Origin: Mycoplasmopsis lipofaciens ATCC 35015 | Lineage (GTDB): Bacteria > Bacillota_I > Bacilli_A > Mycoplasmatales > Metamycoplasmataceae | Assembly: GCF_000686585.1 (NCBI RefSeq) | Contig: NZ_JMKY01000001.1 | Location: 1-64,000 of the forward strand | Direction of reading: 5' to 3' | Length of the DNA: 64,000 bases | Shown: piece by piece, positions 1 to 64,000 of the stretch | How positions within the stretch are numbered: position 1 is the first letter of the stretch | How the letters are laid out: every line of letters starts with the position of its first letter | Notes under the pieces: model-generated | The model's input: the letters and a program-made list of their open reading frames with translations, nothing else | Databases searched by the model: none | What the model was told of the DNA's origin: nothing | Program-made: the position numbers and the translations under genes

Positions 1-2145
<2,145 letters not shown>

Positions 2146-2228
2146 AGTAATGTGTATTGTTAGACATTTCAATGAACCGTATATATGACATATAAATAAT
2201 TACTATTCAGTTTTCAGAGAATAATTTG

Positions 2229-2250
2229 TGCCGAAAGGCATTTTTTTATT
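2229..2250 (+). terminator. Intrinsic terminator of the rRNA unit
   Basis: A short stem TGCC / GGCA closed by a GAAA loop (2229-2240) is followed by seven T. It is the first terminator after the 23S gene, so the transcript appears to end here without a 5S gene. Confidence 0.7.
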
Positions 2251-2252
2251 TT

Positions 2253-2287
2253 AAAAACACAAACATTATTTTTGTTTGTGTTTTTAA
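2253..2287. terminator. Bidirectional terminator between 23S and HAD gene
   Basis: AAAAACACAAACA pairs with a perfect complement ending in GTGTTTTT. A-rich and T-rich flanks let it act on both strands, and it most likely ends the minus-strand HAD gene. Confidence 0.75.
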
Positions 2288-2298
2288 AATTTTATTTA

Positions 2299-3141
2299 TT
2301 AAATAAATGATTTAAATGCTTCTTCAATTCAATTTTCATTATTAGTTTTATTACTATGAAATGTTGAATATTTTTTTGCCTTATTGCTTGAATTTGCTGG
2401 TGAATACGAGTACTTGGTAATATTAAACATACTTATATCATTGTCTGCATCTCCAAATGATATAGTTTTTTCTAAGTTAAATTTTAAGCTTTTAGATAAT
2501 GCAATTATAGCATTGCCTTTAGAACATTTTGTGGAAATAATATCAAATAAATTTTTTTGAGATATTAAACCAATTGCATTTTTTAAATTATCAACCATAT
2601 TTTTTAATTGAATTTTTTCATTGTCATCTTTAAAATTAATTAAAAATTTACAAACACCTTCTTCTATAAATGAATCAAGTTTTACATCTTCTTGATATTC
2701 ATTTTTATTTAAAATTTCTTTATAATTTCTTTCTTTAAACAAAGCACTTTTATCTTTTCTGAAACCTAACATTTTTTTTGATGTATAAATAAAGAAGGTG
2801 TAATTATTTTCTTGTAAAAAATTAAATATTATTTTTACTTCATCTTTATCAATTGGGAAAAAATCTTTTACTTTAAAACTTTTGTTATCGTGAATAATAC
2901 CACCATTAGCACATATAATCGGAGTTTTTATATTTAATTCTTCTAAATAGTTCTTCAATGTAAAAATAGGTCTACCAGTAGCTATAATAACTCTTTTGTT
3001 TAATTTATGTAATTTGTTTATAAAATCAATGTTTTCTCTTATTAGATATTTTTGATCATTTAATAATGTTCCATCCATATCAAAAACAAATGTTTCCAGT
3101 TTGTCAAATATTTCTTTTGTAATTTTTGATTTTGAATTCAT
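2299..3141 (-). CDS. HAD-superfamily phosphatase, Cof type
   Basis: A 280-residue soluble phosphatase of the Cof subfamily. These enzymes usually act on sugar phosphates or other small phosphorylated metabolites; the substrate here is unknown. Motif I (DMDGTLL) is near residue 21 with both catalytic aspartates. A Gly-Asp-Ala-Asp-Asn block near the C terminus (GDADNDISM) is the Mg-binding motif IV. The start at 3141 is chosen because AAAGGAAA lies just upstream in transcript sense. A longer frame up to 3252 would add a hydrophobic, family-atypical stretch. One in-frame TGA (Trp) near the end extends the protein to the TAA at 2299. It is transcribed away from the tRNA cluster. A paralogue lies at 21756-22583. 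Confidence 0.9.
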
Positions 3142-3305
3142 AGATGATTTCCTTTCAAATATAGTAATTAAATTATAAAAAAATAAATAAAATATAAAGA
3201 AATAAAAATCAATTTTACCAATATATCTAAAAAATAGTTTTTTAAGCAACAAAATAATAGTAAAAATATTTATTAAATAATGATTTTATTTATAATACAT
3301 TATGC

Positions 3306-3311
3306 TATAAT
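3306..3311 (+). promoter_or_regulatory. Promoter -10 box of the tRNA cluster
   Basis: TATAAT at 3306-3311 lies 37 nt before the first tRNA. A small inverted repeat (CCTTTA / TAAAGG, 3320-3337) follows it. No clear -35 box is seen, as is common in mycoplasmas. Confidence 0.5.
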
Positions 3312-3348
3312 TATTATTGCCTTTATACAAGTAAAGGATTGAAAATCA

Positions 3349-3425
3349 GGAGAAGTAGCTCAGCTTGGCAGAGCGCTACGTTTGGGACGTAGTGGTCGCA
3401 GGTTCAAATCCTGTCTTCTTCACCA
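3349..3425 (+). tRNA. tRNA-Pro (TGG)
   Basis: Cloverleaf with anticodon TGG in the loop TTTGGGA, acceptor GGAGAAG paired to CTTCTTC and an encoded CCA. It is the first gene of an eight-tRNA cluster. Confidence 0.95.
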
Positions 3426-3502
3426 GGGGGATTAGCTCATTTGGCTAGAGCACCTGCCTTGCACGCAGGGGGTGGTGGGTTCGAATCCCATATCCTCCAC
3501 CA
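3426..3502 (+). tRNA. tRNA-Ala (TGC)
   Basis: Anticodon TGC (loop CTTGCAC), acceptor GGGGGAT paired to ATCCTCC, CCA encoded. It directly abuts the preceding tRNA-Pro with no spacer, so separation depends on RNase processing. Confidence 0.95.
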
Positions 3503-3505
3503 TTT

Positions 3506-3582
3506 GGCGTTGTAGCTCAGTTGGTTAGAGCATCCGGTTCATACCCGGAAGGTCATGAGTTCGACTCTCATCGACGCTACCA
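3506..3582 (+). tRNA. tRNA-Met (CAT), elongator
   Basis: Anticodon CAT; acceptor GGCGTTG pairs with CGACGCT; CCA encoded. The body resembles elongator methionine tRNA. It lacks the initiator hallmark of an unpaired position 1-72 that is seen in the third CAT tRNA of this cluster. Confidence 0.9.
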
Positions 3583-3609
3583 TATTTGGAAACAAATCTA
3601 ACTGTTTAA

Positions 3610-3685
3610 GGACCTATAGCTCAACGGTTAGAGCAACCGGCTCATAACCGGTTGGCTACTGGTTCGAATCCAGTTAGGTCCACCA
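3610..3685 (+). tRNA. tRNA-Ile2 (CAT, lysidine type)
   Basis: Anticodon CAT in the stem-loop CGGCTCATAACCG with acceptor GGACCTA paired to TAGGTCC. This acceptor and D-arm combination is typical of isoleucine tRNAs whose C34 is changed to lysidine by TilS to read AUA. Assignment as Ile rather than Met rests on that resemblance; tilS is not in the window. Confidence 0.8.
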
Positions 3686-3686
3686 T

Positions 3687-3779
3687 GGGTGATTACCCAA
3701 GCCTGGCTGAAGGGACTAGTCTTGAAAACTAGCAGGGGCTTCACGGCCCGCGGGGGTTCAAATCCCTCATCACCCGCCA
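3687..3779 (+). tRNA. tRNA-Ser (TGA)
   Basis: Class II tRNA with a long variable arm, anticodon TGA, acceptor GGGTGAT paired to ATCACCC and encoded GCCA end. A second serine tRNA (GCT) is at 14091. Confidence 0.95.
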
Positions 3780-3835
3780 TTTGTTCCTAATTACAACTAG
3801 GAACACCCAAAAATAAAATTCAAAATGTAACATCT

Positions 3836-3911
3836 CGCGGAGTGGAGAAGTCGGTATCTCGCAGGGCTCATAACCCTGAGGTCGTTGGTTCGAGTCCAAC
3901 CTCCGCCACCA
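3836..3911 (+). tRNA. Initiator tRNA-fMet (CAT)
   Basis: Anticodon CAT; the acceptor CGCGGAG faces CTCCGCC, leaving C1 opposite C72 unpaired. A mismatch at 1-72 is the hallmark recognised by methionyl-tRNA formyltransferase. In E. coli it is C-A; here it is C-C. Confidence 0.9.
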
Positions 3912-3915
3912 ATAT

Positions 3916-3992
3916 GGTCCAGTGGTAAAGTGGTTTAATACGCCTCCCTGTCACGGAGGAGATCGCGGGTTCAATTCCCGTCTGGACCGCCA
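3916..3992 (+). tRNA. tRNA-Asp (GTC)
   Basis: Anticodon GTC in the loop CTGTCAC, acceptor GGTCCAG paired to CTGGACC, encoded GCCA. Confidence 0.95.
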
Positions 3993-3993
3993 T

Positions 3994-4069
3994 GGCTCTG
4001 TAGCTCAGTAGGTAGAGCAACGGATTGAAGCTCCGTGTGTCGCTGGTTCGATTCCTGCCGGAGCCACCA
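3994..4069 (+). tRNA. tRNA-Phe (GAA)
   Basis: Anticodon GAA in the loop TTGAAGC, acceptor GGCTCTG paired to CGGAGCC, CCA encoded. The T stem carries one T-T mismatch in its middle pair. It is the last tRNA before the cluster terminator. Confidence 0.94.
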
Positions 4070-4086
4070 TATCATTTTGAAAATGT

Positions 4087-4112
4087 ACTTCGTTTATACG
4101 AAGTTTTTTTAT
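4087..4112 (+). terminator. Terminator of the tRNA cluster
   Basis: ACTTCG / CGAAGT stem with a six-base loop followed by a T run; it ends the eight-tRNA transcript. Confidence 0.8.
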
Positions 4113-4263
4113 TTTCTATTTTTTTCATTTAATATAAAAATAAGTGTTTTTTGTCATTTTTTAACAGCACTATAAATAAAGAATAATGGTTTTTTTGAAA
4201 AAATAGTATTATTTTATAATATTATTAATATAAATATTAATAATAATTAAGTTAGGAGATATA

Positions 4264-5886
4264 ATGACAAAATTTATTGTAACAACTGGAGGAGTGCTTT
4301 CAGGTTTAGGTAAGGGAGTAACTTCTGCAAGTATAGGTAATTTACTAAAGGCTCAAGGTTTTAGTGTTTTTGCTTTAAAATTAGATCCTTATTTAAATAT
4401 TGATCCTGGAGTAATGTCACCCATTGAACATGGAGAAGTTTATGTTACTGCAGATGGTGGTGAAACGGATTTAGATTTGGGTCATTATGAAAGATTTATA
4501 GATGTTTCCTTATCAAAAGAAAGCAATTATACAAGCGGTAGAATTTATACTAAGATATTTGAAAAAGAAAGAAATGGTGAATATGGTGGTAAAACTGTTC
4601 AAATAGTACCACATGTTATAAATGAAATAATTACAATAATTGAAAATATTGCCAAAACTAAGCAACCTGATTTTGTATTAATTGAAATTGGAGGAACTGT
4701 TGGTGACATTGAAAGTAGTCCATATATTTATGCAATGAGTAAATTTGCAAGTTTGTATCCTAATTTAGTTTTATTTGCTCATTTGGCTTTTATTCCATAT
4801 TTAACAGCTTCGCATGAATACAAATCTAAACCATCACAAGTTTCAATTGCTTCTTTAAGAAGTTTTGGAATTAATCCTAATTTATTATTATTAAGATCTC
4901 AAGGTGAAATAGACAATAAAATAATAGATAAAGTTGCAGAATCAAGTTTTTTAGATTCATCACAAGTTATTAATATTCCTGACAAGGCAAATATTTATTC
5001 AATTCCACTTTATTTAAAGGAACAAGGAATTTTAGAAATTATTTATAAACATTTTGGAATTACAAAAAAAGTAGACGATTCTAAGTTTCTTCAATGAGAA
5101 TTATTTGTTAAGAAGTATTTGGCAAAGAAAAAATATAAAATAAAATTATTATTGGTAGGTAAATATACTGACTTAGAAGATGCATATCTTTCAATAATTT
5201 CATCCCTTAAAATTTCATCTGTTCATCAAAATGTAGAATTGGAATATGATTTAATTAATGCGGATGATATAACTCAAAAAAATATTAACTTTCAATTGAA
5301 AAAATATGATGGCGTAATGATTTTGCCTGGATTTGGCAGAAGAGGTTTTGAAGCGAAAGTTATGGTAGCTAGCTATTGCCGTGATAAAAAAATACCAACG
5401 TTGGGAATTTGTTTAGGTTTTCAAGCAATGGTGGTTGAGCAAGCTAGAAGAATGGGTTATGTTAATGCAAATAGCAAGGAGTTTGACAATCAAACCAATT
5501 CTCAAACATTTGTTCTAACTCCATTTTATGAAAATGGTGAAAAACAACCAATAGGTGGAACATTACGTTTAGGTGAGGACAAAATTAAAACTAAAAGAAA
5601 AACATTAGCTAATAAAATTTATGGAAATGATATATTTTATGAACGTCATAGACATAGATATGAAGTAAATCATGATTTCTTAAATAAATTGCAAACAAAT
5701 GATTTTATATTTAGTGGTTATAAACCTGATGAAAATGTAGCTGAAATATGTGAAGTAAAAAATCATCCATTTTTTTTAGGTGTTCAATACCATCCTGAAT
5801 TCACAACAAGAGTTTTAACATCAAATAAATTATTTGATTCATATTTAAAATCAATTATTAAAAATAATAATAAGAAGGAGAATTAA
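4264..5886 (+). CDS. pyrG: CTP synthase
   Basis: Makes CTP from UTP, ATP and glutamine. The 540-residue length is normal for the family. The N-terminal synthetase half begins with the glycine-rich nucleotide loop GGVLSGLGKG (about residues 9-18). The C-terminal class I glutamine amidotransferase half carries the nucleophile in GICLGFQ (Cys near 383) and the His-Glu pair in YHPEF (near 509). One TGA at 5095-5097 must be read as Trp to join the two halves. AGGAG lies upstream of the ATG at 4264. The gene is first in a run pyrG-ileS-lspA with a 1-nt gap to ileS. It has its own AT-rich upstream region, with several TATAAT-like strings at 4211-4250. Confidence 0.97.
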
Positions 5887-5887
5887 T

Positions 5888-8557
5888 ATGGCAGAAATAG
5901 ATTATAAAAAAACGTTAAATATGCCCAAAACAAATTTTGAAATGAGAGCAAATTTAATTAAAAAAGAACCATTATTTAGACAGCAATGATTGGATAAAGA
6001 TATATATAACAAGGTTTTAGATAAAAATAAAAATAATCCTAAATTTATTTTGCATGATGGTCCACCATATGCTAATGGAAATTTGCACATTGGACATGCT
6101 TTAAACAAAATTCTTAAAGATATTATTGTTCGTTACAAATCAATGAGAGGATATTATTCACCATATGTTCCAGGTTGAGATACTCATGGTCTCCCAATTG
6201 AACATAAAATGCTTAAGGATGCAAATTTGAATTATAAAACTCTTGCACCATTAGAATTAAGAAAAAAAGCTGGACAATATGCATTAGAACAAGTTCACAA
6301 ACAAGCAGAGCAATTTAAAAAAATGCAAATGCTTAGTGATTTTAAAAAATATTACATTACAATGGAACCGGGATTTGTAGCTAGCCAATTAAAATTATTT
6401 AAAAAAATGGTATTTAATGGACTTATATATAAAGGCTTAAAGCCTGTTTATTGATCTCCATCTAGTCAATCAGCTCTTGCGGAAGCAGAAGTTGAATACA
6501 AAGATGTTGAATCTCCTTCTATTTTTGTATCTTTCAAAATAGTCGATAACTTAAAAAGTCAAAAAATTTTAAATGGTGATTATTTAATTATTTGGACAAC
6601 AACACCATGAACATTAATTGCTAATTCTGGTGTTGCAGTTGGAGAAAAATTTAAATATTCAAGAATTGAATATAATAATAAATTTTTTATAATTGCTGAG
6701 GAACTTGTTACAAAAGTTACAGAACAATTAGGTTGAAAAAATTATAAAATAGTTTCAGTATTCAATAGTAGCGAATTAGTAAATTGTACTTATCTATCAC
6801 CTATTAATAACAATAAATGTCCAATTGTTTATGGACATCATGTTACTTTAGAATCAGGTTCAGGTTTAGTTCATATGGCACCTTTATTTGGAGAAGACGA
6901 TTTTCAAATTGGAATAAAACATTCTTTAAAAATGATTATGCATATTAAAGATGATGGTGTAATCAATGAAGATGGTGGTAAATATTCAGGTCAATTTTAT
7001 GAAAAAGCAAATAAACAAATAATTGAAGATTTAAAAGAAACTAAAACCTTACTATATGATGGAAAAATTAAACACTCATATCCACATGATTGAAGAACAC
7101 ATAAACCAATCTTATATAGAGGAACTCCTCAATGATTTGTGTCTATAGATAAAATAAGAGAACAAATATTAAGTGAGTTAGAAAAAGTTAATACATATCC
7201 AGATTGAGCTAAAAAAAGATTATTAAATATGATAAAAGATCGTAATGATTGAACTATCAGTCGTCAAAGAACGTGAGGAGTTCCTTTAATTATTTTTTAT
7301 GATAAAAATAATAAACCAGTATTAAAAGAAGATATTTTTGATCATGTTATAAATTTAATTGAACTTAATGGTGCTAATATTTGATGAGAAAAAGAGGCAG
7401 ATGATTTATTACCTAAAAAATATCGTAATTTAGGGTATACAAAAGAAATGGATATAATGGATGTTTGATTTGATTCAGGTTCTACTTCTTTAGCAGTTGA
7501 AATTGAACCTAATTTAAAACCTCCTTATGATTTATATTTAGAAGGAAGCGATCAATTTAGAGGTTGATTTAACTCTTCATTAATTAATTCTGTTGCTTAT
7601 TTTGGTGTTTCTCCATATAAAAATTTGCTTAGTCACGGTTTTGTTTTAGATGCAAAAGGCGAAAAAATGTCAAAAAGCAAAGGAAATGTTGTTGATCCTT
7701 TAAAAATTATTAACAAGTATGGTGCAGATATTTTACGTTTATGAGCAGCTAATAGTGAATATACAAATGACATTTCTATAAGCGACAACATTTTGAATCA
7801 AAATAGTGAAATTTATAGAAAAATAAGAAATACTATTAAATTTTTATTAGGTAATTTAAATGATTTTGTTTATGATCCATCAGTTGAAAGAACTGGTGTT
7901 CATGCATATATTAAGGCTGAATTAGAAAAAATTAAAAAGAATGTTCTAAAAGCATATGATGAATTTAGATTTTTAAGTGTTGTTAAAATTTTAAATAATT
8001 ATGTTATTGATTTATCTAGTTTTTATTTGAATATAACTAAAGATATTTTATATGTTGATGTTATTAATAGTTCTGAACGTATTATGACATTGACTAATAT
8101 TTATGAAATAGTAGAATTTATAATTACAGCAATTGCTCCTATATTGCCAACTACTGCAGAAGACGCATATTTTCATTTTAATAAGATGGATAAAAAAGAA
8201 TCTGTTCATTTAGAGGATATTAAAACTTATGAGGAAGTTGACGATAATATTTTTGAACAATGGAAAGAATTTTTCGAACTACGTGATGAAGTTAATATTT
8301 TATTAGAACAAGCTATTAAAGAAGGAAAAATTAAAAGAACGAATGAGGCTAAATTGACATTAAATACAAAAAGTAATTTTATTAAGTCATTAGATTTACG
8401 TCAATTATTTATGGTTGGTCTTATCGAATTTGGTTCAAAAACAGAGGTAGATGTTTTTGATTCAGTTAAATGTGCACGTTGTTGAAATCATTTTTTTGCA
8501 TCACAAATAAAAGATGAAGTTTGTCCTTTATGTCATAAGGTGGTTTATAAAAAATAA
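5888..8557 (+). CDS. ileS: Isoleucyl-tRNA synthetase
   Basis: Class I synthetase that charges tRNA-Ile in the cytoplasm. It has 889 residues, slightly short of the roughly 930 of E. coli. The HIGH motif is GNLHIGHA near residue 64 and the KMSKS motif is near 593. A C-terminal zinc knuckle with two Cys pairs (CARC near 862, CPLC near 880) matches the family. More than ten in-frame TGA codons encode Trp, so the gene looks fragmented under the standard code but is intact. The start follows AAGGAGAA and lies 1 nt after pyrG. The stop overlaps the lspA start (TAATG). A tRNA-Ile2 that this enzyme would charge is in the upstream cluster. Confidence 0.97.
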
Positions 8558-9300
8558 TGAGTAGAGAAGTTAATGGTTTATCTCCTAATAGAGGGTTTTG
8601 AGGAAAAATTGATTTAATAAAGCAAACAATATCTCAAAAAATTAAACAAAATCCTTCAGATTTATTTGTAAAATACGCAATTTTATTGAGTGTATGTATT
8701 GTTTTATTACTTATTGATCAACTTACAAAAACGTTTATTTTTGAAGTTTCGCCTTTTAATTCAGCAAAAGGTGCATGAGAATTGGATCCAAGTAAGACTA
8801 TTAATTATGGTTTCATTGGATTTCGTAGCGTCTATCATTATGGAGTTACGATTATTCCTTTTAAAACAAAATCAGTAATTGTATTTATTCAAATTATAAG
8901 TGTAATTATTATGTTAGCTATTTTAGTTGTGCCATTATTTACAGATAATTTATTTGTATTAATTGTTATTGGTTTTATATTGGCTGGTGATATGGGCAAT
9001 ATGCTAGATCGTTTTATTTTTGAAGGAAAAGTAAAAGATATTATATGAACGCCTTTTATTGAAAGATGAAGAGGAAGAGTTTTAGGTACATATAATTTTG
9101 CAGATACATATATAATTACAGCTTGTATTCTAATAGCTTTAAATTTAATTTATTCCATTTTTGTTGAAAAAGATGAAAAGAAAAAATTAATAAATAACAA
9201 AGAAATGAAACTTCATTTTATTCAAAATCAAAAAAATAATTTTATGATAAGAAAGTTTAAAAAAATAGCTAGAAGTAAATGAAAAGAATTTAAAAAATAA
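8557..9300 (+). CDS. lspA: Lipoprotein signal peptidase (signal peptidase II)
   Basis: Membrane aspartyl peptidase that cleaves prolipoproteins before the lipid-modified cysteine. The two catalytic aspartates are visible in GNMLDRF and NFADTYI. Four membrane segments are present, the first around residues 47-60 (ending LLLIDQLTK). It has 247 residues, well above the usual 150-170. About 45 polar residues precede the first membrane segment, and a basic tail of about 45 follows the last. The start overlaps the ileS stop by one base. A substrate candidate, the lipoprotein at 11260, lies downstream, and mycoplasmas typically make many lipoproteins. Confidence 0.93.
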
Positions 9301-9339
9301 AAGCTTACATTCGTTTAAAAGGAGTAAGCTTTTATTTTT

Positions 9340-9341
<2 letters not shown>
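9300..9341. terminator. Terminator between convergent lspA and aspS
   Basis: AAAGCTTAC pairs with GTAAGCTTT around a 13-nt loop, followed by T-rich sequence on the plus strand; the A-rich left side makes it possible in both directions. Confidence 0.75.
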
Positions 9342-11043
<1,702 letters not shown>

Positions 11044-11171
11044 TTTATACCTTCAGTCTATTGTTGATTAATTTTCTAAGTAATATTGCATATAAAATAT
11101 ATTTTATCATTTAAAAATGATATAAAAATAACATTTTCCACTTTCTAATTTACAAAATTTATCATTTGATA

Positions 11172-11210
11172 TATAATGTTTTTATCCAAGATAGACACAA
11201 TTGTGCTTGG
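11172..11210 (+). promoter_or_regulatory. Lipoprotein promoter with palindromic element
   Basis: TATAAT (11172-11177) is followed at the expected transcript start by a perfect palindrome CACAATTGTG (11196-11205). Flanking arms CCAAG (11186) and CTTGG (11206) can also pair. It could be an operator or a 5' hairpin. This is the only clear signal in the 216-nt gap between aspS and the lipoprotein gene. Confidence 0.45.
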
Positions 11211-11259
11211 TACATATAAGATAATTTTTTAAAATAATAAATGTAGAAAGATTTTTACT

Positions 11260-13998
11260 ATGAAAATAAAAAAACTTATTATACCTTTTGCAGGTATATC
11301 AATTTTAAGTGTTGCTTTTGCTTCTGCTGCATGTGCAACTTCAAAAAACCCTAAATTAATAAAAGCTAAAAGTGACTTAAAATCTAAAATTAATGAATAT
11401 TTAGATATGAATGTACAATGAAATTCTAGTGATTTAGAAACAATGTTTAATAATGCTTTAGAAGATGCAAACAAGGTTTGAAAAAATCCAAATGCCACAT
11501 CTGAACAATTAACAAAAGCTTTACAAGATTTACAAAATAAATATGCCAAAATTGTTTCTGATAATAAAGTTTTAGAATTACAGTCTTATAGTTTACAAGC
11601 AAATTATTTAGGTTATGGTTACTTTCCTTCATATATTCACGAAAATTTAAAAAATAAATCTAATAATGAATTAGTTGAATTTATCAATAAATTTACTTCT
11701 CCTGAACCTACTAATAAGATTACATATGATTCTAATATTAACTATGAATTTAATGAAGAAAAATCAGAATTTAATGATAAGAAACAAGGAACTAAAAAAG
11801 TTATTTGTAAAGTAGCTATTGACCAAACTCAAGATGGTAAAACTAAAACTTATTATTATGTAATTAATGATTTAAGCAAAAATAATACATATGATTCCAC
11901 TCAACACGAATTTTCTGATCTTGCAAAACAAGTATTTTGAAATGGAACATTAATAATTCAAGGTATTGCATTATCTGACAAAGCTAAAAATATTAGCTCG
12001 GATGATTTAGCAGCTAAAATTCGTTCAGAAGATACATTTGAAAAACAATTAAATTTATTAAACGAATATGTGGATATAGAATATACATTAGATAATGATA
12101 AGTACAATTATATCGTTTCTAATGATACTCATGCTCATCCTCATGAAATTCATTATGTGTTTGGTCGTCAAAATAAAAAAACTGGAGAAATTGAATGAAT
12201 TTCACAAGTTATAAAAGGTATTGGTGATAATAACGAATTGTATTCAGATGATCATGCTAATGGCTGAAATGATCAAATTTCTAGACAATATGGAACATTA
12301 CTATTCAAACCCGAATTAACCGCAGCAGGAAAATCAATAACTAGTGTTGATTTTCTAAAATTAGGTAGACAAAAAGCAGAAGAAGTAAATAATGATACTG
12401 CTCAATTATTAGAGTTTATGAAGCGTTATATGGTTATAGAGGGTGAATTAGATGAATCAAAATATACAATTCAATTTGATTTTAATAAATCACATGATCA
12501 TGGAATTACCAATGTGCATTTCTACTTAAGAGTTTTAGATTTAAATACAAATCAAACACAGTATGTATCATTCGGAATTAATGGTTGAGCAACAGATTTT
12601 GTAATTGATGGAGTGGCTTTTCAAAAATATGCTGGTGCATTAAAAGCTAAAGAATCCAGTCCGAATTTTATTAATGATATTGGGCAATTTACAAAACCTT
12701 ATACTATAATCCATGAAATGGAGCAAAAAAATACTTTTGTAGAACAATTTGAAGTTCTTAAGAAATATGTATATACTGAAGGCGAATTTGATTATCAAAA
12801 TAAAGACTATTCATTTGATTTTGCCAAAATGAAAGAAGCATTAGAAAATCGCAATTATTATTTATCTTTTGAATTAGATAAAAATAATATTATTGCTAAT
12901 GATTTAAAAGGAACATTAACTATACCTATTATTCAAACTAATAATGTAACAGGCGAAATCAAAACTGAAAATATTGTTTTTGAAGGATTTGGTGATGGTA
13001 CTAATAATCTTTGAATAAAAACATTTTTTAATAATGAATTCGAAATAAACACTCTTTTAAAAGGCGATGTTTTTGACAACGCTCAAGAAGCTTTAGATAA
13101 CCTAAAAGAAAAAACTAATTTCAAAGATCAATTGGATTATATAAATAGTAAATATTTATTAACATATAGAAATGATTATGATTTTAATTCATTTGGATAT
13201 ACCCTTAATTTAGATGAAAATTATGATTATTCATTTGATTTAGAAAACTCAATGGCTAATGTTTCAAATGGTTCATTAACATTAAATTTGGTTAAAACTT
13301 CTAAAAATGATGCTAATGAAAAAACAATTAAAAATATAACTCTTATTGGATTTAATAAAAATGAAGAAAATAAAGAATTAGGAAATGTTAATTTTATATT
13401 TGATAATTATTTACGTTATCTACCTTATGCAGAAAATAATGACACTAGAAAAAAATTAGCATCAACAATTGCTAATATGCTTAAACAACCAGATATTAAT
13501 ATAGACAATTTTTATGATATTTTACATGATGAAAAACTTACGGTTATTTCAAAATTTAGATTATTACAAGAAAATTTTGGAGAAAGAGAATATTTAAATT
13601 TGTTTATCGATGTAACAGATAAACAAAGTGGTAAAAAAAGTACTCAAAAAGTTTTAGTAAAAAATGTTGGAAAATATACTAAAATAGGTGATTACGTATT
13701 TAATAATTTAAGTAGTTCTAGTTCATGATGAACAGATTTATTAGATATCAAAAACACAATTAATTCCTTATCACCGGCTGAACGAGCTAAAGAATTCTTT
13801 AAAATGATTAAAAATGATGGTGCATTAGTTCCAGGATATGATGAAGATAAAGGTAATTTTATATATGAATTTGAAACTCCATTTTTAATTGCAAATGTTT
13901 CTCTATATACAAAGGGTAGTTTTAAATTTGTAATAAAAGTAACAAGTAAAACTGATCCTTCAGATACAAAATCTATTTTAGTATCTAGATCTATTTAA
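11260..13998 (+). CDS. Large repeat-containing surface lipoprotein
   Basis: A 912-residue prolipoprotein. The N terminus has basic residues, a hydrophobic stretch and the lipobox SAAC, so Cys25 should be lipidated after cleavage by LspA and the protein displayed on the membrane surface. The body holds five or more degenerate modules of about 120-150 residues. They begin near residues 257, 380, 492, 620 and 765, each with an aromatic/Leu-rich helix, a Y-x-Y-x-F-D type strand pattern and a G-T/S-L-T strand followed by I-x-x-G-F. The last pattern resembles the mycoplasma lipoprotein-17 type surface domain; that family assignment is tentative. Function is unknown, probably adhesion or antigenic surface structure. 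A 7-TGA Trp content and an AGAAAG ribosome site fit a native gene. Confidence 0.85.
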
Positions 13999-14011
13999 TA
14001 ATTTAGTATGA

Positions 14012-14055
14012 AAACAAAAAACCAAAGTCATTAGACAAGGTTTTTTGTTTTTTTA
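14012..14055. terminator. Terminator after lipoprotein gene
   Basis: AAACAAAAAACC pairs with GGTTTTTTGTTT around a 15-nt loop and is followed by T residues. Confidence 0.8.
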
Positions 14056-14090
14056 AATTCAAAAAATTGCTATAATAAGCATTGCTAAAT

Positions 14091-14182
14091 GGAACAGTAC
14101 TCAAGTCGGTCGAAGAGGCGGTCCTGCTAAGACTGTAGGGGTAGCAATACCCGCGGAGGTTCGAATCCTCTCTGTTCCGCCA
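14091..14182 (+). tRNA. tRNA-Ser (GCT)
   Basis: Class II tRNA with a long variable arm, anticodon GCT in the loop CTGCTAA, acceptor GGAACAG paired to CTGTTCC, GCCA encoded. Its own -10 box TATAAT lies at 14071-14076. It is a single-gene transcription unit between the lipoprotein and rpsD. Confidence 0.95.
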
Positions 14183-14234
14183 TTTTTTTATACTTTTTTG
14201 TCAAAAAGATGTTTCTATAAAAATACTTTTAATA

Positions 14235-14393
14235 TATAATTGAAAGGCATATTACAGCAGTTGTTCATATGCAGAATAAATAATGTTTCGTATTGAGTTG
14301 ATAGTAGATTTGCTGCAAAATTGAAATCATTAGAACTTTATTGTTTTGTATAGAGATCAACCCTTTTGATGTTTTATGCAGAAAGAGGAAATT
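14235..14393 (+). promoter_or_regulatory. Promoter and long 5' leader of rpsD
   Basis: TATAAT at 14235-14240 implies a leader of about 145 nt before rpsD, unusually long for this genome. S4 is a known autogenous translational repressor in other bacteria, so the leader may be its binding target. This is inferred from length and position only; I could not match a defined S4-leader motif. Confidence 0.4.
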
Positions 14394-14990
14394 ATGAGAT
14401 ATAGAGGTCCTGTATTTAAGAAATCACGTCGTTATGGTTTCTCAATTTTAGAAACAGGTAAAGAATTTGCTAAAGGCAAAAAACGTACTTATGCTCCAGG
14501 TCAACATGGTAATAAACGTGTTAAATTATCTGACTATGGTCAACACTTATATGAAAAACAAAAAGTTAAATTTATTTATGGACTTAACGAAAAACAAATG
14601 CGTAAAGCTTATGAACAAGCTATCAAAGTTAAAGGTGTTGCAGGTACTAACTTATTACAATTATTAGAAAGTCGTTTAGATAATGTTATTTATCGTGCTG
14701 GTTTTGCAAATACTAGAAGACAAGCAAGACAATTGGTAAGTCATAGTCATTTTACACTTAATGGTCATAAAGCTAATATTCCATCAATGATTGTTAAGCC
14801 TGGTGATAAAATTGTTTTAAAAGAAAAATCACGTAAAAATGTTCAAATAGTAGCTAATATGTCAGATATTAAAGCTGCTGCTTGATTAACATTAAAAGAT
14901 TTTGAATTGACTTTTGATAGAATGCCTGAAAGAAATGAAATCCATCCAAATGTAAAAGAAAACTTTATTGTTGAATTTTACTCAAAATAA
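14394..14990 (+). CDS. rpsD: 30S ribosomal protein S4
   Basis: Primary 16S rRNA-binding protein of the small subunit; 198 residues, as expected. The N terminus [19 protein letters not shown] is typical of Gram-positive-type S4 without the zinc cysteines. The S4 RNA-binding domain covers about residues 90-155 ([19 protein letters not shown]). The ATG at 14394 is preceded by GAAAGAGGAA, which favours it over an in-frame ATG six codons upstream. One TGA (Trp) near the C terminus extends the frame past 14885. It is followed 22 nt later by rpmE. Confidence 0.97.
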
Positions 14991-15012
14991 TAGTTAAAGA
15001 AGGAAATATATT

Positions 15013-15234
15013 ATGAAAAAAAATATTCACCCACAATATAACACAGTTGAAACAACATGTTCAACATGTGGTAAAAAATTTACATTTGGTACAACTAAAA
15101 AATCTATTTCAGTTGATGTTTGTTCAGGATGTCATGTAGTTTATACTGGTGACAGAACAAAAACAAAAGCAACAGGTATGGTTGATAAATTTAATCAACG
15201 TCTTGCAAAAGCACAAAAAAATTTAAAAAAATAA
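15013..15234 (+). CDS. rpmE: 50S ribosomal protein L31
   Basis: A 73-residue L31 of the zinc-binding type. Two Cys pairs (CSTC near 16-19 and CSGC near 38-41) form the zinc ribbon, and the body matches L31 in order. It is preceded by AAGGAAAT and probably cotranscribed with rpsD. A terminator follows at 15244-15273. Confidence 0.96.
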   Translation: MKKNIHPQYNTVETTCSTCGKKFTFGTTKKSISVDVCSGCHVVYTGDRTKTKATGMVDKFNQRLAKAQKNLKK

Positions 15235-15243
15235 TTCAAATTT

Positions 15244-15273
15244 AAAATTCTCTTTTTAAAGGAGAATTTTTTT
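15244..15273 (+). terminator. Terminator after rpmE
   Basis: AAATTCTC paired with GGAGAATTT, loop of about 8 nt, then a T run. Confidence 0.8.
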
Positions 15274-15359
15274 AGCACTTTTACGAATAAATAAATTTTT
15301 AAAAATATTTTTCTTAAATAAAAATACTATAAAAAAGCATAATAGAGCAAATTTTATTT

Positions 15360-15386
15360 TTAGCACTCTCATATTTGGAATGTTAA
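15360..15386 (+). promoter_or_regulatory. CIRCE operator of hrcA-grpE
   Basis: TTAGCACTC, a 9-nt spacer, then GAATGTTAA: the HrcA operator layout with two mismatches in the right arm relative to the canonical GAGTGCTAA. It lies just upstream of the -10 box TATAAT (15395-15400) and of hrcA, so HrcA should repress its own gene. Confidence 0.85.
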
Positions 15387-15407
15387 AAATCATATATAAT
15401 TATAATT

Positions 15408-16433
15408 ATGAAAAAAAATAAAATTATTGTAGATAATAAACAAATATTAACTGAGGAAAAACAAAATATATTTAAATATATTGTTGAAAGTTATATTGAA
15501 GAAGGATACCCAATTGGGAGTAACAATTTGGTAGAAAAATATAATTTAAATATTTCATCATCAAAAGTAAGATACATAATGAATGAACTAGAAAAATTAG
15601 GTTTTTTAGAAAAAACTCATACTTCTAGCGGAAGAATTCCTTCAAATAAAGGTTATGAATATTATGCAAATAATATTGTGACTCATGATGTTGATAAATT
15701 AAGAGATAGAGTTAAAGATTTGTTTGCTAAACGTAGAGTTAATATTGATGCAACTATTCAAGAAGCAGCTAATGCAATTAGTGAAGCTGTCGGTTTAACA
15801 TTAATAACGAGTCAAACTAACGAAGACGCAACGCTTAAGAGCATTCAACTTGTACCATTAACTAAAAATGAAGGAACTATAATATTGGTTACAAGTTATG
15901 GCGAGGTAACACATAAAACCATTACATTAGATTTAAATAAAGTTAATATGGAAGATTTAAGAATATCGATTAGAATCTTTAAAGAAAGGTTAATTGATAT
16001 ACCTATTTTAAAATTAAAATCAACAGCGGAATCACTTAAACCTATACTATCGCAAGTTGTTAAAAATTATGAAAGTATAATGGAAAGTTTTGTAAACAAT
16101 ATTTTTGATTTTGAACTTAAAAATGAAAATATTGTTTATGGAAAAAGCAATATTATTTTGGCTGACGATATTTCTCGTCCAGATTTAACTAAAATATTAA
16201 ATTTAATTGAAACAAAAAGCATTTGGCAAACCATTGAAGCAAACACAAATGATGATGATCCAATAAAGATTTCAATAAGAAATGATAATAGTACATTTAT
16301 TACTAAAAAAATAGCATATGATGGCAAAATAAAAGAAATAGCATTGGTTGGTTCTAAAAGAATGAATTATGAAAAAGGCTTGACAGCTCTTCAAATGCTA
16401 GAAGATTTAATTGCTAATAAAGGAGAAAAGTAA
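15408..16433 (+). CDS. hrcA: Heat-inducible transcription repressor HrcA
   Basis: Repressor of chaperone genes that binds CIRCE and is itself helped to fold by chaperonins. The 341 residues start with a winged-helix domain (about 15-85), including the family motif TSSGRIPSNKGY. Central and C-terminal dimerisation domains follow. The start ATG is only 7 nt after the TATAAT at 15395 and has no Shine-Dalgarno sequence, so the mRNA is probably leaderless. The stop overlaps the grpE start (TAATG). Two CIRCE sites in this window, here and before dnaK, define its likely regulon. Confidence 0.95.
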   Translation: MKKNKIIVDNKQILTEEKQNIFKYIVESYIEEGYPIGSNNLVEKYNLNISSSKVRYIMNELEKLGFLEKTHTSSGRIPSNKGYEYYANNIVTHDVDKLRDRVKDLFAKRRVNIDATIQEAANAISEAVGLTLITSQTNEDATLKSIQLVPLTKNEGTIILVTSYGEVTHKTITLDLNKVNMEDLRISIRIFKERLIDIPILKLKSTAESLKPILSQVVKNYESIMESFVNNIFDFELKNENIVYGKSNIILADDISRPDLTKILNLIETKSIWQTIEANTNDDDPIKISIRNDNSTFITKKIAYDGKIKEIALVGSKRMNYEKGLTALQMLEDLIANKGEK

Positions 16434-17263
16434 TGATTGCAGATTTTAATAAACTAAAATTGTTAGAAGGCGATGGAATTAAAGTTAATATAAAATGTTT
16501 TGATGAAAATGATCATTTAATTGATTTATATTCAAAAGAAAATGTGGATATTATTTTAGGTTCTAATTCTTTCTTACCTAATTTCGATTCAAATTTAATT
16601 AATAAAAAATACATGTTGAAGTATGAATTTAATTATCAATTTGATCAAAATTTTTCAGATGAAAAAGTTAAGGATAAAAATGTAAAATTTGTATTAGACT
16701 TACAAGAATATGAACCAAAACAATTTTTACAATTAAAATTAAATTATGCTAAATGTGTTCAAGATATTTTGGCAATGAAAATTGAAATGAAAAAGTTAGC
16801 TGATTCTAAAGTTGTTGAAAGGCTAACGGTACCACAAGAGGAAATTGACAAACAAAAAAAATTTGCTTTACAAAAATTTTTAGATGATTTTTTAAATCCG
16901 TATACTACTTTAAAAGTAGCAAGTGAATCTGGTAAAAATAGTGATAATCCATTAGTTCAAAATTATGTAATGGGTTTTGATATGGTAATAGGAATGATTG
17001 ATTCTGTGTTAAAAGATCATGGAGTTTCAATAATAAAACCACAGGTTGGAGAAATTTTTAATGCAGATACTTCTAAAATTATCGAAGTAATTGAAGATAA
17101 AACGGTTGAACCAAATAGTATATTGAAAGTTAATTCAATTGGTTTTAAACTTTACGACCGCCTAATTAAACCTGCATTGGTTGTTGTTTCGAAAAATACA
17201 AAACAAATACAAAAAAATAAACCTAAAAAGAAAAAAAGAAAAAATACTCAAAAAATTAAATAA
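16433..17263 (+). CDS. grpE: GrpE nucleotide exchange factor with N-terminal FKBP-like domain
   Basis: Co-chaperone that releases ADP from DnaK. At 276 residues it is longer than the usual 180-220. Residues from about 100 on fit GrpE: a long amphipathic coiled coil, then the beta domain with VKDHG-like (LKDHGVSII), GEIFN and SNSIL-type strands (VEPNSILKVNSIGFKLYDRLIKPA is the signature, key residues G, D, R, P). Residues 10-95 match trigger-factor-type FKBP peptidyl-prolyl isomerase domains in pattern: an initial GD, LGSNSFLPNFDSNL, then KxVKFVLDLQEYE. Several FKBP active-site aromatics look altered, so it may bind substrate without catalysis. The C terminus is a lysine-rich tail. It is coupled to hrcA. 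Confidence 0.88.
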   Translation: MIADFNKLKLLEGDGIKVNIKCFDENDHLIDLYSKENVDIILGSNSFLPNFDSNLINKKYMLKYEFNYQFDQNFSDEKVKDKNVKFVLDLQEYEPKQFLQLKLNYAKCVQDILAMKIEMKKLADSKVVERLTVPQEEIDKQKKFALQKFLDDFLNPYTTLKVASESGKNSDNPLVQNYVMGFDMVIGMIDSVLKDHGVSIIKPQVGEIFNADTSKIIEVIEDKTVEPNSILKVNSIGFKLYDRLIKPALVVVSKNTKQIQKNKPKKKKRKNTQKIK

Positions 17264-17332
17264 TATTTATTTTCTATTAAAAATTAATATAATTAAGTTA
17301 TTGGCATTATGTAATAAGAGAGGAAAAATAAA

Positions 17333-17779
17333 ATGAAAAAAGCAAAAAAATATGCAAAAATTGCTTTAATATTAGCAATTATTACAATAGTTTTAATAGT
17401 TATAAAATTTTTATCAATATCGATTACATTTTATAATTTAACCACTTCAGTAAGTAATAATAATAATTCGGATTCTAAAGTTATTTTATCAATATTACCA
17501 ACAACAGGTTTACTTTTATTTTTTAATTTAGTTTTAATAGGTATTATTATTACAAGCTTTGTATATAAAATTTTAACTCTAGTTGAAATTTCTCGTTTTG
17601 AAGAATTAAGAACATCATTTGTTTTAATTATTGTGGGTTTTTTTGTTCCACTTTGTTCAATAATTGGTCTAATTTTAATTTTAAAAAGCAAATCTAATAT
17701 AGAACAAAATCCATTTATACCTGAAAACAATGATATTACCGAACCAATAAATATAGATAACAATATAAAAGAAAATTAA
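17333..17779 (+). CDS. Small membrane protein, unknown function
   Basis: A 148-residue protein I do not recognise. Three or four hydrophobic segments are visible: about 8-32, 50-80 and 95-118, with a polar Asn/Ser loop (NNNNSDS) between the first two and an acidic Asn/Ile-rich tail. The N terminus MKKAKKYAKIA is basic, suggesting an inside orientation. AGAGAGG upstream is a fair ribosome site. It sits between grpE and a TM2-domain gene and may be cotranscribed with the latter. Confidence 0.7.
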   Translation: MKKAKKYAKIALILAIITIVLIVIKFLSISITFYNLTTSVSNNNNSDSKVILSILPTTGLLLFFNLVLIGIIITSFVYKILTLVEISRFEELRTSFVLIIVGFFVPLCSIIGLILILKSKSNIEQNPFIPENNDITEPINIDNNIKEN

Positions 17780-17825
17780 TTTTCTGTTTATTGAGTAATG
17801 TCAATAAATTTGTGAAGGAGGATAT

Positions 17826-18038
17826 ATGAAATCAACAAAAAGTAGAACAGCATTAGTGCTTTTATCATTTTTTTTAGGATTTTTAGGTGTTGATAGATTT
17901 TATGCAGGAAGAGTGTTATTAGGCATTTTTAAATTACTAACTGGAGGCGGAATTTTACTTTGACTATTGATAGATTTTATTTTGGCTGTTGTAGGTAAAA
18001 TGAAAGATAGTACAGGAGCATTCATTTCTGAATGATAA
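17826..18038 (+). CDS. TM2-domain membrane protein
   Basis: A 70-residue protein with the TM2 fold: FFLGFLGVDRFYAGR, a turn with Gly residues, then LLIDFILAVVGK. The DRFY and D residues are the conserved core of the family, whose function is unknown. GAAGGAGG precedes the ATG. Two TGA codons are read as Trp, the last just before the TAA stop. A hairpin terminator follows. Confidence 0.85.
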
Positions 18039-18045
18039 TACTTAT

Positions 18046-18081
18046 GAAATAATTGTTGAGCAATCGCAATTATTTTTTTAT
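18046..18081 (+). terminator. Terminator after TM2 gene
   Basis: AATAATTG pairs with CAATTATT around an 11-nt loop and is followed by a T run. Confidence 0.75.
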
Positions 18082-18116
18082 TGTATTTTTTATTTATTTG
18101 ATTATAATGTAAAACC

Positions 18117-18533
18117 ATGATTAAACAAGCAAGAAAAGACGCATGAAGCGTTGTAAAACGTGGCAATATGTTCATGTTGGCAATAGGTTTACTTTTAGGT
18201 GCTGCATTTAATGAAGTTGTTAAGTCATTTGCAAATGATATTATTATGGCTGCTATTGCAAATGCATTTGGAAAATCTAGTGTTGAAGGGTTAAGTGCAT
18301 ATGGAATTCTATATGGTAAATTCTTAGCAGCATTAATTTCATTTATTATTGTTGCATTATTTATATTTGTAGGACTTTGAGTTGTTTTTATTTTTGTGAA
18401 CATGCACAAACAAAGAAAGCTTCGTAAAAACCCACCTAAATTAGAAGAGCCAGCAAAACCAACAAATGAAGAGTTGATTTTAGATGAACTTAAAAAACTA
18501 AATGAACAATTAAGCCAATTAAACAAAAAATAA
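18117..18533 (+). CDS. mscL: Large-conductance mechanosensitive channel
   Basis: Homopentameric stretch-activated channel that protects the cell from osmotic lysis, important in a wall-less organism. The protein has 138 residues, the usual size. TM1 (GNMFMLAIGLLLGAAFNEVV) carries the small-residue gate face, followed by a short loop, TM2 (FLAALISFIIVALFIFVGL) and a basic then acidic C-terminal helix starting PTNEELILDELKKL, all in family order. TATAAT at 18103-18108 is only 8 nt before the ATG and no Shine-Dalgarno is seen, so it is probably leaderless. Confidence 0.93.
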
Positions 18534-18546
18534 ATTTTTAATTACT

Positions 18547-18577
18547 AACAAGGATGAAAGGCCTTGTTTTTTGTATT
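18547..18577 (+). terminator. Terminator after mscL
   Basis: AACAAGG / CCTTGTT stem with a short loop, followed by TTTTTT. Confidence 0.8.
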
Positions 18578-18659
18578 TTTTAACAAAAAAGAATAATTTT
18601 TTTCTTTTTTGTTTTATTGCAAATTTTTAATAAACCAATTTATGAAAGGAGGGGTGGAT

Positions 18660-18893
18660 ATGCATAATATGAGGCAATTAACTAAAGACGAACAAGCTAA
18701 TATTTATGGAGGATCTATGTCAGTCTTTTTATCATTGGCGCCGATGGTTATTTCAGGAGTAAGTGCTATTAGCAATATTATAAAAATGTTTATGTCTACA
18801 TCAGGAGAAATAAAAACAAAAGATAGCAGTCTAAAATGAAATGATGCTTCAAAAAAAGAATCACAGATTAAATCTATTTATTTAGCTTATTAG
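18660..18893 (+). CDS. Small peptide with double-glycine leader
   Basis: A 77-residue protein not matched to a known mycoplasma family. Residues 4-18 read MRQLTKDEQANIYGG: a short amphipathic leader ending in Gly-Gly, the layout of leaders removed by C39-peptidase ABC exporters in class II bacteriocins and peptide pheromones. The following 59 residues start with a hydrophobic helix (FLSLAPMVISGVSAISNIIKM) and end in a polar, Lys/Ser-rich tail. One TGA encodes Trp. A very strong ribosome site, AAAGGAGG, lies 8 nt before the ATG at 18660. No C39 exporter or immunity gene is visible nearby, so the secreted-peptide reading is a hypothesis; a small membrane protein is the plain alternative. Confidence 0.6.
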
Positions 18894-18955
18894 TGGGCAT
18901 TTATTAAATGTATATGTAAAAATAAAAAATCTCTTTTTATTAATTGGTTTTGAAT

Positions 18956-19055
18956 TATAATTAGAAAGTTACTTTTGTAACCATTCTGAACAGGTTTTTT
19001 AAGTATGTTTATACATCACCTCTAGGATGAGCCACAAAATTCAGGAGGATAAAGC
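18956..19055 (+). promoter_or_regulatory. Promoter and leader of rplU-rpmA
   Basis: TATAAT at 18956-18961 followed by a leader of about 88 nt containing a small stem GTTAC / GTAAC and GGAGGA before rplU. L21 operons of Firmicutes often carry a structured leader; here the position fits but I cannot confirm the known motif. Confidence 0.45.
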
Positions 19056-19355
19056 ATGTTAGCTATTATCGAAACTGGAGGCAAACAAATTTTAGTTAAA
19101 GAAAAACAAACTATTTTCATCGAAAAAATTGAAGGTGAAGAAGGTTCAAAAGTTTTATTTGACAAAGTTTTACTAGTTAATGAAAAAATTGGTAAACCAT
19201 ATCTTAAAGGAGCCAAAGTTGAAGGAATCATCCAAAAACAAGGCAAAGCAAAAAAAATAGTAGTATATCGTCATAATGCAAAAAGCACCCACAAACGTAA
19301 ATTAGGACACCGTCAACCTTATACACGTGTTGAAATTACAAAGATTGTAGGATAG
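19056..19355 (+). CDS. rplU: 50S ribosomal protein L21
   Basis: A 99-residue L21 of normal length. The N-terminal [11 protein letters not shown] and the C-terminal block [20 protein letters not shown] are diagnostic. It binds 23S rRNA in the large subunit. CAGGAGGAT precedes the ATG. It is followed after 4 nt by rpmA. The Prp protease gene that lies between rplU and rpmA in many Firmicutes is missing. Confidence 0.97.
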
Positions 19356-19359
19356 TCAA

Positions 19360-19728
19360 ATGGCACACACGAAAGCCGGTGGTTCAACCCGTAACGGTCG
19401 TGATAGTCGCGGTCAAAGACTAGGAATTAAATTAGGTGATGGTCAATTTTGTACAGCTGGATCAATTATCTTCCGTCAAAGAGGAACAAAAATTTTTCCA
19501 GGTACAAATTGCGGACGTGGAAATGATGATACACTTTATGCTTTAATAACAGGATATGTAAAATTTGAAAAACGTAGAAATCGTACATATGCCTCTGTAT
19601 ATTCAACAAGAACTGTTGGAAAACCAGAAGTTGTGACAGTGAAACCAGAAGTTGAAAAAAATGTAACTGTTAAAAAAACAACAAAACCAGCTGCAAAAAA
19701 ACCAGCTGCAAAAAAAACTTCTAAATAA
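19360..19728 (+). CDS. rpmA: 50S ribosomal protein L27 with basic C-terminal tail
   Basis: L27 reaches into the peptidyl-transferase centre with its N-terminal arm. The start [16 protein letters not shown] is the mature arm; there is no cleavable Firmicutes propeptide, consistent with the absence of prp. The core ends near residue 88. It is extended to 122 residues by a Val/Thr then Lys/Ala-rich tail with two PAAKK units, uncommon for L27. The extension has the same reading frame and a normal stop, and a terminator follows, so it does not look like an assembly artefact. Confidence 0.95.
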
Positions 19729-19740
19729 TTTAAAACATAA

Positions 19741-19766
19741 AAAACCCGTTAATATACGGGTTTTTT
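19741..19766. terminator. Terminator between rpmA and adh
   Basis: AAAACCCGT / ACGGGTTTT stem with a TAATAT loop, T run on the plus strand and A run on the other; serves the convergent rpmA and alcohol dehydrogenase genes. Confidence 0.85.
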
Positions 19767-19774
19767 AAAATTAA

Positions 19775-20830
19775 TTATTTTCTAAAATCTATTACAGCTC
19801 TTCCCAAAAAATCTCCATTTTGTAATTTTTCAAAAATTTCAGGTACTTCTTCTAGTTTTACAATTTTTGTTACTTCTGATTTAACTTTTCCATCAGCTGC
19901 ATATTCAAGTGATTCTTGTAAATCTAATCTAGTTCCAACAATTGAACCAACCAATTCTCTTTCAAAAAGAACAGTTCAAAATACTGAAACATTAATATTA
20001 TCTTTACCTAATTTATCTTTTGAAGGTAATCCAACAAGAACTTGACGTCCGCCTCTTCTTAACATTTCCATCCCTTGTTCAGCAGCCTTAGTTGCTACAG
20101 ATGTATTTATAACAGCATGAACTCCTCCATTTGTAAAATCAATAATTTTCTTTACAAAATCTGAATCCTTTTTAGAATTATAAGCAGCTTCTGCTCCTGA
20201 TTTAATTGCTAAATCACATTTTTCGTCTGTTAAATCAATTCCTATTGGACGGTAACCCATAGCTTTAGCATATTGTATTGCTAATTGCCCTAGACCTCCT
20301 ACACCAATAATAGCACAATAATTTCCAGGTTTTAAATTAGCTCTTTTTATTGCTTTATATGTTGTTACTCCAGCACATACAACAGGTGCTCCAGTAATTA
20401 AGTCTAATTTTTCAGGAACTATTCCAACATAATCCTCGTGTCCAATTGCATATTCAGCAAATGAACCATCTTTAGTATAGGCTGACATATTTTGATTTGG
20501 ACATAATGTTTCTTCGCCTTGTAAACAAAATTCACAGTGTCCACATGCATCATGTAATCAAGCCAAACAAACACGATCTCCTTTTTTTAATCTTGTGCAA
20601 CCTTCACCAACTTCTTCAACAATTCCAATTCCTTCATGACCAGGAATTAAAGGATATTTAGGTTCAACTAATCAGTCATAATTAGCAGCATGCAAGTCGG
20701 TATGGCATATTCCCGATGTTTCCATTTTAATTAAAACTTCTTTGTATTTAGGAGTAGGAATTTCTACTTCTTTAATACTTCAATTTTTAGGTGATTCTAC
20801 AACAAATGCTTTCATTGTTTGTTTAACCAT
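19775..20830 (-). CDS. Zinc-dependent alcohol dehydrogenase
   Basis: A 351-residue medium-chain dehydrogenase interconverting alcohols and aldehydes with NAD(P). Catalytic zinc ligands are in GICHTDLHA (Cys near 44) and the PGHEG block. Four structural-zinc cysteines are in [15 protein letters not shown]. The Rossmann loop is [13 protein letters not shown]. Overall it resembles AdhP-type ethanol dehydrogenases. The start at 20830 follows AAGGAGAAG; a second ATG five codons in is a weaker choice. It is monocistronic, ending at the terminator shared with rpmA. A perfect 7-bp inverted repeat at 20862-20880 just upstream may be an operator. Confidence 0.93.
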
Positions 20831-20861
20831 TTCTTCTTCTCCTTAAAGTTTGTAATAAATT

Positions 20862-20880
20862 TATGGAAGATTATTCCATA
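20862..20880. promoter_or_regulatory. Palindrome upstream of adh
   Basis: TATGGAA-GATTA-TTCCATA, a perfect 7-bp inverted repeat 32 nt before the adh start. The size and position suggest a repressor site, but no cognate regulator is known from the window. Confidence 0.4.
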
Positions 20881-21027
20881 TTTTTATTTTAAAACTTTTA
20901 AATTGGTTTTTTTAATATTTAAAAAATAAATTAGTCAAAAAAAGAAAAGATTACCATTTTTAATAATTTTGTTCATTTTTTTAAATAGTTATTTGATTTT
21001 TATAAGAAAAAAGTGAATGGAGGTTTT

Positions 21028-21759
21028 ATGAATAATTTATTAGTTTACTTGGCATTTAAATATGAAGGCAATGTATTCAAAATTTATAATGCTTTAAAAA
21101 ATAAAGAAAAAATTAGCGATAAAGAAATAGAAAATACTATAAATTTTTTAAATGAAAATAAAATTAATTTCATTACAGTTTTAGATAAAGAATATCCTGA
21201 AAGAATAAAACAAGTAAAATATGTTCCTTATGTTCTTTTTTATAAAGGAAATATTGATTTATTAAATAAAAATACCATTTGTTTAGCAGGAGAAGACGCA
21301 AATAAAACCGTTTTTAGTTATATTAATAATTCATTACCAAAAATTGCCAAAAGCACTGTTTTAGTAACTAATAATTTTAAAAATCTAGATCAATTATTTA
21401 TTGATTTTTATCGCAAAATTAATAGACCGATAATTTTTGTATTACCGTTTGGACATGAATTTCAAAAAGATTACGGTAATCTAAATAATGAATTATATAT
21501 TTCGCCATACCCATGAAATACTCATGCGAAATATAAGCGTTTTAAAGAAAGAAATGTTTTAACAGGACTCATTTCTAATAAATTAATCATATACAATTGT
21601 TCAATTGATTCAGGAATATTAAACATTGCAAACGTTTTTAATAATTTAAATAAAGATGTTTGTTGTTATCCAGGTACTAACTTAGATGATGGGAATAATT
21701 ATTTAATAAAGATGGGTGCAAATTTAGTTACACATGTTGCTGAAATTGTAAATTTTTAG
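21028..21759 (+). CDS. DprA/Smf-like protein
   Basis: 243 residues. DprA loads RecA on single-stranded DNA during transformation. The N-terminal helical part contains YPERIKQVKYVPYVLFYKGN, typical of the segment before the DprA Rossmann fold. The C-terminal part has RNVLTGLISNKLIIYNCSIDSGILNIANV and the PG-x-N-LIKMGA end, also typical. The first Rossmann motif (normally GSR) and the SGxAxGID motif are replaced by unrelated residues (LAGEDANKT; NNFKNLDQL), so the DNA- or nucleotide-contact loop seems degenerate. The ATG at 21028 is chosen because GGAGG lies 5-9 nt upstream. The last bases overlap the convergent HAD gene. Confidence 0.82.
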
Positions 21760-22583
21760 TTTTTTAAAATTTTGTATATTGTTTCTCCAATAGTTCCAGA
21801 ATTATTATTTCCAATAATATGATTAGCTACATTTTTAGCATCTTGTGTACCGTTTTCCATACAGTATCCATGATATGCATTTTGTATCATTTCTAAATCA
21901 TTGCCAGAATCCCCAAAAGTGTAAATTTCATTTATGTTTATTTTTAGATAATTTGCAAGCTCAACAAGTCCATTTCATTTTGAGGTATTTAAACTATTAA
22001 TGTCAGTATAAATAGTATTGGTTAAAAACACTTTATATTTGTTTTGTAATTTATTTTTAAAGTATAAAGTAGTTTTATTTGCTAATTCTAGCGGATTTCT
22101 TATTGCTAATTGACAAATTATGTTTTTTGAATCATTTGCAACATCAAGTAATTTTTGATATGAACAAAAGTTACTTAAATTCATATCCATGATTGCTTGT
22201 TCTTTCATTCAATGTGGAAAATTGTTATTTTTCATTCATGTTCCAGTAAAGTTAGGTGTATCAAGACTTAATATTAAATCATGTGTTTCACAATATTTAT
22301 GCATTAGCTCTAAAACAGATTTATCTATTTTGCCTAATGAAACTCATTTTTTATTTTTAACATCATAAAATAAAGAACCGTTTGAACAAATTAAAAAATC
22401 AATACCTTTGATTGTTTTAAGTAAAGGTAACGTCTTTTGTAATCCTCTTCCTGTTGAAATAACATTAAAGTTCCCAGATTTTTGAGAAAATAATAAAGCT
22501 TCTTGAGTGAAAGGGTGCACAACGTTTTCAGATGTTAATAATGTTCCATCTAAATCAAAAGCAAATATTTTGTGTTTATTCAT
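21756..22583 (-). CDS. HAD-superfamily phosphatase, Cof type
   Basis: A 275-residue Cof-type phosphatase. Motif I is FDLDGTLL (residues 9-16), motif II is ISTGRG, and the metal-binding motif IV GDSGNDLEM lies near the C terminus. Four TGA codons encode Trp. It is probably a sugar-phosphate or flavin phosphatase; the substrate is not inferable. The stop codon lies inside the end of the convergent DprA-like gene, a 4-nt overlap. A paralogue is at 2299-3141. Confidence 0.9.
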
Positions 22584-22684
22584 AATACCTCTTATTTTTA
22601 TACAATCTTTCGTAATAAATACAATTTTATAAAAAAAATAAAAAATATATATTTAATAATAATAATTAATATAAAATAGTGCTT

Positions 22685-23929
22685 ATGAAACATCAAAAAA
22701 ATGAAATAAAAAAAAGTGAAGTAATTTGTGAATCTATTACTTGTGAGAAAAGAAAAATTGAAATTAAAAAATTGGAAATGGGTAAATATAGTTATGACCA
22801 TGAAAATCGAAAAGAGAAGGAAGTAAAAAAACGGAGAATAATTCTTTATTTAAAAAGAACTTTTTTTATCTTATTGTCAGCAATAATTTTTAATTTTGGT
22901 GCAATAGCTTTTTTACAAAAAGGTGAAACAATTCCAAGCGGTATATCTGGAATTCCTATGTTAATAACTTTACTTGATCCTGAAAAATTTAGTAAATATT
23001 TTGCCTTATTATATTTAGTATGTAATGTCCCATTATTTGCTATATATGGATGAAGAATAAAACGTGGATTTGTTTTTTTAACATTTATGTTCATGTTTTT
23101 TCAAATTGTTACAAATGCTATTTTTACTCAGGAAGTTGTTTTAAATTGGATACATCACTTTTTTAATGTTGTACCAGGTTGAGAAAGAACTCTAAAAGTT
23201 TCTATAACCGATTCAATAACTGGAATAACTACTTTCAAGGAATTTGAAAATCCATCCTCATGACCAATTTTTATTAATGGTGTTATTGGTTCGGTTTTGT
23301 TGGGGGTTTCGATTGCTTTAGCATGAAAATTTGGTGGCTCCACTGGTGGAACAGACATAATTGCATATTATTATTCAACAAAAAAACAAAAAAGTATTTC
23401 TAGAATGTTAATGGTTGTTTCATTTACAACAACATTTATTTTTCTAATTATTTTTGCTTTTGCTGTGCCGCATAAACCAACTCTTAATGAAATTTTACAA
23501 AGTAAAATGACATACGATTCAAATGGTAATTTATTATATTCAATGGACTACACTCAAGATTTGGGACAAAGAAATATTATTGGTATGAGAGAATTTTCAA
23601 CAATTATTTATATTTTTATAGTTAATGGCTTGATAGCTATAATTTATCCAAAATATAAAAAAGTTACTATGAGTATTTCAACCAAGGATCCAGAATTAGT
23701 TCTTGATTATTTAAAAGAAATAAAGTATTGACACGCATATTCTATAAACAAAGCTACAAGTGGTTATACAGGCCAAGATGTTTATAAAATAGAATCAACT
23801 ATGTTGTTGTTAGAAACAAGAAGTATAACTAGAGATTTAAAACATTTAGATGAAAATGTGTGAATTGAAATAAAACCTGTTTATAACATATATGGCAGGT
23901 TTGCAACTAAATATGTTGATGAAAATTAA
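22685..23929 (+). CDS. YitT-family membrane protein
   Basis: A 414-residue membrane protein. About 55 charged residues precede the first membrane segment (LLSAIIFNFGAIAFL). The family hallmark follows: a segment with IPSGISGIPML and the second repeat GGSTGGTDIIAYYYS. The C-terminal soluble DUF2179-type domain (VTMSIST, then SGYTGQDVYKIESTM) ends the protein. Function is unknown; YitT-type proteins are proposed transporters. A TATAAA 9-14 nt before the ATG and the absence of a Shine-Dalgarno suggest a leaderless mRNA. It has its own terminator. Confidence 0.85.
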
Positions 23930-23934
23930 TTAAA

Positions 23935-23966
23935 AATAATAAGTGGTTTCACTTATTATTTTTAAT
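23935..23966 (+). terminator. Terminator of yitT-like gene
   Basis: AATAATAAGTG / CACTTATTATT stem with loop GTTT, followed by TTT. Confidence 0.8.
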
Positions 23967-23970
23967 TTGT

Positions 23971-24001
23971 AAAAAAAGCAAGTAATGTTACTTGCTTAAT
24001 T
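23971..24001 (-). terminator. Terminator of the asp23-smc operon
   Basis: Perfect stem AAGCAAGTAA / TTACTTGCTT; on the minus strand it is followed by seven T, immediately after the smc stop. Confidence 0.85.
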
Positions 24002-24004
24002 ATT

Positions 24005-26968
24005 TTATTGTTCTTGATATTCAACTTGTTCATCATCCACTAATTTTTTAGCATCAGCTAATTGAATACTGAAGAATGTTGTAACACCACGATTTTGCAT
24101 TGTCGCACCAAATAAACTATCAACACGACTCATTGTACCATGACGGTGTGTGATTACTAAAAATTGTGTTTTTTCTTTTAATTGTTGTAAATATTCTGCA
24201 TAACGGACAACATTTGCTTCATCTAACGCAGCTTCAACTTCATCTAAAATACATAATGGTAATGGACGAGCTTTTAAAATACCAAATAATAATGAAATAG
24301 CTATTAAAGATTTTTCTCCACCTGAGAATAATTTAAGATTCTTAATACTTTTTCCGGGAGGTTGAGCTTCTATTTCTACACCAGAATCTAAAATGTTTTT
24401 AGGATCAGTAAAGTATAGTTTTGCACTACCGCCGCCAAACATACTTGCAAAAACATTATTAAACTCATCATTTACATCATGAATAATGTTTGATAAACGA
24501 GTAGTAATGATTTTATCCATATCAGAAATAGCACTTTCAAGTGTTTCTTTTGCTTGTGTTAATTCTTTTTCGTTTTCAGCAAAATTATTGTAACGTGTTT
24601 CTTCTTCAACAAGTAATTCAAGAGATTCTAAATTAACATTTCCTAGTTTATCAATTTCTTCTCTTAAATCTCTAACAATTTCTTGTGCTTGTTCTCTATT
24701 CATTGTTAAGTGAAATGAACTAGATGCTGATTCATAAGTCATTTTATATTGACTAGCTAAACGTTCTCTTGATTGTTCTAGTAATAATTTTGATTTTTCT
24801 TTATCAGCCATTTTTGTGGCAAATGAACTTAATAATTTTCTTAATGTTGATTCATAATCATTTTGTGTTTGTTGTGTTGAATTAATATCAGCAGCTAAAG
24901 ATTCGACTCTATCATTTTTAGCTCTAAATTGTGCTTCGATAGAAATTTTTTGACTTTCTAAGATTTCTAAATTAGCTTCTTCATTTGCAATAGATACACC
25001 CTTATCTTCCAATTTGAATGTTTCTTTAGATATATTCATTAATTTTATATTTAAATCATCAAACATTGTTTGTTCATTTACTCTTTGAGTTGTTAATGTA
25101 GCAATTTGTTGTTTTCATTGCCCATCTAAGTCCAAGCATGCACGACGATAATTTTTAATTTCATTCATTTTAGTTTCATCTGCTTGCACAGCTGCTTGCA
25201 TACCAGGAAGTAAATTTTCTAATTCCTTAATTTTTTCATCAAAACCCAATAGTGATTGAGCAGTGCTTTTAACACCACCCATAATAACACCACCAACTCG
25301 AATTGTATCTCCGTCTAATGAAACTATCATATAACGTCTTTCAAGAATGTTAGAAATTTTATTTGCACTTTCAATATCAGTTGCAACTATTACATTACCT
25401 AGAAGAAATTTCTTTAATATTTCAAATTGAGGTTCAACGTTTACTAGTTCATGTGCAACAGCAACAAATCCAGGATGTCCTTGTATAGCTAATAAATGAT
25501 CATCTCTAACAAATTTTGGTTGAATTGAACTTAATGGTATAAATGTTGCTCTCCCACCATTATTTTCTTTTAGGAAATTAACGGCTTTAACAGCTGTTTC
25601 TGATTTGTCAACAACTAAGTGTTGTGCAGCATTAGTCAAAATACTATCTATTGCAGCTACATAATCTGTTTCAATTTTGAATAAGTTAGCAACAGTTCCT
25701 TTTAAAGATTTTCCAAAATAGTTTTTATTTTCCAAAATAGTCTTAGTGCCTTTGAAAAGCATAGAGTTATTTTCTTTTTGTTGTTTTAATAAATTTAAAT
25801 GAGTTTCAACTTTTAATAAGGCAGATTTTTTATTGTTCAATTTTATGTTAATTGTATTTATTTCATCGTCGTATTTATTAATCGTTTGTTGATTTTCAAT
25901 AACTTTTTGTTTTATACCATCAATTTCCTTGTTTAAATATTGAACTCTATTGCCATGATTTTTTAATAATGTTTTAAAAGCGATAATTTGTTCTTGTTTA
26001 TTTGCTTCAATAGAACCTTCAGCTATTAATCTTTCTCTTTCATTAGCTCTTGCCATTGAAATGGTTATTTTATTTATTCTTTCTTTTAGATTTTCGTATT
26101 CAATTGAAAGTACTTTTAATTCAGCTTCAGCTTCAGTTTTAAATTGAGTTTTTTGACTGATTTTGGCATTTGATTCAGAAATTCTTCTTTCTAAATCTAT
26201 TCTAGTTTCGTTAACACCTTCTAGCTCTATGCTCAACTCTTCATATTTTTTTCCAAAAATTTCAATATTATCTACTAGCAAACCTACTTCAACACTTTTT
26301 AATTCTTCACTTTTTGCAATATAAATTTTGGCTTTTTCAGCTTGTTTTCTAAGTGGAACTAATTTTCTTTCTATTTCAGCAATTACTAAACGAATTTTTT
26401 CAAGACCTTCTTGAGTTTTGGCTAATTTACTTAATGCTTCTTTTTTTCTAAATTTATATTTTGAAACACCAGCAGCTTCTTCAAAAATTGCTTTTCTTTC
26501 TTCTGCTGTTGCTTCGGCTATATCACTAACTGTACCTTGACTAATTATTGCTAATGAACTTTTTCCAATTCCGCTTTCCATAGCTATGTCTTTAATATCT
26601 TTAAGTAAACAAACTTCACCATTTAAGTAGTATTGGTTACTTCCAGAGCCTCTTTCAAGTACACGACTAATAGAAATTATTTCATGTGGTATTGAACTTA
26701 AACCATCTCTATTATCAAATGTTAATGTAACTGATGCTTTATCCATTGGTTTAGCTGTTTTAGAACCCGCGAAAATAATATCTGACATATTGTCTCCGCG
26801 TAATTCCTTAGCACTTCTCTCACCTAAAACTCATTTTATAGCATCATTTATATTTGATTTACCAGAACCATTAGGTCCAACTATTCCTGCTACACCACCA
26901 TCAAATTTTAAGCATATAGGATCAGCGAATGATTTAAAACCATGTGCTTCAACTTTAATTAATTTCAT
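24005..26968 (-). CDS. smc: Chromosome segregation ATPase SMC
   Basis: Condensin subunit that compacts and segregates the chromosome. At 987 residues it is shorter than the usual 1150-1190. Walker A GPNGSGKSN is at 31-39. The first coiled coil follows, then the hinge near 460-570 (VAAIDSILTNAAQHLVV, RATFIPL). The second coil leads to the ABC signature LFSGGEKSLIAIS near 885 and Walker B CILDEVEAALD near 912. In-frame TGA codons make it look like three pieces under the standard code. TAAGGAGG precedes the ATG at 26968. It is last in the asp23-fakA-plsX-rnc-smc operon, the same rnc-smc neighbourhood as in Bacillus. Confidence 0.96.
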
Positions 26969-27020
26969 GCAAATCCTCCTTAGTTATTTAATTATAATTA
27001 TTAATTTATAACATTTATAA

Positions 27021-27731
27021 TTATTTTTTTAATTTTTCTAAAGCATTATTTGCTGCTGATTCTTCAGCTTTGTTTTTGCTTTTGCCATAACCATAACCAT
27101 AAATTTGATTATCATGAATTGCTTCAGAGTAAAAATGATTTTGGTTTATTGTTGTGGTTTTATATGTAACAGATTGCTTTGAAAAACTTTGTATATATTC
27201 TTGAAAAATAGTTTTTGAATCTTTTAATAAATTTGTATTTTCTAAATTTTCAGCATACAAATATAATGTTTTTTTAAGAAAACTTTGCACTGCTTTTATT
27301 CCCAAATCAAGATATAATGCTGCAATAAATGACTCAAATATATCAGCGCCTACCTTATTTGATTTTATGACTTCGTTATGCATAAGTCCGGGTCCTGTGA
27401 ATAAAAAATTTTTAAAACATAATTTATCGCTTATTTCATTTAAAGAATTTGTACAAACTAATTTTGAACGAATTAGAGTTAATTGTCCTGCATCTAATTT
27501 TTTATACATTTTAAAAATGTATTCGGATGATAAAAATTGAAGTATTGAATCTCCTAAAAATTCTAAATCTTGATAATTATTGTTTCTCGTATATTCTTTA
27601 TTTCTTGATTTTATAAATGATGGATGTGTAAATGCTCTTCTATATATTGCTAGAGTTTTTGGAATAATATCAAACTCTTTAAAAAAATCCTCAATGCTAT
27701 TAAAATCGTATTTTTTTAATTTTATTGACAA
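27021..27731 (-). CDS. rnc: Ribonuclease III
   Basis: Double-strand-specific endonuclease for rRNA and mRNA processing; 236 residues. The signature LEFLGDSIL (near 55-63) with catalytic Glu/Asp, plus the second acidic cluster ADIFESFIAALYLD, form the nuclease domain. A double-stranded-RNA-binding domain covers about 165-235 (KTIFQEYIQS, AEESAANNALEKL). The start is a TTG at 27731, supported by AGAAGGTG upstream and by the family N terminus; no ATG fits. The start lies inside plsX, overlapping by 10 nt. Confidence 0.94.
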   Translation of the reverse strand: MSIKLKKYDFNSIEDFFKEFDIIPKTLAIYRRAFTHPSFIKSRNKEYTRNNNYQDLEFLGDSILQFLSSEYIFKMYKKLDAGQLTLIRSKLVCTNSLNEISDKLCFKNFLFTGPGLMHNEVIKSNKVGADIFESFIAALYLDLGIKAVQSFLKKTLYLYAENLENTNLLKDSKTIFQEYIQSFSKQSVTYKTTTINQNHFYSEAIHDNQIYGYGYGKSKNKAEESAANNALEKLKK

Positions 27732-28729
27732 TTTTCACCTTCTAAATCTTTTTTCACTTGATTTAAAATATTGTTTTCCAATGCAATTTTAATTTGTTCT
27801 AATGCTCCCATGTAAGCTTTTTGATCACTAGATCCATGACTTTTTATTGCTATTCCATCCACACCTGCTATTCAGGCAGCTCCAACATTTCTGTAATCCA
27901 TAATTTTCGAAACATCATTAAATGCATTTTTTAAGAATAAATATCCAATTTTTCTAATAGTTTTTTTCATTATTTGACTTTTGATTAGTTTTTTAAAGCT
28001 TAAAACAGCTCCTTCATAACTTTTAAGAACTAAATTACCGCCATATCCGTCAATTACCGCAACATCACATATGCCTTCTAATAAATCTCTAGTTTCTTTA
28101 AAACCAATATAGTTAATATTCTTATTTTGCTTTAAAATGCTATCAGCATTTCTGGTTATTTCTAAACCTTTATAATCTTCAACACCAATGTTTAATAAAG
28201 CAATTCTAGGAGTGTCAGTTTTTAAAAAAACTTTTGCAAATGAATTTGCAATTTTTGCTCATTCAACAAGATATTCTGTTTTAGTTTCTAAATTTGCTCC
28301 TACATCTAATAATAAAAATTTTCTTCCAACAATAGTTGGCATTAAAGGCATAAATGCTGCTCTACTAACATTTTTTAATCTCTTAAATTTAAAAGTAGAA
28401 GCAGCCAAATACATTCCCGAATCCCCTGATGATAAAACAGCATGTGCCTCGTTATTTATAACTAAATCTATTGCTGTCATCATAGAAGTTTTTTCATGTA
28501 ATGATTGTCTAATATTTTTTACATCAGTAAAGTTTGTTGAGTTATCTACAATAGATATTCTTTTTGGAATTTCAATTTTTTTAGAATTATAGTATTGTTC
28601 GATTTCTGTTTTAGGACCTACTAATATAATTTCATAATTTTCATTTTCTTTAATAAAAGATAAAGAGGCTGCCAATGCAGCTTCTATCCCGTTATCATTA
28701 CCAATAATATCAAAAGCTATTTTAAACAT
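27722..28729 (-). CDS. plsX: Phosphate acyltransferase PlsX
   Basis: Makes acyl-phosphate from acyl-ACP for phosphatidic acid synthesis, or in fatty-acid-scavenging bacteria interconverts acyl donors. 335 residues. The fold markers are visible: FDIIGNDNGIEAAL at the N terminus, SSGDSGMYLAAS, LLDVGANLETK, and GYGGNLVLKSYEG. The start at 28729 follows AGGAGAA. Its neighbour fakA supplies acyl-phosphate from exogenous fatty acids, so the pair fits a lipid-scavenging lifestyle. It is translationally close to rnc downstream. Confidence 0.94.
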
Positions 28730-28739
28730 ATAGTTCTCC

Positions 28740-30377
28740 TTATTCAAAACCAATTATAAAGTGATAATTTGGTTGATTTCCATTTATAATTTCAACTTCG
28801 GCATCATAATGTGCTTGAATATAATTTTGTAATTCATTTGCATCTGCTTCAGATGAATCATTACCATAATAAATTGTAATTAATTCATGATCACTTGTAA
28901 TAATTTTTTTGATAAGGTGTTTAGCAGCTTTAATATATGAATCTTGTGCTGTGATTATTTTAGAATTCTTAATTCCTATGAAGTCACCTTCTTTAATTTT
29001 TATACCATCAATTTTTGTGTTTCTTGTTGCTTGTGTTACTTGACCAGTTGTAATTAATTTTATTGCTTCATTTAAAATTTCATTATTTTCTTTAGCACTT
29101 GCTTCTTTGTTGAAATTTAAAATTGCAGATACTCCTTGAAGTTGACTTTTTGTAGGTATAATAAACACATTTTTATTTACAATTGTTTGAGCCGCTTGTT
29201 CAGCAGCTAAAAATATATTTGAATTGTTAGGTAAAACAAATACATTTTTAGAATTTACAGAATTGATTGCATCAATTATATTTTGTGCAGAAGGATTTTG
29301 TGTTTGACCACTTTCGATAATAGCATCGCATCCAAATTCTTTCATTTTTTCAATAAGTCCAGAACCTAAATTGCAAGATACTATTCCACATTCGAATTGT
29401 TTTTCATTATTTTCTTCATTATTTGAATTAATAATTAAATTTTTGTTTCTACTTTCCGAAGCTTGACGAGTCATATTTTCAGATTTAATTTTGATAAATT
29501 CTCCAAATTTTTGGCCATAATTTAATAAATCTCCAGGTTTTAAAGTGTGACCATGTACTTTTAATATTTCGTTGTCTTGAACACAAACTAATGAGCCTGC
29601 TTTTTTAGAAATTTGTTTTTCAAATTGTTTTTTATTAAATTCCTTTACATTTTTTAATTCGATTATAAATTCTGTACAATAACCAAATTCGCCATCATAT
29701 ACTTCATCACTTTTAATAAATGAATTAATATCTGCTGAATCATCATTAGAAATTTCTACTGGTTTTCCTAATGTATAAAGGTACATACCATTAATAATAG
29801 TTTGTAATCCTTCTCCACCAGAATCTGTTACTCCAACTTCACGCAAAATTTTTAATTTATTAGGCGTATTATTGCATGCTACACGAGAAAATTTATCAGC
29901 AAGTTCAAAAAATTCTTCAAATGATGTTTTAGAAGTAATATTTTTTTCTAATTCTTCAGTAGTTTCTCTAATTACACTTAAAATAGTTCCCTCAACTGGT
30001 TTTAAAACTGATGAATATGCTTTTTCAGTTGCTTTTTTAAAACCTTTAAGTAAACCAATTACATCGACACTATTGTTATTCTCAAAAGCAATTGCAAAAC
30101 CTTTAAAAATTTGACTTAAAATAACACCTGAATTACCTCTTGCGCCATATAGCATATTTTTAGATACAATTTGTGATACTTCTGATAAATCTTTTGAATC
30201 TTGTTTAATTAATGCTTCAACAGCTGCTTGCGCTGTTGAAGACATATTTGTTCCAGTGTCTCCATCTGGGACTGGAAAAACATTTAAAGCATCGATTTTA
30301 TTTTTAGAATTTATTAAATTGTTTGCTCCAGATTTTATTAATTCAGCATATATCTTTCCATCTATATTCTTAATCAT
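28740..30377 (-). CDS. fakA: Fatty acid kinase catalytic subunit FakA (DAK2 domain)
   Basis: 545 residues. The N-terminal DAK2/DhaL-type nucleotide domain has NVFPVPDGDTGTNM (about 32-45) with Mg-binding aspartates and GARGNSGVILSQIF. The middle region (TEFIIEL, then VHGHTLKPGDLL with its reactive His) and the C-terminal domain (ITIYYGNDSSEAD) match FakA/YloV. The protein phosphorylates fatty acids held by a FakB (DegV-type) partner, not present here. The start overlaps the asp23-like stop by 8 nt, and GGGGGAT serves as ribosome site. It is followed 10 nt later by plsX. Confidence 0.93.
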   Translation of the reverse strand: MIKNIDGKIYAELIKSGANNLINSKNKIDALNVFPVPDGDTGTNMSSTAQAAVEALIKQDSKDLSEVSQIVSKNMLYGARGNSGVILSQIFKGFAIAFENNNSVDVIGLLKGFKKATEKAYSSVLKPVEGTILSVIRETTEELEKNITSKTSFEEFFELADKFSRVACNNTPNKLKILREVGVTDSGGEGLQTIINGMYLYTLGKPVEISNDDSADINSFIKSDEVYDGEFGYCTEFIIELKNVKEFNKKQFEKQISKKAGSLVCVQDNEILKVHGHTLKPGDLLNYGQKFGEFIKIKSENMTRQASESRNKNLIINSNNEENNEKQFECGIVSCNLGSGLIEKMKEFGCDAIIESGQTQNPSAQNIIDAINSVNSKNVFVLPNNSNIFLAAEQAAQTIVNKNVFIIPTKSQLQGVSAILNFNKEASAKENNEILNEAIKLITTGQVTQATRNTKIDGIKIKEGDFIGIKNSKIITAQDSYIKAAKHLIKKIITSDHELITIYYGNDSSEADANELQNYIQAHYDAEVEIINGNQPNYHFIIGFE

Positions 30378-30666
30378 TTGTTAATCCCCCAATAAATATG
30401 TTTAATTTGCCAATTTTTTGTTTTGTTTTTTTCAATTCATAACGTAATAAAGAACTAATTGAATTTATAATTGCTTTACAATTTGCATTTTTTAAAACAA
30501 CTATTGTAGCACTAAAATTTCAAATGTTATTTTTAATTTGTTCAATCTTTAAAATCCCAGAACTCAAAACACTTTGTTGCGTTTTATTGTCTTTACAAAT
30601 ACTGTGTACCCCAGGAGTTGATTCCAAAATTTCAACAAACAATTTAAGTACTTGTTCTTGATTCAT
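30370..30666 (-). CDS. Asp23/Gls24-family protein (YloU-like)
   Basis: A 98-residue member of the Asp23/YloU family by position and weak sequence pattern: an N-terminal helix (QEVLK-type), a GVHSI strand, and a C-terminal amphipathic helix before IGGLTND. One TGA encodes Trp. In Bacillus yloU directly precedes yloV (fakA), as here. The start at 30666 is preferred over upstream in-frame ATGs because TGAGG precedes it. It heads the five-gene operon and diverges from recO. Family function is unclear; membrane or envelope stress has been suggested for relatives. Confidence 0.7.
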
Positions 30667-30812
30667 TTTATGCCTCATTTCTCTATTTTCTCTAAGTAGA
30701 AGTAAAAAATAATATTGCATTTAGTATTTTATCAAAATAAATTTTTTTTGTATCTATATAAATAATAATATTAAAATTTAAATTATAGTTCTAATTAGGT
30801 ACAAGGAGAAAA

Positions 30813-31508
30813 ATGGCGGAAAAAATTGAAAAGGTAATTTTGTTAGATATTAACGATTATTCAAATGATGAAAATGCAGGAATTATAACTGTTTTAGGAA
30901 AAAATGGTGTATTTAGTTTATTAGCAATGGGAATAAATAAGGGTAATAGTAAAAATAAAAGTAATTTACAAGTAGGTTCATTAATTGAAATCGAGTATTT
31001 TAAAGCTAGATTAAATAATAAATTAAACAAATTGAAAAAAGCAAAATTACTATATGAAATAGATTATTCAAACAAATTTAATTTAGTTTATGTTGCAAAA
31101 GCAACTAAATTTCTTAAAAATTTCACTTCTAATGCCGTTAACATAATTAATACATATATAGAAACTTTTGAATTTTTAGGTAAAGGATATAATGATTTTT
31201 TATTAACATATTTAATTGCTAACAGTCTCTATTATTTTGGATTAAAACCTAATATTGAGAGTTGTGTGGAATGTAATAGTCCAGGAAATTTATGTGATTT
31301 TGAATTTTATATTGGTGGTTATTTATGTGCCTTACATGCCAAAAAACAAAGATGAACAAAAGAGTTAAAAAGTGTATATTATTTATTTCAAAATTTAAAA
31401 ACTTATATGCAAATATGTATACCACAAGTTAATAACAAAATTTATTTAGAATTATTGCATTATTTAAAGGACAACGGTATTTATATAAATTGAGAGCAAG
31501 AATATTAA
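30813..31508 (+). CDS. recO: DNA repair protein RecO
   Basis: A 231-residue RecO, which anneals DNA and helps load RecA. The N-terminal OB-fold part starts with KVILLDINDYSNDENAGIIT. The C-terminal helical part holds the zinc cysteines CVECNSPGNLC and YLCALHA. Two Trp-TGA codons extend the frame past 31355. AAGGAG lies before the ATG. It is single in its orientation between the divergent asp23 operon and the DHH pair. Confidence 0.88.
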
Positions 31509-31586
31509 AAATAAATATTTAACTACTAATAATTATATATAATTAAAAATACAATTTATTTAACATATGCATATAAGGAGATAATA

Positions 31587-32561
31587 ATGAAAAAAGGAAC
31601 AAGTAGAATAGCAATACGAGCTATTGAAAAATATGATAATATCATTATTTTTCATCATATACGTCCAGATGGTGATTGTTTAGGTAGCCAAGCTGGTTTA
31701 GCACAATTAATACGTGATAATTTTCCTAATAAAAAAGTTTTTACACCAGGTGATAATGCTCATACATTTGATTTTATGAATTATCATTTTGATGAAATTG
31801 ATACAATTGATTTTAAAAATTCATTAGGAATTGTTGTTGATGCTTCATCAAGTGATCGAATTCAGGATTCAAGCTTATTATTAGAAAATAAAATGACAGC
31901 AACACTTAGAATTGATCACCATCCAAATGGTAGTGATATTAAATATGACTACTTATGAGTGGATGAACACTATGTTGCAGCAGCAGAAATGATTGCAAAA
32001 ATTGCAAAGGATGCAAAATGAATTATTTCTAAAAAAGCAGCGGAGCATATTTATTTAGGAATTAATACAGATAGTGGTAGATTTTTATATCCTGATACAT
32101 CTTCAAGAACTCATAAATTGGTAGCACACTTGTATGAAAAAGGTAATTTAGAACCTTGAAAAATACATCAAGAGTTGAGCAAAAGATCGATGATTGATTT
32201 AAAATTTATTGGTGAAATTTTAAGCAACTTTAAAAAGAGTGGAAGAGTTTTATATTTTTTAGTTACTAATGAAATTTTAAAAAAATTTAATTTTGATAGT
32301 TTAAAAGCAGCAATTTTTGTTAATGAGTTAGCTAATATAGATGATAATTCATGTTGAGCATTTTTTGTTCAATTAGAAGACGGAAAAATTAGGGGAAGAT
32401 TGCGTTCTAATGGTCCTCTTGTGAATGTTGTTGCGAAAAAATATGGCGGTGGAGGCCATGATAATGCAGCAGGAATAACATTAAATAGTTGAGATCAAAT
32501 AAATAATGTTCTTGATGACTTAAATAAAGCAATTTTTGAATATGAAAAAGGAAGTAAATAA
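31587..32561 (+). CDS. DHH-family phosphoesterase 1 (NrnA-like)
   Basis: 324 residues. DHH motifs I-IV are present: HHIRPDGDCLGSQ (about 22-34), VVDASSSDRI, the eponymous DHH in RIDHHPNG, and TDSGRFLYP. The C-terminal DHHA1 domain ends with YGGGGHDNAAG. Such proteins in mycoplasmas degrade nanoRNA and dephosphorylate pAp. AAGGAG precedes the ATG. The stop overlaps the start of a paralogous DHH gene (TAATG), so the two are a tandem duplication in one transcript. Confidence 0.92.
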
Positions 32562-33532
32562 TGTTAATAGGTACTTACAATGATGCAACCAAATTGATTG
32601 AAAAATATGATAGTATTGTCATATTTCATCATATACGTCCAGATGGCGATTGTTTAGGAAGTCAATTTGGTTTAAGAGAATTAATAAAATTAAATTATCC
32701 CAATAAAAAAATATACGTATTAGGCGATAATAAAGGCATTTTTGAAAATTTTTTAACTTTCGATTTTGATGATATACCAAGTGACAAAATTCTAAGTAAT
32801 TCATTAGGAATTGTTGTTGATGCAAATTATAAAGAAAGAATTGAATTTAGGGAAATTTTAGATAAAAATCTTTTTCCTGAGACACTTAGAATTGATCATC
32901 ATCCAAATGAAGATGATTTACATAATGTAACCAGATGAGTAGATTCTTCAAGAATAGCAGGCGCTGAAATGATTGCAGAATTAGCCATTCAAAATAAATG
33001 AAAGGTAAACTCTTCCGCAGCTAATTTTATTTTTTTAGGTATTGTTACAGACAGTGGCAGATTTTCTTACTCTAATACTTCTGCGAGAACTCACGAATTA
33101 GTATCATTTTTATATAAAAATGGTTTGGAATCAGAAAAAATCTTTTCAGGTTTAGCACAAACGGAATTAAGCGATTTAAAATTACAAGCTTTATTGATGA
33201 AAAATTTAAAAACAGTCGGTAGAGTAGCTTATACAACAATAACATTAAAGGAAACTTTAGAATTAAATAAAAAACCCAACAATGTGGTAAGACCTAATTT
33301 AATTGGCAATTTAAAAGGTTATCCTTTTTGAGTACAATTCAACGAAGAAGAAGATGGAAGAATTAGAGTTGAATTTCGTTCTAACGGCCCATGCGTTAGA
33401 AATGTTGCACTTAAATGAGGTGGCGGCGGACACGAAAGAGCTTCTGGCGCAATGATTAATTCGTTTAAAGATGTTGATAAACTTATTGAAGATTGCAATA
33501 AAGAAGTTGATAGATTTGAACATCAAAAATAA
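32561..33532 (+). CDS. DHH-family phosphoesterase 2 (NrnA-like)
   Basis: A 323-residue paralogue of the preceding protein. It has the same motif order: HHIRPDGDCLGSQ, VVDANYKERI, RIDHHPNEDD, TDSGRFSYS and GGGGHERASG. All metal-binding Asp/His residues are kept, so both copies look active; they differ most in the middle and before DHHA1. The start overlaps the stop of copy 1 by one base, implying coupled translation. Confidence 0.92.
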
Positions 33533-33567
33533 TTGTTAAATAAATTTATAAATAACAAAGGAAATTT

Positions 33568-34299
33568 ATGTCTTTTATAAAAAATAATAAAATGAGATCT
33601 TCTGTAAGAGAATATACATGTGATAAAAAACTATCAAAAGAAGAAAAAAGTAAATTTATTGAAATTTTACAAAACGTGCCAACAAGCAATAATTTTTTTA
33701 TGTCCTCTTCAATAATTATTGAAGATAAACAAACATTAAAAAAACTTTCTGAAATTACAAATCAATATCAAATAAAAGATTGCTCAATGTTTGTTTTATT
33801 TTTAGCAGATTTTAATAGACTAAATTATATTTTAGATTTGAGAAATCATGAAAATTATGATAAAGGTTTAAATTCTTTATTAGTAGGCACTGGAGATTCT
33901 TTTATTGCTGCAACAATGATTCAAGATGCTGCAACAGAAATGGGTTTAGGAACTTGTTTTATTGGGGGAGTTAGAGGTCATATTGAAGAAATTTCTCAAT
34001 TACTTAAAATTGAAGGAGTAGCTTTACCCATTATTGGAATAACTATTGGTTATCCATTAAAAAAATCACAAATTTTAAAACCTAAACAAAAAACAACATT
34101 TTTTGAAAAATATGATTATAAATTATTAGTAGAAAATGCAAATGAGTATAATGATAATCTCAAAAATTTTTATAATAAATTAGGTATCCCAAATGATTAT
34201 TTTACAAGTGCTTACAATTCATTATGTAGAAATACAGAAGAACCAGATCAAGTAATTAAAAAATGCTGAAATTTAGAAAAAAATAGTAAGGAGAAATAA
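33568..34299 (+). CDS. Nitroreductase-family oxidoreductase (NfsA-like)
   Basis: A 243-residue FMN-dependent nitroreductase. RSSVREY at residues 10-16 is the FMN phosphate-binding start of the family. A central GDSFIAATMIQDAATEMGLGTCFIGG block and GITIGYPLK match NAD(P)H:flavin or nitro reductases of the NfsA/FRP group. One TGA near the end is read as Trp. AAAGGAAA precedes the ATG. deoB follows after 3 nt, so they share a transcript. The physiological substrate is unknown. Confidence 0.87.
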
Positions 34300-34302
34300 A
34301 TA

Positions 34303-35493
34303 ATGGCAAAATTTAAAAGAATATTTATGATTGTAACAGACGGTTTAGGCATAGGTCCTGACAAAGATCAAAAAACATTTGGTGATAAAGGTGCAAATAC
34401 CATTTTGTCAGCTTCAAAATCCGCAATGTTTTTTATAGATACATGAAAAAAAATGGGAATTGGAAATATTACAACTTTAGAGGGTAATTATCATGTAAAA
34501 AAACCATTGGCTTACATGGCTAGAATACAAGAAGTATCAAATGCGAAAGATACATTGGCGGGTCATTGAGAAATGATGGGTATTAAAACAAATGTACCTT
34601 TTCCAACTTTTTTTGAAAATGGCTTTCCTGATGATTTGATTCAAGAATTAGAAAAAGCATTTGATGGAAGAAAAATAATTGGAAATAAAGCTTCGTCAGG
34701 AACAGAAATAATCGACGAATTAGCAATGGAACAAAAAAACAATGGTTCTATAATTGTTTATACATCAATGGATTCAGTTTTACAAATTGCAGCTCATGAG
34801 GAATGAATTGGATTAGATAATTTGTATCGTTATGGGGAAGCGGCAAGAAAAATATGTTCATCTAGACCTGAATGAAATGTTGGAAGAATAATTGTTAGAC
34901 CTTTTGTCGGTTTAGAGGTCGGCAAATTTACTAGAACATTTAATAGACATGATTATGCTAATAAACCTAGAGAAATGATTCTAAATGAATTACAAAAAAA
35001 GGGCGTTGAAGTTATAGGTATTGGTAAAATTAATGATATTTTTGTGGGCCAAGGTATTTCGAGATCTATTCATTCTGATGGAGATGCTCATGCAATGGAT
35101 TTAACAATTGAATTAGCAGCTCAAAATTCAGAAAATCAATTTATTTTTACCAATTTAGTTCAATTTGATTCACATTATGGACATAGAAGAGATGTTAATG
35201 GGTATGCAAATAACATTGCATTATTAGACTCTAAATTAGCTAAATTAGTAAGACTTTTAAAAGAAGATGATTTATTAATTATGACAAGTGATCATGGTAA
35301 CGACCCACTTTATCCAGGGTTTAATCATACAAGAGAACTTTTACCATTAACAATTTATTCTAAATTATTTAAAGATCCTAAAGTATTGGATGATGTTAAT
35401 GGATTAGGAACAACAGGAAATATTGTTGCGAAAAATTTTGGTGTTGATATTGTTACAGAGACTGGAGAAGATATATTTTCTAAACTAAAATAA
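34303..35493 (+). CDS. deoB: Phosphopentomutase
   Basis: Converts ribose- or deoxyribose-1-phosphate to the 5-phosphate in nucleoside salvage. 396 residues, normal length. Metalloenzyme motifs are clear: [10 protein letters not shown] at the N terminus (Asp near 13), DTLAGHWEMMG, the D/H cluster SDHGNDP and FNHTREL near the C terminus. Five TGA codons encode Trp. AAGGAG lies before the ATG. A strong bidirectional terminator follows. Confidence 0.95.
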
Positions 35494-35502
35494 TTTATAA
35501 TA

Positions 35503-35541
35503 TAAAAAAGTTTACATCGAACAAAATGTAAACTTTTTTAT
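35503..35541. terminator. Bidirectional terminator after deoB
   Basis: AAAAAAGTTTACAT pairs with ATGTAAACTTTTTT around an 8-nt loop. It is symmetrical enough to end deoB and the minus-strand pseudogene. Confidence 0.85.
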
Positions 35542-35670
35542 ATTAATTATATTCCCAAATACACAAGTATTTTAAATTTTTACATTGTATGTTTCAATTA
35601 AAAAAATTAAAACTTTTCTAATTTAATTAGAAACAAATAAATAAAAACATAAAATTTTATAAATGATAAT

Positions 35671-36144
35671 TTAAATTTTGTGTTCTTTTTTAGTTTTTGT
35701 ATTGATAAACAATCATTTATCAGCTTTGTAAAAAGCTAAAATAGATATACCATTTAATTGATTTATGTGTTTTAAATTAGCAAATTTATTGTTTGATTTA
35801 ACTTGAATGAATTATTTTTGATTATCTTTTAACGCAATTAGATCAATGTCAAGAACCGCATCCTTCACCAAGTCTGTTGTATATACAATAAAATTTTTAG
35901 CTTCCAAATATTGTTTGAATTTATGTTCTTTTCTAAAATTGATAAAACCATAATAAAAAAGAATTTGATAAAGTCTACTAAAGTTATCTTTGGTATGCAT
36001 TTTATTACGTGTTTAAAATGCCCCTAATTTCGAACAAAATTCTTTTTGACATATATCTTGTCATTGTTTGAAAGAAACAAGTTTAAAACGCCATAAGAGT
36101 GCTTTTAAATCTATATTTAAGTCTTGATAAGTCGGGATTTTCAT
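35671..36144 (-). pseudogene. PD-(D/E)XK nuclease-like gene with two in-frame stops
   Basis: One continuous frame of 157 codons on the minus strand from an ATG at 36144 to a TAA at 35671. It is broken only by TAA codons at 36013-36015 and 35812-35814. Across the breaks the protein makes sense: an N-terminal helical part (WRFKLVSFKQWQDIC), a YGFINFRKEHKF segment, then VLDIDLIALKDNQ followed by FIQVKSNN. The D-x-D-x(n)-x-Q-x-K pattern is that of PD-(D/E)XK nucleases. A TATAAT box (36151-36156 on the opposite strand) lies 6 nt before the ATG. No specific family is recognised; a resolvase or restriction-type role is a guess. Confidence 0.65.
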
Positions 36145-36160
36145 AACTATATTATAAAAT

Positions 36161-36187
36161 AAAAAAAGTGTAGCCATAAGACTACAC
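36161..36187 (-). terminator. Intrinsic terminator of the putative RNA
   Basis: On the minus strand GTGTAG-TCTTATGG-CTACAC is followed by seven T. It would end any minus-strand transcript coming from the repeat-rich region at 36190-36540. Confidence 0.75.
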
Positions 36188-36535
36188 CGGGAAAGCAGTT
36201 CAGCTCTTCTCGTGAACTTGCATATTTAATTCCACATATTAATTATAATATATTCCCGAACTAATTTAAGCATTTGGGTTCGTTATTGAAAGAGTTCATA
36301 AGGAATAATATTAATCATACTTGACGAACTATGTAAATATGAAGTCATAATCTAAAGGACTTAATAATACTAACATTTTATATACTATGTCTTAAAAGAC
36401 ATGTATAAAAATATGTTGTTTGTTAAGTCAGAAGGAATAGTTTAAAATATAAACATAGTTCGTCAATTTGTTAAGTTTAAGATTGAGGAATATATGGAAG
36501 TAACGAACCAAAATATAAAAGTCATTAAGTTTAAT
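36188..36535 (-). ncRNA. Putative structured RNA, unidentified
   Basis: A 350-nt non-coding segment with nested complementarity. GGTTCGTTA at 36277-36285 pairs with 36501-36509. TTGACGAACTATGT at 36321-36334 pairs perfectly with 36453-36466. Inside is a long hairpin (about 36359-36428) whose tip is ATGTCTT / AAGACAT. A separate hairpin lies at 36190-36232. The strand is inferred from the minus-strand terminator at 36161-36187 and from TATTAT (about 36532) and TATAAT (about 36243) boxes. I looked for the hallmarks of RNase P RNA, tmRNA, 4.5S RNA and tRNA-like ends and did not find them. It may instead be a palindromic mobile remnant. The boundaries are approximate. Confidence 0.45.
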
Positions 36536-36571
36536 AATACAGAAAAGTTTTAATGATTTATGATTTACAAA

Positions 36572-36606
36572 ATAAAAAAATATATTCCCGATTTTCGGGA
36601 ATATAT
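36572..36606 (-). terminator. Terminator of the rarA-glyA operon
   Basis: Perfect stem TATATTCCCGA / TCGGGAATATA with a TTT loop; on the minus strand it is followed by TTTTTTT, directly after the glyA stop. Confidence 0.9.
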
Positions 36607-36607
36607 A

Positions 36608-37876
36608 TTAATTATATTGAGTAATAATTGGAAATTCTTTTGTTAATTTTAATATTTCTTTTTTTATCAATTTAACTTTTTGAGAGTATATTTCGTCATT
36701 TTGTAAAATTAAATGATGATTTAATAAAATTTCATGAATTATACTTGCTAATTCTTCTCATTTTGTAAAATTACGAGATGTCATAGCAGCAGTTCCCAAT
36801 CTAATGCCTGATGCAATCATAGGACTTTGAGAATCAAAAGGAATAGTATTTTTATTTACTGTTATATTAAATTCACCTAATAATTTTTCAGCTTCTTTTC
36901 CTGTGATTCCATAACTATCATATACATTGATTGTAAATAAGTGATTATCAGTTCCATTCGAAACAATTTTTACACCTTTATTTAAAAAATATTGAGAGAA
37001 TATTTTAGCATTTTTAACAATATTTTTTCCATATTGAATAAATGAAGGTTTAAGGGCTTCGCCAAATGCAACTGCCTTACCTGCAATAGCATGGAATAAC
37101 GGACCGCCTTGATAACCTGGGAAAACTCATCTATTCATTTTTTTTGCAATTTCTTCATTATTAGTCATAATTATTGCGCCTCTTGCTCCTCTAAGAGTTT
37201 TATGTGTTGTTGATGTAACAATATCTGCATAATCTACAGGAGAAGGATGAACCCCTGCAACAATTAAACCTGCTATATGAGCAATATCTACCATTAGTTT
37301 AGCACCGCAACTATCAGCTATTTCTCTAAATTTTTTAAAATCTATTAATCTAGGATAAGCAGAATACCCACAAATGATTACTTGCGGTTTTTCCTTAATT
37401 GCAAATTTTTTAATTTCTTCATAATCTAAATATCCATTTTTATCAACGTCATACGAAACACTATTGTAAAAAATACCACTAAAGCTTATTTTATAACCAT
37501 GTGTTAAATGGCCACCAGAGGCTAGTGATAAACCCATTATTTTATCACCTGGTTTGGCTATACTTGCTAAAGCCGCAGCATTTGCAACTGAGCCAGAATA
37601 GGGCTGAACATTTGCGTATTTAACTTTAAATAATTTTTTTAATCTATTTATTGCCAATGATTCGACAATATCTACATTTTCACAGCCACCATAATATCTT
37701 TGTCCTGGGTAACCTTCTCCATATTTATTGGTTAAAGTACTTCCAACAGCTTTAAGAACATCATTACTAACATAATTTTCACTTGCAATTAATTCGATAT
37801 GTTGTTCTTGACGTTTAGTTTCATTGTTTATGGCTTTTTCTATTTCTTTATCTGCTAATTTAATTCTCTTATACAT
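36608..37876 (-). CDS. glyA: Serine hydroxymethyltransferase
   Basis: PLP enzyme that converts serine and tetrahydrofolate to glycine and methylene-tetrahydrofolate. 422 residues, normal. The substrate loop [17 protein letters not shown] is near 50-66 and the PLP-lysine block [13 protein letters not shown] is near 224-236. Trp-TGA codons carry the frame past 37127 to the TAA at 36608. The start lies 12 nt after pheT, so it is the last gene of the rarA-pheS-ung-pheT-glyA operon. Confidence 0.96.
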
Positions 37877-37888
37877 GTTTTACCTTCT

Positions 37889-40063
37889 TTATTTATTAAA
37901 AATCTTATTGATTTTTTCAATTTCATTATTTTCACCAGTTATTCTCAAGGTGATATTATTTTTATTATTGTGTTGAAATTCATCAATTTGATTAATTTCA
38001 TAAATTTTTGCAATTTCTTTAATTTCAGTTATTTTTGAACCAATGTTGTCTTTTTCATTCAATTCAAATGTTAAATCAATATATTTTAATTGTTTTGAAT
38101 CATATTCTTGAAATTCCTTTAAAGGGGTTGAATTAATATCATAAAATTCAGCTACCAAAACATTTAAATTACTATATTTAGGATGTAATTTTCCTATTCA
38201 TCCTATAAAAGTTTCATTATGATAAATTTTAGCAGATACATTAGGATGAATAAATTTATTGTCTTTAAATGGTATGAATTTTAAATTTTCTACTTTTAAA
38301 AAATTCAAAACATCTTGTTTTAATTGATAAAAATTTTTAGTATTTGTTAACAATCCATAAACAAATTTATTGTTGTTTATCATACCGTATTCGAATAAAT
38401 TTAAGTTATTAATTTTTCTTTTTAAATTATAATCAGCAACTTCAATAATTGATGTTATTATAGAATTTCTTATTTCTTCTCTTTCTTTTGAAACAAATGT
38501 TTTTAGTTTAATGTTTTTATTAAAATTAAATGGATCTAATTTATTATTTTCTGAATTGGTTAAAGTAAAAGTTCTTACTTCTTTATATCCCATAGATTGT
38601 ATTAAATCTTTATTTATATTTCTATAATCTACTTTGTATGGACTTAATAAAGTTTCAACAGGCTTAAAGTTTGAATAACCGTAAAATCTAAAATATTCTT
38701 CAATAATGTCTTCAAAGTTTTCAATATCTTGTCTGTAATTTGGAGCAATAACTCTATTTTTGTCAAATTTAAATCCAATTGACTTCAAAGCATTTTCAAC
38801 ATCATTGAATTTTTTTAAATCTTTTAAATCACAATTTGCATAGGTTGCTAATTTTCTTCTATTTTGTAATATTGAATTTCCTTTTTTACTTTTAGGCAAG
38901 TTTATAAATTGACTAAATAATTGACCTTCTTGATTTAATCTGAATTGTATATATTTCATGCCCAATATTAACATTTCAATGTTTATTTTTTTTCCGCCTT
39001 GAATAGATGAGATTGAATCAATTTTTATTTGCTTAGCAGCCTCACGAATTTTCTTGTTATCAAAACAACCTATTTCAAAAACAACATTTTTTGTTTTGTC
39101 CGTTACACACGAATTTTCACAACCCATAACACATGCCAACGAAATTACTTTATTTTCATCTTGAATTGCTAAAACTTTATCAAGTTTAACTTGTTTGTTA
39201 CCTAATATTTCGATATCACCTGAAAATGTAGAGCAAGTTAGTTTATTACCTATTTTAGTCGAATCATATACATGTGACGGAGCACCCGTTAACAAAATAG
39301 TCATATTTGTTAAATTAATTGCTCAATTATTTTTAGCTTCAATTGAATGTTTTGCTAAAAACAGCATATCTTTTAGTGGAGAAATTGTATTTTTCAATTT
39401 AGCTTCTATTAATGATAAGGCATTAGCTTCATTTGTTTTTACTTTTATTTTACTTTTTATTTTTGGCGAAAGGGTTTTATTTGTTTCAAATCATTTGAAT
39501 TCTGTTTTATAGTATGCAGCAAGTTCTCTTGCTAGGACATAATATGAATTTGTATCGCTTCTATTTGCTGGTGTTGTTATATCGATAATATAATCGTTTA
39601 ATTCAAAATAATCAATTGGATCTAAATTCAAATGAATATTTTCATTTAGCATAATTAAATCATCTTTATTAAATGGCAATTTGGAAGAATCAAATCCTAA
39701 TTCTGAAAAACCGGATAGCATTCCTTGTGAATTAATTCCTGCCATTTCTTTAGATCCAAAAACAATATTACCTTTTTGTGCTCCTTCAACAAAAGCAACT
39801 GTTACACAGCCTTTTTTAGCATTTTGTGCTACTGTTTGGATAGTAATTTCTCCAGTATTAGTCAATAACTTAACAACATTTAAATTTTTTGAATTTGTAT
39901 TCTTATAAACATCTAAAACTTTTGCAAATTTAATACCTTTTACATCACTAAAAGGTGTAATACTTTCAACTTCATATCCTAAATTATTTATTGCCTTTTC
40001 AATAGAAATATCTAAAACTTTATTTGGTAAAAATTTGTTTAATTCTTTTAATGTAATAATCAT
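37889..40063 (-). CDS. pheT: Phenylalanyl-tRNA synthetase beta subunit
   Basis: 724 residues; bacterial PheT is usually about 790-800. The N terminus ([13 protein letters not shown]) and an N-terminal tRNA-binding-type domain (VAQNAKKG, VAFVEGA) are followed by the B3/B4 region with TILLTGAPSHVYDS, the B5 block and the class II-like core. It ends with a recognisable anticodon-binding (FDX-ACB) domain (KYIDLTFELNEKDN to INKIF). The shortening is spread out rather than a loss of the end. Mycoplasma PheRS enzymes are known to have degraded editing sites; whether this one edits cannot be judged by eye. The start shares one base with the ung stop. Confidence 0.94.
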
Positions 40064-40735
40064 TATTGCTCCTTTTTTATATCAAAGTTAATTTGGTTAT
40101 TTGTTTTTAGTAAAGCATTTACTCTAATAAAAAACTTTGAATCTTTAAAACTGTTTTCGGTTTTTGAATATGATAGTGGCGAAGGATGACTTGTTCTAAT
40201 TATTAAGCGTTCATCAACATTCATATCATTAATAATAGGTTTTAAAAAATTAAATGCTTGATTTCCTCATATTCCAAATATTACATTAGTATTTTTTTCT
40301 AGTATAAACCTAATGCAATTTTCAATAAAAATATTTCAACCTAAATTTTTATGACTATTTGGTTTTTTATGTTCAACAGTTAGAGCAGTATTTAACAATA
40401 ATACTCCTTGTTTAGCTCAAGATTTTAAACTAAATGTTTCAATTTTTGAATCTGGATAGTCTTTTTTTAATTCTTTTATAATATTTATTAAGCTTCTTGG
40501 TGGTTTTGTGTCATTTGTGCTAAAAGCCATACCATCAGCCTGATTTGGTAAGAAATATGGATCTTGTCCGAGAATAATCAATTTAATTTCTTCTACTTCA
40601 CAATAATCCAAAAATGTAAATATATTTTCTTTTTTAGGATAATAAATAATATTTTGTTCATCTAATTTTTTTAAATATTGTTGAATATTAATAAAATAAT
40701 CTTTTTTGCTCTCATTATTAAAAAAACTAATAAAA

Positions 40736-40746
<11 letters not shown>
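40063..40746 (-). CDS. ung: Uracil-DNA glycosylase
   Basis: Removes uracil from DNA to start base-excision repair. 227 residues, normal. Catalytic water-activating motif GQDPY at 60-64; NTALTVE in the middle; DNA-intercalation motif HPSPLS near 185. Four TGA codons encode Trp. It lies between pheS and pheT, overlapping pheS by 11 nt and touching pheT by 1 nt, an unusual place for a repair gene and a sign of tight translational coupling. Confidence 0.95.
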
Positions 40747-41695
<949 letters not shown>

Positions 41696-41696
41696 G

Positions 41697-42908
41697 TTAT
41701 TTTTCCTTTCATTTTTTAATCATTTCATAATATTCAGAAATTTTATTATTATCTGTTTTGTTTGGGCAAAATAATTTAATATCTTTTAATTTTTTTGGTA
41801 AATATTCTTGTTTTACATAGTGATTATTATAATCATGAGGATATTTATAATCAATTCCATAGTCTAATTTAGATGCCGATTTATAATGAGCATCTTTTAA
41901 ATGATTTGGAATATCATATATTTGTCCACTATTTATTAAATTTTGAGTTTGTTTCATTGATTTATACACTGAATTACTTTTAGGAGCTAATGCAACTGAA
42001 ATTATTATGTAATATATTGGTAAATTTGCTTCAGGAAACCCTAATCTTTCAACAGCTTGAAATGCTGCTTCAATTCGAATTGGTAAATTAATGTCTGCCA
42101 ATCCTACATCTTCATATGCCGCGGCATTTAAACGTCTAAATAATCCTAGATAATCGCCCGTTTTTAATATAAGTTCACCATAATATAGTGCTGCATGAAC
42201 ATCACTCCCACGCAATGATTTGTGAAACGCAGATAAATTATTGTAATGACTAGAAGAATTCATATCACTATAGAAATTTATATTAGGTATTATTTTTTTT
42301 AAATCTAATTTGGTTATTTTTTCTTCCGTTTTTAATAACGAAAGCATTTGTAAGTTATTTAAGCAGGATCTATAATCTCCACTAGAAAATCGTATTAATT
42401 CTAAAAGAACATCATCATCTATTTTTAATTTAAAAAGATTTTTATTTATATTCTCTTTAATTCCCTTAAGAATTTCATCCTCTGTAAGTTTGTTGAATTG
42501 AAGTATTTGCATTCTGCTTCTTAATGCAGGATTAACTCTAAAGTAGGGGTTTTCGGTGGTTGTAGCATAAATTATTATTTTGTCATATTCTAGGTAAGAG
42601 AGCAAAATATCTTGTTTATCTTTATTTAATCTATGTATTTCATCGATAATAATAATTTGATTTTCATCGAGTTTTTTCATTAGATCTTTTTTGTTATCAA
42701 CTGCTGGATTTAATATAGAATATGAAAGATTTAACTCGTTTGCTAGGCAAATAGCTGTTGAGGTTTTACCTATACCTGGTTCTCCAAAGAAAATAAAACT
42801 ATTTGTCATTCTTTTTTTAACAACTTCTGAAAGTATTTTTTTAATATGTTCTTGCCCAACAATTTGTTGTAATTTTTTTGGCCTAAGTTCGTTAGCTAAA
42901 TTTTTCAT
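41697..42908 (-). CDS. rarA: Replication-associated recombination ATPase RarA (MgsA)
   Basis: A 403-residue AAA+ clamp-loader-like ATPase acting at stalled forks. Walker A GEPGIGKTS is at 42-50, Walker B IIIIDEIHR is near 86-94, sensor 1 is ATTTENP, and an arginine-finger region PALRSRM follows. The C-terminal tetramerisation part has HKSLRGSDVHAALYY and RRLNAAAYEDVGLAD, diagnostic of the RarA family. A TGA close to the end is read as Trp and the real stop is at 41697. It heads the five-gene operon. Confidence 0.95.
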
Positions 42909-42979
42909 AACGTATCTAATTTTATTCTAAAAAGCAATAAAATTTTTTATTTTTTATATAAATTTTAAAAATTCCCAAA

Positions 42980-43010
42980 ATTAAAAAACTGCATTTTAGC
43001 AGTTTTTTAA
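42980..43010. terminator. Bidirectional terminator upstream of rarA
   Basis: AAAAAACTGC / GCAGTTTTTT stem with an ATTTTA loop. It ends the minus-strand membrane-protein genes before rarA. Confidence 0.85.
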
Positions 43011-43011
43011 T

Positions 43012-43404
43012 TTAATTAATTAAATACAGTAATTCTGAAGAATCTGAGATTGAAATTGATAGAGGTTTTTCTTTTGAAATTTCTACTTTTTTTAATAGGT
43101 TTAATTTGTTGTATTTAAATAGAAATAAAAAATATAAGTATGGTAATAATTTTGATTTAAATGATTTTTTTATACCTATTAAAATATAAATTAAAAACAA
43201 AATAAAGAAATATGTGTAAAATGCAAAACAACAAGTTGGAATTATTATTTCTTTATAGTCAAAATATGAAATTAAAAATAAAAGTAGAAATATAAAATAT
43301 GCAAGAAAACCTACACCGAAAATTACTAATAGTAATATAAATATTGGTGCTTTTACTCTTATTTTAACTTTTTTAAAATAATTTGATATTTGTAGATTGT
43401 TCAT
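43012..43404 (-). CDS. Small membrane protein, unknown function
   Basis: A 130-residue protein with two strong hydrophobic stretches (about 20-48 and 55-80) and a polar C terminus ending SSELLYLIN. Not recognised. The ATG at 43404 follows AAAAAGGAATC and is preferred over an in-frame ATG eight codons upstream. Its first ten codons overlap, in another frame, the end of the 32-residue frame at 43373-43471, suggesting coupled translation. The last gene before the terminator at 42980. Confidence 0.6.
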   Translation of the reverse strand: MNNLQISNYFKKVKIRVKAPIFILLLVIFGVGFLAYFIFLLLFLISYFDYKEIIIPTCCFAFYTYFFILFLIYILIGIKKSFKSKLLPYLYFLFLFKYNKLNLLKKVEISKEKPLSISISDSSELLYLIN

Positions 43405-43471
43405 ATGATTCCTTTTTTTGTAATTCATTTGTAAACATTGATGCTAATTTAAACTTTTCACTATATGACAT
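43373..43471 (-). CDS. Small ORF overlapping membrane-protein start
   Basis: A 32-codon frame MSYSEKFKLASMFTNELQKK... starting 3 nt after the stop of the upstream membrane protein and ending inside the next one. The peptide is charged and soluble-looking. It could be a coupling peptide that brings ribosomes to the downstream start, or non-coding. Confidence 0.4.
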   Translation of the reverse strand: MSYSEKFKLASMFTNELQKKESYEQSTNIKLF

Positions 43472-43474
43472 AAT

Positions 43475-43819
43475 TTAATTTTTCAATATTTTTTTGCGAT
43501 AAAAATAACTAAAGTTTAATATTGTATAAATTTTTATTATTTTTTTTGAAATTTCCCAAATATCTTTTTTTAAAATTTTATACAGTATAAATTCTGATAT
43601 TAGCCTTCAACCAAAAATAATAACTAAACTTCCAAATAACAAAAGGAATCAAGGTTCGAAAGGAAATTTATTAAGTATTTGAAGGATAGAACCAGCAAAA
43701 AATATATATGAAAACACTGATAAAAAATATATATAAAAAATGATTCTCAATATGTTTCATGTTTTTTTGTGTTTTATTTTTAATAAGCAAACATATTCAT
43801 AAATATTTTTAACTTCCAT
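43475..43819 (-). CDS. Small membrane protein, unknown function
   Basis: A 114-residue frame that is broken under the standard code but complete when three TGA codons are read as Trp. Two membrane segments (about 24-45 and 56-76) are followed by a very basic C terminus (KKDIWEISKKIIKIY, YRKKILKN). GGGAGG precedes the ATG. No known family. It leads a minus-strand group of small genes whose promoter is probably TATAAT on the minus strand at 43969-43974; 43820-43960 holds an open but startless frame (ending IREVTNGS) and nothing else I can support. Confidence 0.65.
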
Positions 43820-43986
43820 TAGTAACCTCCCTAATCATATTCACCTTCTTCTTATTCAAGTATTCACTACGAGCATTTTTTCGTTGTTTTAATATAATAT
43901 TTTCCAGATAATGAAGTGATTCCTTTTTTCTCCTTTATATATGAGTAATAAAAGTTTCTTGTACTTAAATTATATTATTTTTCACA

Positions 43987-44087
43987 TTTTTTTATTTTAT
44001 ATTGCAAGAAAAATTCATAGTGTCAAGCGCAAATCAAAATTGAGAACTTTTATAATTTTTTTATTTTATATTGCAAGAAAAATTCAT
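43987..44087. mobile_element. IS scar: solo IS end between 32-bp direct repeats
   Basis: Identical 32-bp copies at 43987-44018 and 44056-44087 (TTTTTTTATTTTATATTGCA..., ending AATTCAT) flank TGTCAAGCGCAAATCAAAAT... at 44021-44053. That inner piece matches the left end of the insertion element at 62228-63882 (TGTAAAGCGCAAAACAAAAT). This looks like a long target-site duplication with almost all of the element deleted. Confidence 0.75.
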
Positions 44088-44097
44088 GGTAAAAATA

Positions 44098-44140
44098 AAA
44101 AAACCATGTATGTAATAAACAAACACGGTTTTTTTATTTT
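44098..44140 (-). terminator. Terminator of dnaK
   Basis: AAAAACCATGT pairs with ACACGGTTTTT (one mismatch) with a 13-nt loop; T run on the minus strand right after the dnaK stop. Confidence 0.8.
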
Positions 44141-44142
44141 TG

Positions 44143-45963
<1,821 letters not shown>

Positions 45964-45975
45964 TTAGCACTATTT

Positions 45976-46002
45976 TTGGCACTCAGTATAAAAAAGTGCT
46001 AA
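45976..46002 (-). promoter_or_regulatory. CIRCE operator of dnaK
   Basis: In transcript sense TTAGCACTT, 9-nt spacer, GAGTGCCAA, with one mismatch pair in the outer arm. The spacer contains TATACT, a likely -10 box, so HrcA would cover the promoter. A further half site (TTAGCACT, 45964-45971 on the plus strand) lies just downstream. Confidence 0.9.
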
Positions 46003-46053
46003 TTTTTTTTGTTTTTTAAAAACATGATTTATAATAGTAAAGCAACCCTAGAT

Positions 46054-46127
46054 GCAAATGTAATTTAATGGCAAAATTCCAGCTTGCCATGCTGGTAATG
46101 GGGGTTCGATTCCCCTCATTTGCTCCA
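46054..46127 (+). tRNA. tRNA-Gly (GCC)
   Basis: Anticodon GCC in the loop TTGCCAT, acceptor GCAAATG paired to CATTTGC, CCA encoded. Own -10 box TATAAT at 46030-46035. Confidence 0.94.
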
Positions 46128-46143
46128 TTTGATTAAATTCACC

Positions 46144-46170
46144 AAAATAGCGATTGACGCTATTTTTTTA
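46144..46170 (+). terminator. Terminator after tRNA-Gly
   Basis: AAAATAGCG / CGCTATTTT stem with a 5-nt loop and T run. Confidence 0.85.
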
Positions 46171-46215
46171 GTTTTTTGTTGTAAAATTATGTAAATTTGA
46201 ATTTAGGAGTTATAT

Positions 46216-47247
46216 ATGCATAAACCACTCATTAGTATTCTTATTCCTTGTTATAATATTGGGAAATTAAATAGGTTTTCATTAAATAGTGTTTTAAAAA
46301 ATAAATCAAAAGATATTGAAATTCTTTTATTAAATGATTATTCAACAGATGATACATTATCAATTTTAAATGCATATAAAGAGTTAGATAAAAGAATAAG
46401 AGTATTTGATTTAAAAGATTATCATGAAAAAGTAGGAATTGGTTTCAATCGAGATTTTTTGATTAGACAAGCACGTGGTAAATATTTTCTTTTTATTGAT
46501 GATGATGATTATATGAAAAAAAATACTATTAAATATATTATTGAAAATTTGAATGATGATTTTGATTTAATGTCTATTAATTATCGAATGAAATTTAATT
46601 TATTTAAAAATATTCTTATAAGCTTGCCTACTGTTCCAAAAAGAAAGTCAGTAAATCATAATTGTCCTAGAGATACATATTTTAAAAACCCTACTTTTCC
46701 TTGAGCAAAAGTTATAAAAAGAGAATACTATTTAAATATATGTAACAAATATAATGCTAAATTCGATCAAAAAATTTATGAAGATATTAGATTTTTGTTC
46801 TTTTTGTTTTTAGATGAGCCTAAATATAAATATTTATCTAAACCGTTGTTTAATTACTGTATTAGAAAAAACTCTCTTTCTACAAAAATTATTAATTATG
46901 AACAAAAAATAGATGCAGTTTATGAAACTTTGGATCAAACAATAATAAAAATTAAAGAATCGAATATTTTAAAAGATGATAGTGAATATTCATTATTAAA
47001 ATTTTGATATACATTATATTTTTATTTTATTGTGGACGGTTGATTAAAATTAGTAAATTTAAAAGAAAAAAGAAGATTTTTAATTTATGCCTCACAAAAA
47101 ATAATTTTATTTAAAGAAAAATATCCTTCATCAGATCCGAGAGATTTGAATCTAATATCAAAAATCATGTATAAAAAAATTAAAAGAGATATTGATAAAA
47201 ATTTTAATAAATTAAAAAATAATAATAAATTGTTAAATAAATATTAA
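46216..47247 (+). CDS. Family 2 glycosyltransferase
   Basis: A 343-residue GT-A fold transferase that moves a sugar from an activated nucleotide donor. The start PLISILIPCYNIGKL, the internal LLNDYSTDDTLSIL and the metal-binding FIDDDDY (near 94-100) define GT2. The second half, with IYEDIRFLFFL and FNYCIRKNSLS, is typical of glycan or glycolipid transferases. Four TGA codons encode Trp. No transmembrane segment is obvious. The ribosome site is TTTAGGAG. It stands alone between tRNA genes. The acceptor, a glycolipid or capsule-like sugar, is unknown. Confidence 0.88.
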
Positions 47248-47327
47248 TTTGTAATTTGTGAACCAAGATGTAAATTTATTTTTTTTAAAAAAATGTAAAA
47301 AATTATTTTATTTATTTTTTTTTATAT

Positions 47328-47333
47328 TATAAT
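47328..47333 (+). promoter_or_regulatory. Promoter -10 box of tRNA Asn-Glu-Val
   Basis: TATAAT 22 nt before tRNA-Asn; the preceding 80 nt are almost pure A/T with nothing else recognisable. Confidence 0.5.
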
Positions 47334-47354
47334 GGTATAGCATATTTACAAATT

Positions 47355-47429
47355 GCCGATTTAGCTCAGCGGTAGAGCAGCTGGCTGTTAACCAGTTGGT
47401 CACAAGTTCAATCCTTGTAATCGGCGCCA
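47355..47429 (+). tRNA. tRNA-Asn (GTT)
   Basis: Anticodon GTT (loop CTGTTAA), acceptor GCCGATT paired to AATCGGC, GCCA encoded. Confidence 0.95.
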
Positions 47430-47436
47430 TATTTAT

Positions 47437-47512
47437 GGTCTGTTGGTGAAGCGGTTAACACACATGGTTTTCATCCATGCACGCACGGGTTCGATTCCCG
47501 TACAGACTACCA
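47437..47512 (+). tRNA. tRNA-Glu (TTC)
   Basis: Anticodon TTC (loop TTTTCAT), acceptor GGTCTGT paired to ACAGACT with a terminal G-T pair, CCA encoded. Confidence 0.94.
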
Positions 47513-47514
47513 TT

Positions 47515-47590
47515 GGAGAATTAGCTCAGTTGGGAGAGCATCGCCCTTACAAGGCGGAGGTCATGGGTTCGAGCCCCTTATTCTCCACCA
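47515..47590 (+). tRNA. tRNA-Val (TAC)
   Basis: Anticodon TAC (loop CTTACAA), acceptor GGAGAAT paired to ATTCTCC, CCA encoded. Confidence 0.95.
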
Positions 47591-47604
47591 TTTGTGTAAA
47601 CATC

Positions 47605-47628
47605 AAAATAGCTTATGCTATTTTTTTA
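47605..47628 (+). terminator. Terminator after tRNA-Val
   Basis: AAAATAGC / GCTATTTT stem with a TTAT loop and T run. Confidence 0.8.
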
Positions 47629-47715
47629 TTTTATAAATTATGTATACTAATTTAAAAATATAAAAATTTTATTTTTAAAAATAAAAAACATTGTATAATG
47701 ATAAAGCAATTTTAG

Positions 47716-47791
<76 letters not shown>

Positions 47792-47855
47792 TATGCTTAA
47801 CTATAGTTAGAAAAGAGTTTCTTTTAGAGGTGCAATTCCTTTTTGTAGCATAAAA

Positions 47856-47940
47856 GCGCGAGTGGTGAAATTGGCAGACACGCTAGATTTAGGCTCTAGT
47901 GCTTTATAGCATGAGGGTTCAAGTCCCTCCCCGCGCACCA
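47856..47940 (+). tRNA. tRNA-Leu (TAG)
   Basis: Class II tRNA with anticodon TAG (loop TTTAGGC), acceptor GCGCGAG facing CCCGCGC with one A-C mismatch at the sixth pair, CCA encoded. Confidence 0.93.
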
Positions 47941-47959
47941 AATGTTTAAAAACACTATT

Positions 47960-47986
47960 AAGTATCCTTTTTTGGATATTTTTTTA
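47960..47986 (+). terminator. Terminator after tRNA-Leu
   Basis: AAGTATCC / GGATATTT stem with a T-rich loop and T run. Confidence 0.75.
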
Positions 47987-48071
47987 TTATTTTTAATATT
48001 TTTTTCCTCTTTTTACATGTTTTTTTACAAAATATAAAAAATATTGTGGAACTTTTAAAAGAGGAGGAAAA

Positions 48072-48665
48072 ATGATTTTATATAGAATTGGCGAAATTGT
48101 TTATAAAAATAATTCGAATTTAATTTTTGAATCACAAGGAGTTGGTTATTCATTAATTGTTGCAGATAATGCGAGATTTGAATCAAAAAGTAAATTAAAA
48201 CTTTATTTATATGAAATAAAAAATGATTATTATCAAGCTACATATGGTTTTAAGGATTTTAAAGAGCGTTTGCTATTTATAGATTTAATATCTTTAAATG
48301 GTGTGGGACCTAAAGTTGCATTTAATATTTTGAATCAAGGTTGAGAAAAAATAGCATTATATATTTCAGAGGGAAATTTTGAAGCATTAATTGAAACACC
48401 ATATTTAAATCCTAAAGTTGCAAGACTAATTATTGCAGAACTACAAGATAAATGAACAAAAATGATTGATGCTAAAAAAACAAAAGAAGCAGTAAAAAAT
48501 ATTGATAAATTTACTGAGGTTAAAACTACATTGAAAATGCTAGGTTTTAAAACAACACAAATTGATAATGCTCTACAAAAAATCAAAGAAAATAATGATG
48601 TTGAAATAATGATTGAAGAAGCTATAAAATTAATGTCACAAAATTATGAGCCTATCACAACTTAG
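48072..48665 (+). CDS. ruvA: Holliday junction helicase subunit RuvA
   Basis: Binds four-way junctions as a tetramer and recruits RuvB. 197 residues. The N-terminal OB fold (MILYRIGEIVYKNNSNLIFE), the first HhH (LISLNGVGPKVAFNIL), the second HhH with LIETPYLNPKVARLIIAEL and a C-terminal three-helix domain (TLKMLGFKTTQIDNAL) are in family order. GAGGAGG precedes the ATG. The 3' end overlaps ruvB by 20 nt. Confidence 0.94.
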
Positions 48666-49620
48666 ACCTTTTAATTTTGATCAATTTATAGGTCAAGATA
48701 AACTAGTTATTACACTTAAAACAATGATTCAAGGTGCAAGATATCGCAAAGAGACGCTAGATCATATTTTATTTTATGGGCCACCGGGAACAGGAAAAAC
48801 TTCCCTAGCAACAATAATAGCTAATGAACTAAAAGTAAAAATTCATTACCTACAAGGTTCTTTAATTGAAAAAAAATCAGATATTTTATCAGTTTTTGCA
48901 AATATTAATAAGGGAGATATTATTTTCATTGATGAAATTCATAGTATTAATAAAAATGTTGAAGAGTTGATTTATAGTGCTATGGAAGATTACAAAATTG
49001 ACTTAATAATAGGTCCAGAAGGAAATTCTAAAGTTATGAGAATGAATTTAAATCCTTTTACAATGATTGGGGCTACAACAAAAATAAATTTATTAAGTCA
49101 GCCTTTAAAAGATAGATTTGGATTTAAAGCGAGAATGAATAATTATTCAGTAAATGATATTGTTAATATCTTAAAAAATAGTGAAAAAGCTTTAAAAATA
49201 AATTCAGAAAAAGATGTAATTTTAACGATTTCTAAATATTCAAAAGGAACACCGAGAGTTGCAAATCATTTACTTAAACGTATATATGATTTTTCGATAT
49301 CTAACAACGAAAAAAATATTAGTATGAAAAGCGTTTGAAAAACATTTAAACATTTAGAATTATATGATCTTGGGTTGGGCAGAGAACATATAGAATATTT
49401 AAAGGTATTGAATGAGACTTTTGAAGATAAATTCGCTTCATTAGATTCCTTAGTTGGGATATTGAACTTTCCAAAAGAAAATTTAATATATGAAATAGAG
49501 CCACTACTTTTATATTTAAAATTAATTTTAAAAGGTCCTAGGGGTAGAAAAATCACAAATGAAGGAATAGATTATTTAATAAAAATTAATATTGAAAATA
49601 ACAAAAATACTATGGATTAA
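48646..49620 (+). CDS. ruvB: Holliday junction branch migration ATPase RuvB
   Basis: A 324-residue AAA+ motor of the RuvAB complex. Walker A GPPGTGKTS is at 45-53, Walker B IIFIDEIH is near 90-97, sensor 1 is MIGATTK and the arginine-finger region is PLKDRFG. A winged-helix C terminus follows (KGPRGRKITNEG). One TGA encodes Trp. The start lies within ruvA in another frame, a standard ruvAB arrangement. Confidence 0.95.
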
Positions 49621-49674
49621 AATATGAGAAATTAATATAAAAATTATAATCATAATATATAATTAAAACTAATT

Positions 49675-52260
49675 ATGTGAGATAAAATAGTAACTTTTTT
49701 TAAAAAAATGTTTAGTCTAACCAATTGAAAAAGATGGGTTATTGCTGCAATAACTATTATTTCAACAATTATTGCAATCGTATTTGGCAGTTTGTTTTAC
49801 ATTTCTAAAAATGTAAACAAATCCGTTGAATATGGTGGTGGTGTTGAATTTTTGGTTGAAATTAAGAAAGAAAATGGCGAAAAAATCGATGATAAATTTG
49901 CAAATACTGTTGCTTCAGCTTTAGACAATCGTTTAACTGGAGGAATTGCGTTTAATGGTACCAATGTTGCTGTTGAAGGTGAAGGAAAAATTAGAATAAC
50001 TAGAAATGGTGATTTAAATGATACTGAACGTAAACAATTTGAAAAAATTATTTCTAGTAAACCATCACTAGTTTTAACAGATCCTAATATGATGCCATTA
50101 TTTGTTAATGGGAAATTTGTTGAAGGTGCAAAAATAGATTATGACAATATTGACAAGTATATACCGCCATTAAAACCAGACGGGGCAACATTTGGTTTCG
50201 GTAATCAACAAAATGGTTCAAATAATTATGCTGTAACTATTGAACTTGCAAATTCGGACGCAGAAATTGAGTGAACAAAAGCTACAAGTTATGTTGTTAA
50301 TCATTCTAAAACTATTTTAATGTGATTGAATTTAGATGATTTAGTAAATAATATTGCAAAAAAAGAACATAAGGCTTGAATTGAATCTGGTGAAAATCCA
50401 TTTAATTTCGTTCATGTCAATAATAAGACGTATGATGAAAAATTAAAAAAACCAAACATTTTAAAAGAGCATGAATTTAATGCAAAAAATTATTTAATTA
50501 GTTTAGCTAGTGTTAATAGACCGTTGAATGGATCTAAATTCAATATAACCGGTAACTTTACAGATACTGAGGCAAAGAAATTAGCTGCGAATATCAATTT
50601 TGGTAGTTCTAAATATGACTTAGTTGTTTTATCATCTAACTATATTTCATCTACTAGAACTGGAGATTCATTTAGAAGTGCATTATTAGCAGGTTTAGTT
50701 GTTTTTAGTTTGATTTCAATTTTTATGATTGTTAATTACGGTTTACTTGGAGCACTAAGCACTATTTCTATTGCTTTATATATATTTCTCACATTATTAA
50801 TGTTTACAGTTTTAAGAGGTGAATATTCACCAATAACAATTGCAGCATTAATTATTGGTATAGGTATTAGTGTTGATGCTAATATAATAACGTTTGAGCG
50901 GCTCAAAAATGAAATTTATAACGGAGAAAAACTTAAAAAATCTATAAAAAATTCTAACAAAATGACTTTGTCATCAATCGTAGATGCTAATTTGACAACA
51001 TTAATTGTTTCATTTATTTTATTTTATTTCGGAACAAGAGTTGTAAGGGGTTTTAGTATTTCTTTAGTTTTTTCAGTTATTTTTACGTTAGTTGTTATGC
51101 TGTTTTTTACTAGAGTTGTAAGTGCCATTATTGTAGGAACTGGTTTTTTTGACAATAGACTTTGATTACTAGGATTACATAAAAATAAAATTAATAATCT
51201 TAAAATGAATTCTAAATATAGAACTTTCGATTATGTAAAACATGCGAAATGATTTATTATGGGTTCCTTATTATTTATTTTTATTTCCATAATAGTATTT
51301 ACTATTTTTGCCTCTATAAATAAGGAATTTTGAGCAGGTTTTAATCGTTCAATGGAATTTCAAGGAGGAATCAATGTTACTATTAGTGGTAATAAGGATT
51401 TAGGCGTTATTCTTGATAAATCAACAGCTGAGAATATTAAAAATTATATAATATCTAATCATGCTAATTTAGGTATTAACAACCCTGAATCTGTAACAAA
51501 TGTTGTATCAATTGATTCAGCTGGAACATCATTTAATGTTGTTATTAAAACTACTCAAGATTTAAATAGCAATATTCAATTAATAAAAAATAATTTACTA
51601 TCATTTAATTCTAATTTATCTATTATAAGTTATGGAATTAGTTCTACAGAAGCAAGAAATTTAGTTAATAATGCATTAACTGCTATTGGGGTTTCTTTCG
51701 TTGGAATTATTTTATATACATTAATAAGATTAAAATGAACATTTTCATTAGCTGCTATTATAGGTTTATTACATGATGTGGCAATGACGATTGGTTTTAT
51801 TGTAATAGCTAGACTCGAGTTATCTCCTATTATAGTAGCAGCAGCATTATCAATTATTGCTTTTTCAATAAACGATACAATTGTTGTTTTTGATAGAATA
51901 AGAGAAACCATAACTAATGATTATCATAATATGATTTTAGACAAAAATAAAATTAAATCGATTGCAAATTCAGCTGTGGTGGAAACAATTAAAAGAAGTA
52001 TATTTACTTCATTAACAACAATTACAACTGTATTAGTTTTATTAAGTTTTGGAAATGCGACTGATCTATCATTTAATATTGTTATGATTTTTGGTTTAGC
52101 TATTGGTGCATATAGTTCAATATTTATTTGTACTTGATTATGAACAAAATTTGAGTTAATTAGACAAAAAGGTATTAAAAAACGTACTGAAAATCATTTT
52201 TGAGATTTACCAGGAGTATCAGAACAAACATTTCAAGGTATTAATGATTTTATAGCTTAA
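49675..52260 (+). CDS. secDF: Fused protein translocase SecDF
   Basis: An 861-residue membrane protein joining SecD and SecF in one chain, an arrangement known in Gram-positives and mollicutes. It uses ion gradients to help late steps of Sec export. The SecD half has a first membrane segment at about 20-42, an external domain, and the motif GIGISVDANIITFERLK near 400. The SecF half repeats this with a membrane segment near 530 and SINDTIVVFDRIRE near 730. Nine or more TGA codons are read as Trp, including codon 2. TATAAT at 49658-49663 is 11 nt before the ATG and there is no Shine-Dalgarno, so the mRNA is probably leaderless. Confidence 0.93.
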
Positions 52261-52263
52261 GAT

Positions 52264-52290
52264 TTGAACACACATTGTGTTCAATTTTTT
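52264..52290 (+). terminator. Terminator after secDF
   Basis: TTGAACACA / TGTGTTCAA stem with a short loop, followed by TTTTTT. Confidence 0.85.
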
Positions 52291-52343
52291 ATATTATTAT
52301 CTATAATTATATATAAATTAAATATGTAGAATGAGGTACAACC

Positions 52344-53177
52344 TTGGAAAAAAATAAAAAATTAAACATTTTATTTATTGGCGATGTTTTTGGAGAACCT
52401 GGAATAAAAATAATTAGAAAGTGAATACCTAAATTAAAAAAGGAATATTTTATAGATGTAGTTATTGCACAAAGTGAAAATGTATCTGGTCGTAAGGGTT
52501 TAACAGAAAATGACTATAAAATAATGAAAAAGGCTGGAGTAGATTTATTCACATTAGGTAATCATGTTTGAGCTAAACCAGAGATTTTTAAAATAATTAA
52601 TAATGGTGATTTGATAAGACCGGCAAATATATCTGAGAGTTATCCTGGCTTAGGAAGTTTAATATATAGAGTTAATTCAAATATTACATTACGCGTAACA
52701 TCATTAATGGGTATAACTTTTAACAAATTGTCTTCACCATGATCTCAAGAATATGCAAATAATTTTTTTGATGTTATTGACAATATTATTAAATATGAAG
52801 AAAAAACGGATTTTCATTTTATTGATTTTCACGGTGAAACAACAAGCGAAAAATATGTGATGGGACTTTATCTAGATGGAAGGGTTGATGGTTTTTGTGG
52901 AACTCATACTCATGTTCAAACTAACGATGGACATGTTTTGCCGAATGGAACTTGTTATATAACTGATGTTGGATCTTGTGGACCATATAATAGTGCTATT
53001 GGAGCTAATTTTGAAGAGGTTTATCGCAAAATGAGATATGGTGATTTTTCTAAATTTCAAGTTTCAGGCAATAAACCACAATTTAATGCAGTTGTTTTAA
53101 AATTAAATTCTTTAGACAAAGAATTAAATGAAATAATAACAATAAATATAGTACCTGAGGTGAAATGAAAAAATTAA
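52344..53177 (+). CDS. ymdB: YmdB-type metallophosphoesterase
   Basis: A 277-residue dinuclear-metal phosphodiesterase; Bacillus YmdB hydrolyses cyclic mononucleotides. Metal-ligand motifs: FIGDVFGEPG at the N terminus, SENVSGRKGL, LGNHVW, DFHGETTSEK and the GTHTHVQTND block. The start is a TTG at 52344 with ATGAGGT upstream; no ATG is available before the essential GD motif. The TGA at 53166 is Trp, so the protein ends four codons later at TAA 53175, overlapping the next gene by 13 nt. Confidence 0.92.
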
Positions 53178-53701
53178 TATTTGTTATAGACATGATCAAT
53201 GGTTTTTGTACTGAAGGCCCATTAGCTTCTAATAGAATCAATAATATTGTTAAATCTATAAAACAATATTTGATAAAAAATATTCAACATGATAATTATT
53301 TTTTGTGTGATGCACATGATAAACTTGATTTAGAAATGAATTCATATCCTATTCATTGTTTAAAAAATAGTTCAGAATCAGAAATTATTGATGAGTTGAA
53401 GCCATATTGTAAAAATAGAATCGATAAAAATACAACAAATAGTTTTTTTGCTTTAGATACAGAAATATATAATGATTATGATGAATTTGAAATTGTTGGT
53501 TGTTGTACCGATATATGTATTTTGCAATTTGTTTTATCTTTAAAGAGCTATTTTAATTTTAAAAATATTGATAAACCTATTATAGTATTTCAGAATTTGG
53601 TAAGTACTTTTGACAGCTTAAGTCATAGTTATGACGAATATCATAGTTTTGCCTTAAAATTGATGAAAAATGCTAATATTGAAATTAGAACTTTTAAATA
53701 A
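53165..53701 (+). CDS. Isochorismatase-family cysteine hydrolase
   Basis: A 178-residue hydrolase of the nicotinamidase/isochorismatase superfamily. The catalytic triad is visible as FVIDMINGFC (Asp9), a Lys in the KNTTNSFFALDT area, and the nucleophile in VGCCTDICILQF. A nicotinamidase (nicotinamide to nicotinate) role would fit NAD salvage, but the metal-site residues were not all located, so the substrate is open. The start lies inside ymdB; a terminator follows. Confidence 0.82.
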   Translation: MKKLIFVIDMINGFCTEGPLASNRINNIVKSIKQYLIKNIQHDNYFLCDAHDKLDLEMNSYPIHCLKNSSESEIIDELKPYCKNRIDKNTTNSFFALDTEIYNDYDEFEIVGCCTDICILQFVLSLKSYFNFKNIDKPIIVFQNLVSTFDSLSHSYDEYHSFALKLMKNANIEIRTFK

Positions 53702-53702
53702 T

Positions 53703-53736
53703 TAAAAAAGACACATAATTTATGTGTCAATTTTTA
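53703..53736. terminator. Bidirectional terminator
   Basis: Perfect stem GACACATAA / TTATGTGTC, A run before and T run after; shared by the hydrolase gene and the convergent M42 peptidase gene. Confidence 0.85.
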
Positions 53737-53751
53737 TTTAAGTATGAAATT

Positions 53752-54837
53752 TTATTTTCTTTTTAATTCTTGTAATTTTTTATCATCAAAAACTTTAATA
53801 AATTCAGTTATTAAATCAATTGCAGCTTGTATATCAATTAACGAACAAACACCAATTGGAGAATGCAAATAACGTTGTGGAATTGATAATGTTATAGTTG
53901 GTACTCCACCTTCTCCATATTGTAATTCAGCTCCGTCAGTTCCTCCACCTTCTGCAATATATTTATAAGCAGGTATTTTGTGTTTTCTAGCTATTTCCAT
54001 TAACATTTCAGTTAATTTCGGATCAGTCAAAACAGCTCTATCTTGAACTAACAATGCAACACCTTTACCTAAAACAGGTGTTCCTTTAATACATCCTGTT
54101 GTATCATGACTAGCTCCTGTATCAATTGCAAAAGCAATATCAGGCTTAATAATTGAAACAGATGTTTTAGCACCTCTAGTTCCAACTTCTTCTTGAACAG
54201 TACCGACTAAAAAAACTTCATTTTTCAAATCTAAATCTTTGATGTTGTTTGCAACAAAATCAATCGCAGTAACTCCGGCTCTATTGTCCATTGCCTTTCC
54301 AGCAATTAAATTATTAGGCATGTCAAGTGATTCACCAGACATATAAATTCTGTCTCCAATTTCAATTCCAAATTCTTCTGCTTCTTTTTTACTCATAAAT
54401 CCACAGTCAACAAATAATTCTTTAGTTTGGGGAACTTGTTGAATTTTTTTGTTTTCCATAATATGAATTGATGTATGACCAAAAATACCATAAATAGTTT
54501 TATTATCTTTATTTGTAACTATTTTAGCTTTTGTACCAATGACAGCCGCAGGTCAAACTCCGCCTACAACAGAAACAAGTAAGTTACCATTTTCTTCAAT
54601 GCTTCTAACTAAATAACCAACTTCATCCATATGAGCCGCTATCATTATTTTTGGAGCGTTTTTTAATGTCGTCTTATTTTTGATAATTAAAGAACCAAAA
54701 TTATCTCTTGAAAATTCTAGTTTTTCACTTTTTGTATTTTTCTTTAATGCATCAACAACGGGTTCTTCATATCTACTCATAGCTTCAATAGACATATATT
54801 CTTTTAATCTTTTAGCTAATTTTTCAAAGTTTTTCAT
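53752..54837 (-). CDS. M42-family metallopeptidase
   Basis: 361 residues. A dinuclear-zinc aminopeptidase of the M42 (glutamyl aminopeptidase / deblocking) family. Motifs in order: MIAAHMDEVGY (zinc His and Asp), GKAMDNRAG, VGTVQEEVGTRGA (catalytic Glu-Glu), FAIDTGASHD and EGGGTDGAELQ; a distal YLHSPIGVCS supplies the last ligand. One TGA is Trp at the junction near 54550. It likely trims peptides for amino-acid supply. Its divergent neighbour is the P-type ATPase. Confidence 0.93.
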
Positions 54838-54928
54838 TTTTTTACCTCTTTTTTATATTTAAATAATGTTTTAATTTCTATATAATTAATTAATTATAAA
54901 CATTTTATATTAAAAAATAGGAGGAAAA

Positions 54929-57628
54929 ATGAAGAAACAAAATAAAAATATTAATAATGATTTAGCAAAACTAAGATTAATTGAAGCTTCTAATTCCTCT
55001 AATCAAGAGTTATTTAAAAAATACAAAACAAGTTCTAAAGGTTTTTTAAATGAAGAGCAAATAAAATTAAATCAGGAAGAGTACGGTTTTAATAAACTCA
55101 TAAAAAAGAAAAATAATACTTTTTTAAAAAGATTTATTGATTCATTTTTTAATCCTTTTTCATCAATTTTAATTATTTTAGCATTGATTTCAATGGTAAC
55201 AGATATCATTTTACCTTGAAAAAATAATGAAAGAGTACAACCATCAACAATGATAATTATCTTAGCAATGGTTATTGTAAGTGGTATTTTGCATATTGTT
55301 GAAGAAACTAGAAGTAGTGCGAGTGCGGAAAAATTAGTCAAGTTAGTTCAAACAACAACAAGAGTTGAACGAAATGGTATTTTTTATGAAATTCCTTTGG
55401 AAGAAGTAGTAGTAGGCGATATTGTCATTTTAGCCGCTGGAGATATAATACCAGCCGATGTAAAAATCATCAGTGCCAAAGATTTGTTTGTAAGTCAAAG
55501 TTCTTTAACTGGCGAAAGTGAATCTATTGAAAAGTATTCTAGTTTAAATAATGCTGAAGTAGATATGAATATCACAGATCGTTCCAATTTAGCATTTATG
55601 GGTTCCAATGTAATTTCGGGCTCAGCAAAAGCTGTTGTTGTTGTTTCGGGAAATGAAACATATTTGGGACAAGTAGCACAAAAAATTAATGAAAAAGCTG
55701 CAAAAACAGATTTTGAAAAAGGCATAAGTTCAATTTCATGACTTTTAATTAAAATCATGATTGTTGTAGTTCCTTTAGTATTTTTGATTATTGGATTTAA
55801 AGATTTAAAAAGTAGTACAAATTGATTAAATGCATTATTATTTGCAATAAGTGTAGCTGTTGGTTTAACTCCTGAAATGTTGCCAATGATTGTTACTAGT
55901 ACTTTAGCCAAAGGTGCTATTTCCATGTCTAAAAAGCAAACTGTTGTAAAAAGTTTAAATTCAATTCAAAATTTTGGAGCTATGGATGTTTTTTGTACTG
56001 ATAAAACAGGTACATTAACATTGGATCAAGTTGTTTTGGAACGCCATTTAGATGTTGATGGACAAGAGGATAGTAATGTCCTAAAATTTGGCTTTTTAAA
56101 TAGTTTTTATCAAACTGGATTAAAAAATCTTTTAGATATTTCAATTATAAATAAAACAGAAGAATTATCTGATACTGAAATTGAATTAAGATCTCTTGAA
56201 GATAAATATATAAAAATTGATGAGATACCTTTTGATTTTCAAAGAAAAATGATGTCTGTTGTTGTAAAAAATGTTCAAGAAAATGAAATTCTTATGATTA
56301 CAAAAGGAGCAGTAGAAGAAGTTTTAAATATTTGTTCTAAAGTTGAATATAAAAATTCAATAATAAATTTAGACAATAAAATGATTAAAACTGTTTTAAA
56401 ACAAGTAGATGCTTTAAATGATCAAGGTATGAGAGTTATTGCTGTAGCTAGAAAACATAATCCTCAGGATGTTGAAAAATTTGGTATTGATGATGAACAA
56501 GATATGATTTTAATTGGCTATTTAGCATTCTTAGATCCACCAAAAGAATCAACTGCTAGCGCAATAGCAAATTTACATAATCATGGTGTTGATGTAAAAA
56601 TTTTAACAGGTGATAATGCAAGAGTTACAAAAGCTATTTGCAATAAAGTAGGAATTCCATCAGATAAAATTATGTTAGGAAAAGATTTGTTAAAAATTTC
56701 AGATAAGGAATTAGAAGAAATTGTTAATAAATATAATATTTATGCAAAATTAAGTCCTGATCAAAAAGCTCGCATAATCAATGCTTTACGTAAAAAAGGT
56801 CATGTTGTTGGCTATATGGGAGATGGTATAAATGATGCACCAGCTATGAAAGCAGCTGATGTGTCTATATCTGTTGATACAGCAGTAGATATTGCAAAAG
56901 AAAGTGCAAATATTATCTTATTAGAAAAAGATTTGAATGTATTAGATGTTGGTATTGTTGAGGGACGTAAAACTTATGCTAATATGAATAAATATATCAA
57001 AATGACAGTAAGTAGTAATTTTGGTAATATCATTAGTATTTTAATAGCAGCTTTAATGCTGCCATTTGTTCCGATGATGGCTGTACAAATTCTATTTTTA
57101 AATTTAATATATGATTTAGCATGCGGCTCTATTCCATGAGATAAAGTGGATAGCGAATTTTTACATAAACCCCACAAATGAAAGACGAAAAGTATTTTAA
57201 AATTTATGATTTGATTTGGACCTATTTCATCAATTGTGGATGTTTTAGCTTTTATTGTTTTAAGATTTGTTTTTATACCAAATTTATATCCATCATTAAG
57301 TGTAGGTGATTTAGAATTTCAAGTTTTATTTCAAACCGGATGATTTATTATTTCAATGTGAACACAAAGTTTAGTTATTCATTTTATTAGAACAGAAAAA
57401 ATTCCTTTTATTCAATCAAGACCTTCTTTTGTACTAGTGTTTTTCTCAATTACTGGTAGCTTATTAGTCACATTAACGCCATATATACCAATTGTTAATT
57501 CAGCTATTAATGTTAAACCACTTCATCCATATTTTTACTTGTTATTAATTTGTTCAATTGTTTTATATATTTCGCTTACTTTAATAATTAAAAAATTTTA
57601 TATTAAGAAATACAAAGAACTTTTATAA
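54929..57628 (+). CDS. mgtA: P-type cation-transporting ATPase (MgtA type)
   Basis: 899 residues. An N-terminal cation-ATPase domain, then membrane pairs. The phosphatase motif LTGES is near 193, the phosphorylation site DKTGTLT near 357, nucleotide-binding KGAVEEVL, and the hinge GDGINDAP near 631. The membrane motif [20 protein letters not shown] (near 312-331) is characteristic of Mg-importing P3B ATPases rather than calcium pumps, so Mg import is the favoured role. About ten TGA codons encode Trp. AGGAGG precedes the ATG. No Mg riboswitch is visible in the roughly 90-nt gap. Confidence 0.9.
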
Positions 57629-57700
57629 ATTAAAATTTCAGTTTTTAAGCTGATTTTTTATTAATGATTGTTTTTAACTTTATTATATATAATATTAGAT

Positions 57701-58615
57701 ATGCTTAAATTAGAAGTTAAATACAAGGAAAGAATTGATAAATATATTTCTGACAATAGTGATTTATCTAGAAATGATGCCAAACAATTAATTTTGCAAA
57801 ATGCCGTTCATTTGAATGATAATATTCCGGTACATAAACCTAATTATATTGTTAGAGAAGGATGAACAATCAATATAATTAAGTTATTAGATAAAGAAAT
57901 GGATATAAAACCTGTCGATATTCCATTAAATATTGTTTATGAAGATAAAGATTTGGTTGTTATCAATAAACCAACAAATTTAGTAGTACATCCAGCACCA
58001 GGTCATATCAATGATACATTAGTAAATGGTTTATTATTTCATTTTAAAACATTGAGCAATGAGAACGGTTTATTAAGACCTGGCATTGTTCATAGAATTG
58101 ATAAAGATACTAGTGGTTTATTGATTGTTGCTAAAAATAATGAAACGCATATTTTGTTATCTGAAATGTTGAAAAAACATGAAATAAAAAGAAGTTATGT
58201 TGCAATTTGCGAAGGCCTTATTGAACACAAAAATTTAAAAATAAATTTACCTATTGAAAGACATCACTCTGATCGTAAACAAATGACAGTTCACAAAAAT
58301 GGCAAAGAGGCAATTACATATGTAAATGTTTTAAAAAGTTTTTATTTAGAAAAAAAACCAATGTCACTAATTCAATGTGATTTAGAAACTGGTCGTACAC
58401 ATCAAATTAGAGTTCATTTATCACACATTAAAAATCCAGTATATGGAGATCCTATATACGGTCATAAAGTTGATGATTATAATCAAAGGCTTCATGCATA
58501 CAAATTGAGTTTTATACATCCAGTTTCTAAAAAAGAAATTATTGTGTATGCCGATGTTCCAAAAGAATTTGATATAGCGGATTATGATTTTTCTCAATTA
58601 ATGAATAATATATAA
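57701..58615 (+). CDS. rluD: Ribosomal large-subunit pseudouridine synthase (RluD family)
   Basis: 304 residues. An N-terminal S4-like RNA-binding domain (RIDKYISDNSDLSRNDAKQLI) precedes the RluA/RluD catalytic domain with HRIDKDTSGLL (131-141, catalytic Asp near 134) and GRTHQIRVHLSHI. Subfamily choice (RluC or RluD) is not certain. The ATG at 57701 is preferred over an upstream in-frame ATG because it is only 7 nt after TATAAT (57688-57693) and starts the S4 domain. No Shine-Dalgarno is present. Confidence 0.92.
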
Positions 58616-58637
58616 TTACAATATTTTAGGAGTAAAT

Positions 58638-59594
58638 ATGAATTACAATAAAGATTTTATGAAAATCACCGATGGTGAGAAATTATGAGCAATGGAAAAA
58701 AAGAGATTTAGACCATTTATTATAGCTTCCATTTTTGCCTTTGCTTTTTTAACAATTGTAGCAATTTTAAATTGATTATTTCCATTGGCTTTAAACAACA
58801 TTTGAAAAAAAGCTAATAGTGCAGCGTTTTCTGATAATAGTGGCAAAATAGATATTGATAAGTTGCAATATGTTTTTAATAGCACTGTAATATGGAGTTC
58901 TATTTTTGTTTTTGCAGCAATAGCTATGTTAGTATATTTTATAATTGGCATTAGCAAAAGTTATAAATCTAAAACTTTTATTAAATTGTACAATTGACCA
59001 ATTGCTGTTTATGGTGTTTATACATTTTTTCAAATAATTTGATTATTTTGATCATTTAGAGTTTTAATACATCCTCAAACAATATCAATGGAAGAGGTTT
59101 ATTATAAAATTTATTCTTCACTAACTGCGGTTTTAACTATTTTGTTTTATTTCTTATTTGTTAGACAAATGAAATATATTAAATTTGCTTTTTTAAATGT
59201 TGAAAGAGTAAAACAATTGAAAAGATTTGAGGAAGAAATGAAACAATATGATAAAAATAATATTTTTAACAATTTGTTTGGCTTTAATCCATCGCAAAAT
59301 AATGAGAAAAATGATTCAAATAATACTAAAAATAACGTTGAAGAGGCTGAAATAGTCGATGAAAAATCAAAACAAAGAAAAGATAATTTTGATAAATTAA
59401 TAAAATTACCAAATGAAAAATTATATTTAGCTGCCCAAAAATTATATATTCATGGCTATGAAAAAATGTCTAAAGAGGAACTTGTAAATTTAATTTTAGA
59501 TATAAATGATCAAAAACAAAATGTTAAGAAAAGTGATGATTCGCAATCTAAAGAATCAAATTCAAATAATGATAAAGAGGATGATAACAATTAA
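58638..59594 (+). CDS. Membrane protein with Rho-N-like C-terminal domain
   Basis: 318 residues, no full-length family recognised. Four membrane segments lie at about 27-50, 85-108, 118-142 and 158-178. The cytosolic tail carries a charged coiled segment, an Asn-rich linker, then NEKLYLAAQKLYIHGYEKMSKEELVNLIL (key residues A, I, G, K, EEL). That is the helix-extended-helix pattern of Rho-N/SAP-type nucleic-acid-binding domains. It ends in an acidic Asn/Asp/Ser tail. Seven TGA codons encode Trp. TTTAGGAG precedes the ATG. It could tether DNA or RNA to the membrane; that is inference. Confidence 0.7.
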
Positions 59595-59616
59595 TTTACT
59601 TCGGTAAATTTTTTGT
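59593..59616 (+). terminator. Terminator with TTCG tetraloop
   Basis: AATTTAC-TTCG-GTAAATT followed by T residues, directly between the membrane-protein stop and rnhB. Confidence 0.8.
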
Positions 59617-59625
59617 TATTTAAAA

Positions 59626-60225
59626 ATGCTTAATTTCGAACAAAAATTGGAAAATAAATATAAAATAATTGCTGGCTTCGACGAAGCTGGACGTGGATGC
59701 TGCGCAGGACCGTTAGTTATTGCTTGCGTCGTGTTTCCTAAAAATTATAGAAATGATAATATAAATGATTCAAAAAAAATAAGTGCTAAGCAAAGAATTA
59801 TTGCTTTTGATCAAATAATATCTGATTGTATTGAATACCATATTGAAATTCTTTCTCCAAAACAAGTGGATGAATTTAATCCTAAACAAGCATCAAGAAT
59901 AGGAATGAAGAATTGTTTAAATAAATTAAAATGTCAACCTGATTTATTAATAACTGACTTTGAAAAAATTGAAACATTAAAATATGAACAAATTAATTTG
60001 ATAAAGGGTGACCAAAAAGCTATTACTGTTGCGGCAGCATCTATATTAGCAAAAGTTACAAGAGATAATATTATGATTGAATTATCAAAAAAATATAAAA
60101 ATTTTGATTTTGCAAAACATAAAGGTTATTGTACAAAACAGCATCAAGAAGAAATGAGAATATTTGGAATAACTAATGAACATAGAAAATCATATAAAAA
60201 TGTACAAAAAATACTAAAAATCTAG
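59626..60225 (+). CDS. rnhB: Ribonuclease HII
   Basis: Removes ribonucleotides and RNA primers from DNA. 199 residues, normal. Catalytic residues are seen in AGFDEAGRGCCAGPLV (Asp-Glu near 19-20), in LLITDFE and in KGDQKAITVAAASILAKVTRD. The ATG at 59626 is 10 nt after a terminator T run and lacks a clear Shine-Dalgarno, so it may start on a very short leader or by readthrough. Confidence 0.94.
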   Translation: MLNFEQKLENKYKIIAGFDEAGRGCCAGPLVIACVVFPKNYRNDNINDSKKISAKQRIIAFDQIISDCIEYHIEILSPKQVDEFNPKQASRIGMKNCLNKLKCQPDLLITDFEKIETLKYEQINLIKGDQKAITVAAASILAKVTRDNIMIELSKKYKNFDFAKHKGYCTKQHQEEMRIFGITNEHRKSYKNVQKILKI

Positions 60226-60272
60226 TTATAATTAATAATGAGATTTTTATTTGTAAATCATGAAAGGAAAAT

Positions 60273-60374
60273 ATGAATTATTGAAATTTTATAAATTTTA
60301 AATATTTATTGTTTTCTTTTTCTTACTATTATTTTAATAGAATAAATCAATTTGGTAGGTGTAGCTCTAAATAA
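60273..60374 (+). CDS. Possible 33-residue peptide upstream of rpiR-like gene
   Basis: A short frame with a good ribosome site (GAAAGGAAA 5 nt upstream). It encodes an aromatic, hydrophobic peptide (KYLLFSFSYYYFNRINQFG) with one TGA as Trp. It may be a small membrane peptide or a leader, or chance. The rest of 60226-60424 has no other signal I can support. Confidence 0.35.
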
Positions 60375-60424
60375 TTTCCTATTTTAATTTTAAATTTAAG
60401 ACAAAATATTTTAGAGGTATATAT

Positions 60425-61276
60425 ATGACAAAAAAAGTTTTACGCCCAATACTTGATGATAATATTCCATTAACTAAAAAAGAACGTCAAGTATTGAATT
60501 TTATCAACACATTTAATGGAGATTTTTTTGATTTTTCACAACAAGAATTAGCTATTAATAGCAATACATCTAATGCAAATGTATCGCGTTTTGTTCGAAA
60601 ATACGGTTATAAAGATTATAGAGAATTTATAGCTTCAATTAACAGAGTATTAAGTAATTTTTCTAAAAAGTACCCTATTTCATGAAGTGAAGATGATAGG
60701 TTTAATAATTATAAATTAATTGCAGCATCTCATAAATATGCTTTAGATAATACATATAACGAGGAATTATTAGAAAAAATTGTTGAAGCTGCTAAACTTA
60801 TCAATGAATCGAGCACAATATATTTACATGGTTCTGGTGCATCTCATAGAGCTTCAATAGATTTAGCATCTAATTTTTTAAAAATTGGAAAAAACGTAAT
60901 ATTTGCTAGTGAATTTCATATTTTTTTTCCAAGTTTAGCAAATATCAAACAGAATGATTTAATTGTTATATTTTCAAATAATTTACAAACCAATGAAGCG
61001 AAATTTATTTTAAATCAGGCAACAAAAAAGAATATAAAAACAATTGTTATAACTTCAAATAATGAAGAAGAATCACTAGGAGATATAGATGTTTATTTGC
61101 GTTATAGAAAAATACATGATGAACATATTCTAGTGCCTCTAAGTAGTAAAATTGCTCAAATTTTAATTGGTGATTTATTATTTGAGGCAATTTTAGAAAT
61201 AGATCCAAAAAATTATGAAAAATTAAATAATTCTAAAAAAATTATTTATGAATGATCAAAAATAAATAAAAATTAA
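60425..61276 (+). CDS. RpiR-family transcriptional regulator
   Basis: 283 residues. An N-terminal helix-turn-helix domain (about 15-80: LTKKERQVLNFI, FSQQELAINSNTSNANVSRF, VRKYGYKDYREF) precedes a SIS sugar-phosphate-binding domain (about 115-250: STIYLHGSGASHRASIDLAS, DLIVIFSNN). It probably senses a phosphosugar and controls sugar genes; targets are unknown. TTAGAGG precedes the ATG. The 3' end lies in the 35-bp direct repeat that marks a mobile insertion, which has separated the gene from its original terminator, now at 63903. Confidence 0.88.
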
Positions 61277-61296
61277 GTATTAAAAAACATTCTTTT
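61262..61296 (+). repeat. 35-bp direct repeat, left copy
   Basis: ATAAATAAAAATTAAGTATT... at 61262-61296 is identical to 63883-63917. The copies flank 2.59 kb holding a gene fragment, a reductase gene and an IS, and look like the target duplication of a long-TSD element. Confidence 0.85.
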
Positions 61297-61425
61297 TTAG
61301 TAAAAGTTCCAAACAAAGAAGTAGAAGACTTTAAATGAGTAAATATTGATGAAATAATGAGTATGATAAAAAATAATATATTTTTAGATTATTATGAAGA
61401 AATGATTGATTTTTTATTTTCATAG
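61291..61425 (+). pseudogene. 3' fragment of a Nudix-like gene
   Basis: A startless open frame of 44 codons (HSFLVKVPNKEVEDFKWV..., ending MIDFLFS). Its pattern (F-L-V-x-V, then E-x-x-D-F-K-W-V, then I-D-E-I) resembles the part after the Nudix box of MutT-type hydrolases. The 5' part is missing, cut at the edge of the left direct repeat. The family call is tentative. Confidence 0.4.
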
Positions 61426-61480
61426 TAAAAATCTAAAAAAGTAATGGAGAAAAAACACTAAGAGAATAGAGGATTTATAT

Positions 61481-62056
61481 ATGAAAAAAATATTGATAAT
61501 AAATTGTGACCCAATTCTCGGTTCTTTTAATGAAAAAATTGCAAAAATTTATTATGAAGAATCAGTTTTAAAAAATAATCAAGTTAAGATTTTAAATCTT
61601 AGAGAATTAGATTTCGAAATAAATTTGAAAAACGGGTATAAAACAATTATGGAATTAGAACCAGATTTAAAAAAGGCTTGATATTTGATTAAAGAATCTG
61701 ATCATTTAGTTTTTATTCATCCTGTATGATGAGGGGGTTTTCCGGCTTTAATGAAAGGTTTTATTGATAGAATTTTTTTACCTGGACAAGCTTTTAAATT
61801 TAAAAAAAATAGTAATTTATGAGAAAAGTATTTAATAAACAAAACAGCACATATTTTAACAACTTGTGATAGTCCAAAATGAGCGTATAAATATATATTT
61901 AAACAACCCGGTGTTAATCAATTAAAAAAATGTATTTTAAATTTTTGTGGAATTAAAGTTAAAAAAACATATATAGTAGGTTCATTAAAATTCAAAAATG
62001 ATTTACAAAAGAAAAAAGTTTTTAAGAAAATTCAAAAAATAGCTTCAAAAATTTAA
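61481..62056 (+). CDS. Flavodoxin-like NAD(P)H quinone reductase
   Basis: 191 residues with a flavodoxin fold of the NQO/MdaB-like family. It starts KKILIINCDPILGSFN (phosphate loop). HPVWWGGFPALMKGFIDRIFLPGQAF (key residues W, GG, P, G, R) is the FMN/FAD-binding signature, and FCGIKVKKTYIVGSL is the end typical of the group. Six TGA codons encode Trp, so it is adapted to the host code. It sits between the 35-bp repeats next to the IS and may be cargo. A weak GAGGAT ribosome site precedes the ATG. Confidence 0.87.
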
Positions 62057-62227
62057 AATAATCAGAAAATTAAAATCATATTTTTTAAATTTAATAAAGC
62101 AAAAATAATAATTTAGTTGTTTTAAAAATAAAAGAATAAATAACTGTTAAAAGATTTATCGTGAAAATTTAATTTTTAAAACAAATGAAAAAATAAATTT
62201 AATAAAAAAGTATAAAAAAAGTAAAAA
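62057..62227. other. AT-rich spacer before the IS
   Basis: 171 nt of nearly pure A/T between the reductase gene and the left IS end. No gene, tRNA or strong hairpin is seen. It does not match the 35-bp repeat that abuts the right IS end. Confidence 0.6.
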
Positions 62228-63882
62228 TGTAAAGCGCAAAACAAAATCGAGAACTTTTTATGTTTAATTTACTTTAAAAATTTATGTAAAAAAAACTATA
62301 ATTCCATAGGAATTATGGTTCTGTTTAGACCTATCTCATTACTTTGAAAATTCTACAAGATGGGTTTTTTCTATATCCTTTCTTCATTCGTTGAAAAATT
62401 TAATAATTTCGTCATTTTGAATTGTAATTTTTTTAGTGTTTGGTCATCAGGATTAGGTTTAATTAATTTACGATTTAACTGATCAACTAAATCGCTGATC
62501 ATAATATAAAATGAGCAACTTCTTTCTCTTCAATTGTATATTTCTTTAACATAACTTTGACTAGAGTCAAACTTGAATTGGATACAGAATTTTTGAAAAT
62601 CGTTTAAGTTTTTTCCACTTAAAATTTCCGTTTTATATTCTTTATAATTTATTAAAAAGCACAGCTATCCAGAGATCTTGATTATGAATTGAACATCATC
62701 ATCAGAAGATATAAATTCTCGTTGACCTTCTTCATTAATTGAAACATAAAATTGATTCTTAAATTGAACTTTAGAAGCATAAATCTTTCTTTTAATTGTT
62801 AAGAATAGTTTTCAATCATCATCTTTTGCTTTAACAAACAAATTTTCTTTATATAGATAGTATTTTTTGTTTCAATTATTCTATTTTTGTTTTTTATAAA
62901 AGATTCAAAATTATTAATTTTTAGTAAATAAAGATGTGCTGGAAGAAATTTTTGTAAAGAGTCATTGGCACGTTCAACATGTGGCTTAAAAATATCTATG
63001 CTAGAAGATTCTAATTCAATACATTTTGCATTTAATGATTGTTTTAATGGTGTATCTGTTAAATCAGATCTTCAAAAAGTTTTTCTTTTATCAGAACGAA
63101 TTGTTTTTGTTTTACCATATGTTTTAAACATATCTTCAAGTAATTTCATATATCCTAAATTTGTTTCTTCTTTTTCAATATGAAGAGATAAAATTCTTGA
63201 GGTTGATGCGTCCACAGCCACATAAATATGTGATTTTTAACCATTCATTCACTCATGTTGACATACATCGATTTCAACAATTTCACCAAATTTAGATTTT
63301 TTTTATTACATTTTCTAGCTTTTTTGACAGCTTTCTCTTTACTCTTATTCAGCTTAATTATATCTTTTAAATATTTGCTATTTTTGATCCTTTTTTAAAT
63401 TTCTCAGTTTTTTTCTTGCTTCACTTCACTTCTTTTTAGACATAAATTTCGTTCAAAAACCGCGAGAAAATAAGTTATTTAAAAAAGAGTGATTTTAGTT
63501 TCATCTTCAATACAAAATTCATAAAATAGTTCAGTGTAATATCATGATCAACTTTATTTTTGAATACCTTTTTTGAAAGTTCATAATATTTGATTATTAA
63601 TTTATCGACATCTTTTACTGAAATTTGTCTCTTAAATTGATTGTTTTTATTTAAAATATCGTATTTCATTTTTTTAACCATTCGCCAACTTAATTCTATT
63701 TTTTTACTTATTCAATTTATTGGTTTGTTCAAATTATTTGCAATTATTTTATATTGAAATTCTTTCTTCAATTCATAATCTGTTTTTGAATTTTCTTGAT
63801 ATTTTTTTCATATCCAAAAAATTATAAAAGTTCTTACTTTTGATTCACCGATTAAGTTCTTATTTTTGATTTGCACTTGACA
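62228..63882 (-). mobile_element. Degenerate insertion sequence (ISNCY/IS1202-like)
   Basis: About 1655 bp bounded by imperfect inverted ends: left TGTAAAGCGCAAAACAAAAT, right (reverse complement) TGTCAAGTGCAAATCAAAAA. The solo end at 44021 matches both. The enclosed minus-strand transposase is broken. The long target duplications of 32-35 bp seen at both sites agree with IS1202-type elements, which make unusually long duplications. Family placement rests on the transposase motifs and the duplication length. Confidence 0.75.
62371..63830 (-). pseudogene. Decayed DDE transposase
   Basis: Transposase remains spread over several frames. An N-terminal helical DNA-binding part runs to about 63475 (ELKKEFQYKIIANNLNKP, LFFK). 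A damaged stretch with frameshifts follows. A catalytic core begins VEIDVCQHEWMNG, TAA, KSHIYVAVDASTSRIL, then IEKEETNLGYMKLL, TIRSDKRKTFW and FKPHVERANDSLQKFLPAHL. The Asp residues of VEID and RSDKR and the VERAN-SLQ block match the IS1202 group of ISNCY transposases. At least one internal TAA, one more after QFIIKISG and frameshifts make it inactive. Confidence 0.75.
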
Positions 63883-63917
63883 ATAAATAAAAATTAAGTA
63901 TTAAAAAACATTCTTTT
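63883..63917 (+). repeat. 35-bp direct repeat, right copy
   Basis: Directly abuts the right IS end and is identical to 61262-61296. Downstream sequence continues into a hairpin whose left arm begins inside the repeat, so this side keeps the original context after the RpiR-like gene. Confidence 0.85.
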
Positions 63918-63962
63918 AACAAAAATATTTAGAATTTTTGTACTTAATAGAATGTTTTTTAA
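63903..63962 (+). terminator. Probable original terminator of the RpiR-like gene
   Basis: AAAAAACATTCT at 63903-63914 pairs with AGAATGTTTTTT at the far end, with a second inner hairpin (AACAAAAAT / AATTTTTGT). Only the left arm is duplicated at 61262-61296, so the gene lost this terminator through the insertion. Nothing further is seen up to 64000. Confidence 0.65.
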
Positions 63963-64000
63963 TTTATTGTTTCAACAAAAAATATTGAATTTTTTAAAAA

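Follow-up and report, generated by a model that had tools for sequence, protein, structure and literature searches.

Closest described systems and the setting of the locus

To our knowledge, few regulatory RNAs have been characterized in mycoplasmas. Among described RNAs, 6S RNA (RF00013) is comparable to the element reported here in that it forms one long irregular hairpin interrupted by a large internal bubble and is of a similar order of length. The two differ in extent, as the hairpin covers 233 nt in the plus-strand RNA predicted here vs. ~190 nt in 6S, and 6S is conserved whereas the long hairpin is without homologues. The RF00013 model gave no match at the locus at E up to 5. The same model matched none of 61 congeners (0/61), so the 6S slot in the genus is open, and promoter mimicry of the 6S type on the plus strand was not above chance. 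Stand-alone int-exiS elements (C5:20826-22356 of this genome; Mycoplasma phage MAV1; L164, L170, L171, and L174) have a common layout, with two hairpins upstream of int that carry GGAA-7 nt-TTCC and a strong hairpin array downstream of exiS. The 7 nt are identical in both copies within an element and different between elements, and these sites look like recombination cores with a variable coupling sequence. Small RNAs encoded in intergenic regions have also been predicted in Mycoplasma, and part of them have been confirmed by RT-PCR (PMC5088518).

The window, the whole 64,000-nt stretch of DNA that was analyzed, belongs to a mycoplasma-type genome of 778,716 bases in six contigs in which TGA is read as tryptophan. 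The locus lies between gpmI (plus strand, ending at 35493) and glyA (minus strand, 36608..37876), the closest relatives of which are 79-80% identical (e.g., in Mycoplasma sp. CSL7475-4). The glyA-gpmI gap contains two RNA-like elements, a long hairpin and a small RNA-like block, together with a broken exiS-like gene. A glyA terminator had been placed beside the interval of interest, and it is indeed found there on the minus strand at 36606-36580; this hairpin (36580..36606) is strong on the minus strand, with a T7 tail, and on the plus strand is a hairpin without a T tract. Elsewhere in the window (31587-33532), two adjoining ORFs that resemble each other (324 and 323 aa, with DHH-like motifs) look like a tandem duplication.

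The small RNA-like block and the long hairpin

The original prediction described a single 353-nt element closed by a strong minus-strand terminator. The terminator exists, at 36188-36167, but it ends a separate small RNA-like block rather than the long hairpin, and the interval holds two elements: the terminator, together with the ~75 nt that precede it, makes up a module of its own, which recurs at two further places in the genome. The block (36161..36243, minus strand) is ~75-90 nt long, with a predicted RNA of ~72 nt running from ~36235 to ~36164. A second copy follows clpB (C5:25007-25089, minus strand), and a third, here called the C5 copy, lies in the gap between a phosphoketolase-like and a dnaB-like gene, named from their translations (C5:7116-7205, plus strand). 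A model built from the three copies scores them at 104, 97, and 88 bits (E-values of 1.1e-17, 3.6e-16, and 1.7e-14), and the next match is at 19 bits. Three stems are supported by their alignment (one that closes the block, one of two pairs, and that of the terminator), with 97.8% paired cells vs. 28-42% in slid controls. Five pairs are changed on both sides among the copies, values reached by 5 of 500 shuffles, with the structure drawn from the same three sequences as were used for this count. The intrinsic terminator (36167..36188, minus strand) contains compensatory pairs, and its U-G pairs can form on the minus reading only, which sets the sense of the block as minus. Because glyA has its own terminator, this one serves no other gene.

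A TATAAT on the minus strand (36242..36247) is a candidate -10 box, 6 nt upstream of the conserved GUGG with which the block starts. In the C5 copy, TAAAAT stands at that same distance, and candidate -10 boxes are thus present in two of the three copies; the clpB copy is without one and may represent only the 3' end or terminator. The two TATAAT boxes at this locus fall within an AT-rich run that is itself palindromic, and they may be chance matches. Homology to the C5 copy begins at ~36252, and the long hairpin is thus outside the small RNA module. Among the loci of relatives that were searched, no convincing match to the block was found, the best having an E-value of 0.06. A coding reading of 36230-36180 (IKYASSREELNCF, present in two copies) was considered and set aside in favor of RNA, since it has no protein relatives and the stems covary.

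The long irregular hairpin (36272..36514, plus strand) is supported by inverted repeats, shuffle z-scores, and pair probabilities. It comprises an outer stem (36277-36287/36499-36509), a 14-bp stem (36321-36334/36453-36466), a middle stem (36358-36367/36420-36429), and a tip (36387-36402) in which ATGTCTT (36387-36393) pairs with AAGACAT (36396-36402). Its geometry had been correctly anticipated: the perfect 14-bp inverted repeat is present and extends to 20 bp at 90%, the 9-bp repeat that encloses it (36277-36285/36501-36509) extends to 14 bp at 93%, and the hairpin with the 7-bp tip lies inside both. The proposal that this complementarity exceeds chance also holds on folding both strands. 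The 353-nt interval folds at -82.3 kcal/mol (plus) and -73.0 kcal/mol (minus), with z-scores of -6.5 and -5.5 and none of the shuffles as good, and the core at 36272-36514 reaches -8.35 and -7.49 against shuffles. Of the perfect 14-bp inverted repeats in the 779-kb genome whose arms are 20-160 nt apart, the one formed by the arm TTGACGAACTATGT is alone in containing at least 4 G/C. Pair probabilities are mostly at least 0.9 in the 14-bp, outer, and middle helices, which stand almost in one register around 36393, separated by symmetric internal loops of ~34 and ~17 nt. In a scan of intergenic regions (682/758 strand-windows), better z-scores belonged mostly to simple terminators, tRNA clusters, and hairpin arrays. 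Since the internal loops show no excess self-complementarity, simple decay of a perfect palindrome was rejected as the origin of the long hairpin.

No known RNA class had been recognized in this interval, and Rfam covariance models agree: curated scores are not reached at the locus, and the interval has no match at the gathering threshold, nor with E relaxed to 5. BLAST against its own genome and those of 98 relatives and 61 congeners found no relative of the long hairpin, and neither did covariance-model searches of the genus (61 congeners) and the order (320 genomes) or searches of phages and plasmids. An arm-pattern search of viral contigs returned three matches of the 9-bp arms, a number judged to be at chance level. 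A third pattern hit, L054, lies inside a gene and was discarded. The regions downstream of glyA all differ among 28 relatives. As no homologue is found, selection keeping the long hairpin is not evident. A second orphan long irregular hairpin occurs in the same genome at C5:7399-7552, where the small RNA block has its C5 copy 194 nt away, with a 16-bp outer stem, a 20-bp inner stem, and GAAGCGAAG loops; it likewise has no Rfam match.

Proposed divergent RNA genes and competing readings

We tentatively favor a reading of the locus, based on sequence features, as two divergent non-coding RNA genes that share an AT-rich promoter region. The shared stretch would be 36240-36250. From TATAAT at 36247-36242, transcription on the minus strand would yield the ~72-nt small RNA (36235 to ~36164), a member of the three-copy family with a stem closing its 5' and 3' ends and an intrinsic terminator. 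From TATAAT at 36244-36249 (plus strand; a consensus match only, with a start at ~36256), plus-strand transcription would yield an RNA of ~350 nt dominated by the 233-nt irregular hairpin. The candidate 3' end of this RNA is the hairpin at 36580..36606, which it would have in common with the glyA transcript as a terminator; the lack of a T tract on the plus strand counts against such an RNA. The plus strand is mildly favored for the long hairpin by G-U pairs (80 pairs with 5 G-U in the plus fold vs. 75 pairs with none in the minus fold), by purine-rich loops, and by the TATAAT at 36244. Unpaired bases in the plus fold are 44 A, 15 G, 22 U, and 2 C, and the minus loops are U/C rich. The preference is no more than mild because base composition (shuffles -8.9, sd 3.8) accounts for most of the energy advantage of the plus strand (-12.6), and choice of strand by energy alone was abandoned after this control. 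As to function, a structured RNA that acts in trans or binds protein would be the most likely. Four AGGA motifs lie within the internal loops of the hairpin or at their margins, against an expectation of 1.07 (a count of four is seen in 1.1% of shuffles), and these motifs match the 16S tail CCTCCTTT, weakly suggesting that they could contact the ribosome or an mRNA start. On the 3' side of the hairpin, a 19-codon plus-strand ORF (MEVTNQNIKVIKFNNTEKF, 36494-36553) follows GAGGA; its product is not hydrophobic, and it is probably not meaningful.

It is possible, though we consider it doubtful, that the hairpin is instead a DNA feature with no RNA function, i.e., a palindromic segment or a site of recombination that belongs to a decayed exiS element of the MAV1 type and is bounded by direct copies of CGGGAATATAT. 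The exiS-like pseudogene (35674..36144, minus strand; PHROG 23846, PD-(D/E)XK/Hjc-like) is homologous to ExiS of Mycoplasma phage MAV1, a member of that family; it is broken by two in-frame TAA codons and lies 128 nt from the hairpin. All three genomic copies of CGGGAATATAT are at this locus; two of them flank the hairpin in direct orientation, and the third is inverted. The direct repeat AATATATTCCCGA (TCGGGAATATATT on the minus strand) occupies 36247..36259 (minus), overlapping the -10 boxes, and 36579..36591 (minus), with the inverted copy at 36595-36607. A shorter copy, GGGAATATA, lies on the far side of the pseudogene (35548..35556, minus), and four of the seven genomic occurrences of GGGAATATA fall within 35548-36606. 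In another species, G001, CGGGAATATAT occurs five times, always flanking exiS copies, and the order of hairpin region, motif, and exiS is common to both species; int-exiS elements, moreover, have hairpin arrays and paired hairpins. Against a DNA feature, two of the three local copies of CGGGAATATAT serve as the arms of the glyA terminator hairpin, an hsdS reading frame contains the two 3' copies of G001, and the motif is absent from G041 and G048 (0 copies) and from the intact int-exiS pair on C5. Two paralogous exiS-upstream regions in G001 do form hairpins, whose stems appear by eye to have changed compensatorily (RNAalifold credits two pairs only), but their architecture is different and they are not similar to the long hairpin. 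The internal loops are also not complementary, unlike those of a decayed perfect palindrome.

The G001 exiS copies (G001:C1:20300-22600 and 547500-550500) have CGGGAATATAT on both sides, stand beside hsdS, and have structured upstream regions, an arrangement that may be a cassette or phase-variation system. In the viral contigs no relative of exiS was found. A type III toxin-antitoxin system or an exiS leader-attenuator was rejected for our locus, as the gene is broken and exiS in most species directly follows int or other phage genes. A related proposal, that the hairpin is a multi-copy palindromic mobile repeat, fares unevenly: the long hairpin is single-copy in its own genome by BLAST and covariance model, with no dispersed copies of a REP- or MITE-like repeat found by either, while it stands beside the decayed phage-type exiS and between direct copies of CGGGAATATAT, a motif found next to exiS in another species as well. 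A mobile-element origin of the hairpin is possible, and the adjoining decayed exiS suggests that a MAV1-type mobile element carried the locus here or rearranged it.

We regard as unlikely a single minus-strand RNA of ~350 nt that would start at ~36510, just inside the outer stem, run through the long hairpin, and end at the 36188-36167 terminator. This would account for a strong terminator without another gene, and it is consistent with the minus fold being far from chance (z -7.49) and with a TATATT at 36517-36512 on the minus strand, but the genome has two more copies of the terminator block that are not accompanied by the hairpin, homology of the block to the C5 copy ends at ~36252, and the minus fold has U/C-rich loops and no G-U pairs. 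Chance folding or a decaying inverted duplication, which might be expected in an AT-rich genome with many weak palindromes and for an element found in one species only, is hard to credit given the z-score of -8.35, the unique GC-containing 14-bp arm, and several helices in one register.

Implications and comparison with known systems

For the reading as divergent RNA genes, a long structured RNA together with a three-copy small RNA that covaries, both within the same short gap, would provide concrete targets for transcript mapping. If they are tied to exiS, they would also offer a handle on how MAV1-type elements move. A more speculative proposal, to which we give little credence, is that the hairpin belongs, together with exiS and the CGGGAATATAT repeats, to a single mobile unit where a PD-(D/E)XK nuclease of phage origin would partner a structured RNA or hairpin DNA, with G001 carrying related but sequence-divergent versions; if true, such a nuclease-hairpin partnership would be new for mycoplasmas.

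Like MAV1 and the stand-alone int-exiS elements, which have strong hairpins beside these genes, the long hairpin adjoins an exiS homologue. Unlike them, it is one long irregular hairpin upstream of exiS rather than an array of simple hairpins downstream of it, and int is absent here: no tyrosine recombinase gene overlapping or abutting exiS was found between 36144 and glyA, and the intact int-exiS pair of this genome is elsewhere, on C5. The small RNA block resembles by description the Mycoplasma intergenic sRNAs (PMC5088518) in being intergenic, lineage-specific, and equipped with its own terminator, and differs from them in forming a three-copy family with covariation.
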